Of a stretch of 61,344 bases of DNA, positions 1 to 61,344 are shown piece after piece. Position numbers and translations under genes: made by a program. Positions within the stretch are counted from its first letter, which is position 1. Each line of letters begins with the position of its first letter. The DNA is from a virus, in the IMG/VR virus record IMGVR_UViG_3300033153_010600, positions 1-61,344 of that record. One strand, 5' to 3'. Under the pieces are notes generated by a model that ran no database searches, was not told the DNA's origin, and was given only the letters and a program-made list of their open reading frames with translations.

Positions 1-156
1 GAGGCATCTGCGCCGCACGAAGTTAGCTGCTTCGGTCAAGCTGGGAAATACTCGACTCTCGTGCTCGTAGAGGTCAGGATCGTATTCGGTCGCTCCCGGC
101 GGGTGGCGGTCGATAGCGACCCACCATGCTCGGTATCGCCGTTCGCCAATTTTCAT
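1..156 (-). CDS. Hypothetical protein, 3' end beyond the window edge
   Basis: An open frame runs leftward from an ATG at 156 and leaves the window. The protein starts MKIGERRYRAWWVAIDRH and is polar with several tryptophans. A Shine-Dalgarno-like GGGAG lies about 8 nt upstream of the ATG. No family is recognised. It follows the 56-aa gene at 186–356 by about 30 nt on the same strand, so the two are probably co-transcribed. Confidence 0.55.
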   Translation of the reverse strand, partial: MKIGERRYRAWWVAIDRHPPGATEYDPDLYEHESRVFPSLTEAANFVRRRCL

Positions 157-185
157 TATCTCGTCTCCCGATTGCATCCGCGCTG

Positions 186-356
186 CTACCGTGGGCAATC
201 TTCTGGATGCTCGATGCCAAGAATGCGGCACGCCCTCTTGGCAGCCGCGTTGACTTTCCGTTGCTCGTCGTCTGTGCGGAGCACATTGTAGCGACATGCC
301 TCGCGGCAATCTTCGATGGCCATTCGCCGTTCGTAGTAAGTCGGTCGCGTTTTCAT
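186..356 (-). CDS. Small hypothetical protein, 56 aa
   Basis: ATG at 356 preceded by GGGAG; the same leader string (gggagcaagacg before the ATG) also precedes the HNH gene at 1810. The product starts MKTRPTYYERRMAIEDCREA and is charged and helical with four cysteines and no membrane segment. It ends at a TAG (186–188). Reading through that TAG would add nine codons to a TAA overlapping the next ATG; see the TAG finding. Function unknown. Confidence 0.6.
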   Translation of the reverse strand: MKTRPTYYERRMAIEDCREACRYNVLRTDDEQRKVNAAAKRACRILGIEHPEDCPR

Positions 357-395
357 CGTCTTGCTCCCTTAGACGTGGCTTTCCTCTCTCGTCTC

Positions 396-530
396 TTAGC
401 GAGAATGCTCCACTTTTCGTGGATGGTTTCCCGGCGCATCCAGGCATTCAGCTTGCCACTCGTCAGAGATAGCTCTAGCAGCGGCAAAGGCGCGTTGGGC
501 ACGCGCCTAGGTGAGGGTAATGGTTTGCAT
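396..530 (-). pseudogene. Short ORF with an in-frame TAG at codon 8
   Basis: ATG at 530 follows GGAGAG. The frame reads MQTITLT, then TAG (509–507), then about 36 codons of ordinary protein-like sequence (ARAQRAFAAARAIS and onward) to a TAA at 396–398. The codon after position 7 would be Q if TAG derives from CAG. This could be a nonsense mutation, a suppressed stop, or chance. The end (CATTCTCGCTAA then GAGA) resembles the end of the HNH gene at 1415, suggesting related gene borders. Confidence 0.4.
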
Positions 531-605
531 CGGTTCTCTCCTATAGGGTTGGGAAAACAACTCTGCCCTCCGCCCGGATTTGTCTTATCGCTGGGCACCG
601 GGACG

Positions 606-722
606 CCCACGCCTACTAAAGTAGGTGCCGCTGACGATGCCTGGTTGCAGCGACTTCAACCAGGGAGGGCAGGGTAGTCAGCACCCCGCCGAGTTGCGAC
701 GCTCGGTTACGCTTGCGGGGTG
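606..722. other. Cluster of three strong hairpins (possible structured RNA or recombination site)
   Basis: Three inverted repeats follow one another: CCTAC/GTAGG (612–625), CCTGGTTG/CAACCAGG (640–664) and CACCCCGC/GCGGGGTG (682–722), the last enclosing CCGAG/CTCGG (689–706). The block lies just past the stop of the gene at 729–995. No T-run follows any stem, so they are not plain intrinsic terminators. Strand and function are not determinable from sequence alone. Confidence 0.45.
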
Positions 723-728
723 AAAGGT

Positions 729-995
729 TCATGCGGGTGCCTTCTCTGCTGCCGGCAAATTGCAACCGCGATGCTCGCGTTCCGCTTGGTCAGCAGGACA
801 ACTCGCGTACATCGCGCAATCTTCGCAACGCAGCATCGGGGGATCGACGAAACTCTGGGAACATCGGTTGAACCAAGCAGCTTCGCCCTGCGCCACCTCA
901 CGGGTAGCGTAAGTCTCGTCAATCGGAACAACTGTCAGACTAGCCGAGACCACCAGATAGTGACCGTCCGGCGCTTGAATGATTCGGTAACGCAT
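729..995 (-). CDS. Cysteine-containing small protein, 88 aa
   Basis: Start chosen at ATG 995 because GGGAGGGGAG precedes it; the frame is open further upstream but runs through the terminator hairpin at 1051–1090. The product starts MRYRIIQAPDGHYLVVSAS and has a C-terminal CxxCxxxxxC pattern (CEDCAMYASC) followed by a basic tail, compatible with metal binding. No family recognised. Confidence 0.6.
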   Translation of the reverse strand: MRYRIIQAPDGHYLVVSASLTVVPIDETYATREVAQGEAAWFNRCSQSFVDPPMLRCEDCAMYASCPADQAEREHRGCNLPAAEKAPA

Positions 996-1050
996 AACTC
1001 CCCTCCTGGGAAAGGGACAAGGCGAAGGGAAATCAGATCCTGGGGTAAGA

Positions 1051-1090
1051 GAAAAGGCCCCTCCCCGGCAACACGCCGGGGAGGGGGGAG
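1051..1090 (-). terminator. Intrinsic terminator
   Basis: A 12-bp perfect stem (CCCCTCCCCGGC at 1058–1069 with GCCGGGGAGGGG at 1075–1086) with a 5-nt loop. On the minus strand it is followed by CCTTTTCTC. It lies directly after the TGA of the gene at 1097. Confidence 0.75.
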
Positions 1091-1096
1091 CAAAAG

Positions 1097-1297
1097 TCAA
1101 GCGTTGGCGATCGCCTCCTCGGCAGCGTCCTCAGCCTGCGACAGCGCCTGCATCAGATACTCACGGCCAATGCCGGCGGCCTCCGCACGCTCTCGCGCAT
1201 TGTAGCACGCCGCCACGATCGACGAGCCGCGGCCAATGACCTCCCGGCGGCCGTGTTCCTCATCGTAGCTCTGACAGATCCCCCAAGACTGGCACAC
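1097..1297 (-). CDS. Hypothetical protein with uncertain start
   Basis: The frame codes a natural-looking protein (CQSWGICQSYDEEHGRR, ending AEDAAEEAIANA). A GTG at 1297 gives 66 aa, but the frame stays open and protein-like (LIYRVGYREPSRGRENRY) up to the TAA of the HNH gene at 1415, and GAGGAG sits right after that TAA. No ATG lies in this extension, so the true start may be a rare codon near 1399. Function unknown. Confidence 0.55.
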   Translation of the reverse strand: MCQSWGICQSYDEEHGRREVIGRGSSIVAACYNARERAEAAGIGREYLMQALSQAEDAAEEAIANA

Positions 1298-1414
1298 ATG
1301 GACGCGGTAGCGGTCTCGTGACTCTTCGGGCAGTATGCAGTTCTCATAGCGATTCTCCCGTCCACGTGATGGCTCGCGGTAGCCGACGCGATAGATGAGG
1401 TCGCGTCTCCTCTC

Positions 1415-1810
1415 TTAGTGAGAATGCCCCAATGCCTCCTCGAATCCGCACTCGCCGGCAATTAGCCCCTTGGCCAGCTCCCGGTAGGGCCTCAGGCTCC
1501 GCCGGCAGTTGCGGCGGACGTGGGCCCTTGTCTCCGGCCCGGCAAATCGGGCCAGCGGCTTGTCCTGCCGGGCACAGTTGCACGCCCGGCACGCCGTGAT
1601 CAGGTTGTCCGCGTCGTTCGACCCGCCGTCGGCCCTGCATCGCACGTGATCGAGCGTGATGTCCTTCGGGTCCGCGTCCGAGAGGTCGCGGAGACAATAG
1701 ACGCACGTGAACCGGTCACGGAGGTAGATAGCCAACCGCTTGTCCGCGCGAATCCACCGGCCGGTCGGCTGGTGTTGCGAGCGGGCCTTCTTGGCGGTCG
1801 TGCAGGTCAT
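1415..1810 (-). CDS. HNH endonuclease, 131 aa
   Basis: The domain runs from about residue 25 to 90: CVYCLRDL, DHVRCRADGG, then DNLITACRACN. These are the paired CxxC zinc ligands and the DH catalytic core of an HNH nuclease. Start at ATG 1810 behind CGGGAGCAAGACG. Phage HNH proteins act as homing nucleases or assist packaging. This one lies far from the terminase and directly behind the 1.9–2.2 kb operator region, so an early or homing role is more likely (inference). Confidence 0.85.
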   Translation of the reverse strand: MTCTTAKKARSQHQPTGRWIRADKRLAIYLRDRFTCVYCLRDLSDADPKDITLDHVRCRADGGSNDADNLITACRACNCARQDKPLARFAGPETRAHVRRNCRRSLRPYRELAKGLIAGECGFEEALGHSH

Positions 1811-1906
1811 CGTCTTGCTCCCGAGGTTCGTGTTGGCTTGTTGTTTTCTCATTTCGGTAGGGGGATAGTGCAATCAGCGTACCAAATAGCGTCATGGGGA
1901 GAAAAA

Positions 1907-1935
1907 AGTATAGTCCAGCCCGTAAGTCGTTGTAA
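1907..1935 (-). promoter_or_regulatory. Promoter for the HNH-led operon
   Basis: On the minus strand TTACAA (1935–1930) and TATACT (1912–1907) are separated by exactly 17 bp. The -35 box lies inside the first long palindrome of the operator series (1921–1949), so a protein bound there would block the promoter. Confidence 0.65.
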
Positions 1936-2173
1936 CACAAGGGGTTACGCCTATCTGCCGCGCCCGCCCAGAAACCTCTCCATGCCCTAAGTGTATACCT
2001 GTTTGGTACACCTACGTAGCGGGGGTACTGGCGTAAACCGTTGCGAGACAAGGGGTTACGTTGCCGCAGGGGGTGTATACCTGCTTGGTACGCCTGCATG
2101 GGGGGGGAGCAACGTAAACCGTTGTAGGATAAGGAGTTATGCGGCCACCCGGGTGTATACCTATTTAGTACAC
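1921..2173. repeat. Alternating pair of palindromic operators, three copies each
   Basis: Type A palindromes (GTGTATACC..GGTACAC, 21 bp) lie at 1991–2011, 2073–2093 and 2153–2173. Type B palindromes (CGTAAACCGTTG..CAAGGGGTTACG, 29 bp) lie at 1921–1949, 2032–2060 and 2113–2141. The period is 80–82 bp for the last units, so sites fall on similar helical faces. They separate an Xre-type regulator gene from the HNH operon, as expected of operators for that regulator or a partner. Confidence 0.7.
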
Positions 2174-2415
2174 CGGGTCCGCATGGGCCGGTCGAGCAGC
2201 CACGGGTGCAAGCCGTGGATCATCGTCTCCGGCGTAGTCCCCAGCACCCGGGCTATCCGGGCCAACACCACGAGCGTAGGGATCCGGTCGCCGGCCTCGT
2301 AGCGTACCCAGCAGGGCCGCGGTATCCCCGCTAGCCGAGCCGCCTCCCGCTTGCTTATGCCGAGATCAAGCCGTCTCGCGGCGATGCGGGCCGCCAGGGA
2401 GTCTGTATGGGACAT
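2161..2415 (-). CDS. Xre/Cro-family helix-turn-helix regulator, 84 aa
   Basis: The HTH_3 pattern is clear: LAARIAARRLDLGISKREAA, then RLAGIPRPCWVRYEAG, then PTLVVLARIARVLG. Start at ATG 2415 behind GGAGG. The gene ends at 2161, inside the third type-A palindrome, so its stop overlaps an operator. It is the best candidate to bind the operators between 1921 and 2173 and switch the downstream minus-strand genes. Confidence 0.85.
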   Translation of the reverse strand: MSHTDSLAARIAARRLDLGISKREAARLAGIPRPCWVRYEAGDRIPTLVVLARIARVLGTTPETMIHGLHPWLLDRPMRTRCTK

Positions 2416-2468
2416 CGGCGAATCCTCCGGCCGGTGAAACCGCAAACGGCATGCCGAACCGGGGCCTA

Positions 2469-2528
2469 GCACTTTCTGGGGGAAGGGTCGGCTGAGCCGA
2501 CCCTTACCTACTATCCGGGGGGGGCTCT
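2469..2528. repeat. Palindromic REP-like element, copy 1 of 3
   Basis: The core AAGGGTCGGCTgAGCCGACCCTT is a near-perfect palindrome at about 2483–2505, flanked by ACTTTCTGGGGG and CTACTATCCGGGGGGGG. Closely similar copies with the same flanks lie at 26671–26733 and (inverted) 44549–44613. This copy overlaps the 3' end of the gene at 2504–2764. Confidence 0.7.
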
Positions 2529-2764
2529 TGCGACTCGCAACACACTTCGGAGCACGTCTCGCTACTCATCTCGTCGTCTCGCAACACACTTCTCAGCACG
2601 TCATCTATCTCCGCCACGACCCCGCCCGGCGAATTGGCCGCGAATTTGATCTGGTCGCGTACTCGTCGCAGTTTGTCGCGGATGACATCCGCGTCGCTCG
2701 CCCTCACCCATTCGCCGTGCGGATCTTCCCTCAATTTGCCTTGCCGCAAGCGGTATCGTTTCAT
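2504..2764 (-). CDS. Hypothetical protein with a repeat-derived C-terminus, 86 aa
   Basis: Starts MKRYRLRQGKLREDPHGEWV; a basic helical protein of unknown function. The C-terminal third is built from two copies of the dispersed GAAGTGTGTTGCGAG element (minus strand, 2578–2592 and 2534–2548), each preceded by ACGTGCT and read in different frames (LRSVLR and SEVCCE). The stop lies in the REP-like element. Mobile repeats seem to have extended the gene. Confidence 0.5.
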   Translation of the reverse strand: MKRYRLRQGKLREDPHGEWVRASDADVIRDKLRRVRDQIKFAANSPGGVVAEIDDVLRSVLRDDEMSSETCSEVCCESQEPPPDSR

Positions 2765-2810
2765 TCGTCGTGCTCCCTGCCTAAGGCGGTTCAGACCAGG
2801 ACGCTACTCA

Positions 2811-3029
2811 TTATACAGGTAGTGTCCTAGTCTGGACTACAACGGCATCGCGCTGCACCAGCTCGATCGCCGTCACCCAAGCGTCCTCCAGCCCGTCGCA
2901 GTATTCCGCAATGTATTCGGCCACCGCCACCGGACTCGACGTAGGCGTGACGACATATTCCCACTGGTTGTCGGACCAGTCGATCAGGCGATACCGCCAC
3001 AGGACGCCCTCGTGCTTGTCGCTGGCCAT
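2811..3029 (-). CDS. Hypothetical protein, 72 aa
   Basis: ATG at 3029 behind GGTGGGGGCGAA; starts MASDKHEGVLWRYRLIDW. A compact acidic protein with no known domain. It follows the portal–MuF stop by 15 nt in the same frame, so it is probably translationally coupled to it. Confidence 0.6.
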   Translation of the reverse strand: MASDKHEGVLWRYRLIDWSDNQWEYVVTPTSSPVAVAEYIAEYCDGLEDAWVTAIELVQRDAVVVQTRTLPV

Positions 3030-3044
3030 TTCGCCCCCACCCGG

Positions 3045-6000
3045 CTAGAACGCGGCTGTAATGGTGCACCGGCAGTTGCTTATGCCGATGTCCTGTGCTA
3101 TAATGAGCCCGGTCACACTCTGGAGGTCATACACATGGTCCGCAAACTCGTAATACCGAACCTCGACGACTTGATCCAACAGTACATTGCCGGGAAATCG
3201 CTCAAGCAACTCAGCGACGAGTCTGGCTACAGCCGCCCCGTCCTGCTTCGTCGCCTCCGGGAACGCAACATCCAAATTAGAGGCCGATCCGAAGCAGAGA
3301 CCCTGAAATGGAGCCGACTCAAGACAGACCGCGCTGCCGTCGTTCGCCAATGCGGAGCTGCCTGGCACGCTACCGCCGCCAAAAGCAAACCCGCCCCTGG
3401 CGTGTTGTGTAGCTACAGGCATCGTGCCGACGCCGCCGTTACTAAATACAAACGGCAATCCCAAGTTTACCCCTTCGAGAACGTCTTCGCTGATATCTTG
3501 CGAGCCAACGGGTTCGCCGTTGAACAGCAATGGCCCGTCGGGCCTTACAACCTCGACATCGCCGTGGCAGAATCGCTCGTCGCCGTGGAAGTCGAGCGAA
3601 AAAATGCCCACACGTTCAACGCACCAACGACTGGACATCTCTGCTCGGGACCGCAACGCCTCGAATACTTGCTCGATGGCGGCTGGACGGTGATATTCAT
3701 TATCGCCGTTTATAGGCATGGCAAACGGATTATCGACCCGTCCTTGGTATCCAATGATCTGATCGCCCTTGTCAAGTTGGCCTGCGGGGACGAATCCCTC
3801 CGTGGTAAGTACGGTGTGTTGTGGGGTGACGGACAGCCGCCTGCCGCTTCGCGTTATCACTTCGCAGGCCGGCCCTTCATACCAGGCTTTGGTCCCGGCG
3901 ACAAATCGGCCTTGGACTAGCTGCCCCGGCAAGATGCAGTTGCATCGTTGCCCCGGCTCCAACGAGTGGTGTCCAGGGTACGGCACCCTCTGCCCACCAA
4001 GCTGAAACAGCCCGTCCGGCGAATCCGGCCCCGGCGCTACCACGCCGTGCAAGGCCAGGTGCTCTGGCCGCGTGTACTGGTCGGCCGTCGCGGACCACCG
4101 GCGACCCTTGATGAGACCCTGACGAATCAGCTCGTCCTGTTGGTGAAAATGCCCCCCATTCAACACGCCCGTCGTCTCCGTACGGGCGATGTTCGCCGAC
4201 CGGACCACCGTTGTTGTCGAGCCCAGCACGCCGTCCGTCACGCCCGGCACCGTCGGGCTGTCCCCGATGCGGACGATCAGCTCGTATTCGCTCTCGCCGG
4301 CCGCGATCCCCTCGCTCATCGTCTTGACCAGCTTGCCCCGCGTCGTCGCGTTGATATGCGGGCTGAAGTTCTGCGTCAGGATCGTTTCGAGATCCGCCCG
4401 CATCGCCGCCTGGACCTCCGGCGAAAGATCGGACATCTCTATCATTTGTTTCGATCGGCGCGGCGAAAGCTCCCGCAGGGCCCCGTCTACCATTATCGCC
4501 TCGCACGTCGGCCGGACGGCCTCTATCAGCCGCTCGTCCCAGTCGACCCGATCGAACACCTCGGCCGCCACGGCCTCGCCCGACAGCCCCTCGACGCCGC
4601 CGGCCGCCGCCAGCCGGCGGAACCGCTCCTGCACGTCCTCGCGCTGGGCCAAGAAGAAGTCGAGCATCACGGCCTGTAGCTGCCGCTCGTGATGCTTGTG
4701 GGCCTTGGCCCACGCCGATGTCTCAGGCGAGGCCGTCAGGGACTTTCGGCCGTTTTTTTTTGCGTCCTTCTGCGGCTCGACGGGCATAAGCACCTGCGTC
4801 GGGGGCGCCGCCATCGTCTCCCCGTCCATGATCGGCCCCAGCCCCAGCATCCCGGCCCGCAGCTCGTTGCGGCTGACGCTCTGATGCTTCGCCGCCAGCT
4901 CCCAGTCCTTCCGCCGCTCTTCCCGGTCGTCCGGCGTGTACGGCTCGATCCACATCGCCAGCTTCTGGTTGCGGCCCGCGAACCGGGGAGCGAATTTCTT
5001 GGTCAGCACTTTGCTGATCAGATCCATGTTGGGATTTAGGGTGAACTCCCCAAAATGGCGACGAGATTCTGCCGACGCCGCCCGGCTCGACGGCTCGGCC
5101 TTGCCCATCACGTAGGGATTCGCGCCAATCCCCTGCGTGATCCGCTCATAGGTAATTTGCCCCGAGTCGGGGAAGTCCATCTCCTCGACGCTGTTCGACA
5201 GCTTCTTCACGTCCCGGATCAGGGCGTCCAGCACAAGCGGCGACCCGGCCCTTGCGGCCGTGGCCCACTTCTGGGCGATCGCCGTCTCGACCAGCAGCCG
5301 CTGCTCCGATTTCAGCAGCGGCATGCCGTCCTCCTCGCCATCCTCGTCCGCCGGGTCGCCGACAAGGAACGCCCAGCGTGGGAACACGCCGTTGGAGAAC
5401 AGTGCCTCCTGGCACATCTGGATCTGCTCGTCCGTGCGAATGGCCCGCCCCTGGGCCTGGGCCGCCGATTTCGCCCCCAGCAGGTTCGCCGGGTCCGGAC
5501 GGTGAACCATGATTATTTCGTCGGCAGCCGCGTCAACCGACGTGATCCCGCCGCCGGGAAACACCTTCCATCCAGAGAACGGGCCCTTCTCGTGGTTCGG
5601 CACAACCCACGACGTTGGCAGCGGCCACAAGACATGGCCATTCGTTGCCCTGCGGGTGGCGGACTTGGTGTGCCACCAGTAGGTGATCCCCGTGACGATC
5701 AGGTTGACGATCGTCAGGTACTTGAGGTGCCAGTCCGTCATCACCGGATTGGGGTCTTCGATCAGGTCGAGAGCCAAGTGCGTCTCGTGGATGTCGAGGT
5801 CGGGAGCCGTCGCCTTGAGAGACTTCGGCAGCAACACTTCCCGGCCGTCGTGCGTCTCGCCCCAGAACGCGGTGGTCATGCCCTCGACAGGGCGGATGGA
5901 GCGGATGGATCTGCCGCCGGCCCTGGAGCCCGGCCTCCGCACCGTGGCAACCCGGACCGCCTGCCCCGCCACCGTGTCGGCGATCGGGCGGATGGCGGCG

Positions 6001-6191
6001 TAGAGGATGCCGCGGAACCGAAGATAGTCGTCCTCGGCCCCCATGTCTCTGGCCACGGTCGGCACCAAGGGCCCCAGGGCCACGCCTCCCTCGGCGAGCC
6101 CGGCGTCGGCAACGGCGCGGAATTGAGCTACGCGGGCGCGGCTCTGGGCCCTGAGCCTGGTGGCACGTTCGGCGGCGGCGATAGCGGTCAT
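3045..6191 (-). CDS. Portal protein fused to a MuF-like minor head protein, with an intein, 1048 aa
   Basis: Residues about 1–480 resemble a phage portal (N-terminal MTAIAAAERATRLRAQ, central GRILYAAIRPIADT-type helix, EMDFPDSGQITYE region), the ring through which DNA enters the head. Residues about 490–751 resemble a Mu gpF-type head protein, ending PGQRCN. The MuF signature NCRCTI is split: an intein occupies residues 752–1039 and the last nine residues (CRCTITAAF) complete the motif after splicing. The mature product would be about 760 aa. Such portal–MuF fusions occur in some phages. It lies upstream of the coupled gene at 2811. The antisense strand of the intein region carries another gene (3135–3920). 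Confidence 0.85.
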   Translation of the reverse strand: MTAIAAAERATRLRAQSRARVAQFRAVADAGLAEGGVALGPLVPTVARDMGAEDDYLRFRGILYAAIRPIADTVAGQAVRVATVRRPGSRAGGRSIRSIRPVEGMTTAFWGETHDGREVLLPKSLKATAPDLDIHETHLALDLIEDPNPVMTDWHLKYLTIVNLIVTGITYWWHTKSATRRATNGHVLWPLPTSWVVPNHEKGPFSGWKVFPGGGITSVDAAADEIIMVHRPDPANLLGAKSAAQAQGRAIRTDEQIQMCQEALFSNGVFPRWAFLVGDPADEDGEEDGMPLLKSEQRLLVETAIAQKWATAARAGSPLVLDALIRDVKKLSNSVEEMDFPDSGQITYERITQGIGANPYVMGKAEPSSRAASAESRRHFGEFTLNPNMDLISKVLTKKFAPRFAGRNQKLAMWIEPYTPDDREERRKDWELAAKHQSVSRNELRAGMLGLGPIMDGETMAAPPTQVLMPVEPQKDAKKNGRKSLTASPETSAWAKAHKHHERQLQAVMLDFFLAQREDVQERFRRLAAAGGVEGLSGEAVAAEVFDRVDWDERLIEAVRPTCEAIMVDGALRELSPRRSKQMIEMSDLSPEVQAAMRADLETILTQNFSPHINATTRGKLVKTMSEGIAAGESEYELIVRIGDSPTVPGVTDGVLGSTTTVVRSANIARTETTGVLNGGHFHQQDELIRQGLIKGRRWSATADQYTRPEHLALHGVVAPGPDSPDGLFQLGGQRVPYPGHHSLEPGQRCNCILPGQLVQGRFVAGTKAWYEGPACEVITRSGRRLSVTPQHTVLTTEGFVPAGQLDKGDQIIGYQGRVDNPFAMPINGDNEYHRPAAIEQVFEALRSRAEMSSRWCVERVGIFSLDFHGDERFCHGDVEVVRPDGPLLFNGEPVGSQDISEDVLEGVNLGLPFVFSNGGVGTMPVATQHARGGFAFGGGSVPGSSALANDGSAVCLESAPFQGLCFGSASNLDVAFPEATKQDGAAVARLVAELLERFPGNVLLDQVVEVRYYEFADHVYDLQSVTGLIIAQDIGISNCRCTITAAF
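3076..3104 (+). promoter_or_regulatory. Promoter of the antisense endonuclease gene
   Basis: TTGCTT (3076–3081) and TATAAT (3099–3104) with a 17-bp spacer. It sits in the codons for the intein C-terminus and reads toward the ATG at 3135; GGAGG precedes that ATG by 8 nt. Confidence 0.7.
3135..3920 (+). CDS. Putative homing endonuclease (HTH + EDxHD/Vsr-like), antisense to the intein
   Basis: Start at ATG 3135 behind GGAGGTCATACAC. Residues about 8–45 form a resolvase-like helix-turn-helix (DLIQQYIAGKSLKQLSDESG). Residues about 110–175 resemble a Vsr/EDxHD-type nuclease fold: FENVFADILRANGF, VEQQWPVGPYNLDIAV, VAVEVERKNAH. It lies entirely within the minus-strand intein codons, so both strands of this 786-bp stretch appear to be coding. 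It would cut intein-less portal–MuF alleles and thereby spread the intein (inference from position). It ends at TAG. Confidence 0.7.
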   Translation: MVRKLVIPNLDDLIQQYIAGKSLKQLSDESGYSRPVLLRRLRERNIQIRGRSEAETLKWSRLKTDRAAVVRQCGAAWHATAAKSKPAPGVLCSYRHRADAAVTKYKRQSQVYPFENVFADILRANGFAVEQQWPVGPYNLDIAVAESLVAVEVERKNAHTFNAPTTGHLCSGPQRLEYLLDGGWTVIFIIAVYRHGKRIIDPSLVSNDLIALVKLACGDESLRGKYGVLWGDGQPPAASRYHFAGRPFIPGFGPGDKSALD

Positions 6192-6658
6192 GCGCGTCTC
6201 CTTGGTTGGGCCACCATTCCCCCGATCGCCTCACAGGCGTTCAATACCGCCGTGTGGGCCGCAAACATGGCCATGGTGTGCTCGTGCGCCGCCTGGAACG
6301 CCTCGACCTCGGCCGTCCTGGCCGCCACCTGGGCCTCCGCCTCGGCCAGCGCCTCCCGCAGCCGGCGGATCTCGACCGCCGCGTCCTCCTCGGCCAGCGC
6401 CAGCCGCCCGGCCACGCCGGCCAGGCGGCTTCGCACCACTTTCAGCTCGGCCCGCAGGCGTCGCTCCTCGGCGGACGACCGGCAGCGGCCCAGCCGCCGC
6501 ACGACCCGCCGGAGCAGCCTGGCCAGGCCGCCCCACAGCCATCCCCGCGCAATCCACGGGGCTCGCCACGCGGCCGCCCAGCACCGGCCCGCCAGCCTTG
6601 CTAGCCCGGTCCACAGGCGCCATAAAATTTCCTCGACGGTCCGAACAGTTCGCCACAT
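6188..6658 (-). CDS. Membrane-anchored coiled-coil protein, 156 aa
   Basis: Starts MWRTVRTVEEILWRLWTG; residues about 10–60 are rich in W, L, A and R (amphipathic or membrane-associated), followed by a long heptad-rich helix (RRLREALAEAEAQVAARTAEVEA) to about residue 125. No Shine-Dalgarno is seen before ATG 6658; TTGACA (6693–6688) lies about 30 bp upstream on the same strand, so the message may be nearly leaderless. The stop overlaps the portal ATG at 6191, suggesting translational coupling. Function unknown. Confidence 0.55.
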   Translation of the reverse strand: MWRTVRTVEEILWRLWTGLARLAGRCWAAAWRAPWIARGWLWGGLARLLRRVVRRLGRCRSSAEERRLRAELKVVRSRLAGVAGRLALAEEDAAVEIRRLREALAEAEAQVAARTAEVEAFQAAHEHTMAMFAAHTAVLNACEAIGGMVAQPRRRA

Positions 6659-6867
6659 GCTAGTATAATGATAGATATAGACTGGATTGTCAAGTTGATC
6701 CTGAAGTGTGTCGCGGGCGAGAAAACGCGCCAGGCCGAGCATGCGTGAAAATTGCAGCCAAGGCTCGGCTAGAGGCGGCTGCCACCAAGCGGGCACGGTG
6801 CGGTGTGCCGCCCTGGACGACGGCGAGAGCAAGCAGCCCGGCACAAATAGTCGTCCATACTATTCAC

Positions 6868-6882
6868 GAAGTGTGTTGCGAG
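6868..6882 (+). repeat. Dispersed handle element (GAAGTGTGTTGCGAG) in a 5' leader
   Basis: Perfect 15-mer 42 nt upstream of ATG 6924. Partial copies lie at 6713 (GAAGTGTGTCGCGG) and about 6885 (GAAGTGTGTAGTG), so three diverged copies precede this gene. TATAAT at 6664–6669 could start the transcript. Confidence 0.7.
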
Positions 6883-6923
6883 CTGAAGTGTGTAGTGGGC
6901 AAGCAAGCAAGAGGGAAAGTGCC

Positions 6924-7337
6924 ATGTCTATCTCCGTCACCGTCTGCCCCAAGTGCGGGGCCGGACTCATCAACATCGTCAGCGGGGCCCTATGCCCCTA
7001 CGGCTGTACGGGCGGCCCGTATCCGCTGCTGGCAGCCGAACAGAGCCGGCAGAACGCCCGGGCCTACAAGATTGCCCAGTTGCCGAACGCCGCCGTCCTG
7101 CCCGGGCTGCGGGCCCGCAAGGGCGAGTTCGCCGACTGCCGGCTGTTCACGGTCGAGGGGAACAACTTCGTCTTCCGCCGCGTCCGCCGCGAGTCCCAGT
7201 CGCTCGACAAGCGATTGCGCGAGCGCAACGTGCTCGCCAACCTGGACGGCGCACCGATCGAGCTGACGCCAGCGCCCCCGATCAACGGTCGTGTACTCAT
7301 GGCCGAGCTGGTAAGCGGCGAGGAGGAGGATCTCTAA
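6924..7337 (+). CDS. Zinc-ribbon hypothetical protein, 137 aa
   Basis: ATG 6924 behind GAGGGAAAG. The N-terminus has CPKCGAGL...CPYGC, a four-cysteine ribbon within residues 8–30; the rest is basic with no known domain. TAA (7335–7337) overlaps the next ATG (TAATG), so it is coupled to the DUF551 gene. It is one of few plus-strand genes among minus-strand head genes. Confidence 0.65.
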   Translation: MSISVTVCPKCGAGLINIVSGALCPYGCTGGPYPLLAAEQSRQNARAYKIAQLPNAAVLPGLRARKGEFADCRLFTVEGNNFVFRRVRRESQSLDKRLRERNVLANLDGAPIELTPAPPINGRVLMAELVSGEEEDL

Positions 7338-7792
7338 TGGGGCATACCTACTGCCGAAAATGCGGCTGGACCGGCAGTCGCCCGGGCACCGGCCGGATGC
7401 CCGATCCGAACCGGCGCTGGTGGCAATTCTGGCGCACCGTGCCGTGCGACGCGTGCGGTGGATCGGGGTACGCCAAACCGGGACCGCCACCCAAAGGCCC
7501 GTTTCCTCCACCACCGCCGCCGGGGCCTCCGCCCCGCAAATGCACCTGTGACGGGAGCGGGCCGACGCCGGGCTCGCCGAGGCCATGCTCGCGGTGGATT
7601 TCGATGGACGACGCCAAGCCTACCGAGGACAACGTCTATCTCGTTTTCGCCCCGAGCGCCAATCCAAAGTCGCCGTTCATTCACACAGCCTGGTACTGCC
7701 TCCGCCACGAGCGATGGGAAGTGATACACCACTTCTGGGCCGGCAAGATTACCCATTGGATGCCGCTGCCGCTTCCTCCATCTACCCCATGA
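7337..7792 (+). CDS. Zinc-ribbon / proline-rich / DUF551 protein, 151 aa
   Basis: The N-terminal half has CRKCGW...CDACGGSGY...CTCDGSG, DnaJ-like cysteine knuckles, interrupted by a run of prolines (about residues 50–72). The C-terminal half (WISMDDAKPTEDNVYLVF to ITHWMPLPLPP) matches the DUF551 pattern common in phages, which ends in W-x-PLP-x-PP. Its 3' end overlaps the convergent TerL gene by 11 nt. Function unknown. Confidence 0.7.
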   Translation: MGHTYCRKCGWTGSRPGTGRMPDPNRRWWQFWRTVPCDACGGSGYAKPGPPPKGPFPPPPPPGPPPRKCTCDGSGPTPGSPRPCSRWISMDDAKPTEDNVYLVFAPSANPKSPFIHTAWYCLRHERWEVIHHFWAGKITHWMPLPLPPSTP

Positions 7793-9506
7793 TCCGCTTC
7801 CACGCCTTCGTCTTCCGCACGTCGAAGTTCGGGTCCACCGGCTCGTACGCCTGGAGCCGGCGAAAGGCCCGCTGCCGGGTCCGCATCCGCCACACAGCGA
7901 GGGCGCAGGCGTCCGACCGGTCCGGCGATCGCCCCAGCATCTCCCGTAGGCACTGGCCCGTCTTCTGCCCGGCCTTGCGGTCCTTCGGGGGCAAAAACAT
8001 CTTGCCCTCGCCGTCGTGCAACCGGGGGATCAGCGACAGCTCGTCGACGAGGGCCTCGACATCGGCCCGCAGCCTGCCGTGAGGCGGCAGCGTGAACGCC
8101 CGCTCCCACCGCCGCCGGCCGCTCTCCGTCTCGACGGAGAGCCACTTGCGCGGCACGAGCGGGCTGTCCTCGTCTCCATCCGTCTCTCTCTCCAGCCCGG
8201 GGTCGATCTGCTTGGCCAGTTCGCCGTACAGCTCGGCCCGGCGGTTGACATACTCCTTCTTGTGCCGCTTCGACGCGCCGCCCCCGAACTCCACCGCCGC
8301 CACCCGCTTACCCTCCTTTCGCAGCGGGTCCACGATCGCCGGCTTGCCGGAGCCGCCCGCGTCCACCGCGATGTTCTCCCAGGGAATATCCCATTTGGCC
8401 TGCATCTGCCGCGTGATGTCGAGCTGCTTTCCCGTCTGGGGGATCCCCTCCTCGTCCGCGAATCCCGCCGCCGCGAGCGTGCGGATGTCGCAGACGCCGA
8501 GCTGATCCACCACGATCCAGCACGCCAGGTCCCCGCCGCCCATCGCCGCGTCAACCCCCATGTACTTCGGCAACGTCGCCCGGTGGTCCCGATCCACCTC
8601 GCCCCAGGCCGTCTGGCCGTACTCCAGCCACCGCCGCGGCACGAGCAGCTGGCTCGCGTCGTCCTCCAGCAGCTGACCGTACAGGCACGTGGTGATCCGA
8701 AACTCGGGCCACTCGCGAAGGTGATGAACGTAGTCGGGATACGACATGAGCCCGGGAAATGGGCGGGGGCACGGCCCCTGCCGCCCCTCCTTGTCCCACG
8801 CGATGCCGGCCGCCACGTTGGGCGTCTTGCGAACGTCGATGTGGATCACGCGGCGGCGAAACCTGCCGGGGCGAAACTCGTCCACCACGTCCCCGCCACG
8901 GATCATGTTGGCGTAGCGGCCCGACATGCGAAGCGGGTTGCCGATCACAAGGATGCGGTGGGCCTGCGACTCGATCAGCTCGGCCAGCTCGTCGGACACC
9001 GCGCTCGCCTCGTCGAGGACCGCAAGAATGCGCGGCGTGTCGTCGTCGCTCGCTAGGTGCGTGCCCATGAGGTTCTCGACGGCAGCCACCGACACGAGCT
9101 GCACCCAGTCGTTCGCGTAGGGCCGCCCCGCCGGGTCGAGCCGGCGAAGCATCATGTGCTTCTTGTCGATCCCGAGGGGGATGGCGGTGTCGCGGAAGGC
9201 CCTGTCGATCTCGCCCCAGAGGACGCGGCGGAGCTGCCCGACGCTGGAGGACGTGCATATCACGCGGCAAGGGTGCCGCGTCGAGAAGAACCACAGGACC
9301 AGCCTCGCCGCGATCCAGTCCTTCCCCGACTCCACGCAGGAGTGGACCACCGTAGAGTAGTTGTCCCGGACGGATAGCAAAATCTCCCGCTGCTTCTCCC
9401 AGTAGCTGCATCCCGGCCATACCGCGGCGAAGAAAGCCTCGGGGGTGTCGACCCACCGGCGGAGGATATGGCCGGCGCCTTGCCCCGCGTCACTCGGCTC
9501 CGGCAT
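7782..9506 (-). CDS. terL: Terminase large subunit, 574 aa
   Basis: The motor that cuts and pumps DNA into the prohead. A Walker-A-like VESGKDW occurs at about residues 58–64, a Walker B with catalytic acid in ILAVLDEAS, and an RNase-H-like nuclease domain begins at YMGVDAAMGGGDLACWIVVDQ with further acids near NIAVDAGGSG. Length fits TerL. The start overlaps the end of the small-subunit gene by 17 nt. It ends at TAG. Confidence 0.9.
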   Translation of the reverse strand: MPEPSDAGQGAGHILRRWVDTPEAFFAAVWPGCSYWEKQREILLSVRDNYSTVVHSCVESGKDWIAARLVLWFFSTRHPCRVICTSSSVGQLRRVLWGEIDRAFRDTAIPLGIDKKHMMLRRLDPAGRPYANDWVQLVSVAAVENLMGTHLASDDDTPRILAVLDEASAVSDELAELIESQAHRILVIGNPLRMSGRYANMIRGGDVVDEFRPGRFRRRVIHIDVRKTPNVAAGIAWDKEGRQGPCPRPFPGLMSYPDYVHHLREWPEFRITTCLYGQLLEDDASQLLVPRRWLEYGQTAWGEVDRDHRATLPKYMGVDAAMGGGDLACWIVVDQLGVCDIRTLAAAGFADEEGIPQTGKQLDITRQMQAKWDIPWENIAVDAGGSGKPAIVDPLRKEGKRVAAVEFGGGASKRHKKEYVNRRAELYGELAKQIDPGLERETDGDEDSPLVPRKWLSVETESGRRRWERAFTLPPHGRLRADVEALVDELSLIPRLHDGEGKMFLPPKDRKAGQKTGQCLREMLGRSPDRSDACALAVWRMRTRQRAFRRLQAYEPVDPNFDVRKTKAWKRIMG

Positions 9507-10161
9507 CGTCCCCCTCCGCGTTCGCCGGCTTCCCGTTGCCCCCGTCCCCCGGCAGCATCGGCACCCCGTCCGGTCCGCGCACCATTTCCCGGCCGTCCGC
9601 CGAGATCACCGTCGGCAGGTTCTCCGGCCGGGACCGCTCCTCCGCGTATTGCACCAGGGCGAAGACCGACGCTATCCGGCCCTCCATGTTCACGTCCAAC
9701 TCCTGCGGCACGGGCTTATACAACCCGAACAGCCGAATGTGCATGTCGATCGCCCGCAGCGCCTTCTCGATGTACGCCGTGTCGCCGCACCGGTCCGTCA
9801 TCTCCGTCCGTGTCTTCACCACCGGCCAGTCCTGGGGCTTCACCCCGGGCACCGCCTCCCGCTCCTGGATCACCTTCTTCATCGGCTGCTTGGACCGCTC
9901 GTACTCCGCCAGGCACTCCTCCAGCAGCTTGGTGAGCCGGGCGTCGGACTGGGCCCGGGCCGCCTCGACGGCCATTGGGACGGCTTTTCGCCACTGCGCC
10001 ATCGTCTGGGAGAAGTACCGCTGGATGGTTGTCACACCCAGCCCCATCTGCTTGGCAATCTGTTTGTCCGTCATGCCGAAATCGCGGCGGAGGCGCAGGG
10101 CCTCGGCTATTCTTGCCGCCCGCTGGGCCGTCGCACGCTGCATCTTGCCGTTGGCGCCCAT
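9490..10161 (-). CDS. Terminase small subunit-like DNA-binding protein, 223 aa
   Basis: Residues about 10–50 carry an HTH (RLRRDFGMTDKQIAKQMGLG, then TTIQRYF), as expected of a small terminase that recognises packaging sites. It lies immediately upstream of and overlaps terL, the standard order. A central helical region and an acidic Gly/Asn-rich tail follow. The family is inferred from position and the HTH rather than strong sequence identity. Confidence 0.75.
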   Translation of the reverse strand: MGANGKMQRATAQRAARIAEALRLRRDFGMTDKQIAKQMGLGVTTIQRYFSQTMAQWRKAVPMAVEAARAQSDARLTKLLEECLAEYERSKQPMKKVIQEREAVPGVKPQDWPVVKTRTEMTDRCGDTAYIEKALRAIDMHIRLFGLYKPVPQELDVNMEGRIASVFALVQYAEERSRPENLPTVISADGREMVRGPDGVPMLPGDGGNGKPANAEGDDAGAE

Positions 10162-10174
10162 CTAGGGGACTCCG

Positions 10175-11433
10175 TTATTCGGGGGGGATGTTGCCACTCT
10201 TACTCGGTTTTGGTTCTAGGCCCAGATCTTTGAGCCGCTGAAGCGTTACAGCTGTGTACGCCTCAGAGATTTCGATCCCGTACCCGATGCGGCCAAGCTA
10301 CTCGCAAGCGACAAGGGTGGTGCCGGAACCGAGGAAGGGATCAAGCACAGCATCGCCCTCGATCGAAAAAAGTCGGATACACCGAGCCGCCAGTTCTACT
10401 GGGAACGGGCACTTATGTCCTACCTGCTTTGCCGACGCAGGGGCAATGCTCCAAATACTGTCCATTTGGTGATTGTGATCTTCTCCGTGCAATCCATGCT
10501 TTTTCTCCCTGATCGTGCGGCCGTTGTGGTAACAGACGAGAACGTATTCATGGCTCAAATGGGGAACACATGGCCGGCGCATAAAGCTGATTGGTGGGAG
10601 CGGATTTGTAATCCCTTTGCGCCAAATGACATATCGGACTAAGTCGCCAAGACGTTCGGCCAACTCAATATAATGGACATGAACCCACTCTTGCTTCGCT
10701 TTACCTGCGGGCATGTCACCGCAGCAAACTCTCGGCACAACCCATAGATGGCATCGCCGAGTTCGTACAACCGTGAAATGTTGTCTGTAAAGCCGCCCTC
10801 GCCTTGCTCATTCCACATCTCAGCCGCAGGGTACGGCGGCGATGTAACAACAAGTTCACACTTTTGCCAGTTCTCCGCTTTCGTCGAGTCCCCGCACAAC
10901 ACCCGATGCACGCCCGCCTTGCCCGGGATCTCCCAGAGCTGGCCGCGCTCGGTCCCCCACTCCGCCTGCAACTCGGCCGCCCGGTCAACCTGCGGCTCAG
11001 GGGCTTCCTCCGCTTCCCCGTCGCTTGGCAATGCGAGTAGCTCGTGCAAATCCTCGTCCCCGAACCCCGTCGCCGCCAGCAGCTCCGCGTCGTCCTGCAT
11101 GGCCTGGAGCAGGGCCGCCAGACCGGACTCGTCCCATTCGGCGTGCTCGGCCGTGCGGTTGTCCGCGATCGAGTAGGCCGTCGCCTCCATCCCCTCCAGG
11201 TCCGTCCAGCGGACTTCGATCTCTCTCCACCCGAGGTCGCACGCCGCTTGCCACGTTCCGCTGCCCGCGCGGATCACGCCGTCCTGGCTCACGAGGATCG
11301 GCCGCTGCTGCCCGAACCTAAGTAGGCTCGCCTTGATCGCGTCGATCGACCGCGGCGGATGCAGCCTCACGTTGGCCGGGTCCGGCCCTACCGTGTCGAT
11401 CGGCACCTTTTCGACTATGCAAGGCTGAGGCAT
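10175..11433 (-). pseudogene. ParB-domain DNA methyltransferase, broken by frameshift and TAG
   Basis: From ATG 11433 the frame gives a ParB/sulfiredoxin-like domain (VGPDPANVRLHPPRSIDAIK, GSGTWQAACDLGW, SIADNRTAE) and the first methyltransferase motif TSPPY. The continuation (KQEWVHVHYIELAERLGD, later DPFLGSGTT) lies in another frame after about 10,720. After LVACE a TAG (10298–10300) is followed in frame by LGRIGYGIEISEAYTAVTLQRLK to TAA 10175. So one frameshift and one stop interrupt an N4/N6-type methylase. It may be a decaying gene or recoded. It lies just upstream of the terminase genes. Confidence 0.7.
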
Positions 11434-11475
11434 GGTTGCTTTGTATACCTTTCGTTTTTGCGGTTTTTGGGGGGG

Positions 11476-12276
11476 CTACACGTCCATGCCGGCCACTTCC
11501 GCCAAGTCCAAGCCGAGCACCTTCTTGTAGCTTTCCTTCCACCGCACTTTGGGTTCGTCCCTCAACGCTGCATATATCCGCTGAACAGCTTCGTCGGTTT
11601 GCCCCGCTTCGATCCGCCGCAACTCCGTTTCGCTAGTGCCTGGGATGCACCGGCTCCGAAGCTGGTTCATCTTGCCGATCCAAATTGTGTCGCTGACGTA
11701 CGGCTCTACTGTGCGGAAGAGATTGACCGCATTGTCCGCGTCAAGCAGCGGCTCGCATGAAACCGAGGTGGCGTAGCCTTGTCTATGGGCGTATCGCAAA
11801 CAGGCAAGCCGTTCCTCGAACGTCGGGGCGCCCGGCTCCCAATACGCCAGGATCGACTCCTCCATTGCCCCGACGGTGAAGCGGAACAGGATCAATTCGT
11901 GGAACATCCGCGCCTCCAGGCAAATTGCCTGGACGCACTCCAGGTGCGGCTTGCTGACGATCAACAGCTCGTTGCCCGCCCGGAGGTGCTTGCGGATCAC
12001 CTCGAGGCATGGCGCGAGGTGCTCTGGCGTGATGTCGTGGGTGGTCGGAAACATCACCCGGCCGTTGACGGGCTTGCGGCGCCTGCGTAGCTGCGCCGGC
12101 CGAACGCGGTTGTATGACTCCCCCCACTCTTCGTAGCTGCCAATCTGCCGCCGCCGGACAGCGTTGGCCCTGGCGTAGCAGTAGCGGCACTTGTGAGTAC
12201 AGCCGAGGACCACGTTGTCGGACTCGACCGACCATTCCCGGGTCCCGCTGATTCGAGCAAAATTGGCGTCAGACAC
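11476..12276 (-). CDS. Radical-SAM protein, SPL-like, 266 aa
   Basis: CTHKCRYCYAR at residues about 26–36 is the CxxxCxxC cluster motif of radical-SAM enzymes, preceded by DNVVLG as in spore-photoproduct-lyase-like phage proteins. NELLIVSKPHL and the later SCEPLLD fit the barrel strands. It would bind a [4Fe-4S] cluster and SAM; substrate unknown. Candidate roles are DNA-lesion repair or base modification. Confidence 0.75.
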   Translation of the reverse strand: MSDANFARISGTREWSVESDNVVLGCTHKCRYCYARANAVRRRQIGSYEEWGESYNRVRPAQLRRRRKPVNGRVMFPTTHDITPEHLAPCLEVIRKHLRAGNELLIVSKPHLECVQAICLEARMFHELILFRFTVGAMEESILAYWEPGAPTFEERLACLRYAHRQGYATSVSCEPLLDADNAVNLFRTVEPYVSDTIWIGKMNQLRSRCIPGTSETELRRIEAGQTDEAVQRIYAALRDEPKVRWKESYKKVLGLDLAEVAGMDV

Positions 12277-12287
12277 GCTCAGGCTCC

Positions 12288-12983
12288 TTAGCCACCTACG
12301 CTATTCCAAGGGGAAAAATGTTGGTCGCCCCGGACGCGGCTCGCCCGTCGAACCACGAGTTGCGTGAACCAGGGGACGCGAAGGTTGCTTAGCAGACGCA
12401 ACAGATCCGCCACGTGCCGGCTACGCAGCAGCAGAAGGGCAAGCACGACGTTGAGTGCCACGGCGCCGTACTTCTCGCGCGAGAGGAGACGCGCATTCAG
12501 GTAAGTGCTTGCCAATTCCATCAGACGATCACCCAGCTCGGGCTCGCTATCCGGTTCCTCCGGCGGCTGTGAAGTCAGCTTCCGCACAAGGGTCTTGGCT
12601 ACCTCCAGTTCCACTTCCAGCGGAACCGTGGCATTTTGATCGCTGGCCAAGAGGACAGCCAAATCCCCTAAATCACCTCCGTGCATCGTTGCGACGTACT
12701 TCCGAATCGCCGAAGCAACTGCGACCAGGTCCTCTGGATCATCACTGTTGCGATGGTCCTCAATGAAGCGACGGAGGACCACATTGAGCCGGCTACGCTC
12801 GTCAGGCGCAAACGGTAGGACCTCCGCTTCGATCACCATTCTCCGCCTCACCGGATGATCCGTACTCGCATTCTCAAGTACGGCCAACACTGACTCAGGG
12901 GAGAGTCCTTCTGCGGTCAGATCACTTCGCAGGGACAGTTTTTGTCCCCCATGAATTGTCGGCTTGTGGGCTTGTTTGAACAC
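12288..12983 (-). CDS. Hypothetical protein, 231 aa
   Basis: An open frame from GTG 12983 encodes an all-helical, Leu/Arg/Glu-rich protein (RSDLTAEGLSPESVLAVLE, SREKYGAVALNVVLALLLLRSRH). No domain recognised; HEAT-like helices are possible. Start uncertain because no clear ribosome site is visible. It lies 11 nt upstream of the radical-SAM gene on the same strand. Confidence 0.5.
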   Translation of the reverse strand: MFKQAHKPTIHGGQKLSLRSDLTAEGLSPESVLAVLENASTDHPVRRRMVIEAEVLPFAPDERSRLNVVLRRFIEDHRNSDDPEDLVAVASAIRKYVATMHGGDLGDLAVLLASDQNATVPLEVELEVAKTLVRKLTSQPPEEPDSEPELGDRLMELASTYLNARLLSREKYGAVALNVVLALLLLRSRHVADLLRLLSNLRVPWFTQLVVRRASRVRGDQHFSPWNSVGG

Positions 12984-13146
12984 CGATCCCCATATCTAGG
13001 GGGATACTTTCGCAAATCTCCGGCGTGACCCGCCAGTGAAAACAGCTCCCGCCAATGGCAGATCCGGCTTTCCAGTTCGGAGACAGGGCCTTGGCGGCAC
13101 TGGCGGGCTTTACGGGATGTCGCAAACCCGCCGCCGGAGTATGGTC

Positions 13147-13500
13147 TTGACTTGTCCTTGTGCATGCGGTATTCTGTCGGCACTGGCTTTCCAGAGAGTC
13201 TAGTTTCGGAGTTTGGGTTATGTCGCGTCGCCACTTTCTCCCTACAAAAAGAGGCGAGTCACAAATCGGCGGGCCTTCAACTCGGCCCGAGAGTCTCGGC
13301 ACCCCAAAGGGGTTCTTTCCGCGTCATCGCGGTTTCTTCCCAGGCAACGGGCACAGGTTGTGTGCATTTACCCCTACGCCCTGGTCCCAATGGCTTCGCA
13401 ATAAGAATCCCGTATTAAAGGGTTGTGGCTCGCCACCGCAACGGCCGTGTCTCGAACCGCGTCCACGCCGACGGAGCAGCAGCGTGGGCTGACCCCGGAG
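13147..13500 (+). ncRNA. Structured RNA, family copy 1
   Basis: A consensus promoter (TTGACT 13147–13152, 17 bp, TATTCT 13170–13175) reads rightward into a region without a convincing ORF. The block 13230–13347 is homologous to the minus strand of 37978–38098: shared ACAAAAAGAG, ACAAATCGGCGGGC, GCCCGAG, and a final CGCGG/GGCAA stretch. Stems CGGGC/GCCCG (13270–13289) and CCGCG/CGCGG (about 13319–13332) are kept while loops differ, the pattern expected for RNA. Length and 3' end not defined. Confidence 0.6.
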
Positions 13501-13639
13501 CTATCGACACGTCGCGTCAGGCCCCCCATGGGGCAAGCCTATAGGGAAGGGGTACACCGATACATTCTCGACTACGCATAGTTGGGCGGAAGCGAATGCT
13601 CCGGAGCACGCTTCCCCCGTGATCCTTTTCTTCTGCTCT

Positions 13640-13682
13640 TGGTTATGGTACCATGCAATTATGCTGAAAAGTGTGTTGCGAG
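13640..13682 (+). promoter_or_regulatory. Promoter–handle element antisense to the ASCH gene end
   Basis: Reads TGGTACCATGCAATTATGCTGA then AAAGTGTGTTGCGAG. The -10 is the weak TACCAT; the handle ends at 13682. It points into the 3' end of the minus-strand gene. Confidence 0.5.
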
Positions 13683-14114
13683 CTCTAGGATCTTTTTCTC
13701 CAGCCAGTTCGGCACATCCCAAAGCCCCAACGCTCCCTTGCATTGCACGGGCTGTTTCAACTTCCGCACTTTCCCCAATACCAAGCAAAGCGGGCCTTCG
13801 GTGTGTTCGTGTGCCAAGAACTCTTCGACCGTCGGGCCTTCGGGGGCAACCAAACGGTCGAGGGTTAACGAACAGTCATTCAGTCTCCGACGAACTACGT
13901 CGGGGCGTAAACAATTCAGCAACTCCGCCACCGCGACAATCGCTCCTGTCGGATATTCTCGCAGCTCATCGCGGCTCAGGTATTGCGTACCTTTACCCGC
14001 ATGGATTGCAAGCGGTCCACGGTAGGATGGCATGCGTTGCCAGCAGCGGTTCTCTACCCACTTCTCTGTGCCGATCATTGAGGCGTATGGTTGGGATATC
14101 GTGATGGCTTTCAT
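13659..14114 (-). CDS. ASCH-domain protein, 151 aa
   Basis: Starts MKAITISQPYASMIGTEKWV, with ENRCWQRMPSYRGPLAIHAGK, the typical ASCH/PUA-like N-terminus, and AIVAVAELL farther on. ASCH proteins bind RNA or modified nucleotides. The last residues (ELATHFSA) are encoded by the complement of a promoter–handle element (13640–13682, plus strand), so the 3' end is shared with that element. Start ATG 14114 chosen over the longer Arg/Gly-rich frame. Confidence 0.75.
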   Translation of the reverse strand: MKAITISQPYASMIGTEKWVENRCWQRMPSYRGPLAIHAGKGTQYLSRDELREYPTGAIVAVAELLNCLRPDVVRRRLNDCSLTLDRLVAPEGPTVEEFLAHEHTEGPLCLVLGKVRKLKQPVQCKGALGLWDVPNWLEKKILELATHFSA

Positions 14115-14482
14115 CCGCTCGGCTCCGGAACACGCTTCTCCCGTGATCTCTTCTCGCGAAGCAGCTTCTTCGCCGCGAGCACGTGCTCGCGGAACGCCTC
14201 CCGCCCCGCCCCGAACGTCGCGTCGTTCGCCACCGCCACCAGGGCCAACAGCACGTGCGACACGGCTTCCGACAGGCACTCCCCGTAGAGGTGCCCGTAC
14301 ACGCGGTCGTTGGCGAGGTGCTCGTCCAACTCCTCGGCCGTCGCACGTATCTCCCTCGCCTCCGCGGCCCACGCCGCCTGCTGTTCCACGTCACGCCGGT
14401 CCACAAACTTGGACTCGGCCTTCCGCAGCCGGCGGAGTAGGGCTTTCAGCGCTCGCCGGGCCGTCCGCTCGTCAGGCGTCAT
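14111..14482 (-). CDS. Hypothetical helical protein, 123 aa
   Basis: Starts MTPDERTARRALKALLRRLR; basic and helical, with a central ATAEELDEHLANDRVYGHLYGE stretch. Its ATG overlaps the end of csrA (14472) by 11 nt, and its stop overlaps the ASCH start, so csrA, this gene and ASCH form a tight operon. Function unknown. Confidence 0.65.
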   Translation of the reverse strand: MTPDERTARRALKALLRRLRKAESKFVDRRDVEQQAAWAAEAREIRATAEELDEHLANDRVYGHLYGECLSEAVSHVLLALVAVANDATFGAGREAFREHVLAAKKLLREKRSREKRVPEPSG

Positions 14483-14693
14483 CTCGCTTCCCCCTGTGCG
14501 GATCGTTGTGGCGGAGCCCCGGCCCGCCCTCGCTCCGCGCGATCGCCTTGTAGATCTCTAGGCGGTGGACCGGTATCTCCTTGGGGGCGTTAATCCCAAG
14601 CCTCACCATGCCGTCCTTGATCTCCATGACAGTAATCGTGATGTCGTCACCGATCACGATCTTCTCGTTCTTTTTCCTCGTGAGCATCAGCAT
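14472..14693 (-). CDS. csrA: CsrA/RsmA-family RNA-binding regulator, 73 aa
   Basis: MLMLTRKKNEKIVIGDDITI, VMEIKDGMVRLGINAP, then PVHRLEIYKAI: the full CsrA β-sandwich with the L-T-R-K start and the G-I-x-AP and VHR-x-E segments that contact GGA motifs in mRNA leaders. A GGAGGTAA site precedes ATG 14693. It probably reshapes host mRNA translation or regulates phage messages. The C-terminal tail is longer than usual. Confidence 0.92.
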   Translation of the reverse strand: MLMLTRKKNEKIVIGDDITITVMEIKDGMVRLGINAPKEIPVHRLEIYKAIARSEGGPGLRHNDPHRGKRDDA

Positions 14694-14713
14694 AGCCGTT
14701 ACCTCCATGTTCA

Positions 14714-14745
14714 GAATCAGTACCCCTATTGTACCATTTTCCCGC
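14714..14745 (-). promoter_or_regulatory. csrA promoter
   Basis: On the minus strand TTGGAA and TACAAT are 17 bp apart, with TACAAT about 35 nt upstream of the csrA ATG at 14693. Confidence 0.55.
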
Positions 14746-15202
14746 AGGTTTTCCAAGCCGGCTCGCCTATCCGTCGCATGTAGCGGCGATGCCCCTCCCA
14801 GTCGACCGCCAGGTCCGGCAGAAATCGGCGACGGAGGATAGCCGAGCGCACCCAGTCCGTGTGGACCGCATCCGTTGCCCACTTGCGGAACAGCAGGAGC
14901 CCCACGTTCGCCTCGCTCTGCGGCCCGTACCGCTCGTGGCACTCCCGGCAGCACATAATTACAGCGCAGAGTTCGTCGCTTTTTCCGTGCCGGCCGGCGA
15001 ACATGTGGTGTATTTCCAGGATCGCCCCCCTCCGGCCCAAGGCGCCGCACACCTGGCACCACTGCCAGTCATAGTACATCCGCCGACCGAAGTCCCGATC
15101 TCGCACCCGGTTGGCTGGGGGAAAATTCCGGGCCAGATTCGGCAGCAGCTCTCGGTACCGGGCGAAAGGCACGCCCCGGCCGTCGACGAAGGCGTCCACC
15201 AT
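14726..15202 (-). CDS. HNH-like endonuclease, 158 aa
   Basis: WCQVCGALGRRGAILEIHHM...AVIMCCRECHERYGP gives two CxxC pairs around an IHH core (about residues 48–95), an HNH nuclease pattern. It lies between csrA and an HTH gene on the same strand. Either a homing nuclease or a phage DNA-processing enzyme. Confidence 0.75.
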   Translation of the reverse strand: MVDAFVDGRGVPFARYRELLPNLARNFPPANRVRDRDFGRRMYYDWQWCQVCGALGRRGAILEIHHMFAGRHGKSDELCAVIMCCRECHERYGPQSEANVGLLLFRKWATDAVHTDWVRSAILRRRFLPDLAVDWEGHRRYMRRIGEPAWKTCGKMVQ

Positions 15203-15216
15203 TTGTGGTCGGTCCC

Positions 15217-15513
15217 TTAGCTTTCAATCCACTTGCCGCACACTGGACACTCGCTCGGATTTTCACGTCCCGCCAGGACGAGCTGTCGCAATGCCCTGCA
15301 TCCCACACATTCCTCGACAGATTTCTTGACAGATTTTGACTTCGCCGATTGTTGTCGAATGCTCCGCCTGCCCGCTAGATACTCCTCGATGCTAGTATGG
15401 CTCCAACCGGTCTCGTGTGCAATTTGGCGCATTGTGAGACCGGCAGCCCGAAGTCGGCGGAATTCAAGAATATCCGCTTGGGTAATTTTGGTTTGGCCGG
15501 GTTGCCTGGGCAT
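15217..15513 (-). CDS. HTH plus zinc-ribbon protein, 98 aa
   Basis: Residues about 12–50 carry an HTH (ILEFRRLRAAGLTMRQIAHE, TGWSHTSIEEYL), and the C-terminus has CVGCRAL...CPVCGKW, a four-cysteine ribbon. Likely a DNA-binding regulator or a small recombination accessory. Start MPRQPGQTKITQADI at 15513. Confidence 0.7.
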   Translation of the reverse strand: MPRQPGQTKITQADILEFRRLRAAGLTMRQIAHETGWSHTSIEEYLAGRRSIRQQSAKSKSVKKSVEECVGCRALRQLVLAGRENPSECPVCGKWIES

Positions 15514-15534
15514 CCGCCTATCCTCCGCTACTAT

Positions 15535-16953
15535 CTACCACTTGGCGAACTGCTCCGCGATCTCTTCACAGGTGTCCGGGATCGCAACCATCTCGGCAGC
15601 ATCGCAGTAGGACGAAGGCCCCATCTTGTTGGCCACCGCGTCCATGTACATGCTGAATTTGCCCTCTAGCGTCGTAATACACACGTCGGGGACTACCTTT
15701 GCGAGCTGAACGGAAAACTCCTGCGCCACCACCGTGTCGATCGACACGTGTTGCAGATCGGCCTTGCGAACCCAGTCCATCCAGTCGGAATAGTCCCGGG
15801 GTTCTTTGCCCTGCGCCCGCCCCTCCGGTTTCCATCCCAGTAGCACCACGTCTAGCCCCATGCGCTCGGCATCGCGTATGCAGTATTCCGCGTACGGCGA
15901 CCCCAGAACGACATGGACCGCAAGTTTTCCCTTGGGCAGCTTCGCGTGGCAGCCTGCCTCCGCAAACTTGCAGATCTCCCAATTGCTCAGCGGCGAGAAC
16001 GCCACTCTTCCGGGATGCTCCCGCAACCATAGGACTATCGGGTCTTCGGCAGTCATCCAATCCAGCGAACCTGTAGAAAAGTTGGCGACGATGCCTTGGT
16101 GGGCCGCGGACTCCAAAATGCTCACGAAATGGGGATGCAGCGTCGGTTCGCCCCCACCAATGGCAATCTCGAAGACGTGCATTTCCCCTAATCGCCGTAG
16201 CAACTGGAAAATGTTGTCAAAGTTCGCGTGCTGCCCTTCAGCCGTTGATCCCTGATAGCAGTACGGACAGCCTCGCTCGCAACGGTCCGTGATTTTCAGG
16301 TCCACCAGTTCAGGCCACGTTGCCTTCTCGTAGATGGGATAATTATCGTGTTGCGCATCCGGATACGGCACGAGGTTGATGCGAATCTTGGTCCCGGTCT
16401 TCCGATTAAACAGCACCCACCAGTCGCCATCCTTTCTCGCAACAAGACTACCCCACTGCTCCGCGAGATTGTTAAGCCCGGGCGGATCAGCACAAGATCC
16501 CATGTCCAACAGCGGGCAGTATTCATCGACATTATCGTCGCCGCCGCATATCACGATACCGGATGTCAGGATATACTTCTCCAGATCCCGAACAAACTCG
16601 ATATTCAGCCCGCGCCCATCCCAGTTGTTCGGCAATGCCCAAGACGATTGGTGATCGACATAGGCGTTAAGGTGTCCGTGCTTGTCCAGCGGAGGCATCT
16701 TGACGCCGAACAACGATTCCACGACGCACTTCGCAGCGAACTTATCCCCAAGTATTCCCTTACACGTCATGTAGACCATTGCGGCGAGATATTTCGCCTT
16801 GGCCTCCGTTGTCGCGCAGACGAAGATGTCTCGCCCGAACGCGTATCTTCCGTCTTCGGGAGCCACGTCTTTGGTGTATCCCGGCAGCCATATTAGCGAA
16901 TGTGTGCTGCTGCTATTGGTCGCCAGGCCGACCCGAATGTTGGAAATTTGCAC
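15535..16953 (-). CDS. Radical-SAM protein, 472 aa
   Basis: The cluster motif CERGCPYCYQG and IGGGEPTLHP (the GGEP SAM-binding strand) are plain around the middle. The N-terminus has VGLATNSSSTHSLIWLPG, a signature seen in phage proteins of unknown role. GTG 16953 is taken as start because AAAGGAG stands 7 nt upstream; the frame is open further upstream through the promoter–handle element at 16971–17027. A peptide- or cofactor-modifying role is possible. Confidence 0.75.
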   Translation of the reverse strand: MQISNIRVGLATNSSSTHSLIWLPGYTKDVAPEDGRYAFGRDIFVCATTEAKAKYLAAMVYMTCKGILGDKFAAKCVVESLFGVKMPPLDKHGHLNAYVDHQSSWALPNNWDGRGLNIEFVRDLEKYILTSGIVICGGDDNVDEYCPLLDMGSCADPPGLNNLAEQWGSLVARKDGDWWVLFNRKTGTKIRINLVPYPDAQHDNYPIYEKATWPELVDLKITDRCERGCPYCYQGSTAEGQHANFDNIFQLLRRLGEMHVFEIAIGGGEPTLHPHFVSILESAAHQGIVANFSTGSLDWMTAEDPIVLWLREHPGRVAFSPLSNWEICKFAEAGCHAKLPKGKLAVHVVLGSPYAEYCIRDAERMGLDVVLLGWKPEGRAQGKEPRDYSDWMDWVRKADLQHVSIDTVVAQEFSVQLAKVVPDVCITTLEGKFSMYMDAVANKMGPSSYCDAAEMVAIPDTCEEIAEQFAKW

Positions 16954-16970
16954 AACACTCTCCTTTCCCC

Positions 16971-17027
16971 TTGCTACGTCCACCGAGGAATAGTACAATG
17001 CATTCGTGCTAAGAAGTGTGTTGCGAG
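16971..17027 (+). promoter_or_regulatory. Promoter–handle element
   Basis: TTGCTA (16971–16976), 17-bp spacer, TACAAT (16994–16999), then GAAGTGTGTTGCGAG at 17013–17027, beginning 14 nt after the -10 so that transcription would start just before it. It runs against the flanking minus-strand genes and encodes, on the other strand, the SQHTS tail of the gene at 17009. Confidence 0.65.
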
Positions 17028-17296
17028 TATTTGGCGATAGCCCGCCAATCCCGACGACTCATCAGCCGGCAGGCAATAACCGGTGAGTGCCTTCGGTCCT
17101 CCGGCTGGCGATACAGCCGCAGCCGGGCCGTTCGGCCGCCGACGTGCACGGTCAGGTCGACGTACCAGCCGTGCTCGTCCACTCGCGTTACCATTCCCTC
17201 GATCTGCGGGCCGCCGACCTCCTCGGCCACCGTCGCCCGGATCGTGTCGCCAGGCCGCAGGTCTACGTCGTATTGCTGATCAGTCAGCGTTAGCAC
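17009..17296 (-). CDS. Hypothetical protein, 95 aa
   Basis: Starts MLTLTDQQYDVDLRPGDTIR; β-rich, with DEHGWYVDLTVHVGGRTARLRL suggesting a small barrel. The last five residues (SQHTS) come from the complement of the handle element. Overlaps the next upstream gene by 17 nt. Confidence 0.6.
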   Translation of the reverse strand: MLTLTDQQYDVDLRPGDTIRATVAEEVGGPQIEGMVTRVDEHGWYVDLTVHVGGRTARLRLYRQPEDRRHSPVIACRLMSRRDWRAIAKYSQHTS

Positions 17297-17546
17297 GGCT
17301 CACCTCCAGATCCTCGGCCTGCTCGATGGCCGTCTTGAGTGATTGCCCTAAAGACCGAGCTTGCTCAAGCGTTAGAAAATGGGATACGCCTACGTCTTCG
17401 CCCGGCGCTTCCCTAATGACTACGCCTAGTACCAGTGCTTCCCGTGTCACGTCCGCCCTAAGCCGCAGCCCATGCGTCCTGATTCTGGGCCTATTGCACC
17501 CACTTGTGGCGCCAACCTGAAATTCCCATTTTGTCGATTCGCCCAT
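17280..17546 (-). CDS. Hypothetical protein, 88 aa
   Basis: Starts MGESTKWEFQVGATSG; no known domain. The C-terminal half is helical (SLGQSLKTAIEQAEDLEVSR). The start overlaps the stop of the gene at 17546–17911 and its end overlaps the next ATG, so it is part of a translationally coupled operon. Confidence 0.6.
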   Translation of the reverse strand: MGESTKWEFQVGATSGCNRPRIRTHGLRLRADVTREALVLGVVIREAPGEDVGVSHFLTLEQARSLGQSLKTAIEQAEDLEVSRANAD

Positions 17547-17911
17547 CATCCGCTCCTGTCAATCGCGGCCACCGGGTCGACCTCTGCCGGGAAATCAACC
17601 GGGACAGCCTGGTGTAGTTTCTCGGCCAAAGCATTGAGAGCGTCGATCGTTAAGTCTTCGCCGAACAACTCGCGAAACCGGGTCCGCACGGCGTCGCCGA
17701 CGAACAGCCTGTCGAGCTGGTGGTGCAGCATCCGGGTCACGTCCGGCGGGCAGAACAGCTCGACCCTTTGCTCGTCTGCTGCCTGGATACTGATGGCGAC
17801 GAAGTCCATCCCGCTCGGCCTGTTGCGGCAGTCGATCACGTCGGTGCCGCTCACGTCGTGCACGTTGATCTTGTCCAGTCGCCCGTCGTTGTAATGCATC
17901 TCGATACTCAT
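17546..17911 (-). CDS. Hypothetical protein, 121 aa
   Basis: Starts MSIEMHYNDGRLDKINVHDV. Moderately acidic, with a predicted β N-terminal half and a helical C-terminal half (TIDALNALAEKLHQA). Operon member between the zinc-finger gene (17908) and the gene at 17280, with 4-nt overlap upstream. Function unknown. Confidence 0.6.
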   Translation of the reverse strand: MSIEMHYNDGRLDKINVHDVSGTDVIDCRNRPSGMDFVAISIQAADEQRVELFCPPDVTRMLHHQLDRLFVGDAVRTRFRELFGEDLTIDALNALAEKLHQAVPVDFPAEVDPVAAIDRSG

Positions 17912-18201
17912 GCGTTCGCTCCCATTGCTTCGGCCACGGTCCGCCGCCCTATCGCCCGGGGGACGCCGCCGCCTTCGCCTCGTAGATAGTCCCGCAGCCG
18001 CCCCGCGCAACATCCGGAGCAGACTGCCCACCATTCGCCCCCCTCCCGGAAGTGCTGCCGAAAATACCCCAGCGGCCGGCCGCAGCAGTCGCACGACTTG
18101 CGGCCGTCGAGATCGTGCCGCCGCCTCCGCTCCTGGTGCTCGGCCTCGATCACGTCTAGCAGCACCGACGGTGCCGCAATGCGGTGTTCTGGTCGCGTCA
18201 T
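17908..18201 (-). CDS. Zinc-finger hypothetical protein, 97 aa
   Basis: CDCCGRPLGYFR...CSGCCAGRLRDYL gives two cysteine pairs (about residues 37–66). ATG 18201 follows GGAGGGCGAGGAC. It is the first gene of the 17.0–18.2 kb operon and sits behind a palindromic promoter region. Confidence 0.65.
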   Translation of the reverse strand: MTRPEHRIAAPSVLLDVIEAEHQERRRRHDLDGRKSCDCCGRPLGYFRQHFREGGEWWAVCSGCCAGRLRDYLRGEGGGVPRAIGRRTVAEAMGANA

Positions 18202-18239
18202 GTCCTCGCCCTCCATTTTCGTGGTTTCGCACTCACTCG

Positions 18240-18296
18240 CAACACATTCCTAAGCCATACGATACCAGATAGACATCGTATGTCAATAGTCTATCG
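18240..18296 (-). promoter_or_regulatory. Promoter with palindromic operator and handle
   Basis: On the minus strand TTGACA and TATCGT are 16 bp apart, within the inverted repeat GATAGAC...GTCTATC (about 18269–18295). The transcript then carries GGAATGTGTTGCGAG (a handle variant) before the ATG at 18201. This is a sense-oriented promoter–handle leader under likely repressor control. Confidence 0.6.
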
Positions 18297-18358
18297 GGTA
18301 TTTTGCCAAAATAAATTCGGCAATCGCCGTAAGTTGTTGTCGGAGTTGAGGTTAGGAG

Positions 18359-18523
18359 TCACGACATACGCTTGCCCAGGGCCTGGATGACCAGAAAATC
18401 GGACACGCTCCGGCTCGTGGCCCGGGCACGCTGGCTCAGCTCCCTCCGCTCGCGGGCCGTGACCCGGATTAGAATCGCCTTGTTTCGCCGCTCCGCCGGC
18501 GACTTCCGCCTATTGTCCGCCAT
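18359..18523 (-). CDS. Ribbon-helix-helix-like small protein, 54 aa
   Basis: MADNRRKSPAERRNKAILIR, then VTARERRELSQRARATSRSV and SDFLVIQAL. The β-strand plus two helices resembles MobC/NikA- or antitoxin-type RHH DNA-binding proteins. No toxin partner is apparent. Its ATG lies at the edge of the promoter–handle element 18535–18591. Confidence 0.6.
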   Translation of the reverse strand: MADNRRKSPAERRNKAILIRVTARERRELSQRARATSRSVSDFLVIQALGKRMS

Positions 18524-18534
18524 GTCGCCACCTC

Positions 18535-18591
18535 TTGCTACGTCTACCGGAGAATGGTGCAATACAATTATACTGAGAAGTATGTTGCGAG
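18535..18591 (+). promoter_or_regulatory. Promoter–handle element
   Basis: TTGCTA (18535–18540), 17 bp, TGCAAT (18558–18563), then GAAGTATGTTGCGAG (18577–18591). Same layout and spacing as the element at 16971, with divergent single bases. Confidence 0.6.
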
Positions 18592-18619
18592 CGAGCGCTC
18601 CGCCGCGACGAACAGCCCC

Positions 18620-19195
18620 TCACCACTCCAGCGTCGGCTCGCCCCCGCCGATACCGATGGAGGTGGTCGTGTCGACGTACTCGGCAGACGCAGGCTGGTC
18701 GGCCGTCTGCGAGTTGTACGCGCCGAGCAACCACGGGATAGCGGTTCCGAGCCCGCCGCCGGCTAGCAGACCAGCCGCAACGTACGGTAGAGCTTTGGCT
18801 ACGAGGCCCTTTTCGGGGCTTGCTGTAGCGGGCTGCCCAGGTTGACCCGCGGGACCAGCCGGCTCGTGTATATGCACGTCGCGCGCAGCCATGATTCGCA
18901 TCGGGTTATCTTCCTCCGGCGGCCCAGATCCCCCGTCCTTTTTCCCGTAGAACAGATCTCGATGCAACGCCTTGGACTGCTCTCGCACCATTCGGTTTTC
19001 TTCCTCCATGCCGCCGACGATTGCGTCGAGTCCAACCATGCGAGTCAACCTTGCGAGTCCCGCTTTGCTCTCAAGTGCTTCAGTCACCGCCGCTTTCGCC
19101 GCCTCCAAGGGATTCGGCGAACTCGTCGACGAGTCGGTCGTAGTTGGTGAAGTCACCGCTAGTTGCTCCCGCGACAAAGGCTTTTCGGATGGCAT
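18620..19195 (-). CDS. Hypothetical protein with glycine-rich hydrophobic segment, 191 aa
   Basis: Starts MPSEKPLSREQLAVTSPTTT; Ser/Thr-rich N-terminus, central coiled-coil (MEEENRMVREQSKALHRDL), short collagen-like GPAGQPGQP, then a hydrophobic AAGLLAGGGLG segment. It overlaps the next upstream gene. It belongs to a block of structural or secreted proteins (18.6–23.2 kb). Confidence 0.6.
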   Translation of the reverse strand: MPSEKPLSREQLAVTSPTTTDSSTSSPNPLEAAKAAVTEALESKAGLARLTRMVGLDAIVGGMEEENRMVREQSKALHRDLFYGKKDGGSGPPEEDNPMRIMAARDVHIHEPAGPAGQPGQPATASPEKGLVAKALPYVAAGLLAGGGLGTAIPWLLGAYNSQTADQPASAEYVDTTTSIGIGGGEPTLEW

Positions 19196-19430
19196 CGGCT
19201 CGGTCCGCGATCCGCTTCCGCCGAAGCGCGCTGTCCTCCACGGTTTCTGATTCTCGCAGATAATCGACCAACTCCCCCATGATGGAAAGCATGTTGGCCG
19301 TTACCTTCGCGATCACCGCAGCCGCTTGGGCCTTGCGGTCGGTCGCAAACTCCGCCGCAGAAAACAACTTTTCGGCCGTAGCGTTGTTCTCCGCGGCGCG
19401 TTTGCGGAAATCGTCTCCCAAGCCGCTCAT
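19080..19430 (-). CDS. Hypothetical helical protein, 116 aa
   Basis: Starts MSGLGDDFRKRAAENNATAE; strongly helical and Ala-rich throughout, no cysteines, ending in a Gly-rich tail. Overlaps the gene at 18620 by 116 nt in another frame; the overlap is long, so the downstream gene may start later than annotated. Function unknown. Confidence 0.55.
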   Translation of the reverse strand: MSGLGDDFRKRAAENNATAEKLFSAAEFATDRKAQAAAVIAKVTANMLSIMGELVDYLRESETVEDSALRRKRIADRADAIRKAFVAGATSGDFTNYDRLVDEFAESLGGGESGGD

Positions 19431-19439
19431 GTTGACCCC

Positions 19440-19631
19440 TTACGGCAAGAGGAGCACTTTGTCGATGGCCCGAGCCTCGGCCGGTCCAGGTTCATCGGCA
19501 ACTTTGATGGCCACCGCACGGAGGGTCCGGTTCGCATGGCCGATGCCGGCCCGAACCGAATTGATGTGCTTCTGATGGCTCAAGTGGGCCGACGTCTTGA
19601 TGAGTGTTTTGACGTTCTCAGGAAGTGCCAT
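19440..19631 (-). CDS. Hypothetical protein, 63 aa
   Basis: Starts MALPENVKTLIKTSAHLSHQ; small basic helical protein between two genes of the same operon. No domain recognised. Confidence 0.55.
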   Translation of the reverse strand: MALPENVKTLIKTSAHLSHQKHINSVRAGIGHANRTLRAVAIKVADEPGPAEARAIDKVLLLP

Positions 19632-19701
19632 AGTCTGTACGCTCCTATTTCAGCGAAGAAGAACTTGGTACGTTCACACGAAAGGCATGGTCGCTAGGCG
19701 A

Positions 19702-19995
19702 TCACGGCTTCTTTTTCATAATCACCTCGGCCGCCGCCGCTTCGATGGGGCCAACTTCATCGAACTTGCGCCCAGAGGCAAAGTCAACAATCTGGCCCAT
19801 CGTCTCTTCGTTGGCCGCCTGGTCTTCGACAAAAGCCGTGTGCCCCTTGGCCATGTCTTCAATAATGACCTGGAGGCAATCGCCATCAATGTCGCCACTG
19901 GCGTGTTCTTCCAAAACTGTACTCACTGCGTCATCTCCTTGCCCGTCGCCGGGCGTTACGGTGTTGATGGTCGCGGGTGCCACGTCGCACCTCAC
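19702..19995 (-). CDS. Hypothetical acidic protein, 97 aa
   Basis: Starts [20 protein letters not shown]; acidic, ending [14 protein letters not shown]. The start overlaps the end of the protease–collagen gene by 4 nt (coupling). No domain recognised. Confidence 0.55.
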
Positions 19996-21335
19996 TTCAA
20001 TGCTTCGGGTTTTACAAGATCACGAACCGCTTTCGTGATTGACTCTTCGTATATCGTGAGCACGTCGGCAAGATGAACCTGCTCGATCGCGGTAATAGGA
20101 CCGTCCTTCTGGTCTCGATGTTGGACTTCGATCCCCGGCAAGCGAACATCGGAGCCGGGTTTCAGTTCAGCCTTCCAGTATTCATAGCCGCCCTTCTCGG
20201 GGCGTTCCGCAGAACGCAGAGTAATCGGCGGTATCCTCGCAATCACCTGTGTGGTTAGCTTGTCAAGATCAATCGTGGGGGCCGCGCTGATCGCTCCACC
20301 CGGCAGTCCTTGCGGCCCCGGAGGGCCTCGCTCGCCCGGCGCCCCCGGCAAGCCCATCGGCCCACGCTCGCCAGGCGGTCCTTGCGGCCCCCGGGGTCCC
20401 GGCTCGCCTTTCCCAGCAGTGCTTTCGACAGCGGCAAGTCGCTTTGCAAGGCTGTCGATCTGCGCCGCCAGTGCATGTTGGGCCTCCAAAAAATCCTTCA
20501 ACTGGGACGCCGACGGAGACGGAAGTGTCGTCGAGGGCGGAGGCTGCGAAGGCGGCACTTCCTCGGTATGGTAGCCGCCACCTTGGGGTTGCGGCACAGG
20601 AGTAGGCGTTGTCGGCCGGCGCCGAATCGTCCCGTAATTCGGCGCCGGCCGACAGATATAGCCTGGAGGGCAAGTGTAGTTCGGACTCGCCCCAGGATAG
20701 GGACGGATCTGTCGTGATCCGCTCCCGCAGCGGCGAAGGAGATTGCGTAGCCGTTCGCCAAACGTGCCGACGAAAGTTCGGCCGTCCGTGCCCCAAAACA
20801 CGGCTACCAATTCGCCCCGCTCGTTGAAAATCGGCCCGCCTGAATCGCCGTTGCGAAGCGATCCACGGACTTCGATCATTTCGCTGGTCGTAGTGCCGGT
20901 CGTGTTGACCCGCCCAATCATCGTACCCCGACACTCACGATAAGTGGAATCTGGGCCCCAGCCCGCTCCGATAAGCGTATCGCCAGGTTGTGGCGGCGTG
21001 TCGGCCAACTTCACCGTCGCGATCTTCGGCAAAAAGGCGCATTGCAGAACAGCCAGATCCCACACTAGATCACGGCCAACCAGTTGGAGACCGCGCATGG
21101 AGCCCGTTGTCCACCGTGCCTGGATCTCTACGACCCCATCGTTGAACAGGTGGGAGGCCGTCAACACGAGCCCGTCGCCAACATAGGTGCCCGAACCGTA
21201 GCTATTCGTCCCGTTGCCGTGCACTACGCCAATCCGGCAGACGGAGGGATGAGGAGTTGCGCCATGCGCTGCCGCGGCCAGAATCGCCAGCACGGCGAGC
21301 ACGTAGACGATGAGTTCTGCGGCCCAGGATTTCAT
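19992..21335 (-). CDS. Trypsin-like serine protease with collagen-like stalk, 447 aa
   Basis: An N-terminal hydrophobic segment (residues about 7–22, ending AAAHGA) looks like a signal or anchor. The catalytic triad is visible: TASHLF (His), DLAVLQ (Asp), GDSGGPIF (Ser). A Pro/Thr-rich linker leads to a helical stretch ([20 protein letters not shown]) and about 14 Gly-X-Y triplets ([17 protein letters not shown] and onward), then a C-terminal domain. Collagen-like stalks are common in phage fibres, so this may be a virion-attached or exported protease (inference). Confidence 0.8.
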
Positions 21336-21739
21336 CGGTCAATCCTCTCCACGTACAACGGCATCCCCAGTTTCGCGCACACCGCCTGGCATCGCCAGAC
21401 GAACCGTTCTTCGCCATCTTCGACAAGCAGTAATACGGCCGGCTGCTTCCGCAGCACCAACCCGTAGTATTGGCCTTGGCCGATTGCTTCTGCCCACTTC
21501 TTAGCACGATCTACTTCAATCGCCTCCGTCTCGGTCACGAGGTCGCACCGCGAGCGATCCCACAACATTACTTCCGTTTCGGCTCCGTACTTGTCGGCCA
21601 GCCGTTCGCACCAGTCGTGTTCGGACAGCTTTACGTCGGTGCTGGATCTTGCACTCGTGGGGCGTCCGGCGATGATCGCCAAAATGACGGCCAACCCAAA
21701 CAGACTCATCACGATGGCTTCTGTTGTTGACAGCTTCAT
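21332..21739 (-). CDS. Membrane-anchored nuclease-like protein, 135 aa
   Basis: A single N-terminal hydrophobic helix ([16 protein letters not shown]), then [19 protein letters not shown]...[12 protein letters not shown], which resembles the D-x-x-x-E-x-E-V-D core seen in PD-(D/E)XK-like proteins of environmental phages and bacteria. Activity unproven. The start lies 15 nt from the end of the next gene, and its stop overlaps the protease ATG. Confidence 0.6.
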
Positions 21740-21754
21740 CGCCTTGGCCTTTCG

Positions 21755-22714
21755 CTATTCCAAACGAAATCTGAACAGTTTTCCGTTTAGGTAGCGTGGT
21801 GTATATCCTCTCGCTTCCGTCTCCGCTGGCGTAGGCGATTTCCTTTTTCCCGCCGACGCAAACCCCGCCGGATTCAATTCGAGGGGAATCTTCTCAACGA
21901 CTTCCTTTGTCGGTCGCGGTAGTTTCGGATCGAAAAGCCACTCGACTCCGATTTCCTTTGCCCAGATACGAACGCTCCGCACAGGAACAACCCAATGAAA
22001 CGAGTCGCCACCACCACGAAGACCAAGGGTAATCATCCCTACCCATCGCCCGTCGCTACGCAAAGCGACAAGGCCGCCGGACGATCCGGGCAACCCTGCA
22101 CAATCCGTCTGATCGAATATGCCATGTTGCGAGCCGCCGAAATCAGGAATGCGAACACCGAGACGACTCAGAATCCCCGAAGTGAGTGAACAAGTCCCGC
22201 CAATTTCTTTTCCGCCAGGCGCGCCAGCGTGATAAAGCGGCGTCCCCGGCGCCGGAATCGTTTCGTCCAAGTACATCTCGCCGCCGACTTTCGTAAAGTC
22301 ACCCTTGCGAACGCGCAATAGGGCGATGTCCCTCGCAGGATCAACGTTCACGACCTTTGCATCGTATTTGATTTCCCCCACGCCACGGCCGTTCTCAACC
22401 TGTTCCTGGACTATCTGGGCGTCCCGGTAGCGGATCTGCTTACGCTCTTCGCCATCCGAACCAATGACGGTTTTGATTTCCCGCAACTTCTCGACCACAT
22501 GATGAGCCGTGAGTATCCAAACTGTTGGCGTCTTCTCGATCTCGCTCAAGAAAATCGTGCCCGAACCTTGCCCATCATTCGGACAGACGACATTGACCGA
22601 GATAGACTGCAAATATGGTCCGACTTCTTCGGGCTTGCGTTGACCCTTGGCGGGAATCGCCAGCACGACGAACATACAGACGGCGAGTTCAGCAGACTTT
22701 AGCCAGATTGCCAT
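21755..22714 (-). CDS. Secreted trypsin-like serine protease, 319 aa
   Basis: Signal-like N-terminus (AELAVCMFVVLAIPAKG). Triad motifs: LTAHHVVEKL (His), ARDIALLRV (Asp), GLPGSSGGLVAL (Ser). The second protease of this block; it is shorter than the first and lacks a collagen stalk. Start ATG 22714 overlaps the stop of the upstream gene (ATGTGATG). Confidence 0.8.
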   Translation of the reverse strand: MAIWLKSAELAVCMFVVLAIPAKGQRKPEEVGPYLQSISVNVVCPNDGQGSGTIFLSEIEKTPTVWILTAHHVVEKLREIKTVIGSDGEERKQIRYRDAQIVQEQVENGRGVGEIKYDAKVVNVDPARDIALLRVRKGDFTKVGGEMYLDETIPAPGTPLYHAGAPGGKEIGGTCSLTSGILSRLGVRIPDFGGSQHGIFDQTDCAGLPGSSGGLVALRSDGRWVGMITLGLRGGGDSFHWVVPVRSVRIWAKEIGVEWLFDPKLPRPTKEVVEKIPLELNPAGFASAGKRKSPTPAETEARGYTPRYLNGKLFRFRLE

Positions 22715-23184
22715 CACATCACCTCCATCTGTCCAGTATATCGCATCCGCGTGCTCGTCCCGAGCAGCCCCGGCGATGTCCGCCACGGCTCGGCGTTCAC
22801 CAACGGCTCGCCAATCGACGCGCACGCCGCCTGCAATATCTCCGAGCAAAACCACCAGCCCGGCTTATCGCACCGCCTGCGGACGGCAAATCCGAGTATC
22901 CCCCAAAGGTCGTATCGCTCGCCCTCGTGCCGCTCGTAGAACGCCGTCACCGCGTCGGCCTTCGCCGGGTCCCGCTCGAAGTCGGCCTGGTACACGTCGA
23001 TCACCGTCCCGGGCGTGTGCCCCCGGGACAGCCCAGGAACGATCCTAACGCCATCCGGCCACCACGCCTCGCACACCCGGGCGTCCCCCCGCGTAAGCCA
23101 CGCAGCGTGCGAGTAGGGGCTCCAGGTACGCCACTGGATCAGGCGGGAGAGCCAAGACTTGCCGCGGTAGAGCAGGACAGCCAT
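22714..23184 (-). CDS. Papain-fold (NlpC/P60-like, YiiX-type) hydrolase, 156 aa
   Basis: SPYSHAAWLT supplies a candidate catalytic His and WFCSEILQAA a candidate Cys, in the permuted order of YiiX/LRAT-type NlpC/P60 enzymes. May cleave peptidoglycan peptides or acyl bonds during lysis or entry. ATG 23184 stands only 3 nt after a handle variant (GGAGTGTGTTGCGAG, 23187–23201), so the element is the whole proximal leader. Confidence 0.65.
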   Translation of the reverse strand: MAVLLYRGKSWLSRLIQWRTWSPYSHAAWLTRGDARVCEAWWPDGVRIVPGLSRGHTPGTVIDVYQADFERDPAKADAVTAFYERHEGERYDLWGILGFAVRRRCDKPGWWFCSEILQAACASIGEPLVNAEPWRTSPGLLGTSTRMRYTGQMEVM

Positions 23185-23186
23185 CC

Positions 23187-23260
23187 TCGCAACACACTCC
23201 GGAGAAATCTTACATTCCCATATAGTCTAGCACTGTGCTAGCACCCTGTCAACTCTAGAG
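23187..23260 (-). promoter_or_regulatory. Promoter–handle leader of the hydrolase operon
   Basis: On the minus strand TTGACA, 17 bp, TAGACT, then a short leader ending GGAGTGTGTTGCGAG directly before ATG 23184. A perfect palindrome CTAGCACTGTGCTAG (about 23228–23242) lies in the spacer and could be an operator. Confidence 0.6.
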
Positions 23261-23537
23261 CCCCCCCTTCCGGGGCTCTCCCTGGCCTGCCGGCTGCCGT
23301 TTGCCGTGACTCGTCCGTCCCTACTGTCGTGTGCCAGGTGTGTTGGCCTGACAGGGCTGTGGATTCGACGGGTTGTCGCATGCTGCGGGTTTCGCCCCAC
23401 CGGGATGCAGGGGTTGGCAGAGCCCGGAATTATGGTTTTGCCCATCTATCCACTCCCCCCTGGGCGGCGGGGGGTTCCGGTCGCGGTCTGGCCGCTCTAG
23501 CCCTTCGGTCGATTTGGACCGATTCGACAAAATAGTC

Positions 23538-23567
23538 TTGCTACGTCCACCGAGGATATGGTACAAT
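23538..23567 (+). promoter_or_regulatory. Promoter of the 23.6-kb RNA
   Basis: TTGCTA (23538–23543), 18 bp, TACAAT (23562–23567). Same upstream sequence as the promoter–handle elements at 16971 and 18535, but the handle is reduced to GCGAG. Confidence 0.65.
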
Positions 23568-23572
23568 GCAGT

Positions 23573-23775
23573 TGTGCTGCGAGTGAGTACCCGATAACGC
23601 ACCGCTTTTTTGGAGAAAGGGCACGGCCCATAACCCGCGACGGATGGATTGCCGTCGCGTCCTCTGAGTTCAGGACGAACGAGTCTGGCGGTCGGGGGAT
23701 GGCACCCCGCGTACCGCCGAAGTTTGCTGGACGGCCGGTTGATCCACGAGGTTGGCCGGCCGTTCTGTTTTCCAT
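23573..23775 (+). ncRNA. Multi-hairpin non-coding RNA with its own promoter and terminator
   Basis: Downstream of the promoter at 23538 there are four consecutive stems: CGCGACGG/CCGTCGCG (23636–23659), GTCCT/AGGAC (23659–23676), GGCGGT..CGGGG/CCCCG..ACCGCC (23687–23718) and ACGGCCGG/CCGGCCGT (23731–23763). The last is followed by TCTGTTTT and acts like an intrinsic terminator. No ORF here is plausible. Possible roles include a guide-RNA scaffold for the array system or a phage regulatory RNA. Confidence 0.65.
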
Positions 23776-23819
23776 AGGCGCTCCGTTTGGTTTGGGGGGG
23801 AAAAACAGCATCCAGACGG

Positions 23820-23995
23820 GGCCGGCAGCGGACGCCCCGGAGTGGGTTCGCAGTTCCGCCAGCCCCGCCGCCGGGGGTATATCCAGAAAGAGCAGGGGCC
23901 CCCGGCAGGCAATTCCTGCTGCGGGGGCCCCAAAAAACCGCAACCGACGGGAGATTCGGTTGTACTATGGGCGTTTTGTGTGGTATACTGCTAGT
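23820..23995. other. GC-rich hairpin region and plus-strand promoter
   Basis: A very long inverted repeat GGGGCCCCCG..CGGGGGCCCC (about 23895–23932) with a nearby A6 run. On the plus strand TTGTAC (23960–23965), 18 bp, TATACT (23984–23989) forms a promoter for the small RNA below. No coding potential seen. Confidence 0.45.
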
Positions 23996-23996
23996 A

Positions 23997-24060
23997 GGCA
24001 TAGGTGGTGTTGCACCTTGTCTCACCGGCTCGGGGCCTCTCACCCGCGAGCCTCTTTTCT
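23997..24060 (+). ncRNA. Short RNA ending at an intrinsic terminator
   Basis: The predicted start is about 8 nt after TATACT (23984–23989). The stem GGCTCGGGG/CCC-G-CGAGCC (24027–24052) is followed by TCTTTTCT. Predicted length is about 60 nt. Function unknown; it lies between the 23.6-kb RNA and a minus-strand handle at 24127–24141. Confidence 0.45.
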
Positions 24061-24146
24061 TTCCTTGGCTGGTTGATCGAACCTCATGCCGTCCATTCTA
24101 CCATAGCCGTCGGGCCATGTCTACACCTCGCAACACACTTCAATTC

Positions 24147-24371
24147 TCATGCCGCCGAGATTTGCCTCACCGGCCGGAGAATGGCCCGACCGGCCATCGA
24201 ATACTTTCGTTCCGGTTCGGCCAGCGGCGGTAGATCTCGCCCATGCAGCCGTTCACGTTCCTCTATGATGGCAGCGAACTCGCCATCGTCTATCGTGTCC
24301 ATTGTCGCCTCGACGGCGGTCAGCAGAGCGTCCGATCCCCAGGGGGCGTGTAGCAGAATGTCGTGAGTCAT
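24147..24371 (-). CDS. Hypothetical protein, 74 aa
   Basis: Starts MTHDILLHAPWGSDALLTAV; acidic helical protein. ATG 24371 overlaps the stop of the HTH gene at 24368. Just past its stop, on the same strand, comes a perfect handle (24141–24127). Confidence 0.55.
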   Translation of the reverse strand: MTHDILLHAPWGSDALLTAVEATMDTIDDGEFAAIIEERERLHGRDLPPLAEPERKYSMAGRAILRPVRQISAA

Positions 24372-24613
24372 TTGCCGCCCCCCGCGAGCTTCGCCCGCTT
24401 TTCGGCCAGTCGTTTGGCCAGCGCCCGCCGGGCCTCTATCTCCACCGTTGTTGCCGGCGCCCGTCGCCCCGGGGGCGGCGTCGCCCGGGCAATTCGCCAC
24501 ACCGAGCCCGCCGGCACGCCCGTCAGCCGGGACACTTCAGCTTCACTGATTCCCAGCCTCACCAGGTCGGCCACCCGCCGCCTCACTTCGGGCCGATACT
24601 TGTGTCGTCCCAT
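24368..24613 (-). CDS. HTH protein, 81 aa
   Basis: MGRHKYRPEVRRRVADLVRL, GISEAEVSRLTGVPAGSV, then WRIARA: a helix-turn-helix of the transposase/sigma-like type over residues 5–45, followed by a basic tail (RRALAKRLAEKRAKL). ATG 24613 is behind GTGGAG. Possibly a small terminase-like or regulatory DNA-binding protein. Confidence 0.65.
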   Translation of the reverse strand: MGRHKYRPEVRRRVADLVRLGISEAEVSRLTGVPAGSVWRIARATPPPGRRAPATTVEIEARRALAKRLAEKRAKLAGGGK

Positions 24614-24773
24614 CACGGTACTCCACAATGATAGGTCCGTCGGGTATTCGATCGGGCCGAATCCGTTTGTAGCCCGACGGCCCACCGACAAATCCCCACG
24701 GGCGCCGCACGCAGACGGGCGCGTAGTATGCCGGCGGCCCCAGCGTCAATTCGCGTTTGCCGCCTTGCACCAT
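24543..24773 (-). CDS. Possible hypothetical protein, 76 aa
   Basis: Starts MVQGGKRELTLGPPAYYAPV and includes GPIIVEYRDGTTQVSARSE. It overlaps the end of the dam-like gene by 28 nt and the HTH gene by 71 nt, so it may be real or a shadow. No domain recognised. Confidence 0.35.
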   Translation of the reverse strand: MVQGGKRELTLGPPAYYAPVCVRRPWGFVGGPSGYKRIRPDRIPDGPIIVEYRDGTTQVSARSEAAGGRPGEAGNQ

Positions 24774-25657
24774 CCGCTTACCCCTACTGGGTAGTTTACC
24801 CACAGGCATTCCGTCATCCGTCTCTTCGTCTTCGCGCCCGATGCGTTGTTCGGCAGTTCAAACTCGACGCAATGCCAGCCCCGCGCTTTCGCAGTAGCAT
24901 TATACCAACGGTTATGATAACCGCTAAGCTGGAACGTGCCCTTGATTCCGGCCAGCACGTCCAGCAACTTCGCATGTTGCTCCTCCGTCATCTCGTGCTC
25001 GTAACAGCGCGTCGCCGTCCGCGTCTCGTGCAAGTAGGGGGGGTCGATATAATAGTGCGTTCGCGGCCCATCCTGTTGCCGGATCACGTCAATCGCGTCG
25101 TCATTTAGTATCACCACCCGTTTAAGCCGCTCGTGCGCCTTGGGCAAACCCTCCACGGTAGAAAGCCAGGACGCCACCTGCTCGTTCATCCCCCGCCGCG
25201 TCCGGTTGCGCGAAAGCGTGGCGAAGTCCTTGCCGAGCCCCTGGCGAGATTGGCGGTAGCGGATGAAGAAGTTGACAGCCGAAACGACGCACGGCGTCTC
25301 CCGGGGCATGTTGTCCTGGTTGTACTGGACGGCTGCTTGCCACCGCGCTTGGCTGAACGGCGTTGCCTCAACGACCCGGTAGAAGGCCGCAAACGCGTCG
25401 TCGTCCTGAAGCGTTCGCCAGAAGTTTACCAGGCCCCCGTTAATGTCGTTCACCACCTCGCTGCATCCGCGCATTTCCGCCGAGCCGTCATACTCCGGCG
25501 AACCCTCGTACCAATCGCGGTCCGGGTCGCGGGCAAATAGCACCGCACCGCCGCCAAAATACGGCTCGACGTAGTGCAAGTGCGGGGGCATCAGGCCGAC
25601 GATCCGCTTCGCCATGTAGTGCTTTCCACCGTGGATCTTTAGGGGGAGGCTGCTCAT
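24746..25657 (-). CDS. Dam-like DNA adenine methyltransferase (D12 class), 303 aa
   Basis: PLKIHGGKHYMAKRIVGLMP is motif I/X of the D12 family (GGK-x-x-x-A), YVEPYFGGGAVLF follows, then YYIDPPYLHETR (motif IV DPPY). It would methylate adenine in a short site, possibly against restriction. The start is taken at ATG 25657; the ribosome site is weak. The gene lies at the 3' end of the minus-strand mini-array, on the same transcript. Confidence 0.85.
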   Translation of the reverse strand: MSSLPLKIHGGKHYMAKRIVGLMPPHLHYVEPYFGGGAVLFARDPDRDWYEGSPEYDGSAEMRGCSEVVNDINGGLVNFWRTLQDDDAFAAFYRVVEATPFSQARWQAAVQYNQDNMPRETPCVVSAVNFFIRYRQSRQGLGKDFATLSRNRTRRGMNEQVASWLSTVEGLPKAHERLKRVVILNDDAIDVIRQQDGPRTHYYIDPPYLHETRTATRCYEHEMTEEQHAKLLDVLAGIKGTFQLSGYHNRWYNATAKARGWHCVEFELPNNASGAKTKRRMTECLWVNYPVGVSGWCKAANAN

Positions 25658-25677
25658 GGCCAACATAGCGCCTATTA

Positions 25678-25972
25678 TTCGCAACACACTTCTCAGATTT
25701 CAGCCGTTGTCACTAGGTGAGGAGGATACGAAACTGACCGAGAGGCTGCTCTCGCAACACACTTCTCAGACTTCAGCCGTTGTCACGCCCGGATGATGGG
25801 CGTGAGGCGGTCCTATTTCTCGCAACACACTTCTCAGATTTTAGCCGTCGTCACCACACCCGCGCGGTTGACACTGGCCCCATCTCGGCTACTCGCAACA
25901 CACTTCTCGATTTTTAGCCGTCGTTACTAGCGACAAACGCCGGCGCGATCCCGCACTCTCGCAACACACTTC
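25678..25972 (-). CRISPR. Minus-strand CRISPR-like mini-array, 4 full repeats plus a leader half-repeat
   Basis: Read on the minus strand: a half-repeat GAAGTGTGTTGCGAG (25972–25958), then full 36-nt repeats at 25927–25892, 25854–25819, 25786–25751 and 25713–25678, separated by spacers of 30, 37, 32 and 37 nt. Repeats match those of the main array (5' part GTRAC[A/G]ACGGCTRAAR, 3' part GAAGTGTGTTGCGAG; the last has GCGAA). The half-repeat begins 9 nt after a -10 box, so the first guide would carry only the 3' handle. The dam-like gene follows. No cas gene is adjacent. Confidence 0.8.
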
Positions 25973-25981
25973 ATGCTCCCT

Positions 25982-25990
25982 ATTATAGCA
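25982..25990 (-). promoter_or_regulatory. Extended -10 promoter of the mini-array
   Basis: TGCTATAAT on the minus strand (extended -10, TGnTATAAT). The half-repeat starts 9 nt downstream, essentially at the transcription start. Closely similar sequence precedes the handle at 47726 on the plus strand (CGGCCGTTAAGGCTGCTATAAT). Confidence 0.65.
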
Positions 25991-26086
25991 GCCTTGACGG
26001 CCGAGCGTCCATGGATTCCCGAAGGGAACCTAACTCCTACCCCCGCAACGATTTAGGGTTTCCGGCCGAAATTGCCCGGGAGAAGG

Positions 26087-26214
26087 TATAATAGGCATCG
26101 TGGACGCAAGATGACGATCGCCGAACTGCCCGATGGCGCGGCCGGGCTGCGAAAGCAGCATGGGATAGAAGTGTGTTGCGAGGTCGCTCCCTGTCCACCG
26201 GCCGCGTTTTTTTT
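26087..26214 (+). promoter_or_regulatory. Leader with terminator hairpin whose loop contains a handle
   Basis: TATAAT (26087–26092) starts a leader. A 9-bp perfect stem CGCGGCCGG (26137–26145) / CCGGCCGCG (26198–26206) is followed by T8 (26207–26214), an intrinsic terminator or attenuator. Its long loop holds a GAAA tetraloop hairpin (26146–26159) and a perfect GAAGTGTGTTGCGAG (26168–26182). The ParB-like gene starts at 26229, so expression may depend on what binds the loop. Confidence 0.65.
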
Positions 26215-26228
26215 GTGGAGGCTAGAGC

Positions 26229-27089
26229 ATGGCTGAAACCAAACGGCTATCCATCAACCTGATCCGCCGCGACAAGAGCACGCAGGGACGAGTGGGCGTC
26301 GACACGGAAACGGTAGAACAATACCGGGAAGTCTATACGGAGCTGCCGCCCCCCAAGGTCTGCAAGGACGACGAGGGCATCTACTGGCTATATGACGGCT
26401 TCGCCACGATAGAGGCGTTTACCCTAGAGGGCCGCAAACAGATCGACTGCGAGGTCCGCAAGGGCAGCTACGAAGACGCCAGGTGGCTGGCGGCCGGCGC
26501 GAACGTTGACCACGACACCGCCGGCCGGCGGCGGACAAACGCGGACAAGCGGCGGGCCGTCGAAGTGGCCCTGTCGTGCCCGCGGTCGGACGAGAAGTCG
26601 AACGGCGAGATCGCGGATCACTGCCGGGTCAGCCGCGACCTAGTTGCCTCGGTCCGGGCGGAAATTGGCGACACGGTACTTTTGGGGGGAAGGGTCGGCT
26701 CAGCCGACCCTTCCCTACTATCCGGGGGGGGCGCGGCGGCCGGCACTTTGGCGGCCGCCTCGAAGCGGCAGCGGGCAAAAACATCTAAGCAAAAGCCACC
26801 CAAAGCCGAGACGCCCGAGCCTACCTCGCCGCCGAACGGCTCCAGCCGCCTCTCCGCCCCCGCTTCGGCTGAGGACTGCGGGCACCACGATGACCCGAAG
26901 TATCTCCACGGCACGCGGGCCGAGCTGAAGGATCGCCTCACGAAACGGCTCACTTCGCTACATTCATTGCTGGGCGAGATCGACAAACTGTACGATCGGA
27001 TAGGAGCAAATACGGGGCAGGTAGAGGAGCACCTGGCGGCGATCGCCAAGGCCCAGCACAGCCTGGCGGCGATCGCCAACGGTCTATAG
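26229..27089 (+). CDS. ParB/Srx-domain protein with an inserted REP-like segment, 286 aa
   Basis: ATG behind GTGGAGGCTAGAGC. Residues 1–120 resemble a ParB N-terminal domain (RVGVDTETVEQYREVY, YWLYDGFATIEAF, AAGANVDHDTAGRRR), with an HTH (DEKSNGEIADHCRVSRDLVA) at about 118–140. The REP-like element (26671–26733) is read in frame as VLLGGRVGSADPSLLSGGG. A disordered linker and a C-terminal coiled coil follow. TAG stop; 14 more codons lead to a TAA that overlaps the next ATG. May act in plasmid-like segregation or as a regulator. Confidence 0.7.
   Translation: MAETKRLSINLIRRDKSTQGRVGVDTETVEQYREVYTELPPPKVCKDDEGIYWLYDGFATIEAFTLEGRKQIDCEVRKGSYEDARWLAAGANVDHDTAGRRRTNADKRRAVEVALSCPRSDEKSNGEIADHCRVSRDLVASVRAEIGDTVLLGGRVGSADPSLLSGGGAAAGTLAAASKRQRAKTSKQKPPKAETPEPTSPPNGSSRLSAPASAEDCGHHDDPKYLHGTRAELKDRLTKRLTSLHSLLGEIDKLYDRIGANTGQVEEHLAAIAKAQHSLAAIANGL
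26671..26733. repeat. Palindromic REP-like element, copy 2 (inside the ParB-like gene)
   Basis: ACACGGTACTTTTGGGGGG, then the palindrome around AAGGGTCGGCTCAGCCGACC, then CCTACTATCCGGGGGGGG. Shares the upstream GGCGACACGGTACTTTT with copy 3, so the repeat unit is at least 60 bp. Confidence 0.7.
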
Positions 27090-27130
27090 TCGATGTACGC
27101 TCGCCACTACGAACTACGGGAGCTATACTA

Positions 27131-28198
27131 ATGTGCGAGTTCTTATCCGGCGTGGTCACGATAGAACGGTGCCCTCGTGTGCTTTGTGCCGATTTATGGC
27201 ATCACGAGCGCACGGTGGAGGCGTTCGATCTCAAACCAGAAACGTACCGGGAGTGGGAATGGACTAGGGACGACGACGGCGCCAGCCTCACGGTGCGTGC
27301 CGCGCCGGGCGAAAAAAGCAGCGTGCTGAAGTCGGCTATTCTTGCGAAGTTCCCAACGCGGGAAGACGCGCTGAGGGATTGTATCGCACAAACGTTGGAG
27401 AAAGGTGGTTCGCTCTCCCTTTGCGATTGCACGCTACCCGATAATCTAACGCTACCCGAGTCGATCGGCGGCGGGCTCGACTTTAGTAGATGTACACTAC
27501 CCGATGGTCTGACGCTACCCGAGTCGATCGGCGGCGGGCTCGACTTTAGTAGATGTACACTACCCGATGGTCTGACGCTACCCAAGACGATAGACGGTTG
27601 GCTCAACCTTAGTTACTGCGTGCTGCCTGCCGATTTGACGTTGCCCAAGTCGATCGGCGGTGCATTCTACTTTCGCGGTTGCACGCTGCCCGCTGGTTTG
27701 ACGCTGCCCAAAACAGTAGGCGGTTGTCTCGACCTTTGCGGTTGCACGCTGCCCGCCGATTTGAAGCTACCCGAGTCGGTCGGCGAGTGGTTCTACCTTT
27801 ACGACTGCAAACTGCCTGCCGGATTGACACTACCCAAGTCGATAGGCGGTTGGCTCGATCTTCGCGGTTGCCCATTACCTACTGGCCTGACGCTGCCCGA
27901 GTCGATCGGCGGCGGGCTTGACCTTCGCGGTTGCACGCTACCCGCCGATTTGAAGCTGCCCAAATTGGTAGGCGACTGGCTCTACCTTAGCGGTTGCTCA
28001 TTGCCTGTTGGTCTAACGCTACCCAAGATAGTCGGCGGTTCGCTCTCCCTTTGCGATTGCAAGCTACCCGCCGGATTGAAGCTACCTGAGTCGATTGGCG
28101 GTTGCCTTGACCTTCGTCGCTGCACGCTGGCTGAGGGGCTAACATTGGACCTGAGCAAATATAGTGTGGTCCGCGCTGCAAGCTGGCTGAAGGCTTAA
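27131..28198 (+). CDS. Solenoid repeat protein 1, 355 aa
   Basis: Conserved N-terminal domain of about 95 aa (MCEFLSGVVTIERCPRVLCA, LKPETYREWEW), then about 12 units of 21 residues with pattern C-x-LP-x-x-L-x-LP-x-x-[IV]-G-G-x-L-x-L-x-x, probably a β-solenoid. The C-terminus is scarred: LAEGLTLDLSKY occurs once in frame, and a second copy of the same DNA (28172–28232) follows out of frame after the TAA. First of four tandem paralogues. Function unknown. Confidence 0.75.
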   Translation: MCEFLSGVVTIERCPRVLCADLWHHERTVEAFDLKPETYREWEWTRDDDGASLTVRAAPGEKSSVLKSAILAKFPTREDALRDCIAQTLEKGGSLSLCDCTLPDNLTLPESIGGGLDFSRCTLPDGLTLPESIGGGLDFSRCTLPDGLTLPKTIDGWLNLSYCVLPADLTLPKSIGGAFYFRGCTLPAGLTLPKTVGGCLDLCGCTLPADLKLPESVGEWFYLYDCKLPAGLTLPKSIGGWLDLRGCPLPTGLTLPESIGGGLDLRGCTLPADLKLPKLVGDWLYLSGCSLPVGLTLPKIVGGSLSLCDCKLPAGLKLPESIGGCLDLRRCTLAEGLTLDLSKYSVVRAASWLKA

Positions 28199-28251
28199 CA
28201 TTGGACCTGAGCAAGTACCGTATAATCCGCTAGGCAACAGGAGCCATCACA

Positions 28252-29361
28252 ATGTGCAAATTTTTATCCGGCGTGGTCACGATGGAGCGGTGCCCGCGAG
28301 TGCTCTGCGCCGACCTATGGCACCACGAGCGTACGGTGGAGGCGTTCGGCCTTAAGCCGGAGACGTACCGAGAATGGGAATGGCTCGAAGACGACGACGG
28401 CGCCAGCCTCACGGTGCGTGCTATACCCGATGAAAATCCCAACGTGTTGAAGTCGGCCATCCTAGCGAAATACCCGACGCGGGAAGAAGCGCTGAGGGCT
28501 TGTATTGCACAGGTGTTAGAGAGACATGGCAGGCTCGATTTCGGTGATTGCGTGCTGCCTGCCAACCTAACACTACCTGAGTTGATAGACGGTTGTCTCG
28601 ACTTTAGCGGATGTGCACTACCCGCCAGTCTAACACTACCCGAGACGATAGGCGAATGGCTCGATCTTAGTGGTTGTGTATTGCCTGCCGAATTAACGCT
28701 ACCCAAGTCAGTCGGCAGTTCACTCTACCTCTGCAACTGCGTGTTACCCGCTAGTTTGGAGTTACCTGAGACGATTGGTGGCTCACTTAACCTTAGTGGC
28801 TGCAAGTTGCCTGTTGGATTAACGCTACCCAATCCAATAGACGGTATACTCAACCTCAACGGCTGCACGCTACCTATTGGTTTGACGCTACCCGAGTCGA
28901 TCGGCGGCGGGCTCGACCTTCGCGGTTGCACGCTGCCCGCCGATTTGAAGCTACCCGAGTCGATCGGCGGCTCGCTTGACCTTCGCGGTTGCTCATTGCC
29001 TATTGGTCTAACGCTACCCAAGACAGTCGGCGGTTCGCTCTCCCTTTGCGATTGCAAGCTACCCGCCGGATTGAAGCTACCCGAGTCGATTAGCGGCGGA
29101 CTCGACCTTTGTGGTTGCGTACTGCCTGCCGATCTGAAGATGCCCGAGTCGGTGGGCGATTGGCTCTACCTTAGCGGTTGCTTATTGCCCGTTGGTCTAA
29201 CGCTACCCGAGACAGTCGGCGGTTCGCTCTACCTTTGCGATTGCGAGTTACCTGCTAGGCTAACGCTACCCGAGTCGATCGGCGGCTCGCTTGACCTTCG
29301 CGGTTGCACGCCGGCTGAAGGCTTAACATTGGACCTGAGCAAGTACCGCGTGATCCGTTAA
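28252..29361 (+). CDS. Solenoid repeat protein 2, 369 aa
   Basis: Same architecture as its neighbours: N-terminal domain (MCKFLSGVVTMERCPRVLCA) and about 12 repeats (LTLPESIGGGLDLRGC-type). It ends LAEGLTLDLSKY-like (PAEGLTLDLSKYRVIR). An AACAGGAGCCATCACA leader is identical to that of paralogue 3, so the ribosome site is conserved. Confidence 0.75.
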   Translation: MCKFLSGVVTMERCPRVLCADLWHHERTVEAFGLKPETYREWEWLEDDDGASLTVRAIPDENPNVLKSAILAKYPTREEALRACIAQVLERHGRLDFGDCVLPANLTLPELIDGCLDFSGCALPASLTLPETIGEWLDLSGCVLPAELTLPKSVGSSLYLCNCVLPASLELPETIGGSLNLSGCKLPVGLTLPNPIDGILNLNGCTLPIGLTLPESIGGGLDLRGCTLPADLKLPESIGGSLDLRGCSLPIGLTLPKTVGGSLSLCDCKLPAGLKLPESISGGLDLCGCVLPADLKMPESVGDWLYLSGCLLPVGLTLPETVGGSLYLCDCELPARLTLPESIGGSLDLRGCTPAEGLTLDLSKYRVIR

Positions 29362-29379
29362 TCAACAGGAGCCATCACA

Positions 29380-30678
29380 ATGTGCGAGTTCTTATCCGGC
29401 GTGGTCACGATGGAGCGGTGCCCGCGAGTGCTCTGCGCTGATTTGCGGCATTGCGAATACACAGTGGCAGCGTTCGGTCTTAAGCCGGAGACGTACCGAG
29501 AATGGGAATGGCTCGAAGACGACGACGGAGCCAGCCTCACGGTGTATGCCGCGCCCGGCGAAGAAGGCAGCGTGCTGAAGTCGGCCATCCTGGCAAAATA
29601 CCCGACGCGGGAAGACGCGCTGAGGGCTTGCGTCGCTCAGGCGTTGGAGAAACGCGGTTTGCTCGACTTTCGCAGCTGTACGCTACCCGCTGATTTGAAG
29701 CTACCCGAGTCGATGGATGACTCGCTCAATCTTCGCTATTGCACGCTACCCGACGGATTGACGCTACCCAAGTCGATCGGTGGCTGGCTCGACCTTAACA
29801 ACTCCGTGCTACCCGACGGTTTGAAGCTACCCGAATCGGTAGGCGGCTCGCTCGACCTTAGTGGCTGCAAGTTGCCTGTTGGATTGACGCTACCCAAGTC
29901 GATCGGCGGCTCGCTCGACCTTAGCGATTGTAAGCTGCACGCTGGATTGAAATTACCCAAGTCGGTGGGCAAGTGGCTCTACCTTTGCGGCTGCACGCTA
30001 CCCAACGGGCTGACGTTGCCTAAGTCGATGAACGGTTCGCTTGACCTCAGCTACTGCACGCTACCCGCCGATCTGAAGCTACCCAAGTCGATTGGCGGCT
30101 CGCTTGACCTCTATTACTGCGTGCTACCTGCTGGCCTGACGCTGCCCGAGTCGATCGGCGGCGGGCTCGATCTTCGCGGCTGCGTATTACCCGCTGGGCT
30201 GACGCTGCCCGAGTCGATCGGCGATGAACTCTGCCTTCGCAACTGCACGCTGCCCGACGATTTGACGCTGCCCGAGACAATAGGCGGTTGGCTTGACCTT
30301 CGCGGCTGCGTATTACCCGCTAGTCTGACACTACCCGAGTCGATCAGCGGCTCGCTCGATCTTCGCGGCTGCAAGCTACCCGCTAGTCTGTCGCTACCCG
30401 AGTCGATCGGCGGTTCGCTCTACCTTCGCGGCTGCACATTGTCTAGCGATTTGACATTACCCAAATCGGTAGGCGGTTCGTTTAACCTTTGCGATTGCGT
30501 ATTACCTGTTGGGCTGACGCTACCCGAGTCGATTGGCGGTGAACTCTACTTTTGGAATTGTAAGCTACCCGCTGGGCTAACGCTACCCAAGTCGATTGGC
30601 GGTTGGCTCGACCTTAGCGGCTGCACGTTGGCTGAAGGCTTAACGTTGGACCTGAGTAAGTACCGCGTGATCCGTTAA
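29380..30678 (+). CDS. Solenoid repeat protein 3, 432 aa
   Basis: Longest of the four, with about 15–16 repeat units after the shared N-terminal domain. Many units differ from neighbours only by silent changes, indicating recent internal duplication. Cysteines recur once per unit (for example LRGCTLPADL), so they probably stack along one face. It ends LSKYRVIR. Confidence 0.75.
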   Translation: MCEFLSGVVTMERCPRVLCADLRHCEYTVAAFGLKPETYREWEWLEDDDGASLTVYAAPGEEGSVLKSAILAKYPTREDALRACVAQALEKRGLLDFRSCTLPADLKLPESMDDSLNLRYCTLPDGLTLPKSIGGWLDLNNSVLPDGLKLPESVGGSLDLSGCKLPVGLTLPKSIGGSLDLSDCKLHAGLKLPKSVGKWLYLCGCTLPNGLTLPKSMNGSLDLSYCTLPADLKLPKSIGGSLDLYYCVLPAGLTLPESIGGGLDLRGCVLPAGLTLPESIGDELCLRNCTLPDDLTLPETIGGWLDLRGCVLPASLTLPESISGSLDLRGCKLPASLSLPESIGGSLYLRGCTLSSDLTLPKSVGGSFNLCDCVLPVGLTLPESIGGELYFWNCKLPAGLTLPKSIGGWLDLSGCTLAEGLTLDLSKYRVIR

Positions 30679-30696
30679 TCAACAGGAGCCAATATA

Positions 30697-31512
30697 ATGT
30701 GCGAATTTCTATCCGGCATAGTTACGATGGAGCGGTACCCTCGTGTGCTCTGCGCCGACCTACGGCATCACGAGCGCACGGTGGAGGCGTTCGATCTCAA
30801 GCCGGAAACGTACCGGGAGTGGGAATGGGTCGAGGACGACGACGGAGCCAGCCTCACGGTGCGTGCCGCGCCCGGCGAGAATCCCAGCGTGCTGAAGTCG
30901 GCCATCCTGGCGAAATACCCGACGCGGGGAGACGCGCTGAGGACTTGCGTTGCTCAGGCGTTGGAAAAAAGCGGTTCGCTCTACCTTCGCGATTGCAAGC
31001 TGCCTGACGGTTTGACGCTGCCCGAGACGATAGATGGTTGGCTCGACCTTCATGGTTGCGTATTGCCTGCTAGTCTAACGCTACCCAAAACAGTTGGTGG
31101 CTGGCTCAACCTCGACGGCTGCATGCTACCCGCCGGAGTGACGTTACCCGAGTCGATCGGCGGCTGGCTTGACCTCAACAACTCCGTGCTACCCGACGGA
31201 CTAACGCTACCCAAGTTGGTAGGCGATTCGCTCGACCTTCGCGGCTGCAATCTACCTGCTAGTCTGACGCTACCCAAGACAGTTGGCAGTTCACTCTACC
31301 TTTGCGATTGCGAGCTACCCAACGGATTGACATTACCCAAGTTGGTAGGCGGTTCGCTCGACCTTCGCGGTTGCAAGCTACCTGCTGGCCTGACGCTACC
31401 CGAGTCGATCGGCGGTTCGCTCGACCTTCGTCGCTGCACGCTAGCTGAGGGTCTGATATTGGACCTGAGCAAATATAGTGCGGTCCGCGCTGCACGTTGG
31501 CGAAGGGTTTAA
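30697..31512 (+). CDS. Solenoid repeat protein 4, 271 aa
   Basis: Shared N-terminal domain and about 8 repeats. The end is scarred like paralogue 1: LAEGLILDLSKYSAVRAA runs into a short divergent tail, and an extra copy of the AEGLTLDLSKYRVIR codons (31497–31547) follows out of frame. Last of the tandem set, 78 nt before the helicase gene. Confidence 0.75.
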   Translation: MCEFLSGIVTMERYPRVLCADLRHHERTVEAFDLKPETYREWEWVEDDDGASLTVRAAPGENPSVLKSAILAKYPTRGDALRTCVAQALEKSGSLYLRDCKLPDGLTLPETIDGWLDLHGCVLPASLTLPKTVGGWLNLDGCMLPAGVTLPESIGGWLDLNNSVLPDGLTLPKLVGDSLDLRGCNLPASLTLPKTVGSSLYLCDCELPNGLTLPKLVGGSLDLRGCKLPAGLTLPESIGGSLDLRRCTLAEGLILDLSKYSAVRAARWRRV

Positions 31513-31589
31513 CATTGGACCTGAGCAAGTACCGCGTGATTCGCTAGGGTGTAACTACCCACTATCTAATTCGGGCAAAGGAACGCACC

Positions 31590-33251
31590 GTGAAGCGCGA
31601 CTGCGGACACGACAGTCCGTCGGGCCTGACTTGCAAGTGCGGGATGACATGGTGCCCTGACTGTTACGACAAGCACATTTGCCCCGAACCACTTCCCCCG
31701 CTGTGGCCGACGCAGGAGCGCGGCATACAGGCGATCCGCAATGCGTTCAGAGCAGGGCACCGACGAATACTCGTGACGGCTCCCTGCGGGGCCGGCAAGA
31801 CGCTTATGATGGCCATGATTGCCCGCGGCGTGCAGGAGAAGTCTCGCCGGGCGATCATCTACAGCAACCGCCGCATGCTCACAACGCAGACGAGCCGCAA
31901 GCTGCACCAAGCCGGCGTGGACCACGGCATGTTTCTCTCCGGCGAGCGGATGGCGTTCTTGCGGGACGTGCAGGTCGCCAGTATCCAGACGGTACACTCG
32001 TGGCTGAAGCGCAAGAAGATCGAGCTGCACCCGGCTGACGCTATAATGATAGACGAACCCCATGCGCAAAAAGGCGAAATGATGCGGTCGCTGATGGCCC
32101 AGCACCTAGAGCAGGGGGCCGTCATCATAGGCTTCACAGCAACGCCGGTCGACTTGGGGGGATACTACGACGTGCTGGTGGAGGCGGGCACGAAGCAGGA
32201 TCTCCGCGAGATCGGGGCGCTGGTGCCGGCCCGCACGTTCGGACCCGACGAGCCGGACCTGCGGCACGTCGGTATCGACAAGCTGGTCTATACGGTCGGC
32301 GAGCAGACGGAGGCAATCATCCGGCCGAAGGTGTTCGGCCGGATATGGGATAACTGGTCGCGGCTACAGAGGGATCTTTTTGGTGTGTTGAACCTACAGC
32401 AGGACGCCCGGCCGACGGTGCTTTTCGCCCCAGGCGTGCCGCACTCACGGTGGTTCGCGGAGCGGTTTGAACACCGTGGAGTCGCTGCCGCCCATATCGA
32501 CGCAACGACGCCCGACGACGAGCGGGCAGAGATCGAAGAGGGGTCGCGGGATGGACGCATCAAAGTCGTATGCAACCGATTCTTGCTACGGGAAGGGATT
32601 GATTGGCCCTGGATCGAACACATGATCCTTGCATGCGTGATGGGGTCAATCCAGACATGGGTGCAGGCTACCGGCCGGGGGCTGCGCGCGTGCCCGGATG
32701 TAGGCAAGCAGTTCGTAATCGTGCAAGATCACGGCGGCCATTGGCATCGCCACGGCGACATCAACGACGACATCGACTGGGTGCTCAGCGACACGTCGGT
32801 TGACGTGCATCGCAAGCGGCGGGAGGCCGTCCAGTCCGGCGAAGTCAAAGAAGACTTCCGATGCCCGCAGTGCGGCGAGATCATCAAGCCGTACGACCTC
32901 CAGCACTTCGGCGGCTGCCCGCATTGCGGCAAGAAATTCAAGCGGTCGGTCCGCGAGGTTGTCCAGGTGGACGGCACGCTCAAGCGAATGTACGGGCCGG
33001 CGAGGCCCCGTAGGCGCAAGCACCCGGTCAAGATGGATTCGGAGAAGCTGTGGGACAAGTGTTTCTGGGGCAGCATGCGGGCAAAGCGGAAGATGACGTT
33101 GGAGCAGACGAAGATGTGGTTCTATTCGGAGCGGCACAAGCGGGGCATGGGCGACGCCCAGCCGCCCTACGGGGCGTGGAACTGCCCGGAACAGGGGAGT
33201 ATCGACTGGACGCGGTACGTGCGTGAGGTGTACGCGAAGTACGTCAAATAG
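31590..33251 (+). CDS. SF2 (DEAD/DEAH-type) helicase with zinc fingers, 553 aa
   Basis: An N-terminal cysteine-rich CKCGMTWCPDC, then Walker A APCGAGKTLM (about residues 66–75), motif II MIDEPH, motif III GFTATP, and later QATGRGLRAC (motif VI). The C-terminus has CPQCG...CPHCGKKF, a second ribbon. An ATP-driven DNA or RNA unwinding enzyme, probably for replication or recombination together with the downstream exonuclease and RecT. GTG 31590 is start, 7 nt after GGCAAAGGA. Confidence 0.85.
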   Translation: MKRDCGHDSPSGLTCKCGMTWCPDCYDKHICPEPLPPLWPTQERGIQAIRNAFRAGHRRILVTAPCGAGKTLMMAMIARGVQEKSRRAIIYSNRRMLTTQTSRKLHQAGVDHGMFLSGERMAFLRDVQVASIQTVHSWLKRKKIELHPADAIMIDEPHAQKGEMMRSLMAQHLEQGAVIIGFTATPVDLGGYYDVLVEAGTKQDLREIGALVPARTFGPDEPDLRHVGIDKLVYTVGEQTEAIIRPKVFGRIWDNWSRLQRDLFGVLNLQQDARPTVLFAPGVPHSRWFAERFEHRGVAAAHIDATTPDDERAEIEEGSRDGRIKVVCNRFLLREGIDWPWIEHMILACVMGSIQTWVQATGRGLRACPDVGKQFVIVQDHGGHWHRHGDINDDIDWVLSDTSVDVHRKRREAVQSGEVKEDFRCPQCGEIIKPYDLQHFGGCPHCGKKFKRSVREVVQVDGTLKRMYGPARPRRRKHPVKMDSEKLWDKCFWGSMRAKRKMTLEQTKMWFYSERHKRGMGDAQPPYGAWNCPEQGSIDWTRYVREVYAKYVK

Positions 33252-33272
33252 AAGGTATAATGGAGAGCAGCT

Positions 33273-33491
33273 GTGAGATACACGCTGTGGTTCCTGTCGT
33301 TGTTCATTGCCAGCATAGCTAGTTTCTGCGGCCTTATTTGCGCCTGGGCAGTAGCGGCCAACCTGGGCGGCTGGTGGTTGGTGGGAGCGTTGGCATGCCC
33401 GAACATTGCTATAATTGTCTTGTTGGGTCACATGCTGCAAGCCCGGCCGAATCGGCGTTGTCCAACGGGTTGCTCCCGTGACAACGGCTGA
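33273..33491 (+). CDS. Small membrane protein, 72 aa
   Basis: GTG 33273 behind GGAGAGCAGCT. Two hydrophobic helices (FLSLFIASIASFCGLICAW and LVGALACPNIAIIVLL) with a short polar tail. Its stop lies inside a full 36-nt repeat (33478–33513), so the repeat forms the junction to the next gene. Confidence 0.55.
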   Translation: MRYTLWFLSLFIASIASFCGLICAWAVAANLGGWWLVGALACPNIAIIVLLGHMLQARPNRRCPTGCSRDNG

Positions 33492-33513
33492 AATTCGAGA
33501 AGTGTGTTGCGAG
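33478..33513 (+). repeat. Solitary full 36-nt array repeat
   Basis: Identical in form to array repeats (GTGACAACGGCTGAAATTCG then AGAAGTGTGTTGCGAG), 8 nt before the exonuclease ATG at 33522. It forms the 5' leader of that gene. Confidence 0.8.
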
Positions 33514-33521
33514 CGAATGAG

Positions 33522-34529
33522 ATGACAACCGAATTGCTGACAACCGATCCGCCTCCCGGCCCGGGCGTTTACCCCGGCGTGCCTATGCGGGAGTACATGG
33601 CGTGGCCGTACATGAACGCCTCGACGCTCGTCCAGGCGTTCCCCGGCGGCGACCGCGAGATGATGTCGATGGCCCGGCTCAAGGCCGCGATCGACGGCCG
33701 GCTGCCCGGGCCGAGCGCCGCGATGTTGTTGGGGCAGGCGATCCACATGCGGCTTCTTGAGCCCGACAAGTTCGCGGCCACCTACGTCGTGGCCCAGCCT
33801 TGCGGGGCGACGATCCAGTCCAAGTCGTCCAAGAACTACGGCAAGCTGTGCGGGCGTATCGGCGATACGATGTACCGCGACGGTGAAGGGACGTGGTTCT
33901 GCTCGATGCACAATCCGGGCGGGCTGGAGCCGGAGGAAGACTTCCTGGACCCGGACACGGCCGCCGCAATCGAGGAGATCGTGGCCGTGATCGCCAAACG
34001 GAAGGTGGTCCAACTCCTCAAGGCGTTCGGTGGCTGCGAGGTGAGCTACGTCTGGGACCAGGCGGTGGAGTTCGCCGTTGGCGACGAGAGGCACGAGACG
34101 GTCGTGCGGATAAAGTGCCGCGTCGACAAGGACCTGACGGATTTGCCCCAACAGTACCCGAAGCTCCGGCCGCTGTTCGTGGACCTGAAGAAGGTGGGCC
34201 GCGACAGGTGGACCGACCGCAAAGTTCTCACGGCCGTCCACGACTACTGCTACGACATCAAGGCCGCGCTCTACCTAGACGGCGCAAGGGCCGTCGACGG
34301 CATCGAGCGGCAGTGGATATGGCTGGTCCTGGAGGACACGTATCCCTACCACACGAATGCGGTCGAGGCCCCGTCGGGAATGATCGAAACGGGTAGGGCG
34401 TGGTACAATAAGGTGCTGAGCGAATACGCGAGGTGCGTCTACCTTGCCGAGCAGGACGACTCGTTTCAATGGCCCGTGGCCTGCGAGAAGATACATTTCA
34501 GCCGTGACCCGTGGTGGGAGCCGCCGTGA
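33522..34529 (+). CDS. PD-(D/E)XK exonuclease, RecE/Exo VIII-like, 335 aa
   Basis: The N-terminal MREYMAWPYMNASTLVQAF and the AMLLGQAIHM pattern (conserved His near the active site) resemble exodeoxyribonuclease VIII proteins. Catalytic residues are plausible at RIKCRVDKD, LFVDLKKV and YCYDIKAALYLDG. It degrades one strand to provide ssDNA for the RecT homologue two genes downstream. The central FGGCEVSYVW is also typical. Confidence 0.75.
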   Translation: MTTELLTTDPPPGPGVYPGVPMREYMAWPYMNASTLVQAFPGGDREMMSMARLKAAIDGRLPGPSAAMLLGQAIHMRLLEPDKFAATYVVAQPCGATIQSKSSKNYGKLCGRIGDTMYRDGEGTWFCSMHNPGGLEPEEDFLDPDTAAAIEEIVAVIAKRKVVQLLKAFGGCEVSYVWDQAVEFAVGDERHETVVRIKCRVDKDLTDLPQQYPKLRPLFVDLKKVGRDRWTDRKVLTAVHDYCYDIKAALYLDGARAVDGIERQWIWLVLEDTYPYHTNAVEAPSGMIETGRAWYNKVLSEYARCVYLAEQDDSFQWPVACEKIHFSRDPWWEPP

Positions 34530-34954
34530 TGTATAAACAAGACATAAGAGACGTACTTCGCACGCTGGACAGTCTTGGTTCGGCCGACAGGATAGCAGCC
34601 GCGTTGCGGCAAGCTAGATGTTTTGGCGCGAAGTTTCCGGCGAATCATCCATTGGTCTACGCGCTAATCGAATACTATCCATGGGGGCTAGATGTATTTC
34701 CTAAGACGCGCGGGCCTTACGGCGAGTCGTCGAAACCGGACTGCGGAATACTGCTAAGTGACGGCATCGAAGGAGACGAGTGGCTGGACTGTAACGTGTG
34801 GCAGCATCTGAGCGAATTTATGGAAGTATTCGCGTCCACCGAATGCTACGACTTCCTGCTGCGAACGCCGTGCAATCATACCAAGGAATACCTGCGCACG
34901 GATTGGCATAGCATCGTAGGTATAATGAATAGTAAGGAAATACTACATACCTGA
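34529..34954 (+). CDS. Hypothetical protein, 141 aa
   Basis: ATG overlaps the stop of the exonuclease (GTGATG). Starts MYKQDIRDVLRTLDSLGSAD; no domain recognised. It is less GC-rich than its neighbours at third positions, so it may be a later insertion between the exonuclease and recT. Confidence 0.55.
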   Translation: MYKQDIRDVLRTLDSLGSADRIAAALRQARCFGAKFPANHPLVYALIEYYPWGLDVFPKTRGPYGESSKPDCGILLSDGIEGDEWLDCNVWQHLSEFMEVFASTECYDFLLRTPCNHTKEYLRTDWHSIVGIMNSKEILHT

Positions 34955-34988
34955 GCACACAAACATCTATGTTGTGGGAGCCGCCGCA

Positions 34989-35807
34989 ATGAGAACCCGA
35001 TCGAGCGGGCTGATGTTGCCCGATCCGAAGAACGACATGGCCAAGTGCGTGACGGAGAACATTGACGGAGTGCTGTCGGTGCTCCGCGACGCGACGGACC
35101 GGCAGCGGTTCGCCTCGTCTGTTGTGATCGCCGCCAACTCGCTCAAGGCGCATTCGTGCCGGCCGGAGTCCGTGGTGATCGCATCTCTGCATGCCGCGAT
35201 GATTGGGCTGGTGCCCGGCCCGGCCGTTCGGCACTGCTACTTTATCCCTCGCAAGCTGCGGAGGGCGGACACCCTGGCCACGTGCCAGCTTGAGGTGGGC
35301 TACCAAGGCTACCTGCATCTCGTCTACGGATGCCGCTACCTCAAAGGCGTCTACTGCGATTGGGTGCTGCGGGGGGAAGAATTCCGACACGGGATGATTG
35401 GGGGCGTGCCGACCATCGAGCACGAGCCGGCCCCGGACCGGGACGACACGGCGGAGGCGCTGCGCAAGACGATGATCGGCGCGTACTGCTACTGGGAGAC
35501 GACGACGGGGTTCGGCAGCCATCGCTATCTGACGCGGAAGCAGATCGACGTGGTAGAGTCGTGCGGCGGCCCTGTCTGGAAGAGCCGCTTCTACGGCGAA
35601 ATGGTGCTCAAGACCCCGCTGCGCCGTGCGGCGAAATGGTGGAACCTCACGGAGCCGCTGTCGATGGCGCTGACGTTGGACGACCAGTTGGAGGCGGGCG
35701 AAGAGCAGAACATAGGGGCTGCGCTGCCGGCGATTTCGCCGGCCGGCGAGGAGCCTGTGGACCTTGACGACATGACCGGAGAGCCCGCCGATGCCGCCAC
35801 CGAATGA
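34989..35807 (+). CDS. recT: RecT-family ssDNA-annealing protein, 272 aa
   Basis: Typical RecT features: ESVVIASLHAAMIGLVPGPAV, CYFIPRK, TCQLEVGYQGYLHLVY, then WVLRGEEF and KTMIGAYCYWET, with KTPLRRAAKWW near the end. Binds and anneals single strands in phage recombination with the RecE-like nuclease upstream. The acidic C-terminal tail is variable as in the family. Start ATG 34989 chosen over the in-frame GTG 34974. Confidence 0.85.
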   Translation: MRTRSSGLMLPDPKNDMAKCVTENIDGVLSVLRDATDRQRFASSVVIAANSLKAHSCRPESVVIASLHAAMIGLVPGPAVRHCYFIPRKLRRADTLATCQLEVGYQGYLHLVYGCRYLKGVYCDWVLRGEEFRHGMIGGVPTIEHEPAPDRDDTAEALRKTMIGAYCYWETTTGFGSHRYLTRKQIDVVESCGGPVWKSRFYGEMVLKTPLRRAAKWWNLTEPLSMALTLDDQLEAGEEQNIGAALPAISPAGEEPVDLDDMTGEPADAATE

Positions 35808-36009
35808 GTGGGACGCAGACGATACCACCCTGGAGGTTATGGAGGGCCGGATAGACGGCAGGCTGATCGTCATCCTGAAGATCGTCGGGCCAGACATGCG
35901 ACACTTCCTGGTATTTGACGATGCTGCCGAGCTGGGGATGTTTGCCCAGGCGATGGGCCTCGCCGCCCGGAAGATGGCGGAGGGAAACAATGGGCAGACG
36001 ACGTATTGA
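35791..36009 (+). CDS. Hypothetical protein, 72 aa
   Basis: Overlaps the end of recT by 17 nt. Starts MPPPNEWDADDTTLEVMEGR; acidic, β then helix, ending near GNNGQTTY. It is co-transcribed with recT. Function unknown. Confidence 0.55.
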   Translation: MPPPNEWDADDTTLEVMEGRIDGRLIVILKIVGPDMRHFLVFDDAAELGMFAQAMGLAARKMAEGNNGQTTY

Positions 36010-36080
36010 GATTTCAGTCGGGCAACGGAGGGGAGACCTTGTGCCTAATTGAATAGGCGGAACGCTTCGGATTGATGCAG

Positions 36081-36153
36081 TATAATAGGGAGAGTTGTAG
36101 ATGCGTCAACCCCGGTAGGCGTTTCTGCTGAGATCTGAGAAGTGTGTTGCGAG
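36081..36153 (+). promoter_or_regulatory. Promoter and handle-bearing leader of the primase
   Basis: TATAAT (36081–36086), then GTCAACCCCGGTAGGCG, which recurs in the leader at 38179 as GTCAACCCCGGCAGGCG, then GCTGAGATCTGAGAAG leading into a handle (36139–36153). The primase ATG is 66 nt further on. Confidence 0.55.
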
Positions 36154-36218
36154 CGAGAGCGGCTGAATCGCGGATGGCCGATTTAGCAGGCGCTTACCAA
36201 GCCGATAGGAGAACCATT

Positions 36219-37092
36219 ATGAGCAGATCGCAATGGGTCCGCGTCAGTCGACGCGAGCCTTGTCCGGTCTGTCATCCACAAGCCGGACTGGTGCCTTGTA
36301 ACTGGTCCTGAAGGATGTCGTACGGCCGTGATATGCGCCCGCGTCGAGAGCCCCAAGCGCTGCGGCGAGGCTGGCTGGCTCCACAAGCTGCGGGATGACT
36401 GGCGGAATTCGCCCCCGCCCAGACTCGATCCGAAGCCGGAGCGGCCAGAGCCGAAGCGGGACTTCGCGGCGTTCGCGGAGCTGTGCACGACACAGTTGCA
36501 CCGAGACGCCCTGGGGGCGTTTGCCGGGAAGATGGGGCTAAGCGTCGGCTCGCTCGTGCGGCTGGGGCTCGGCTGGTCGCTGGAACATAAGGCGTTCACG
36601 TTCCCAATGCGGCGGGGCTCCGACGGCAAGGTGGTGGGCATCCGGCTGCGTCTACGCAGCGGCCGGAAGCTGGCGGTCAAAGGCGGGAGGGAGGGGCTGT
36701 TTGTGCCGTCGGACACGCCGCGGACTGGCGAGCTGTACCTGCCGGAGGGGCCGACGGACACGGCGGCGCTGCTGGACATCGGCTGCGAGGCGGTAGGGCG
36801 GCCGAGTTGCAACGGCGGCATCCAACACATACTGTCGTTCATCGCGCGGTCGAAGTACGCCGGCATCTGCGTTGTGGCGGACGCGGACGCGCCGGGCCAG
36901 CAGTGGGCGAAGGTGTTGGCGGAAAAGCTGCTACCGTACGCCCCCCGGGTGTGGATCGTCACGCCGCCTGACGGACACAAGGACGTGAGAGACTGGGTGC
37001 GGGGGGGAGCGACAAAACGCAACATTGACGGCGCAGCCGTGCCGCAAGAAACTCGCAACACACTTCTTAGCACAAATGCATTGTACCATTAG
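36219..37092 (+). pseudogene. Toprim-domain primase, apparently frameshifted near the zinc ribbon
   Basis: ATG 36219 behind AGGAG gives MSRSQWVRVSRREPCPVCH. One nucleotide out of frame comes HKPDWCLVTGPEGCR...ICARVES, the natural continuation of a primase zinc ribbon. From there the frame is open to 37092: FTFPMRRGSDGKVVGIRLRL, LYLPEGPTDTAALL (Toprim Glu), CVVADADAPGQQWA (Toprim DxD). If the shift is not a sequencing error, translation may begin at GTG 36328. The 3' end overlaps an antisense promoter–handle (37052–37085). Confidence 0.7.
37052..37090 (-). promoter_or_regulatory. Promoter–handle element antisense to the primase end
   Basis: Minus strand: TGGTACAATGCATTTGTGCT then AAGAAGTGTGTTGCGAG. 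TACAAT at 37085–37080 and handle 37066–37052. It lies in the codons ETRNTLLSTNALYH. Confidence 0.6.
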
Positions 37093-37122
37093 AGGCAGGA
37101 TGCGGCAATACAGGATAACCGA

Positions 37123-37530
37123 ATGAGCCGGCAGAAACGCATAGCGAAGGCACACCGCGAACTGTACGCCGCAATACCCGAGGTGAAAGGATGCACGCAC
37201 TGCGGCGAGTGCTGCGGGCCGGTGGTATGGTCGGCGTGGGAATGGTCGCGGGTGGAGCACCGCAAGCCGACCGAGCAGGACGCCCGGCTGCTGCGGTGCC
37301 CGTACTATCGGGCGAAGATATGCGACTGCTACGAGAATCGGCCGTTTCTGTGCCGGTTGTTCGGTGCCGCGGACAACCTGCGGTGCCCGAACGGAGCGCG
37401 GCCGGATCGGCTGCTTACGGCGGCCGAATCTAATGCCCTGATGGAAAAATACCTGACGCTGTGCAAACAGTCCGACGCAGGGGATCTGGTATTGTGCAAG
37501 GGGGAGGCACAACCAAATGAGACCGCATGA
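37123..37530 (+). CDS. YkgJ-like cysteine-cluster protein, 135 aa
   Basis: CTHCGECCGPVVWS is the CxxCxxCC cluster of YkgJ-type (putative zinc- or iron-sulfur-binding) proteins, with CPYYRAKICDCYENRP-FLCRLFG later as in the family. ATG 37123. Function unknown. Stop overlaps the next gene by 14 nt. Confidence 0.7.
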   Translation: MSRQKRIAKAHRELYAAIPEVKGCTHCGECCGPVVWSAWEWSRVEHRKPTEQDARLLRCPYYRAKICDCYENRPFLCRLFGAADNLRCPNGARPDRLLTAAESNALMEKYLTLCKQSDAGDLVLCKGEAQPNETA

Positions 37531-37720
37531 CATACGTATGGGCGCGACGTATCGCGGTCGCGGCAAACGCAAGACGATTCGGACCGTGCTGTATATCGGC
37601 AGCTCTCCGCCGGAGCCGCCTCGCGTCATATACCGCGACTATCGCGGGCGCAGACGCGACACGTCCCTCACGTCGTTTGCGCGCTGGGCGGACGAGGAAG
37701 TTCTAGTGTACGTTGGATAA
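37517..37720 (+). CDS. Small basic β-rich protein, 67 aa
   Basis: MRPHDIRMGATYRGRGKRKT, VLYIGSSPPEPPRVIYRDYR; SH3-like or KOW-like strands with a basic N-terminus. Overlaps the preceding gene. Function unknown. Confidence 0.55.
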   Translation: MRPHDIRMGATYRGRGKRKTIRTVLYIGSSPPEPPRVIYRDYRGRRRDTSLTSFARWADEEVLVYVG

Positions 37721-37759
37721 CCGATTTCAGCGGAGCCGGATTTCTCTGGCGAGTCGAAT

Positions 37760-38183
37760 AGATAGACCGACCCTCCCTGGGCATCCCCGTACATGGTAGC
37801 CGTGATGACGCTCGTTGATTCTAGAAGACGCCCGGCTGTCTGCTTCGATCGGCCGGGACCGGTTCGGGCTTCTGCGACACAGGCTGGCAAGGCCCGTGTA
37901 GACCTACTGACGGCGTTCTGTTTGCCGGATGCCTTTTGGACCGGGACGCGGTCGGCGCGGTTGGATCGACTACCAGCTCGTTGCCCGGGAGAAGCCGCGA
38001 TGTGCGGCACAGAATACCTTTCGGCTGCATCGGCCCTCGGGCGGAGATATGCGCCCGCCGATTTGTATTCCGGCTCTTTTTGTGGGGTGAAAGTGCCGGC
38101 ACGACGTAACCCCTCTTCGAGAATCGGTCTCCGCCGAACTATTCGGCTGAATGTAGTATAATATGGGCTAGTGAACGTGTCAA
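37760..38183 (-). ncRNA. Structured RNA, family copy 2, with consensus promoter
   Basis: On the minus strand TTGACA (38183–38178), 17 bp, TATACT (38160–38155). Downstream, 38098–37978 matches the plus-strand block 13230–13347: CACAAAAAGAG, ACAAATCGGCGGGC, GCCCGAGG and the CCGC/GCGG stem, with loop changes that keep the stems. No convincing ORF is present on either strand across 37721–38263. The 3' end is unknown. Confidence 0.65.
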
Positions 38184-38263
38184 CCCCGGCAGGCGAGTCG
38201 GTCTCCGCCTTTGAGTCCCCCAATCGGCCGTAACCCCCGTGCGGGGGGCGAGCCGGGTTTTTC
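38157..38263 (+). ncRNA. Leader or short RNA ending in a terminator-like hairpin
   Basis: TATAAT (38157–38162) overlaps the divergent minus-strand -10. The transcript contains GTCAACCCCGGCAGGCG, then AACCCCC/GGGGG hairpins and TTTTT (about 38231–38262). A full array repeat follows at once (38264–38299). It could be an attenuated leader for the membrane protein gene. Confidence 0.5.
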
Positions 38264-38299
38264 ATGGCAACGGCTGAAATCCAAGAAGTGTATAGCGAG
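38264..38299 (+). repeat. Solitary array repeat, start-codon variant
   Basis: ATGGCAACGGCTGAAATCCA then AGAAGTGTATAGCGAG. The usual GTGAC is ATGGC, so the repeat could itself open a reading frame (MATAEIQEV) in frame with the gene at 38321. Confidence 0.65.
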
Positions 38300-38320
38300 C
38301 AAAAGCGAAAGGACAATCGA

Positions 38321-38764
38321 ATGGCCGAAAAAGCACCTGAAGAGCGTTTGTGGGGCTGCATAGTACAAATCATGCTGATGGCGTTTTTCATCTATATCAT
38401 AGGCGTTCTTCTTGCGGCCCTGTTTAAGTCCGCGTCTATGCCGGACGTTACGCCGTCGTACAGGCCGCCTGCCACGCCGTCTTGGGACGACATGTATTCG
38501 TCGCCGGGGCCGTCGCGCAGCAGCGGTGCGACGACTGTCTCGACGTGTACTCTGGCCCCGTCGGCCTCGGCCTACAGGCAGGCCACCGACGCGGCGGCAC
38601 ACGGCAACGGGCTCGGCGTGGCGGCGACCGGCACGGTGATCCTGGAGAGCGGCACGCGGGTCAGGGTGCTCGGCTCGGGCGGGTTCATGCTGAAGCGGGT
38701 GGCCGTGCTGAGCGGACCCTATGCCGGAAAGACGGGCGTGGTTGCGTCGGAAAAAATCCGCTGA
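38321..38764 (+). CDS. Membrane-anchored protein with SH3/KOW-like C-terminus, 147 aa
   Basis: ATG 38321 behind GAAAGGAC. One transmembrane helix (GCIVQIMLMAFFIYIIGVLL) near the N-terminus, a Pro/Ser-rich linker, and a C-terminal β segment (GTVILESGTRVRVLGSG, then VLSGPYAGKTGVV) resembling KOW/SH3 repeats. It lies directly before the tracr-like RNA and the array. Function unknown. Confidence 0.55.
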   Translation: MAEKAPEERLWGCIVQIMLMAFFIYIIGVLLAALFKSASMPDVTPSYRPPATPSWDDMYSSPGPSRSSGATTVSTCTLAPSASAYRQATDAAAHGNGLGVAATGTVILESGTRVRVLGSGGFMLKRVAVLSGPYAGKTGVVASEKIR

Positions 38765-38771
38765 GATATGG

Positions 38772-39012
38772 TATAATAGAAATCAACGGGGTCCTCGCAG
38801 CCCCAATGAGAGGCGAGAAGTACCATGACACCCAAACGGCAATCACGGCGCATCCGTCCCCGATCATGTGCAAGCATGACGGGTGACGGTCGCCGGCTGA
38901 GCGGGTCCGGGCAACTCTCGCTGAAGGCTCCTGAAACAGGCCGGATATGCCGTGAGCCCGGCCGACACACTTCGCCTGGTGCGGTGATTCATCGCCGCAC
39001 CAGGTTTTTATT
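38772..39012 (+). ncRNA. Candidate tracrRNA-like RNA at the head of the array
   Basis: TGGTATAAT (extended -10, 38770–38777) predicts a start near 38784. The unit ends in a 10-bp stem CCTGGTGCGG/CCGCACCAGG (38975–39004) followed by TTTTTATT, a strong intrinsic terminator. Just before it, CGACACACTTC (38963–38973) can pair over 11 bp (one G·U) with GAAGTGTGTTG of every repeat and solo handle. An 83-aa frame exists across it but looks unlike a protein. The array begins 2 nt after the terminator. This is the arrangement expected of a tracrRNA for a type V-like effector (inference). Confidence 0.6.
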
Positions 39013-39013
39013 C

Positions 39014-39183
39014 TGGCTGAAATTCAAGAAGTGTGTTGCGAGGCACGGGGCGACCTGGACACGTCACACCTCGTGACGACGGCTGAAATCTGAGAAGTGT
39101 GTTGCGAGACCGAATCTCACCGTAGAGAAGAGCCTCTTTATAGGGTGGCGACAACGGCTGAAATCTGAGAAGTGTGTTGCGAG
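39014..39183 (+). CRISPR. Array block I: 3 repeats, 2 spacers
   Basis: Repeats at 39014–39042 (5'-truncated), 39073–39108 and 39148–39183, with spacers of 30 and 39 nt. The last repeat serves as the 5' leader of the coiled-coil gene at 39219. Confidence 0.8.
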
Positions 39184-39218
39184 CGAGCAAACAAAAACGA
39201 AAGGGAAAGGAGAACGAC

Positions 39219-39761
39219 ATGGCGACTACAAGACAAGCGTTGTTGGAGCTGAAGAGGCTGGCGGCATCGGCCGCCGACAACCTGTACCGCCGCATCGAGC
39301 TGTCGGCGCAGGTGATGAGCGACCTGGACTGGATTGCCCGCGAGCACGGCGGTTCCGACTTGAAGGCCCAAGACACGTTGCAGGATCAGTTCTTCAGGGA
39401 CCTTGGCGGGTTCATCTCCCTCGGCAAGCTGATTGCGATGTTTCGCAACGTGCCGCAGGAGACGTGGGCCGAGCTGAAGTACGACGTGGCGGCCGTCGAA
39501 GTCGTCTACGACGACCAGGCCATCGAGAAGACGGAGAAGGGGACCAAGACCGCCTGGAAGCCCATTGCGGAGGAGAGGGGCGAAAAGATCGAACGCCTTC
39601 AGCGGCAGATGTCTCAGGTCAACGAGCTGGCCGATAAGCAGCGTTCGGAAATCGACGTGCTGCGGGCGAAGGTTGAAGAGCTGACCCGCGAGAACGAGCG
39701 TCTTCGGGGGCGCGTCGAGGAGCTTCAACGACTGCTCGATAGGCAGGTCGTGCAAGTGTGA
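39219..39761 (+). CDS. Coiled-coil protein encoded within the array locus, 180 aa
   Basis: ATG 39219 behind AAAGGAGAACGAC. The N-terminal half is helical (QALLELKRLAASAADNLYRR, DQFFRDLGGFISLGKLIAMF) with no known family. The C-terminal third is a long leucine-zipper-like coil (VEELTRENERLRGRVEELQR). It is flanked by array repeats on both sides and its stop codon lies in a shortened repeat. It may be an accessory or dimerising factor of the RNA-guided system, judged only from location. Confidence 0.65.
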   Translation: MATTRQALLELKRLAASAADNLYRRIELSAQVMSDLDWIAREHGGSDLKAQDTLQDQFFRDLGGFISLGKLIAMFRNVPQETWAELKYDVAAVEVVYDDQAIEKTEKGTKTAWKPIAEERGEKIERLQRQMSQVNELADKQRSEIDVLRAKVEELTRENERLRGRVEELQRLLDRQVVQV

Positions 39762-40676
39762 CGGGAAGTGTGTTGCGAGGGCGAGAACCGGCTTCAGCAC
39801 GTGGTCCCCGCAAGAGGTGACAACGGCTGAAAGCGGAGAAGTGTGTTGTGAGGACGGGGCGATTGCGGGTTGTGACGACGGCTGAAATTGGAGAAGTGTG
39901 TTGCGAGCCGAGTCTGTCCCCGAGGGTGACAACGGCTGAAAATCGAGAAGTGTGTTGCGAGACACGGCGCCCGCGCCCGTCTCGACGCCGCGAGCGACGT
40001 GACAATGGCTGAAAATCGAGAAGTGTGTTGCGAGCACCCGGCTCACGTCCACGCCGCCCGGGCCGGCCCGGTGACAATGGCTGAAATCCGAGAAGTGTGT
40101 TGTGAGAAGGTCACCCACCCTCCGAGTGGTGACAACGGCTGAAATCGGAGAAGTGTGTTGCGAGACCTCCCAGCGCCGCCCGCCGGGGTCGGACAGCTCG
40201 CCCGTGACAACGGCTGAAAATCGAGAAGTGTGTTGCGAGCCGAATAGGTCGGTAAGCTTGGTTGGGTGGTGCTCTCGTGACGATGGCTGAAATTCGAGAA
40301 GTGTGTTGCGAGCAGACCCCAATCGTGCAAGACCGCGACACTAAGGCACGTGACGACGGCTAAAATCTGAGAAGTGTGTTGCGAGCCGACGAAGAATCCC
40401 GCCGTCGCGAGGGAGATGGCCGTGACAACGGCTGAAATCTGAGAAGTGTGTTGCGAGCTGCCATCGTTACCCTTTCAGTCTGGTTATGTTACCCGTGACG
40501 ACGGCTGAAATCCGAGAAGTGTGTTGCGAGGCTTCGGAGTAGGCCAGCCGCCCGTCCAGGTCCGGGGTGATGACGGCTGAAAGTCGAGAAGTGTGTTGCG
40601 AGTGTCCATGATGCAATCGCAGGGGACGCTGCTGGAGGCGCTGACGACGGCTGAAATCGGAGAAGTGTGTAACGAG
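39757..40676 (+). CRISPR. Array block II: 14 repeats, 13 spacers
   Basis: Repeats start at about 39758 (internally deleted), 39817, 39872, 39926, 39999, 40071, 40129, 40204, 40277, 40350, 40422, 40495, 40567 and 40641. Spacers are mostly 36–39 nt, with short ones of 18, 19 and 22. The spacer at 40107–40128 recurs with one change at 42934–42955. The last repeat (ending AACGAG) leads directly into the Cas12-like gene. No bacterial-type leader other than the 38.8-kb RNA region is seen. Confidence 0.85.
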
Positions 40677-40701
40677 CAAACAAGCGAGGGAGCGAGGCAA
40701 A

Positions 40702-41985
40702 ATGGCCATCGGAATTCTAGAAGTCAAGCTGGGGCGTCCGATCCAAATGCCAACGAAGCGGTTCCACCAGCTACTCAGGCAGGCCCGCCGCGATTGCTGC
40801 AAAGCACGCAACGCGGCCATGCTCCACTGGTATGTCTGGCGGCGAGAGCACGCGGATTGGGAGCCGGGAAAACCATACGAGGCGCCGAAAGCCAAGATTA
40901 TGCGAACTCGCAAACCGGCAGGCGAAGGGAAGAAGCCACCGAAGGACTCGCCGATTGCCCCTCGCCTATTTCTTAGCCGCGAACTCTACCACGCGGCAAC
41001 CGCGGCGGCGCGGAACCTGTCGGCGTCGCTCGCCTCGTCGTGTGTACAGGAGGTGATCGCCCGACTCAAGGCCAACACCCCTTACGACCACGACGGCGAA
41101 GCGAGGTGGGTATGGCAAGCAATCCTTGCGTCCGAAGTCAATCTGCCCACCTGGCGCGGCGGGCGCATCCCGATGCCCAAGCGGTGCTCGTCGCTCGGAT
41201 ACGACGGGGCCGTCAGCCAACCGTCGGCTGACGTGGCGAGGGCCTGCAAAAGCGGGTGCGTTTTGAAGTTTCAACTGCTGTCTAGGCTGAGCGGCTATAG
41301 GACGCTATCGCCCATCGTCCGACTGGACGCCGCCGACCTGACGCGGGGCAACCGGCGATTGCTGAGGCGTCTGGCGTCTGGCGAGGTACGTCTGGCAGAC
41401 AGCCAGATCGTCGAGAAAAAGGGCAAGTGGTTCGCCCAATTCTGCTACGAGGTGGCGGCCAACGCGATCGGCCTGCCAACGGATCAGGTGTTGACGCTAC
41501 TGCCGGCGGAGCCGGACGACAAGTGGCCGTTCGCGCTCGCATGGACCAAGGAGGATGGGAATGGGCGGGTGTGGAAGATTGGCAACGGGCGGCCGCTCGT
41601 GGCCGAATACCGCCGGGTAGTAGCCCGGCGCCGGGCGATCCGCTACCGCTACCAGGACGGGACGGGCAGCGGGCACGGGCGCCAGCGGTGGTACAAGGCG
41701 ATTCGTCCGATGGCTCACGCCGTGCGGGACATGCAGAACCGCTTTGAGAAGCAGACGATTGCGGACATCATCAAGCTGGCGATTCGTGAGCGGTGCGGCA
41801 CGGTCCTGTACCGCGAGCCGACGATGCCGGTCCGCAACTATTCGTGGTTTGCGGCCAAGGACGTGCCGTTTGACTGGACGAGTTTCGAGGCGAGGCTGCG
41901 GTTCAAGACGGAGACGCGCGGCCTGGCCTACGAGAAGGCGCGTATCGGGATGAAGGAATGGCGTCCAAGAAAAATCGCAAACTGA
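40702..41985 (+). CDS. TnpB/Cas12-like effector, probably nuclease-dead, 427 aa
   Basis: ATG 40702, 25 nt after a repeat, behind GGGAGCGAGG. Residues 1–12 and about 186–252 match the split OBD/wedge strands (CVLKFQLLSR, LASGEVRLADSQIV, KGKWFAQFCYE). Helices at about 20–50 and 90–125 fit the recognition lobe. Residues 324–363 (GHGRQRW, then IRPMAHAVRDMQNRFEKQTI) match the RuvC bridge/helix. The strand before it (WPFALAW, 275–281), where RuvC-I normally has GxDxG, has no Asp. GTVLYREPT (366–374) is the RuvC-II position. The chain ends at 427 before zinc ribbon and RuvC-III. Compare Cas12m and TldR-type dead homologues. It likely binds guided DNA without cutting. Confidence 0.75.
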   Translation: MAIGILEVKLGRPIQMPTKRFHQLLRQARRDCCKARNAAMLHWYVWRREHADWEPGKPYEAPKAKIMRTRKPAGEGKKPPKDSPIAPRLFLSRELYHAATAAARNLSASLASSCVQEVIARLKANTPYDHDGEARWVWQAILASEVNLPTWRGGRIPMPKRCSSLGYDGAVSQPSADVARACKSGCVLKFQLLSRLSGYRTLSPIVRLDAADLTRGNRRLLRRLASGEVRLADSQIVEKKGKWFAQFCYEVAANAIGLPTDQVLTLLPAEPDDKWPFALAWTKEDGNGRVWKIGNGRPLVAEYRRVVARRRAIRYRYQDGTGSGHGRQRWYKAIRPMAHAVRDMQNRFEKQTIADIIKLAIRERCGTVLYREPTMPVRNYSWFAAKDVPFDWTSFEARLRFKTETRGLAYEKARIGMKEWRPRKIAN

Positions 41986-42278
41986 TCCTCGACTGCGAGA
42001 TATGCGGGGAGCCGGTAGTGCTGTCGCCGTCGCGGTACGTCGCGCTCGTGCGGGCTGGCGAGCGGCCGCGGTGCCGGAAGAACGGGTGCGAGAGGTTGTG
42101 CGGTGCGAAAAGTGCGGGGACCTCTCGCGGCACGCAAGTACTTGCCGGGGCGAGGGTTTCGCCGCTGGTAGTGCAATGGCCCCACACGAAGAGGGGCAAC
42201 AAGAATGGAGCCCTCGCAAAGCTGGCCGTAAAGCGAGACGGCGCATGGCGTTACGAGGGGTGCCGTGACGATGGCTGA
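41958..42278 (+). CDS. Small zinc-finger protein overlapping the Cas12-like gene, 106 aa
   Basis: ATG 41958 lies 28 nt inside the effector's 3' end. CEICGEPVVL...RCRKNGCE supplies four cysteines (residues about 13–45). A different frame just after it codes RCEKCGDLSRHASTC, so the natural protein may involve a frameshift. It could be the detached zinc-ribbon part of the effector or a partner. Its stop lies in the first repeat of block III. Confidence 0.5.
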   Translation: MASKKNRKLILDCEICGEPVVLSPSRYVALVRAGERPRCRKNGCERLCGAKSAGTSRGTQVLAGARVSPLVVQWPHTKRGNKNGALAKLAVKRDGAWRYEGCRDDG

Positions 42279-43946
42279 AATCGGAGAAGTGTGTTGCGAG
42301 ACACGAGTTCAGGCGATGTATATACTGGTATGAGCAAGTGACGATGGCTGAAATCGGAGAAGTGTGTTGCGAGGGTCCGACGCCTCCGCAATCTGCTTGG
42401 CGTAGCCGAGTGACAACGGCTGAAATCGGAGAAGTGTGTTGCGAGTGCGAGCGTCCTCCACCCCGAGGCTCGGGTACCTCCCGTGACGACGGCTGAAATC
42501 GGAGAAGTGTGTTGCGAGGCACGTCTCTGGCCTCGCCAATCGCCGCGTTCTTGCCGTGACGATGGCTGAAAATCGAGAAGTGTGTTGCGAGAGAACCGTC
42601 AAGTCCGGGTCGCCACCGTGCGACGACGGCTGAAAGCGGAGAAGTGTGTTGCGAGGCGAATACGAGAGACGTGGGCGCCGACCGTTGGCCGCGTGATGAC
42701 GGCTGAAAGCGGAGAAGTGTGTTGCGAGCTGGTAGCGGCAGGCGTGTATCGCCCGAAAGACGGGCGTGACGCGGCTGAAATCCAAGAAGTGTGTTGCGAG
42801 TAGAGTCTGCATAGGCTCAGCGTGTGACAACGGCTGAAAGTCAAGAAGTGTGTTGCGAGCCTGCCGATCGCCCATTGCGTCTCACTCCTTTCGGGTCGTG
42901 ACGATGGCTAAAATCCGAGAAGTGTGTTGCGAGAAGGTCGCCCACCCTCCGAGTGGTGACGACGGCTGAAATTCGAGAAGTGTGTTGCGAGAATGAAGAG
43001 GGAAGGCAGGGGTTACGATCCCATCCGGCGTGATGATGGCTGAAATCTGAGAAGTGTGTTGCGAGGGGTGGACGTGCCGGCGGCGACGATCACGGTGGAC
43101 GGCGTGACGATGGCTGAAATCGGAGAAGTGTGTTGCGAGTCGAGTAGCTGCCCGGGGGCTTGTAGGCACCGGCCCGCGTGACGATGGCTGAAAATCGAGA
43201 AGTGTGTTGCGAGAACCACGCAATCAGGGAGCTGGCCTGGGAGGGTGTCAAGTGACGACGGCTGAAATCGGAGAAGTGTGTTGCGAGGCCGAAAACCGAA
43301 GACGATCAGCGTGCGATAGCTGGTCGTGACGATGGCTGAAATCTGAGAAGTGTGTTGCGAGAGCACGTACGGGCTCACACCCGGCGGTTGACTCCAGCGG
43401 TGACGACGGCTGAAATCTGAGAAGTGTGTTGCGAGCCCTCCCGTGTGACGAGCCGGATGACCTATACGCAGGTGACGACGGCTGAAAATCAAGAAGTGTG
43501 TTGCGAGTCGCCAACCCGGGGATACGTTCAACGGACAGCTACGGACGTGACGATGGCTGAAATTCGAGAAGTGTGTTGCGAGTTGATCGAGAAGATGTTG
43601 GTGGCTGGCCAGCCGGCGTGTGACGATGGCTGAAATTCGAGAAGTGTGTTGCGAGTCGCGGGCCTTCAGGAGGGCAGTTAGCCGTGATTGCAGTGATGAC
43701 GGCTGAAATCTGAGAAGTGTGTTGCGAGGCGTCGATCAGCGCCAGCGGGGCCGGCCCGTGGAATGCGTGACGATGGCTGAAATCTGAGAAGTGTGTTGCG
43801 AGAAGCCAAGAGGCAATGCGAGCACGGCGAATGGGGGCGTGACAACGGCTGAAAGCGGAGAAGTGTGTTGCGAGGCTGCCCAATGTGCCCTTGTATTTGG
43901 CGAGAGAACGCGTGCCAACGGCTGAATCCAAGAAGTGTGTCGCGAG
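42265..43946 (+). CRISPR. Array block III: 24 repeats, 23 spacers
   Basis: Repeats start at 42265, 42338, 42410, 42483, 42556, 42620, 42693, 42766, 42824, 42898, 42956, 43030, 43104, 43178, 43252, 43326, 43400, 43472, 43547, 43620, 43693, 43767, 43839 and 43912. Consensus: GTGACRAYGGCTGAAA, 3–4 variable bases, then GAGAAGTGTGTTGCGAG. Spacers are unique and mostly 36–38 nt (shorter: 22, 23, 28). Many read as protein-like in one frame, as fragments of foreign coding DNA would. The final repeats are degenerate (35 nt, CGCGAG), the usual sign of the distal end. Confidence 0.88.
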
Positions 43947-44289
43947 CGAAAAGAAGCCGCACAAGTACAGGGCCCGCCCCGTTGTGGTAGACGGCATCCG
44001 GTTCGCAAGCAAGCGGGAAGCCGCCCGCTACGGCGAGCTGCGATTGCTGGAGCGCGGCGGCCGGATCAAGAATCTCCAGGTCCATCCGCCTTTTATATTG
44101 CAAGAAAAGTTCATCCGGCCGGACGGAAGGAAGGTGCCGGCAATCCGATACATAGGGGATTTCTCCTATTGGGAGGCCGGCGTGTTCGTTGTGGAAGATG
44201 TGAAGGGCGTCGAGACCGTAGTGTGGAAGCTGAAGCAGAAAATGTTTTGGAAGCGGTACCCCGAGATCGATCTGAGGATAGTAAAATGA
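43912..44289 (+). CDS. DUF1064-like nuclease-fold protein, 125 aa
   Basis: HKYRARPVVVDGIRFASKREA, RYGELRLLERGGRI, LQVHPPFIL and YIGDFSYWEAG...VVEDVKGV match DUF1064 phage proteins with an E/D..VEDVKG core resembling PD-(D/E)XK or Holliday-junction resolvases. The start is obscured: the frame runs back through the last array repeat (GTG 43912), so the repeat may have replaced the original start region. Confidence 0.7.
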   Translation: MPTAESKKCVASEKKPHKYRARPVVVDGIRFASKREAARYGELRLLERGGRIKNLQVHPPFILQEKFIRPDGRKVPAIRYIGDFSYWEAGVFVVEDVKGVETVVWKLKQKMFWKRYPEIDLRIVK

Positions 44290-44624
44290 ACACGCTGATC
44301 TTCCTGGCCGCGTGGCTGGCGATGGGCCTGGCTGGCGTCGCCCTTGGGGCGATTGCACGGCGGCGTATCGGCTTGCCGCAGAACGACCGCCTAACGCAGG
44401 TCACAGCTTCGTTTGCTGGGCCGATGGTCCTGATAGGCGGGATCGTGATGCTGATCTACTCTCGCAACATACTTCGCAGCACAACTGCATGGTACCATTC
44501 CTCGGCGGACGCAGGGAGGACGACTCGCAATTTGCCCTGTCGCAAGACGCCCCCCCCGGACAGTAGGGAAGGGTCGGCCGAGCCGACCCTTCCCCCCAAA
44601 AGTACCGTGTCGCCGGAGAAATAG
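44286..44624 (+). CDS. Two-helix membrane protein with element-derived tail, 112 aa
   Basis: ATG overlaps the previous stop (ATGA). Two hydrophobic helices (LIFLAAWLAMGLAGVALGAI and GPMVLIGGIVMLIY). After residue about 58 the sequence comes from an antisense promoter–handle (44461–44500) and REP-like copy 3 (PPDSREGSAEPTLPPKST), so the original C-terminus seems to have been overwritten. Confidence 0.5.
   Translation: MNTLIFLAAWLAMGLAGVALGAIARRRIGLPQNDRLTQVTASFAGPMVLIGGIVMLIYSRNILRSTTAWYHSSADAGRTTRNLPCRKTPPPDSREGSAEPTLPPKSTVSPEK
44461..44510 (-). promoter_or_regulatory. Promoter–handle element
   Basis: Minus strand: CCGCCGAGGAATGGTACCAT, GCAGTTGTGCTGC, then GAAGTATGTTGCGAG at 44475–44461. 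Same layout as 16971 and 18535, with a weaker -10 (TACCAT). Confidence 0.5.
44549..44613. repeat. Palindromic REP-like element, copy 3 (inverted)
   Basis: Reverse orientation relative to copies 1 and 2: CCCCCCCCGGACAGTAGGGA, the palindrome centred near 44581, then CCCCAAAAGTACCGTGTCGCC. It fills the end of the gene at 44286 and abuts the ribosome site of 44627. Confidence 0.7.
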
Positions 44625-44626
44625 CG

Positions 44627-45313
44627 ATGAAATGTTCGGCCGTAGTCCTATCCTTCAATCGCGTGCCCAACCTGGGCCGTATCGTCGAGAACCTCCGGCG
44701 GCACGACTGGATAGACGACATCGTGATATGGCACCAAGGCGAGCGGCTGCCGCCCGACTTCGAAGTGTGTTGCGAGCCTATCTGGTATGGCGTCCGCGAA
44801 ATCCACGCGCACAACCGCCTGCGCATGGGGCGATTCGACGCGATGGACCATTGCGCCCACGACGCGGTGCTCGTCCAGGACGACGACACGCTGCCCCGCA
44901 ACCTCGACGCGGCGTGGCAAGCCTGGCGCGAGGAGCAGTCCCGGATCGTTGCCCTGCTCGACCGTGGGCACCTGATGACGGACCGCTGGCGGCACTGGGG
45001 CGATTGCCATGAGGTGCTGCTCGGCTGGGGCGCAATCCTCGATCGGCGGTGGCGGAACGTGTTCAGGCTATGGGAGCACAGCTACGGCGTTGACGAGTTG
45101 CTAGAGCGGAAGGCCGACCGTATCTTCTCAATCCTCCAGCGGCGGCACCACACCGTCCTGCTGGCTGACTACGAGAAGCTACCCGGGGCGGACTCGAACG
45201 ACGCGGCGTGGAAGCAGCCGGACCATGACGCGACGACGAGAGAGGCGAGAGAGCGGTGCCTGAACGGCATATGTGGAATGGGATTGCAGCGCCACGAGTA
45301 CCGGATACGATAA
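44627..45313 (+). CDS. GT-A-fold glycosyltransferase-like protein, 228 aa
   Basis: MKCSAVVLSFNRVPNLGRIV is the first GT-A strand. VQDDDTLP (about residues 84–91) is a DxD-type metal-binding motif, and GWGAILDRRW a later acceptor motif. The in-frame handle at 44762–44776 contributes EVCCE at about residues 46–50, suggesting a tolerated insertion. It would transfer a sugar from a nucleotide-sugar donor. First gene of the surface-glycan cluster. Confidence 0.75.
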   Translation: MKCSAVVLSFNRVPNLGRIVENLRRHDWIDDIVIWHQGERLPPDFEVCCEPIWYGVREIHAHNRLRMGRFDAMDHCAHDAVLVQDDDTLPRNLDAAWQAWREEQSRIVALLDRGHLMTDRWRHWGDCHEVLLGWGAILDRRWRNVFRLWEHSYGVDELLERKADRIFSILQRRHHTVLLADYEKLPGADSNDAAWKQPDHDATTREARERCLNGICGMGLQRHEYRIR

Positions 45314-46038
45314 TGCATTTGCCCCTGTACCCCGTGCCGAGCGACACTTGGCAGGACGAATACGAGGCGTGTTTGGCGGACCCGTACCTGCAAAAGAAAT
45401 ACGACCGGGAGAAGAGCATCCGGGAGCACGTCGACTACTTCGGCCGATACTGCCCGGAACTCGTGCCCGTAACCAAACCGCCCGGGCTGGTCGTCGACAT
45501 CGGCCCCGGCTTCGGCGTTGGGCTAGAGGTCGCCCGCCAGCTCGGATACGACACGATCGGCGTCGAGTCCCCGTCCGGCGATGGCGGGATGGGGGACGCC
45601 TACCACCGGCTGAGTCGCCTACTGCATGCGCGGCAGAAGCTAGCCGTAACCTACGTCGGCTGGCAGGAGTGGGTTGAGGCGGCCGAGATTCCCGAGGACA
45701 GCGTGTTTCTGTTCAACTCGCGCGGATCGTGGGAGCAGTGCTACGCGGAACTTCTGAGCGGCCCGCCTCACGACCGGCACCACGACTGCAAACAGCAGAC
45801 GTGGGATCAGATCGTGACGTGCGTTATCCGGTGGCGGCGGGCGTTCGCGTTCATGGCGTCCCGGCTCGTGCCTGGCGGGCTCGTGCTGATCCACGCCAAC
45901 GGGACCGGCTCGTCGACCAGCGACCGATGGTACAGCGCGGCGATAGCCGCCGCTGGGGAGTTTGCCGGACTCGAATTGGCGCTGAAGGAGGGCAATAAAT
46001 TGCACAAGTGGAAGAAACCACAACTGATGGAGACATAG
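45313..46038 (+). CDS. SAM-dependent methyltransferase-like protein, 241 aa
   Basis: VVDIGPGFGVGLEVARQLGY (about residues 63–82) is motif I, followed by IGVES. SRLVPGGLVLIHANG is the late-strand pattern. ATG 45313 overlaps the previous stop (TAATG). A likely small-molecule or sugar methyltransferase in the glycan cluster. Ends TAG. Confidence 0.7.
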   Translation: MHLPLYPVPSDTWQDEYEACLADPYLQKKYDREKSIREHVDYFGRYCPELVPVTKPPGLVVDIGPGFGVGLEVARQLGYDTIGVESPSGDGGMGDAYHRLSRLLHARQKLAVTYVGWQEWVEAAEIPEDSVFLFNSRGSWEQCYAELLSGPPHDRHHDCKQQTWDQIVTCVIRWRRAFAFMASRLVPGGLVLIHANGTGSSTSDRWYSAAIAAAGEFAGLELALKEGNKLHKWKKPQLMET

Positions 46039-46041
46039 CCG

Positions 46042-46626
46042 ATGCCAGGCTCGCAACACACTTCAACTTCCCATCATAGCGGAAAGACGGTTGCCGACAA
46101 GTCATCCGAGGGAAACGGCGAAGAAATCGACCGGCTGAAATCGGAAATCGCCGCACACAAGGAAAGCCTGAAAACATGCCGCAAGACGATTGCGTCGCTC
46201 GAACAGTCTCTGGAAACGGCCAACGCTGCGATTTGGCGAATCGTAGATGAGGTCTGGTCGGTGCGAACTTGCAAGGAAAACGTCGAGCTGGGCGAGACAG
46301 TCGAGGCATTGGTTGAAAACCACAAAGCGTATCTCGCGTTGATCAGGTCGAGGAGGCAAGAGGCTGCAAGAATATGCAAGGAAGCACGCGAGATTCAATC
46401 CGCGTTGCGGTTCGTCGGGCGTGCTGCCAGTTCAGGGTCGAGCGGTATGATGTTCGGATCAGCAGAGCACTTGGTACTCAGCATCGACGCAATCATGCGC
46501 CAGGCGTGTCGAGATATTGACGGTTTGATTGCCAGTTCGACTGGCGTCGTAAACGGCAGCCAAGATCGCTTGATGCGGGACGCGGTGGCAGAACTCCCGC
46601 AACACCACTCGCAACACACTTCATAA
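46042..46626 (+). CDS. Coiled-coil hypothetical protein bounded by handle elements, 194 aa
   Basis: Starts MPGSQHTSTSHHSGKTVADK; the SQHTS and the final SQHTS are both reverse-strand handles (46050–46064 and 46608–46622). A coiled coil (IDRLKSEIAAHKESLKTCRK, IASLEQSLETANA) fills the first third. The 46065–46105 segment recurs at 49758–49803. Function unknown. Confidence 0.5.
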   Translation: MPGSQHTSTSHHSGKTVADKSSEGNGEEIDRLKSEIAAHKESLKTCRKTIASLEQSLETANAAIWRIVDEVWSVRTCKENVELGETVEALVENHKAYLALIRSRRQEAARICKEAREIQSALRFVGRAASSGSSGMMFGSAEHLVLSIDAIMRQACRDIDGLIASSTGVVNGSQDRLMRDAVAELPQHHSQHTS

Positions 46627-46660
46627 CTGTATTATACCATGTCCTCAGCGGACGCAGCAA
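46608..46660 (-). promoter_or_regulatory. Promoter–handle element
   Basis: Minus strand TTGCTG, 18 bp, TATAAT, then about 8 nt to GAAGTGTGTTGCGAG (46622–46608). Points into the 3' end of the coiled-coil gene. Confidence 0.6.
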
Positions 46661-46685
46661 GGAGTCTTGACATGAAGGACGCGGG

Positions 46686-47600
46686 ATGCGGGCAATAATA
46701 ATATACGACGTGGACGGTTTCGCGTACCACCGGCGGGCGGTAGCATTGAAAAAGTACGCGCCGCCCGACGCGGACGTGCGGCTTGTCAGGACGCCCGACT
46801 ACTGCGGCCCCGGCGACGCGGACGTAGTGGTGCTTTTGGACTATATCTGTCTGGGCATGGTTCAGGGCATGACGCCGGCCCGAGTGCCGCTCGTTTGCAC
46901 ATTTTCGGCGGACCACCGGCGGCGGGAGAAACAGTGGCGGCACACCTGCGAGCACGCCGACTGGGTGATAGCGTTGAGCCGGGAGCGGTACGAGGCGGAG
47001 CCGCGATTCGGCAACACCTGCTGCATTGCCAACGGCGTGGACCTCGACGATTTTGGTGCAGACGTACCGATCGAGGGCCGGCCAGACAAGGCGCTGTGGA
47101 TCGGCCAGGACGGGCGAGGGGACAACAAGGGGCTGATCTCCGTCCTGTCGCCGCTGCGCAAGCTGGCCGAGCGGAGCGGGTTCGCCTGCGACTTCCGGGC
47201 GGTGGGCCCTCGCGGATTTTCTACGGATCGCCTGCGGAGTTGGTATAATAGCGGGAGTTACATCGTGTGCGCTAGCCGCTCGGAGGCGACGGCAAACACG
47301 GTGATGGAGGCAGCCGCTTGCGGCTGCGTGCCGGTGAGCACGCCGGTTGGTACCCTGACGGATTGGGGCCAGGATGGCGAGAACTGCGTGCTCGTGAAGG
47401 ATCGGTCGCCGGAGGCGTTCCTGAAAGGACTGCAACGGGCGAAGGACGCACGCCTCCGGCTGGCCGCCGGCACGATGGAGGCCGTGGCGAGGTATGACTA
47501 CCGCCGCGTGGCGGAGCTGTACTGGGAGGATGTAATTCGGCCAATCGCCGAAGGGCGCCGGCCGGAACAATTCTGCTACCTCTCGCAACACACTTCCTGA
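46686..47600 (+). CDS. GT4-type glycosyltransferase, 304 aa
   Basis: MRAIIIYDVDGFAYHRRAVA, CTFSADHRRREKQW, CIANGVDLDDF (GT-B hinge-like), ALWIGQDGRGDNKGLISVL, and YIVCASRSEATANTVMEAAA (the E-x7-E donor-site motif of GT4). Adds a sugar to a glycan or protein. The last residues (CYLSQHTS) come from an antisense handle (47582–47596). Confidence 0.8.
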   Translation: MRAIIIYDVDGFAYHRRAVALKKYAPPDADVRLVRTPDYCGPGDADVVVLLDYICLGMVQGMTPARVPLVCTFSADHRRREKQWRHTCEHADWVIALSRERYEAEPRFGNTCCIANGVDLDDFGADVPIEGRPDKALWIGQDGRGDNKGLISVLSPLRKLAERSGFACDFRAVGPRGFSTDRLRSWYNSGSYIVCASRSEATANTVMEAAACGCVPVSTPVGTLTDWGQDGENCVLVKDRSPEAFLKGLQRAKDARLRLAAGTMEAVARYDYRRVAELYWEDVIRPIAEGRRPEQFCYLSQHTS

Positions 47601-47625
47601 CTATATTATACTATATCCACCGAGG
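47582..47625 (-). promoter_or_regulatory. Promoter–handle element
   Basis: Minus strand GGATATAGTATAATATAGTC then AGGAAGTGTGTTGCGAG; TATAAT lies about 10 nt before the handle (47596–47582). Confidence 0.5.
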
Positions 47626-47710
47626 AAATTTTGTAGGAGAAAGAGCCGTGGAGCCAGAATTGAGTTCGGAAGCCTGAAACCACCTTAAGAACTCGGCCGT
47701 TAAGGCTGCT

Positions 47711-47740
47711 ATAATGGGGAGTATGAAGTGTGTTGCGAGA
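47711..47740 (+). promoter_or_regulatory. Sense promoter–handle leader
   Basis: TGCTATAAT (extended -10; TATAAT 47711–47716), then GGGGAGTAT and GAAGTGTGTTGCGAG (47726–47740). The sequence upstream (CGGCCGTTAAGGC) matches the mini-array promoter at 25982 on the other strand. Confidence 0.65.
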
Positions 47741-48000
47741 GTAAAGACAAGACCTCGGACGCAACCACAGTGATAAGCGGGTGCGCCTTGTTGGCGTGGC
47801 GAGTGTTCGTAGTGTTGCCTCTGTGGTATGTGTTGCTGGCGTCGCTGCTTTTGGCTACAGATGCCGAAGGGTGGCAATGGGTTCTGTACATCCTGTATGT
47901 TCCCGCGGGGGTATTCGGCTCCATAATGGTGTATGGATTCAATCTCCTACGCAAGGCAAATAGCATAAGCCCTTCCGAGAAGTGTATTGCGAACGAGTGA
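47728..48000 (+). CDS. Two-helix membrane protein starting in a handle, 90 aa
   Basis: The only in-frame early start is the GTG inside the handle (47728), giving a VCCESKDKT beginning. Two to three hydrophobic helices follow (FVVLPLWYVLLASLLLAT and VLYILYVPAGVFGSIMVYG). The end carries a degraded handle (GAAGTGTATTGCGAAC). Function unknown. Confidence 0.5.
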   Translation: MCCESKDKTSDATTVISGCALLAWRVFVVLPLWYVLLASLLLATDAEGWQWVLYILYVPAGVFGSIMVYGFNLLRKANSISPSEKCIANE

Positions 48001-48021
48001 GCGGGCGAAAGGAGAAGCGGT

Positions 48022-48438
48022 ATGTGGTCAATCGTGGTATGGTTTGTCGTCCCGGGCATTGTAATGGGGCTTGGCCTGTTCATGGCATGGCGGGCTAACA
48101 AAATGCCTATCAAATGCACAGGTCTTGTAATGCTGGTCCTCATAGGGATGGCTCTGGGGACCTGCTTAGCTATTCTGCCGTTGTTTCGCATTGAAATACA
48201 CGCCCAAATCGCACGATTTCATTCCGTTCGGCAATCCGTGGAAGCTGCGCGTAACGGCAACACCGCCGAAGATATCGAGCGTGCCGCCATGTTGGACAAA
48301 ATCGTCGAGCGGGCCGCCCTGTCGCACAAAACCGTCGAGGCCAACGAATGGCTGGCACGATCTCGCTACTACGCGAGTCGATGGTATCTGGACGTATTCT
48401 GGCCTGACGAGGTGCTGATGTTGGAACCGATACGGTGA
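48022..48438 (+). CDS. Membrane protein, 138 aa
   Basis: ATG behind GAAAGGAGAAGCGGT. Two transmembrane helices (VVWFVVPGIVMGLGLFMAW and LVMLVLIGMALGTCLAILPL), then a helical cytoplasmic tail rich in charged residues. The end overlaps the next gene by 4 nt. Confidence 0.6.
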   Translation: MWSIVVWFVVPGIVMGLGLFMAWRANKMPIKCTGLVMLVLIGMALGTCLAILPLFRIEIHAQIARFHSVRQSVEAARNGNTAEDIERAAMLDKIVERAALSHKTVEANEWLARSRYYASRWYLDVFWPDEVLMLEPIR

Positions 48439-49139
48439 CTGCTGCTATCCCCAAGGTAACGGCCGTCCTGCTTAACTGGAGGCGGCCGGACAACATCCCG
48501 CTGATCCTGGAACGGCTGGCCGAGCAGCCGTTTGTCGATGAAATAGTGCTGTGGAACAACGACGACAGCATTTGCGAGCACAAGGACCACTCGGACTGGT
48601 TCTGGGCGACGGGCGACGTAAGGCTGCGTCTTCTGTTTCGGTTCGCCAACCTCGGCACTTGGGCGAGATTCCTCGCGTGCCGAGAGGCGTCTTGCGACTG
48701 GATTATCACGCAGGACGACGACTGCCTCTGCGACAACTGGCCCGAACTCTACCGCGAGGCTCTGGCCCATCCCGACGCGATTACGGCCAACATGCACCGC
48801 AACGAGGACGACACCCACGACGGGCTGATCTACGTCGACGGCAAGTGCTGGGATGTATGGCTTGGCTGGGGCTCGATGTTCCGACGGGAGCTGATAGGAG
48901 ACATATTCGAGCGGTACGTGGCCAAGTGGGGCGAGGACGAGTGCCTGCTACGGGACGCGGACCGAGTGTTTGCGGTGGCACTGGGGCGTAGGCACCACGC
49001 GATCCAAGCCAGAACCGAAAACTTGCCGGGGATCGACGGGCCGATGGCGATCCACAAGGATGGGAGGAAACACCTCACATGGCTTGCGCGGCGGCGAGGA
49101 GTCCAGTTGGCGGAGAAATGCGAAAGGGAGGGACGATGA
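48435..49139 (+). CDS. GT-A-fold glycosyltransferase, 234 aa
   Basis: VTAVLLNWRRPDNIPLILER, LWNNDDS, WIITQDDDCLCDNW (DxD/DDD metal site, about residues 92–99) and LGWGSMFRREL. The same fold class as the genes at 44627 and 59191. The GTG start overlaps the preceding stop. Probably adds sugars to the same glycan as its neighbours. Confidence 0.75.
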   Translation: MTAAIPKVTAVLLNWRRPDNIPLILERLAEQPFVDEIVLWNNDDSICEHKDHSDWFWATGDVRLRLLFRFANLGTWARFLACREASCDWIITQDDDCLCDNWPELYREALAHPDAITANMHRNEDDTHDGLIYVDGKCWDVWLGWGSMFRRELIGDIFERYVAKWGEDECLLRDADRVFAVALGRRHHAIQARTENLPGIDGPMAIHKDGRKHLTWLARRRGVQLAEKCEREGR

Positions 49140-49324
49140 GCAGATCTGATTTGCGGTACGCCGTGATTGTTGCGGTGACTCATGCGCTCTACAGCGGAGA
49201 TACATGGAGAGCGTCAGCAGTAGAGTCAGGACCGGTATATCGTCGTGCTGCCGAAATCGCGGTAAAGCAGGCTGACGCAATCCTGGCATGTCTTGAGTCA
49301 GAAGACCAAGAAACCGCTGAATAG
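49136..49324 (+). CDS. Small hypothetical protein, 62 aa
   Basis: MSRSDLRYAVIVAVTHALYS, with AAEIAVKQADAILACLES; short helical phage-type protein. The ATG overlaps the preceding stop (GATGAG). Ends at TAG; the next gene follows in the same frame after 9 nt. Confidence 0.55.
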   Translation: MSRSDLRYAVIVAVTHALYSGDTWRASAVESGPVYRRAAEIAVKQADAILACLESEDQETAE

Positions 49325-49333
49325 GATGAAAAA

Positions 49334-49537
49334 ATGAGTGAGTGGAAAAGGTATCGGAAACGAGGCACAACCGAGATGCGCCCATACGTGCCGGGCGAAG
49401 ATCTGTCGGACATATCCGTCAACAAGGAAGACACGCCAGAGGAGGGCGGCATGATTGCCCGCAACTCGGACAACCACGAGGACCAATGGTACGTCGCCAA
49501 GGCGTATTTTGCAGCCCATTACGAGGCGGCGCAATGA
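49334..49537 (+). CDS. Hypothetical protein, 67 aa
   Basis: MSEWKRYRKRGTTEMRPYVP, GEDLSDISVNKEDTPEEGGM, NHEDQWYVAKAYF: resembles short conserved proteins found in many phages (function unknown). Stop overlaps the next ATG (ATGA). Confidence 0.65.
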   Translation: MSEWKRYRKRGTTEMRPYVPGEDLSDISVNKEDTPEEGGMIARNSDNHEDQWYVAKAYFAAHYEAAQ

Positions 49538-49860
49538 GCCGCACCATCATCGCCGGCAACGGCCACAAGATCGGCTACGTCCATATTCCTTGCACCGGCG
49601 GGCGGAGCGTAATGCACGCACTGGGGCTTTTGCCGAGCCACGCAACCGCGGCGGAATTGAGGCGTCGGCACCCGGACCTGACGCATGTCGTTGCCATAGT
49701 CCGCTCCCCGTTTACGCTGCTCGTCTCGTGGTACAATCGGATCTCGCAACACACTTCAGCATCTTATCATAGCGAAAAAGACGGTCGAGGACAAGTCATC
49801 CGAGAAGTGTGTTGCGAGCGGGCGAGCTCGTCGAAGGTCACGCGGCGTGGCAACGGCTAA
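49534..49860 (+). CDS. Truncated sulfotransferase-like protein with repeat-derived tail, 108 aa
   Basis: IGYVHIPCTGGRSVMHALG resembles a sulfotransferase PAPS-binding P-loop, and VVAIVRSPFTLLVSWYNRI the 3'-phosphate region. At that point the sequence becomes an antisense handle (SQHTS, 49743–49757), a sense handle (VREVCCE, 49804–49818) and half of another repeat. The rest of the enzyme is missing, so it is likely broken by repeat insertion. Confidence 0.6.
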   Translation: MSRTIIAGNGHKIGYVHIPCTGGRSVMHALGLLPSHATAAELRRRHPDLTHVVAIVRSPFTLLVSWYNRISQHTSASYHSEKDGRGQVIREVCCERASSSKVTRRGNG

Positions 49861-49881
49861 AATTCGAGAAATGTGTTGCGA
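49743..49881. repeat. Small repeat cluster (one antisense handle, two sense repeats)
   Basis: Antisense handle 49743–49757; sense half-repeat ending 49818; then 27 nt; then a full repeat 49846–49881 (GTGGCAACGGCTAAAATTCG, AGAAATGTGTTGCGAG). It forms a one-spacer mini-array inside the sulfotransferase/methyltransferase junction. Confidence 0.7.
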
Positions 49882-49897
49882 GCGAGTGAGCGAGCGA

Positions 49898-50518
49898 ATG
49901 AGGGCGTGGGGCCAACTACAAGGACGTTATCCGTGGCCGGATCGGCAGCCAAGCGACCAAGGGGTCAAGCGGCCGTTTGGCTGGCTGCACAACAAGACGC
50001 AAGCGGCCCTGCGCCAGCATCTTGGCGAACACACGCGATACGTCGTGGAGTTGGGGACGTGGCTTGGCAGGTCGGCCCGGTTCATTTTGTCGTGCGCGCC
50101 GAACGCGAAAATAGTCTGCGTCGATCACTGGCAGGGCTCGCCGGAGTTGGGCGAGGACCACGGGCACCTGTTTGGCGAACCGGTGTATCAGGCGTTTCTA
50201 CACCACAACTGGGACCTGAGAGAGCGGATCGTGGCCGTACAGGACCGAACCGAGGCCGGCATAACCGAGGTCGTGATGGCCGGCCTGACGCCTGACCTGG
50301 TGTACATCGACGCCGCGCACGACGCGGAGAGCGTGCGGCTAGACGTATACGCATCAGCGATGGCGTTTCCCGACGCGATATTGGTCGGGGACGACTGGGA
50401 TGTGGACGCCGATCACTACGGCGTGGCGTCCGGCGTAGCGGATGGGTTGAGCCAGGCGTTCGCCAGCTACGACCTACGCAACAACGGCAAAGCGTGGTGG
50501 GCGAAAAGAGTGCCATGA
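49898..50518 (+). CDS. Class I SAM methyltransferase, 206 aa
   Basis: YVVELGTWLGRSARFILSCA (motif I), IVCVDHWQGSP (motif II acidic), LVYIDAAHDAESV and LVGDDWDV. Similar to the TylF/CmcI-like or methyltransf_24 group that methylates sugars or small molecules. Start at ATG 49898 follows the repeat; earlier in-frame starts lie within the repeat itself. Confidence 0.75.
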   Translation: MRAWGQLQGRYPWPDRQPSDQGVKRPFGWLHNKTQAALRQHLGEHTRYVVELGTWLGRSARFILSCAPNAKIVCVDHWQGSPELGEDHGHLFGEPVYQAFLHHNWDLRERIVAVQDRTEAGITEVVMAGLTPDLVYIDAAHDAESVRLDVYASAMAFPDAILVGDDWDVDADHYGVASGVADGLSQAFASYDLRNNGKAWWAKRVP

Positions 50519-51288
50519 GAACCGATCTTCCCCCGTGTTACCGCTGCCACAAACAGCCCTGCAAGTGCAAGGACGGGGTGGCATTGTACCACGGCGACTG
50601 CCTTGACGTGATGCTCGCGATAGAGCCGGAGAGCGTGGACTTAGTGTTAACGGACCCGCCGTACGGCATATCACAAATAGGGGTATCGCACACACGAAGA
50701 CCAGGCAAGGGAAGTCGTAATTTCGATTTCTTCAACAACGATACTCCGCAAGAGGCCGTATCATTGATGTTGAAGGCGGCGGGGTTGTGCAATCGCCTTG
50801 TAACGGAGAAAGCGTCAGCCTACTGGTGGGTTGGCCATTACGGATTCGGTCCGCTCATCAGCTGGTATGAAGGGCAGTCGTGGAAAACGCGATTCCTCGT
50901 GTGGAACAAGGCCGCTCCCTGCCCACCTCCACCGGGTAGCGGATGGCCGAGTGCTGCGGAACTATGCGTCTACGCTTGGCGGCTTGGTCGGACATGGACA
51001 CACGACGGGAAGAACTATCCACAGTCAAACGTAATAACCGCCGATAGCTATAGGCATGGTATGCCGGGGAAGGTGAACCATCCCACACAAAAGCCACTGA
51101 CGGTCATTCGGCCGTTAATTCAGGCGTCTTCGTGCAAAGGACATACTATTCTCGATCCGTTTGCCGGCAGCGGCACAACCGGCCTCGCCTGCAAGGAACT
51201 GGGGCGAAAAGCCATTTTGATAGAGATCGAAGAGAAATACTGCGAAATCGCCGCACGGCGGCTTGAGCAGGGAATGCTGTTTGGCTAA
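50515..51288 (+). CDS. DNA methyltransferase (N4/N6, β-type), 257 aa
   Basis: VALYHGDCLDVMLAI, VLTDPPYGIS (motif IV DPPY) early, and ILDPFAGSGTTGLACKEL (motif I FxGxG) near the C-terminus: the permuted order typical of β-class amino-methylases. NHPTQKP is the conserved PxQKP. An N-terminal CYRCHKQPCKC knuckle may bind zinc. ATG overlaps the previous stop. Probably protects phage DNA from restriction. Confidence 0.88.
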   Translation: MRTDLPPCYRCHKQPCKCKDGVALYHGDCLDVMLAIEPESVDLVLTDPPYGISQIGVSHTRRPGKGSRNFDFFNNDTPQEAVSLMLKAAGLCNRLVTEKASAYWWVGHYGFGPLISWYEGQSWKTRFLVWNKAAPCPPPPGSGWPSAAELCVYAWRLGRTWTHDGKNYPQSNVITADSYRHGMPGKVNHPTQKPLTVIRPLIQASSCKGHTILDPFAGSGTTGLACKELGRKAILIEIEEKYCEIAARRLEQGMLFG

Positions 51289-51967
51289 AGAGGCGTATCC
51301 TGTGTTCGTAACCGATTCGCACCTGTTCATTGGGATGCACCGCACGGGCACCACCTGGGTCTGCCGCGTGCTGGAGGCCGCGTTCGGCCCCAGCCAGATG
51401 CCCGTGCAGCACACGCCGATATCGGACGTGCCCGCCGAGTTCAAAGCCGGCCGCACTGTCGTCGGCGTCGTGTGCAATCCGCTGGAGTGGTATGTCTCCC
51501 GCTGGGCGTATTCGTACCAGACCACGAAGGACAAGTCGAAGCGGCTGGGCTTCTGCGATTATCTGGACCGGCACATGGGCAACCCGCAAGGGCCGATTGG
51601 CAAGGCGTGCGAAGACTTCCCCCAAACCGACATGCGGATCGGGGCGTACAGCTATCTCTACGTGTGCTACTTCTTCGAGCGGGCCCGCGAGTTGCTGCCG
51701 GGACTGGGCCCGGACCGGCTGCAAGAGTTGCACGACGAGGGGTGCTCAGTTAACCTGATGATGCGAAGGGACAACCTGACCCGCGACCTGATCGAGGTCT
51801 TCGGCGAGAGGGTGCGGCCACACCTTGGCGAGTGGCGCAACGCCACGATCCACGATCCGTGGCAGGACTATTACCGCGACGCCCGGGGCAAATGGTGGGA
51901 GCGCAGAATCCTTAGTCTCGACGCGGCAATTTTTCGGCGGTGGGGTATTGAAACCATAAGAGGATAG
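51281..51967 (+). CDS. Sulfotransferase-like protein, 228 aa
   Basis: LFIGMHRTGTTWVCRVLEAA is a PAPS-binding P-loop, and GVVCNPLEWYVSRWAYSY the 3'-phosphate motif (R/S..). The TTG start at 51281 follows AGGGAATGCTGT and overlaps the previous stop; this start is uncertain. Would sulfate a sugar in the surface glycan. Confidence 0.7.
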   Translation: MAKEAYPVFVTDSHLFIGMHRTGTTWVCRVLEAAFGPSQMPVQHTPISDVPAEFKAGRTVVGVVCNPLEWYVSRWAYSYQTTKDKSKRLGFCDYLDRHMGNPQGPIGKACEDFPQTDMRIGAYSYLYVCYFFERARELLPGLGPDRLQELHDEGCSVNLMMRRDNLTRDLIEVFGERVRPHLGEWRNATIHDPWQDYYRDARGKWWERRILSLDAAIFRRWGIETIRG

Positions 51968-51968
51968 C

Positions 51969-52139
51969 ATGGCTAAAATTACGATTACACTTACAGATAC
52001 GCGAGAAGGTGAAATTTGCATTCAAGTGGTCACCACTCCGCCGGTGAAACCAGGCGACAAAAGTACGCCTGCCCAAAAAATAGCGGCAGCATGCCTGGCA
52101 GCAATCGCAGTGCGACACGATAGCGGGAGCCCAAACTAG
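51969..52139 (+). CDS. Small hypothetical protein, 56 aa
   Basis: MAKITITLTDTREGEICIQV, TTPPVKPGDKSTPAQKIAAA; a β-hairpin then a helix. The ATG overlaps the TAG region of the preceding gene. The TAG stop here must be real, because reading through would run antiparallel to good sense in the next gene's wrong frame. Confidence 0.6.
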   Translation: MAKITITLTDTREGEICIQVVTTPPVKPGDKSTPAQKIAAACLAAIAVRHDSGSPN

Positions 52140-52149
52140 GGGAAGTCGG

Positions 52150-53187
52150 ATGGCGAAGATCATAGTCGACCCTTATGTCCCCGGCAACGACAACCGGAAA
52201 TGCCGCAAGATGCGCCGGCTGGTTTACCTGGCGTGGATCGCACGCGACCTGGGGCACGAGGTGGCCGTCCACTACGACCGGGACGAGATCGACGCCCTAC
52301 GGCAGCGCACCGCCTACAATGGCAGGACGGACTTCAGCTACCTCGACCTGCTCGGATCGTTCCGCAAGTGTGTTGCGAGCGAGGACGCCGACCTGCTGAT
52401 CTGCTCGGAGGAGACGGCCCTGGGGCAGCAGCGGCCGGACTGCAAAGTGGCGGCATGGCGGTCGGTACTCGGTGGCGGACACAGGGCCGTCGAGCACCAC
52501 GACAAGTTTGACCTGCTCTGCGGCTATGCGTTTTCGCAGCAGGACTGGACGAGGAAGACAACCATAGAGGGAAAGCTGCGGCACGATACGCCCGTGCGGA
52601 ATAGGCTGGGCGACAAGTGGTTTTCAGTCCCGTGGCTGCCCTTTGAGTGCACGCTGCATCAGCTTCACAAGGACGGCCTATGGAAGGCGTATCTGCGGGA
52701 CGACCTGGACGCGATCCGTGAGCGATATGGGAGCGCCAAGAAGAGACGAGTGTTCGGGTTCGCGGGATACCCATGGCCATGGCGGACGCGGATTGCCGGC
52801 ATTTTCGACGGCGACGAGCGGTTCGTCTTCAGGTGGGCGGACTGCGCCGAGAAGGCCATGCCGCCCGCCGAATATCTGCGGTGGCTCAGCGAGTGCGAGG
52901 TGTCCATGTGCCTGCCGGGCGACACCTGGAAATGCAGCCGGTTCGCCGAGTCGGTGATGATGGGCGTCCCCGTAGTGCATCCCCGCGGCGTGGTCGACCT
53001 GACGCCGCCGTTGTCTAGCCTGAACGCGATACTGGTTGGGGAGTGGGAGGAGTTGGCAGACATGCGGGTGGCTGATCTCGACCTGATCGTTGCCAACGCT
53101 GACAAGGCGTACCGCGAGGGATGGGGACTTCGCGGGCAGTTCTCGCAACACACTTCTATGACTGCATTATACCATAAAAGAGCCTAG
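52150..53187 (+). CDS. Exostosin-like glycosyltransferase, 345 aa
   Basis: MAKIIVDPYVPGNDNRKCRK; FGFAGYPWPWRTRIAGIF; ECEVSMCLPGDTWKCSRFAE and GVPVVHPRG match the C-terminal donor site of GT47-like (exostosin) enzymes. In-frame handle at 52365–52379 (KCVASE); C-terminal SQHTSMTALYHK is a 35-nt inverted promoter–handle (53142–53176). Part of the glycan cluster. Confidence 0.7.
   Translation: MAKIIVDPYVPGNDNRKCRKMRRLVYLAWIARDLGHEVAVHYDRDEIDALRQRTAYNGRTDFSYLDLLGSFRKCVASEDADLLICSEETALGQQRPDCKVAAWRSVLGGGHRAVEHHDKFDLLCGYAFSQQDWTRKTTIEGKLRHDTPVRNRLGDKWFSVPWLPFECTLHQLHKDGLWKAYLRDDLDAIRERYGSAKKRRVFGFAGYPWPWRTRIAGIFDGDERFVFRWADCAEKAMPPAEYLRWLSECEVSMCLPGDTWKCSRFAESVMMGVPVVHPRGVVDLTPPLSSLNAILVGEWEELADMRVADLDLIVANADKAYREGWGLRGQFSQHTSMTALYHKRA
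53142..53176 (-). promoter_or_regulatory. Promoter–handle element, inverted twin of 53333
   Basis: Exact reverse complement, over 35 nt, of 53333–53367: TATGGTATAATGCAGTCATA then GAAGTGTGTTGCGAG. The two copies enclose 156 bp as inverted repeats. TATAAT lies 8 nt before the handle. Confidence 0.7.
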
Positions 53188-53332
53188 CGGGTGGCCACCG
53201 CGTGCCGATGCCAAAGTACGACCGGCACATGGACTTTGCGGCCCCGCAATCGCGGTAGCTCGCCGTAGACTTCCTCGGGGAGCAGGAGCGGCTCGACTAC
53301 GTGTCCCGGCAGAAGCCGAAGACGAGCCGCTT
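53188..53332. other. Segment between inverted promoter–handle copies
   Basis: 145 bp with no clear gene. It contains the stem AGCGGCTCG...CGAGCCGCT followed by TTTA (about 53287–53334), a possible terminator for the plus-strand operon. A minus-strand frame across it looks partly protein-like but would start within the next gene's leader. Confidence 0.4.
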
Positions 53333-53367
53333 TATGGTATAATGCAGTCATAGAAGTGTGTTGCGAG
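53333..53367 (+). promoter_or_regulatory. Sense promoter–handle leader of the GT4 gene
   Basis: TGGTATAAT (extended -10; TATAAT 53338–53343) and handle 53353–53367. It reads toward the glycosyltransferase at 53437. Confidence 0.65.
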
Positions 53368-53436
53368 GTAAACAATATGCCAACATGAGGCACACCAACC
53401 TCGGACAGAAACAAGATCAGGGAGGTGATGCCTCGC

Positions 53437-54432
53437 ATGTCGTCTGCTAAAATACTGTTAGTCTATGACGTGCCGAACTGGGCATGGGGTTTTCGCGCCC
53501 AAGACATCCAGCGATTCGCCCCCGACGGCTTCGATGTCGAGACGGTGGACTACACGAGTCTCCCGAAGCGATACCCGCCGGAGCGGATACGCGACTACTG
53601 CGTGCTCAACTTTTCCTGGACCATGTGTCCGATGGGCTTGGTGATGCACGCCAAGCGGAACGTCGCGCTCGTCACTTGCGGCGGGCTGATCTACGACCGG
53701 CAGAGGGAGGGCGACTGGCGGAGCCGCGTTGTCACCGCGTCCCGAAACACGACGCGGGCGAGGCTACGGCTGCCGAACTTCGACGGCTGCATCGCCGTCA
53801 ACCGCGAAATCTGCGAGGCGGCCAAACAGCACAACGTGAACACCGTCCTAATACCGTCGGGCGTCAACACGGACTTCTGGTATCACAGGCCCATGCGGGG
53901 GTACGACGGACGGCTTCGCGTCGGCTGGTCCGCCCAGCGGCGGTGCAACGTCAAGGGGCTGCACGAGGTGCTAGAGCCGCTTGTGGCCCGATGCCCGCAG
54001 TACGACTGGCGGGTAAACGACCGCAACTTCAACGAGGCCATGAGCCGCGAAGAAATGCGGGACTGGTATCACGACCTGGACGTGTTTGTGAGCACGTCGA
54101 TCATCGAAGGCACGCCCTCGCCGCCGTTCGAGGCCGCGAGCTGCGGCCGAGTCGTCCTGTCAACCGACGTGGGCGTCGTGTCCGACTGGGACTACCTAGG
54201 GCAACGGGAGTTGCGCGCCCCGGCGTACAGGAATCAATCAGAGGCAAACGCAACGGTCGACTGGTTTGTCGCCAAGTTGGCAGAGATGGAGCGATACGCG
54301 AAGGCGGGCAGGCTGCCGAAGATCGGCGAGCTGCTTCGCCTGTCGGTGATCGCCAACTATTCGTACGACTCGCTCGCGGGCATTGCCCGCAAGTACCTGG
54401 AGTTTATCGCAGGGGAGAATGATGAAGCGTAA
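53437..54432 (+). CDS. GT4-type glycosyltransferase, 331 aa
   Basis: ILLVYDVPNWAWGFRAQDIQ; NTVLIPSGVNTDFW; LRVGWSAQRRCNVKG; DVFVSTSIIEGTPSPPFEAA (E-x7-E motif); VVLSTDVGVV. The closest relatives in the window are the two following genes, which share LRVGW and DWRVN/EWSIN segments, so the three arose by tandem duplication. ATG 53437 lies 11 nt after GGAGG. Confidence 0.8.
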   Translation: MSSAKILLVYDVPNWAWGFRAQDIQRFAPDGFDVETVDYTSLPKRYPPERIRDYCVLNFSWTMCPMGLVMHAKRNVALVTCGGLIYDRQREGDWRSRVVTASRNTTRARLRLPNFDGCIAVNREICEAAKQHNVNTVLIPSGVNTDFWYHRPMRGYDGRLRVGWSAQRRCNVKGLHEVLEPLVARCPQYDWRVNDRNFNEAMSREEMRDWYHDLDVFVSTSIIEGTPSPPFEAASCGRVVLSTDVGVVSDWDYLGQRELRAPAYRNQSEANATVDWFVAKLAEMERYAKAGRLPKIGELLRLSVIANYSYDSLAGIARKYLEFIAGENDEA

Positions 54433-55615
54433 CAACCAGTGTAAATTGCTGATCGTGTACGACGTGGGGCCGCCTCATTGCTCCGGCTGGGCCCAGTACA
54501 GACACGCCGAGGGACTGAGTCGTTACTCGCCGAAGAACGTGACCGTCCACATCGTACCGCTCGGTACCTACTTGCAGCAGCAGGAAACGTGGCTTTCGCA
54601 GTACGCGGCCGTGTACGTCATTTCGCTATACCACGCCCAGCCGCGAAAGGGTATTGGACGTCTTGCGGCATGCGTCGCCTCCCACGCCTGGACGCATAAG
54701 CGGCTAGACAAATCCGACTGGCGCACCTACGGCGTCAACAAGGACCGCTGCCATTCGGTTGGGGCGCAGCGGCTCCGCGGACTATATGCCGCCGTGTGCC
54801 GCAACGAGGCGCTAGGCAAGTGGGCTCGCTCACTCGGCGCGAACGTGGCCGTCATCCCGGCCGGCGTCGACTGCGAGATATTCAAGCCCGGTGAGTTCCG
54901 TCACGACACGAAGCGGCTCCGCGTGGGGTGGTGCGGCCAGCTTGGCGGGATCACGAGCTTCAAGGGCTATGACGAAGTGCTCCAGCCGTTGCGGCACCTG
55001 TTCCAGCAGTACGATTGGCGCGTCAACACCAGGACGCACGAGAACGCCTACTCTGCGGAGCGCATGGCCGACTGGTATCGCAGCCTGGACGTGTTCGTTT
55101 GCACGAGCAGTGCCGAAGGAACGCCCAATCCGGCGATGGAAGCCGCGGCGTGCGGCGTTCCCGTCGTCGCGACCGACGTGGGGCAGCTGGCCGACTGGGA
55201 CGACTTGCGGGAGACGGGCATGATCGTGCCGGACTGGGGCAACCAAAGGGAAGCCCAGATTGTTGTCAACAAGATAGCTGGACGGCTGACCCTACTGGAG
55301 GAGCCGGCGGTAAGGCGGGAGTGCCGGGAGCGGCTGCTGCAATCCGTCGCGGACCGATACGATTATCGTGTCGTGACCCCGGAGACGCTGAATTTCTTGC
55401 TGGCGGGCATCAAAAAGCCGGTGGCGCCTGTGGCCCAGACCACCCTCCAGGCCGACGCGGCGAGGTGGGACTACATGCGGCGGCGGCTAACCACGAAGCG
55501 ACGCGACGCGAAGGGCGGCAAGCTGTGGCGGTTCGAGCCTCTCCGCAACTACCACGGGGACACGGTTGACGAGGCCATGGACAAAGCGATTGCCGACGAG
55601 CAGGAGGGCGGGTGA
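54422..55615 (+). CDS. GT4-type glycosyltransferase, 397 aa
   Basis: LLIVYDVGPPHCSGWAQYRH; VAVIPAGVDCEIFKPGEF; LRVGWCGQLGGITSFKGYDE; DVFVCTSSAEGTPNPAMEAA; VVATDVGQLADW. Longer than its paralogues by a C-terminal ~60-aa basic helical tail (WDYMRRRLTTKRRDAKGG). Overlaps both neighbours, so the three are translated as a unit. Confidence 0.82.
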   Translation: MKRNNQCKLLIVYDVGPPHCSGWAQYRHAEGLSRYSPKNVTVHIVPLGTYLQQQETWLSQYAAVYVISLYHAQPRKGIGRLAACVASHAWTHKRLDKSDWRTYGVNKDRCHSVGAQRLRGLYAAVCRNEALGKWARSLGANVAVIPAGVDCEIFKPGEFRHDTKRLRVGWCGQLGGITSFKGYDEVLQPLRHLFQQYDWRVNTRTHENAYSAERMADWYRSLDVFVCTSSAEGTPNPAMEAAACGVPVVATDVGQLADWDDLRETGMIVPDWGNQREAQIVVNKIAGRLTLLEEPAVRRECRERLLQSVADRYDYRVVTPETLNFLLAGIKKPVAPVAQTTLQADAARWDYMRRRLTTKRRDAKGGKLWRFEPLRNYHGDTVDEAMDKAIADEQEGG

Positions 55616-56628
55616 TGCCGAGCGTCCTTGTGCGTTACGACGTGGAAAACTGGGCCTTTCACCGCCGTGCCCTCGGCCTGCAACGGTATCGCCGGCCCGG
55701 CGACCAAGTGACGATCGCCAGCGACTACGCCTACGGCATGGGCGTAGCCGACGGCGAGTACGACGCCGTGCTCCTGTGCGACATGACATCCAGCTTCCCC
55801 GGTTCGCGGCCCCACTGCCGGGCCGGGAGAATAGTGCGGCTCGTCGGGTCGCACGGGTGGTTGTACCCCGAATACGATCCCGACGACTGGCGGACGAAGG
55901 GAGTGAACGGCCGCAACTCCAACCAAGCCGCGTCGATCGTGGAAGACTGCGACACGGTGGTCGTCTATAGCGCGGAGCAAAAGCGGTTCTTCGACTCGAT
56001 CCACAGCGACGTGCGGCTCATGCCGTACTCGATCGACACAAATGTGTTCAGACCGCGTAGGATAACGGCCGAATTCGAGAAGTGTGTACGGAGGCTCCGC
56101 GTGGGTTGGTGCGGCCAGCTTGGCGGCGGCGAAGGGAGCTTCAAGGGATTCGTCGAGGTCATGGTGCCCGTGATCGCCAGGCTCGGCGAGCAATTCGAGT
56201 GGTCGATCAATCACCGGGACTTCCGTACGGCGCTGAGCGGGCCGGACCTGGCCAAGTGGTATCAGTCGCTCGACGTGTTCCTTTGCACCAGCGTGGCGGA
56301 GGGGGGGCCGCAGACGGTATTCGAGGCCGCGGCGTGCGGATGCGTGCCCCTGTCGACGGCGGTCGGGCAGGTGGCGGACTGGCGGTGGATGCGCGACAAG
56401 AGCCTGACGACGCCCCCGCCGGCGAACGCGGAGGACGCGGCTCGCGTGGTAGGCTGGTTCGTCGAGAGCCTTCGCTACATGGACGCCAACAGGCAGATGC
56501 GCGACCGGTGGAGCCAGGACGCCGTCCGCGCCGTCCGACGCGACTACGACGCGGCGGAGTTAGTGCCCCAGCACCTGGCAATTATCACGGGGCCCGCTTG
56601 CTCGCTTGCAACACACTTCTCAGCATAA
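55615..56628 (+). CDS. GT4-type glycosyltransferase with in-frame repeat remnant, 337 aa
   Basis: MPSVLVRYDVENWAFHRRAL; LRVGWCGQLGGGEGSFKGFV; DVFLCTSVAEGGPQTVFEAA. Just before LRVGW, codons TAEFEKCVRR (about 56068–56098) are a one-base-shorter version of the array repeat; the paralogues have unrelated residues there. The C-terminus (SLATHFSA) is an antisense handle (56605–56619). Confidence 0.8.
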   Translation: MPSVLVRYDVENWAFHRRALGLQRYRRPGDQVTIASDYAYGMGVADGEYDAVLLCDMTSSFPGSRPHCRAGRIVRLVGSHGWLYPEYDPDDWRTKGVNGRNSNQAASIVEDCDTVVVYSAEQKRFFDSIHSDVRLMPYSIDTNVFRPRRITAEFEKCVRRLRVGWCGQLGGGEGSFKGFVEVMVPVIARLGEQFEWSINHRDFRTALSGPDLAKWYQSLDVFLCTSVAEGGPQTVFEAAACGCVPLSTAVGQVADWRWMRDKSLTTPPPANAEDAARVVGWFVESLRYMDANRQMRDRWSQDAVRAVRRDYDAAELVPQHLAIITGPACSLATHFSA

Positions 56629-56650
56629 CTGTATTGTACCGTATCCTTGG
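56605..56650 (-). promoter_or_regulatory. Promoter–handle element
   Basis: Minus strand GGTACAATACAGTTATGCTG then AGAAGTGTGTTGCAAG. TACAAT lies about 12 nt before the handle. Confidence 0.55.
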
Positions 56651-56661
56651 AGGGAAGGATA

Positions 56662-56940
56662 ATGTTTACTCGCTGGACAGCCCTATTGTGGCGGTGGTTC
56701 CGTATGCAGATTACATTTCGCTGGCCGATTCGCTCCCCAGTTTCGATCGACCTGCGAAATTTCATCTACATGTGCCGGCGGCTTCGGCGGCGGACTAACT
56801 GGTATCGGTGCGTCGACTGCGGGCGGTGGGCGCACACGGACCTCGGCGTTGGCGGTTGCCACTGGGCCGAGCGGGTCGACGGCAAGGCAAGGATCGTCGG
56901 CTGGTGCGAAAAATGTGGCCGAAAGAGGACGATAACATGA
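56662..56940 (+). CDS. Zinc-ribbon protein, 92 aa
   Basis: ATG behind GGAGGGAAGGATA. RTNWYRCVDCGRWAHTDLGV...GWCEKCGRKRT has two CxxC knuckles (residues about 50–88) after a basic, aromatic N-terminus. Stop overlaps the next ATG (ATGA). Function unknown. Confidence 0.6.
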   Translation: MFTRWTALLWRWFRMQITFRWPIRSPVSIDLRNFIYMCRRLRRRTNWYRCVDCGRWAHTDLGVGGCHWAERVDGKARIVGWCEKCGRKRTIT

Positions 56941-57884
56941 ACGTCGTCTTTCTGATTAGTCGCCGATTACACGAGATGAAGGTCGATAGACACAGACCTT
57001 CCCTGGCTGCGGCGCTGACTCGTCGTGATGACTGCCGCGTCATCACGACCGGCCACGGCTGGCCGGGCTACGACAGCGGCAGGACGGTCTCGCAGAACTT
57101 GGCAAACATGGGGCTTTCGCCCGACGTGCTATGGGTATACCAGACGGCGGCCGACCATATTCACGAGGGTGTCCGCTCGGTCGAGGCCGTGAGGTGTCTC
57201 TTGATATACGACGCCTACGAAACCAAAAAGCGGAAGGCCGAGGTGGAGGCCGTCGAGCCGCAGGTCATCGTTCACACGCACGCCAACGACGCCAAACGCC
57301 TGGCCAAGATCGCCCCTCGCGCCAGGCGCGTCCACGTGCCGTTCGGCGTCGACAAGGCCACGTTCTACCGGCCGGACTACGGCGAGCGGCCGATCGACTG
57401 CCTGGTGGTCGGCCAGACGGACCCGGACACGTACCCCCTGCGTGCCCGGTGGCGGAGGCTCGTGGAGTCCGGGGCGATCCCCGGCGAGGTCCGGCGGATG
57501 CCGTCCTACCGGCTGGAGCCCGCCCAGTGCGTCCGCCAGTACGTGGAGTGGGGCGAGCACATGCGGCGGGCGAAGATCGTGCTCACCGGCGGCTCGAAGT
57601 ACCGCTACGCGCTCCAGGTCTACTACGCCGCGGCGATGTGCGGCTGTGTGGTGGTCGCGGACATGCCGGACGACTTGGTCTACCGCGAGACGCTGGGCGT
57701 GCACCAAGTGGCAGTCGACGCGGGAGCCATTCACGATTCGCTGGCGAACACCGTCAAGCGACTTCTCCGAGATGACCTGGCGATCCGCCAGCGCGGCCTC
57801 GCGGCCCGCAACACATGCCTGGAACTCTACACGACGGATATCGTCGCGGAGCGGTTCGTCGAGGAGTGCAGTGACAACGGCTGA
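56937..57884 (+). CDS. GT-B glycosyltransferase-like protein, 315 aa
   Basis: MNVVFLISRRLHEMKVDRHR; VIVHTHANDAKRLAKIAPRA; VHVPFGVDKATFYRPDYGER; CLVVGQTDPDTYPLRARWRR; KIVLTGGSKYRYALQVYYAA (donor-site strand); VVVADMPDDLVYRETLGVH. Paralogous to the minus-strand gene at 57909 (shared YPLRARWR, SKYRYAL and DMPDDxVxRxxLG). A full array repeat (57871–57906) overlaps its stop. Confidence 0.78.
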   Translation: MNVVFLISRRLHEMKVDRHRPSLAAALTRRDDCRVITTGHGWPGYDSGRTVSQNLANMGLSPDVLWVYQTAADHIHEGVRSVEAVRCLLIYDAYETKKRKAEVEAVEPQVIVHTHANDAKRLAKIAPRARRVHVPFGVDKATFYRPDYGERPIDCLVVGQTDPDTYPLRARWRRLVESGAIPGEVRRMPSYRLEPAQCVRQYVEWGEHMRRAKIVLTGGSKYRYALQVYYAAAMCGCVVVADMPDDLVYRETLGVHQVAVDAGAIHDSLANTVKRLLRDDLAIRQRGLAARNTCLELYTTDIVAERFVEECSDNG

Positions 57885-57906
57885 AAGTCAAGAAGTGTGT
57901 TGCGAG
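57871..57906 (+). repeat. Solitary full array repeat between convergent genes
   Basis: GTGACAACGGCTGAAAGTCA then AGAAGTGTGTTGCGAG, at the convergence of two paralogous glycosyltransferase genes. It supplies the last codons of the left gene (CSDNG). Confidence 0.75.
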
Positions 57907-57908
57907 GC

Positions 57909-58925
57909 TCACAGGCACCTCTCCACGGCCGCGACGAACCGCTCCGCGAAATGCTCCTGCGTGTACGCCTCCCGCCACAGCCGCCACGCCGCTTCGCTCC
58001 GCTCCTCCAGCCCGCCGTCGTCCTCCATCGCGGTACGCACCGCCCCGACCAGTTCGGCGTCGTTGGCCTCCGGATCGACCTCGACAATGTGCTTCCCCAG
58101 CCCATCCCTGAACACGTCGTCGTCCGGCATGTCCGAGACGTGCACGGCCCCGGCGGCGGCGGCTTCGGGGAACCTGGCGAGGGCGTAGCGGTAGCGGCTG
58201 GAACACCCCAGCACGACCTTCGCCCGCCCCAGAAGGTCCGCGTACTCCTGGACGTATTGGTTGGCCTCCGCCAGGTTCTTGGCCAGGTGCGGCGGACGGG
58301 CGTGACAGTGCACCGGCGTCCCGATTGCTACGGATACCTTGCCCTGTAGGTCCCGCCACCGGGCCCGCAGCGGGTAGTGCTCCCGCCCGATAGTCCCTGT
58401 CAGCACGACGGGTATGTCCCGGCCACGCCATGAGCGCCTCGCTGCCCCGAACACTGCCGACTCCGCACAGTGGTGGATCACCTCGACGGCGATGCCCCGC
58501 TTCTCCGCCTCCTCCAGACGCGGGCGGTCGTTCGCGTGCGACAGGACGCAAAGGCCGACGCGGCGGTCGACCATCTGCTGCCAGAAGGGTATTCCGGGAA
58601 GCCCGCCAATTCCATGCCACGCTTCTTGAAGCTTCTCCACTAATAGGTAATTGCTGCCAATGGATCGGTAATCCCTGACGGCCGGAATTCGCACGCCGCC
58701 AATCCGTGTTCCTTCGATCTTGTAGCCAATCACGGCGTCGATGTTCGGCATGAGTCGCTTGATGTTCTGTACGCCTGTCAGCTTGTTGTCCCAGTCCGGC
58801 CAACCCACACCCGAATAGTGGAACTCGACACCGCCGTGATTGGCCACCGCCTCCATATCGTGGCGGCGGGACGCGGAGACGCGGCGCAACCACATGAGAT
58901 ACGGGCAGATATAGAGCAGTCGCAT
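57909..58925 (-). CDS. GT-B glycosyltransferase-like protein, 338 aa
   Basis: MRLLYICPYLMWLRRVSASR; IAVEVIHHCAESAVFG; PVVLTGTIGREHYPLRARWR; KVVLGCSSRYRYALARFPEA; VHVSDMPDDDVFRDGLGKH. Homologous over its C-terminal half to the gene at 56937 but on the opposite strand, so an inversion or separate acquisition occurred. ATG overlaps the stop of the gene at 58925–59179. Confidence 0.78.
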   Translation of the reverse strand: MRLLYICPYLMWLRRVSASRRHDMEAVANHGGVEFHYSGVGWPDWDNKLTGVQNIKRLMPNIDAVIGYKIEGTRIGGVRIPAVRDYRSIGSNYLLVEKLQEAWHGIGGLPGIPFWQQMVDRRVGLCVLSHANDRPRLEEAEKRGIAVEVIHHCAESAVFGAARRSWRGRDIPVVLTGTIGREHYPLRARWRDLQGKVSVAIGTPVHCHARPPHLAKNLAEANQYVQEYADLLGRAKVVLGCSSRYRYALARFPEAAAAGAVHVSDMPDDDVFRDGLGKHIVEVDPEANDAELVGAVRTAMEDDGGLEERSEAAWRLWREAYTQEHFAERFVAAVERCL

Positions 58926-59179
58926 CAGTCTTCGTCCTCCTGGTCCTCCGGACAGCACACATGCCAATGGTGGGCGGGGACTTTGTCCGGAATCGGCCCA
59001 TCATAGTAGAGCACCCCATGCACGAGTGGCTTCTGGCAGTCGAGCCGCACCGTGCAGACGCCGCCATTATTATCGTCGCAGATACACTTCAGACACTCTC
59101 GCAACACAACTTCGCCGGGAAATTCGCCGGCTCTGAACAGCGTCCTGAGGACCACGCGCTGACCAATGTGCAGTGGCAT
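58925..59179 (-). CDS. Hypothetical cysteine-rich protein, 84 aa
   Basis: Starts MPLHIGQRVVLRTLFRAGEF; five to six cysteines (CLKCICDDNNGGVCTVRLDC, CCPEDQED). β-rich N-terminus. A degraded handle (GAAGTTGTGTTGCGAG, about 59098–59113) lies inside the coding sequence. Function unknown. Confidence 0.55.
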   Translation of the reverse strand: MPLHIGQRVVLRTLFRAGEFPGEVVLRECLKCICDDNNGGVCTVRLDCQKPLVHGVLYYDGPIPDKVPAHHWHVCCPEDQEDED

Positions 59180-59190
59180 GGCAATTTCTC

Positions 59191-59904
59191 TTATCGCTTC
59201 CGCGTCTCGCAACACACTTCTCGATTTTCAGCTAACTCCCGGCAGTCCTCCACGAACTCACCCTCGTGCCTGTACTGCATCCACTTTCGGTTGCCCCGCC
59301 TGGTGTACACCGCCGATACCACCCCAACGTGTCGCACCAGCGACGGGCTGTGATGCGCCCACCGCAGCCCCCGATCCTTGCACCAGCAGGCCACGTGGTA
59401 GTCCGTCTTTGTGCGACCGTCCGGCCTCGGGAACAGCTTCGCCAGATCCTCAGCCCTACCCCTCATTATAGCAATCGCTACCGCCCCGTACGCTTTGCGG
59501 GGCATCGACTTCTCCGGCAGGCAGAACCAGCCCCGCGACGGACCAAAGTTCTTTGCTATTTGTTCAGAGGTGTAGAGCGAGACCACCCCGGTGTCCGGCC
59601 AGGGCCACTGGGCCAGCTCCGCCTCCAACCACTCGCGGCAGCCACGGGCCACCAAGCAGTCGTCCTGGAATACGGCCACGGCGTCGCACGGCGATTCTAG
59701 GCACCCTCGCAGGGCGCGCTGGAACTGGGGCCACGGGCCGACGCTCCGCTCCGCGTAGTCCATCGGCCAGCGGCAGTCGGGCGTGCCCGGGTCCGCGTAG
59801 ACCACGCCGTCGGGCCAGCCGGCGGCGGCGATGCTCTCGATCGCATCGGCTAGATAGAATGTCCCTTTGCGAGGGGCCGCTGTCACGGCGGCGGACCAGT
59901 TCAC
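59191..59904 (-). CDS. GT-A-fold glycosyltransferase-like protein, 237 aa
   Basis: SAAVTAAPRKGTFYLADAIE, VAVFQDDCLVARGCREWLE (D-D metal motif, about residues 76–82), GAVAIAIMRGRAEDL, HHSPSLVRHVG. The C-terminus LAENREVCCETRKR is an in-frame array repeat (59206–59237). Adds sugars in the same cluster. Confidence 0.75.
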   Translation of the reverse strand: MNWSAAVTAAPRKGTFYLADAIESIAAAGWPDGVVYADPGTPDCRWPMDYAERSVGPWPQFQRALRGCLESPCDAVAVFQDDCLVARGCREWLEAELAQWPWPDTGVVSLYTSEQIAKNFGPSRGWFCLPEKSMPRKAYGAVAIAIMRGRAEDLAKLFPRPDGRTKTDYHVACWCKDRGLRWAHHSPSLVRHVGVVSAVYTRRGNRKWMQYRHEGEFVEDCRELAENREVCCETRKR

Positions 59905-59949
59905 GGCTCATCCCCCCGGGATTCCCGGCCTGTTTCGGGAAAATAGTAG

Positions 59950-59990
59950 ATAGCCCCTTGATACACAACCGATATATGCGATAATAAGGG
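59950..59990 (+). promoter_or_regulatory. Promoter of the 60-kb membrane protein
   Basis: TTGATA, 16 bp, GATAAT, about 45 nt upstream of the ATG at 60032; AGGGAGCGAGACC is the ribosome site. Confidence 0.5.
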
Positions 59991-60031
59991 TGTCGTGAGA
60001 ATAGTCTCACCAACACGAAGGGAGCGAGACC

Positions 60032-60346
60032 ATGAAGAAGCACTGGCATCAAATAATTGTTGCGATTTTGCTTATCGGCATTGGCATCGGTTTCTGGATG
60101 TTCTGGTTGTCCGGAGATCAGCCATCTGGAAATCTTCCGACTCGCGTCATGCCGCGCGAATGGGCCTGGAACATCAAGGCACTACGGGATGAATTGAACC
60201 ATGCCGGACAAGCCTTGGATGCAGGGGACCAAACCGAAGTCGCCGCAGCGATAGCCAGAATGCGCAAACAGTGTACGACGATTGAGCGAAACGTCCAGAC
60301 TGATAATGCGGCATGGGTGGCATGGACGGCGAAATTTAACTACTGA
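60032..60346 (+). CDS. Single-pass membrane protein, 104 aa
   Basis: MKKHWHQIIVAILLIGIGIG, then FWMFWLSGD: a signal-anchor helix followed by a helical periplasmic domain (ALRDELNHAGQALDAGDQTE, IARMRKQC). An isolated plus-strand gene between convergent minus-strand genes. Function unknown; a spanin-like or superinfection-exclusion role is possible but unsupported. Confidence 0.6.
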   Translation: MKKHWHQIIVAILLIGIGIGFWMFWLSGDQPSGNLPTRVMPREWAWNIKALRDELNHAGQALDAGDQTEVAAAIARMRKQCTTIERNVQTDNAAWVAWTAKFNY

Positions 60347-60570
60347 GATTTTCTGTCCAATTCCGTCCATATCTCGCACCAGTTCCCCCGGTCGCACAAC
60401 CACTCTGCGAACTTCCCGCCGCTGAGTCCGAGCCGGCGGCACCCGTCGCCCGACCATTCAGAACACCGCTGGCAGAGTCCGAGGTAGAGACCTGCCATCG
60501 CCCACTGCCTGGTCGCTAGTCCGTTCGATTCAAGCTCGTCAATCGCACGGGTGATCTCAGGACAAGCCAT
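60340..60570 (-). CDS. Hypothetical cysteine-containing protein, 76 aa
   Basis: Starts MACPEITRAIDELESNGLAT; CQRCSEWSGDGCRRLG resembles a small metal knuckle, and cysteines recur near the end (CDRGNWC). Convergent with the membrane protein gene. Confidence 0.5.
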   Translation of the reverse strand: MACPEITRAIDELESNGLATRQWAMAGLYLGLCQRCSEWSGDGCRRLGLSGGKFAEWLCDRGNWCEIWTELDRKSQ

Positions 60571-60584
60571 TTCGTTCCTTGCCG

Positions 60585-61337
60585 TTATGGTATTTTGCTC
60601 TGCATCCTGGCCTTCCTATGCCGTTTAATCTCTAGCCACGGTGTGCGATGTCTGTAGCCGCGGGGATACGGGATACCTGCAAGACAGTATACTACACCGG
60701 ATGCCCAAAGGGCGTACGAAAGGCTCAACTGGTCTCGTATTGGGCCGGAGCAGTATTCATTCCACCATATTTGGTTGAATAGCTCGCAACCAGGACGTCT
60801 TAGGATACATCCGCCCCAGGCCAAACACTTTGCGGCGTCAATTAGGTCGTCGTAACGTGTTATGTACTGGCGCACGATCTTCGGATCGTCCAGCCCCATG
60901 CGTACTACGGCGGCGGCCTCCTGGGCCACGGTTTTCCGTAGATTGTGCCGCAGTAAGAACAGTTGTGCCTCCGGCCTCGTTTCTACCATCGCCAAGGCGA
61001 GGCCCCGGGGATCGGTCAGTCTAACATTGGCGTCGACGTACAACGTGGTCGCGTCCGGAGGAAAGAACTCGTGAGCCAGGATTTTTGGCCGCCGGCTGGC
61101 TCTCCGCGGACTGCCGTTCGCCCATTCGATAGGGATTCTGTTCCATGGCTCAACTACATTGCCGTCCGTTATCGCCACGTAGGAGACGCCGTCCTGCCGG
61201 GGCTGCGCCTGCAGCTGGTCATAACCACCGATGCAAACCGTATAGACATGGAGCTCGGGAAGCCGAATCTCCGACATGCCTAGGTAGGGCAGGTAATACT
61301 CGTGATCAAGCCCGAGCCATGTCCGAAGCTGACTCAA
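60585..61337 (-). CDS. DUF616/TOD1-type glycosyltransferase-like protein, about 230–250 aa
   Basis: From ATG 61277: MSEIRLPELHVYTVCIGGYD, SYVAITDGNVVEPW, HEFFPPDATTLYVDANVRL (DxN metal-type motif), FLLRHNLRKTVAQEAAAVVR. This matches the DUF616 pattern (Y-x-D-x-N/K, then H-P-R/N). The frame is open to the window edge (61337), so the start is uncertain. It closes the glycan cluster in this window. Confidence 0.7.
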   Translation of the reverse strand: MSQLRTWLGLDHEYYLPYLGMSEIRLPELHVYTVCIGGYDQLQAQPRQDGVSYVAITDGNVVEPWNRIPIEWANGSPRRASRRPKILAHEFFPPDATTLYVDANVRLTDPRGLALAMVETRPEAQLFLLRHNLRKTVAQEAAAVVRMGLDDPKIVRQYITRYDDLIDAAKCLAWGGCILRRPGCELFNQIWWNEYCSGPIRDQLSLSYALWASGVVYCLAGIPYPRGYRHRTPWLEIKRHRKARMQSKIP

Positions 61338-61344
61338 GTCGCGG

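Follow-up and report, generated by a model that had tools for sequence, protein, structure and literature searches.

Two diverged copies of a putative structured noncoding RNA, each with its own promoter, in a phage genome encoding a Cas12f-like protein

Large noncoding RNAs of phages form a known and barely understood group, with a function for only a few of its members. A virus record from IMG/VR (61,344 bp, analysed in full and referred to here as the window) raises the question of whether two similar intergenic stretches on opposite strands are genes for one such RNA, as the initial annotation proposed, and of what this RNA might do. The window encodes a portal-Mu F fusion, a terminase large subunit, DNA methyltransferases, RecT, a helicase and a ParB-like protein, with genes mostly on the minus strand in the left arm and on the plus strand in the right arm. 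Cumulative GC skew reaches its minimum at ~26000, the point at which gene orientation diverges, and both RNA copies are directed toward this minimum, one per side and each ~12.5 kb away. The portal and Mu F-like head protein form a single fused ORF (3045-6191, minus strand), residues 771-1024 of which give a weak match to an intein-splicing domain; four paralogous genes (27131-31512, plus strand) carry tandem 21-aa repeats (63-nt units); a longer phage protein (14472-15062, minus strand) carries a CsrA domain at its C-terminus; and a strong hairpin element, GGGAAGGGTCGGC...GCCGACCCTTCCC, occurs three times (2471-2525, 26667-26733 and 44548-44614, with mutual likeness of 89-97%). The window contains no tRNA and no RVT_1 (reverse transcriptase) domain, so that the nearby reverse transcriptase gene expected of a retron or reverse-transcriptase RNA is missing. 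A search of IMG/VR for relatives of the phage via the terminase or the Cas12-like protein found none.

The existence of two copies in opposite orientation is well founded. A blastn comparison of 13140-13420 with its own record returned 37976-38112 on the opposite strand (76% identity, E 6.4e-20), and in a repeat scan the same pair (I1) was the longest inverted repeat of the window (126 nt ungapped, 73%). The two homologous cores (Table 1) lie ~25 kb apart, align over 139 nt at 75.5%, and both contain the block ACAAATCGGCGGGC that had been described as shared. The length of 118 bp originally assigned was too short, as homology extends over about three times that length, reaching ~13577 and ~37741. 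Downstream of the core, the local alignment score of the two copies was 55, compared with a shuffled mean of 23.4 (maximum 40 among 500). By segment against copy 2, scores of 32 for 13353-13420, 34 for 13421-13500 and 41 for 13421-13658 were reached by 0, 3 and 0 of 1000 dinucleotide shuffles, respectively, while the alignment of 13501-13658 taken alone was not significant (116/1000 shuffles). Judged from these alignments, homology in copy 1 spans 13215 to at least 13490 and probably to 13577, and in copy 2 it runs from 38112 to about 37741. Each element measures ~360-400 nt and fills most of its intergenic gap, antisense to the neighbouring genes at both places, and a profile built from the two copies found no third copy in the window. 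By eye, the gene adjoining copy 1 (13659-14372, minus strand) is ASCH-like, and it has no Pfam match; the segment directly upstream of copy 1 (13028-13110) is strongly foldable on both strands (z -2.8 and -3.1 for 13000-13125).

Table 1. Positions in the window of the two elements, their predicted parts and neighbouring features
Feature	Position	Strand	Evidence or remark
Promoter, copy 1 (TTGACT-17-TATTCT)	13147..13175	+	9/12 consensus bases
Promoter, copy 2 (TTGACA-17-TATACT)	38155..38183	-	11/12; best sigma-70-like site in window
Leader, copy 1	13182..13214	+	Start ~13182, predicted from -10 box
Leader, copy 2	38113..38148	-	No alignment to copy 1 leader
Conserved core, copy 1	13215..13352	+	Alignment; consensus fold energy reached by 0/200 shuffles
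Conserved core, copy 2	37976..38112	-	blastn, repeat scan, pair analysis
H1, copy 1: UCGCC-A-CUUU-[CUCCCUACAA]-AAAG-A-GGCGA	13228..13257	+	Loop conserved; 2 pairs changed on both sides
H2, copy 1: CGGGCC/GGCCCG, preceded by invariant linker ACAAAUCGG	13270..13289	+	1 pair changed on both sides
H3, copy 1: CCC/GGG; GAAA loop in copy 2 version	13302..13311	+	Pair analysis
H4, copy 1: CCGCG-UCAU-CGCGG, then U-rich stretch	13319..13332	+	Terminator-like; homology extends beyond
H1, copy 2	38099-38070	-	
H2, copy 2	38057-38038	-	
H3, copy 2	38025-38016	-	
H4, copy 2	38008-37994	-	
3' conserved blocks, copy 1	13376..13577 (13377-13413, 13453-13490, weak to ~13577)	+	Shuffled alignments
3' part with conserved blocks, copy 2	37741..37975	-	Local alignment
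Possible 3' domain, copy 1	13338..13547	+	Predicted helix UCCC.GGC (13338-13345) / GCC....GGGA (13537-13547)
Possible long-range helix, copy 2	37990-37983 with 37782-37774	-	Predicted fold
Tracr-like RNA	38784-39005		Promoter TATAAT 38772-38777, terminator 38974-39005
Gene neighbouring copy 1	12288-12983		Divergent from RNA promoter
Gene neighbouring copy 2	38264-38764		Divergent from RNA promoter

Both copies were found to have sigma-70-like promoter sequences of their own, exactly as claimed, and that of copy 2 is the only site in the window with 11/12 consensus matches. The -10 box is separated from the core by 39 nt in copy 1 and 42 nt in copy 2. The intervening leaders (33-36 nt) are not alignable (score 12, compared with a null of 12.5), with their length kept, and the regions above the promoters align no better than chance. 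This retention of the hexamers while the surrounding DNA diverged is the pattern expected of selection for an independent transcript, and each promoter would be predicted to drive an independent, untranslated RNA of ~400 nt. No termination sites were evident, least of all in copy 2. An upstream box, CGCCTRCCGGGGTTGAC, is common to the promoters at 36109 and 38183 (both minus strand) and is a candidate activator site.

The proposal that stems are kept despite sequence changes is supported for the three core hairpins H1-H3, in which all 18 pairs (100%) are paired in both copies, four having changed on both sides and none being broken. No such two-sided changes appeared when the partners were slid by 1-3 columns, and random re-pairing of the same letters attained four changes in 29/500 trials, which makes this modest support taken alone. 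Stronger support comes from the consensus folding energy of the core, which was -80.2, compared with -53.9 (sd 4.5) for column-shuffled alignments, and was reached by 0/200 in both global and local shuffling; a separate calculation on another alignment of the two copies also favoured the fold. On the minus strand, the core likewise has a better fold than its shuffles, less strongly so than on the predicted strand, and for the full element the consensus energy was reached by 0/200 shuffles on the predicted strand vs 12/200 on the other. Single-sequence folding energies are ordinary (z near 0 for the full copies, -1.5 for the core). With only two sequences to compare, both from one genome, the support for structure depends on four two-sided changes. 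Past the core, a long-range helix UCCC.GGC/GCC..GGGA is present in both minimum-energy folds, each copy having been predicted separately, and the consensus energy of the 3' domain is not significant (32/200 shuffles). Long-range pairing could also involve the invariant UCGGC of the linker and GCCGA of the 3' block.

The strongest conservation is found in unpaired and loop letters, namely the hairpin loop ACUUUC-N-CCC-N-ACAAAAAGAG, the linker ACAAAUCGGC and GGCAACG, suggesting a protein-binding platform or a tertiary fold rather than a guide that pairs varied targets. In such a mechanism, the core would bind a phage or host protein, or would fold in three dimensions on its conserved motifs, and the RNA would act in trans as a folded molecule. 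Protein binding in trans is put forward tentatively, at somewhat under even odds.

Copy 2 lies close to a CRISPR-like locus, which consists of a Cas12f/Cas12u3-like protein (40702-41985, plus strand) with CRISPR-like arrays of a 36-nt repeat on both sides, together with a tracr-like RNA in which CGACACACTTCG pairs with the repeat half GAAGTGTGTTGCG, a pairing equalled by only 3/200 shuffles. Compared with solved Cas12f structures, the protein is missing the RuvC-I GIDLG motif and ends before RuvC-III, and, from its sequence, it may be nuclease-dead. No relatives of the protein were found among 392 Planctomycetota genomes, and array 2 had no match in INPHARED. The 3' half of the repeat (GAAGTGTGTTGCGAG) also occurs as single copies at ~30 sites across the window, including 53353(+), 53156(-), 47596(-), 46622(-), 25972(-), 37066(-), 17013(+) and 13668(+). 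Many of these half repeats are located just 3' of a TATAAT-like box, resembling single crRNA units each driven by its own promoter; others are directly upstream of ribosome binding sites.

Two alternative explanations concern a small protein and the CRISPR-like system. The absence of a credible ORF, asserted in the initial annotation, held in the main, in that the copies share no start and the frame is lost past the core, but did not hold entirely, since open frames cross both copies. Frame +1 of the core is open throughout in both copies and could specify a small basic protein (GYVxxxLSPxKKxRxTNRRAxxSARxxxxPKGxL). Its changed codons are conservative (mean BLOSUM62 1.35 vs -0.02 shuffled, p 0.013, uncorrected for the six frames tested), and it contains 9 synonymous changes vs 4.9 expected (p 0.048); core differences fall 15/11/8 by codon position (n=34), a split that is not significant. 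However, the start codon is not shared, only TTG being available in copy 1 and the GTG of copy 2 lying within the core, and a one-base indel at the core end interrupts the frame, with nucleotide homology carrying on past it. In addition, neither the 93-aa ORF of copy 2 (37821-38102) nor the other ORFs tested there has a Pfam match, and the copy 2 peptide has no tblastn match in phages, leaving this protein a very improbable product. In copy 1, another frame offers an ATG together with CGGAG (13220), which resembles a Shine-Dalgarno sequence; copy 2 has ACG in place of this ATG, and the frame is without coding signal. An equally slim chance attaches to the element being part of the CRISPR-like system, serving the Cas12f/Cas12u3-like protein as a second tracr or a guide scaffold. 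The distance of ~0.65-0.7 kb between copy 2 and the tracr-like RNA, on which this suggestion was founded, was measured correctly, the cas-like gene is 2.6 kb away, and half repeats are present near both copies (13668 and 38285), though they are present all over the window. But neither copy contains an anti-repeat, their pairing with the half repeat being matched by 86 and 87 of 200 shuffles (as against 3/200 for the tracr-like RNA), and neither has sequence similarity to that RNA; copy 1 is 25 kb distant from cas, and copy 2 is on the opposite strand, with transcription directed away from the system. A part in the same system was therefore not borne out: position is all that links the element to it, and the link is not supported.

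Two further alternatives were weighed. In one, the RNA would be an antisense-pairing small RNA, with the C-rich H1 loop (CUCCCU / CACCCC) pairing with mRNA ribosome binding sites. The loop is indeed complementary to Shine-Dalgarno-like sequences and pairs slightly better at gene starts than at random windows, but this pairing is not above that of shuffled loops (14/60 and 9/60), the loop differs at two positions between the copies, and much of the conservation falls outside it, which makes such a role unlikely, if the least unlikely of the four alternatives. A little less probable still is a cis-antisense or divergent-promoter regulator of a neighbouring gene, in which transcription would matter and not the RNA. 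At both loci the RNA promoter and the start of the adjacent gene face away from each other, and the RNA runs antisense to the operon around it; however, transcription interference leaves the conserved sequence and structure of the core unexplained, and the neighbour proteins of the two copies are dissimilar by eye, as judged from their translations. The reading first proposed, of a structured RNA in two copies behind promoters of their own, is supported by homology that ends where an RNA core would begin, the kept hexamers, the consensus fold on the predicted strand and the lack of a frame kept past the core, and the probability that the two stretches are paralogous phage noncoding RNA genes is put at roughly 80%. 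The fuller reading, in which they would be untranslated RNAs of ~400 nt acting in trans as folded molecules, stands at about even odds.

Relatives of the element were sought in several collections. Neither copy had a match in Rfam, at the gathering score or at E up to 10, and blastn against INPHARED phages and PLSDB plasmids gave only matches of 23-36 bp (E 0.1 or worse). All viral matches to exact patterns of five conserved blocks in IMG/VR were without the rest of the element, as was each of the 15 matches examined among 86 to patterns of two blocks in GTDB genomes, and a model search of 80 loci among these 86 matches gave one weak chance match only. A covariance model run on 11 whole genomes, 392 Planctomycetota genomes and 301 Chloroflexota genomes found only weak, chance-consistent matches. 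This absence of homologues is weak evidence, because records very near the window are perhaps outside these collections.

Among known RNAs, the closest comparison is with GOLLD and ROOL, which form homo-oligomeric RNA cages. Both are long noncoding RNAs that occur in phages and prophages and have no known function, and GOLLD comprises a well conserved region and a less conserved one, with many members >800 nt (PMC12286853). The element described here would likewise be a long phage RNA with better and less conserved parts. By contrast, GOLLD and ROOL are longer, are often found close to tRNA islands and are covered by Rfam models, whereas this element is ~400 nt, lies in a window without tRNA, matches nothing in Rfam at E up to 10, and is present in two copies in one genome without an elaborate proven fold. 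By the tests available, it does not appear to be a member of either family. Like the Cas12f-type tracrRNA encoded in the same region, it would be a short transcript made independently from a promoter of its own, but the tracr-like RNA possesses a strong terminator and an anti-repeat, both of which the two-copy RNA lacks. A tracrRNA is bound by its Cas protein. The 6S RNA is similar in being an independent RNA of bacterial regulatory size, but folds into a single long hairpin interrupted by a central bubble, whereas the two-copy RNA is predicted to form a row of hairpins and has no Rfam match.

The presence of two copies could provide dosage, or expression at different times. There is a small chance that the pair is the founding member of a new family of ~400-nt two-copy phage RNAs, working as a structured RNA or as an RNA-protein machine in a phage with a Cas12f-like protein and dispersed crRNA-like units. 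The retention of two diverged copies, each with a sigma-70-like promoter, is evidence of selection for the RNA.
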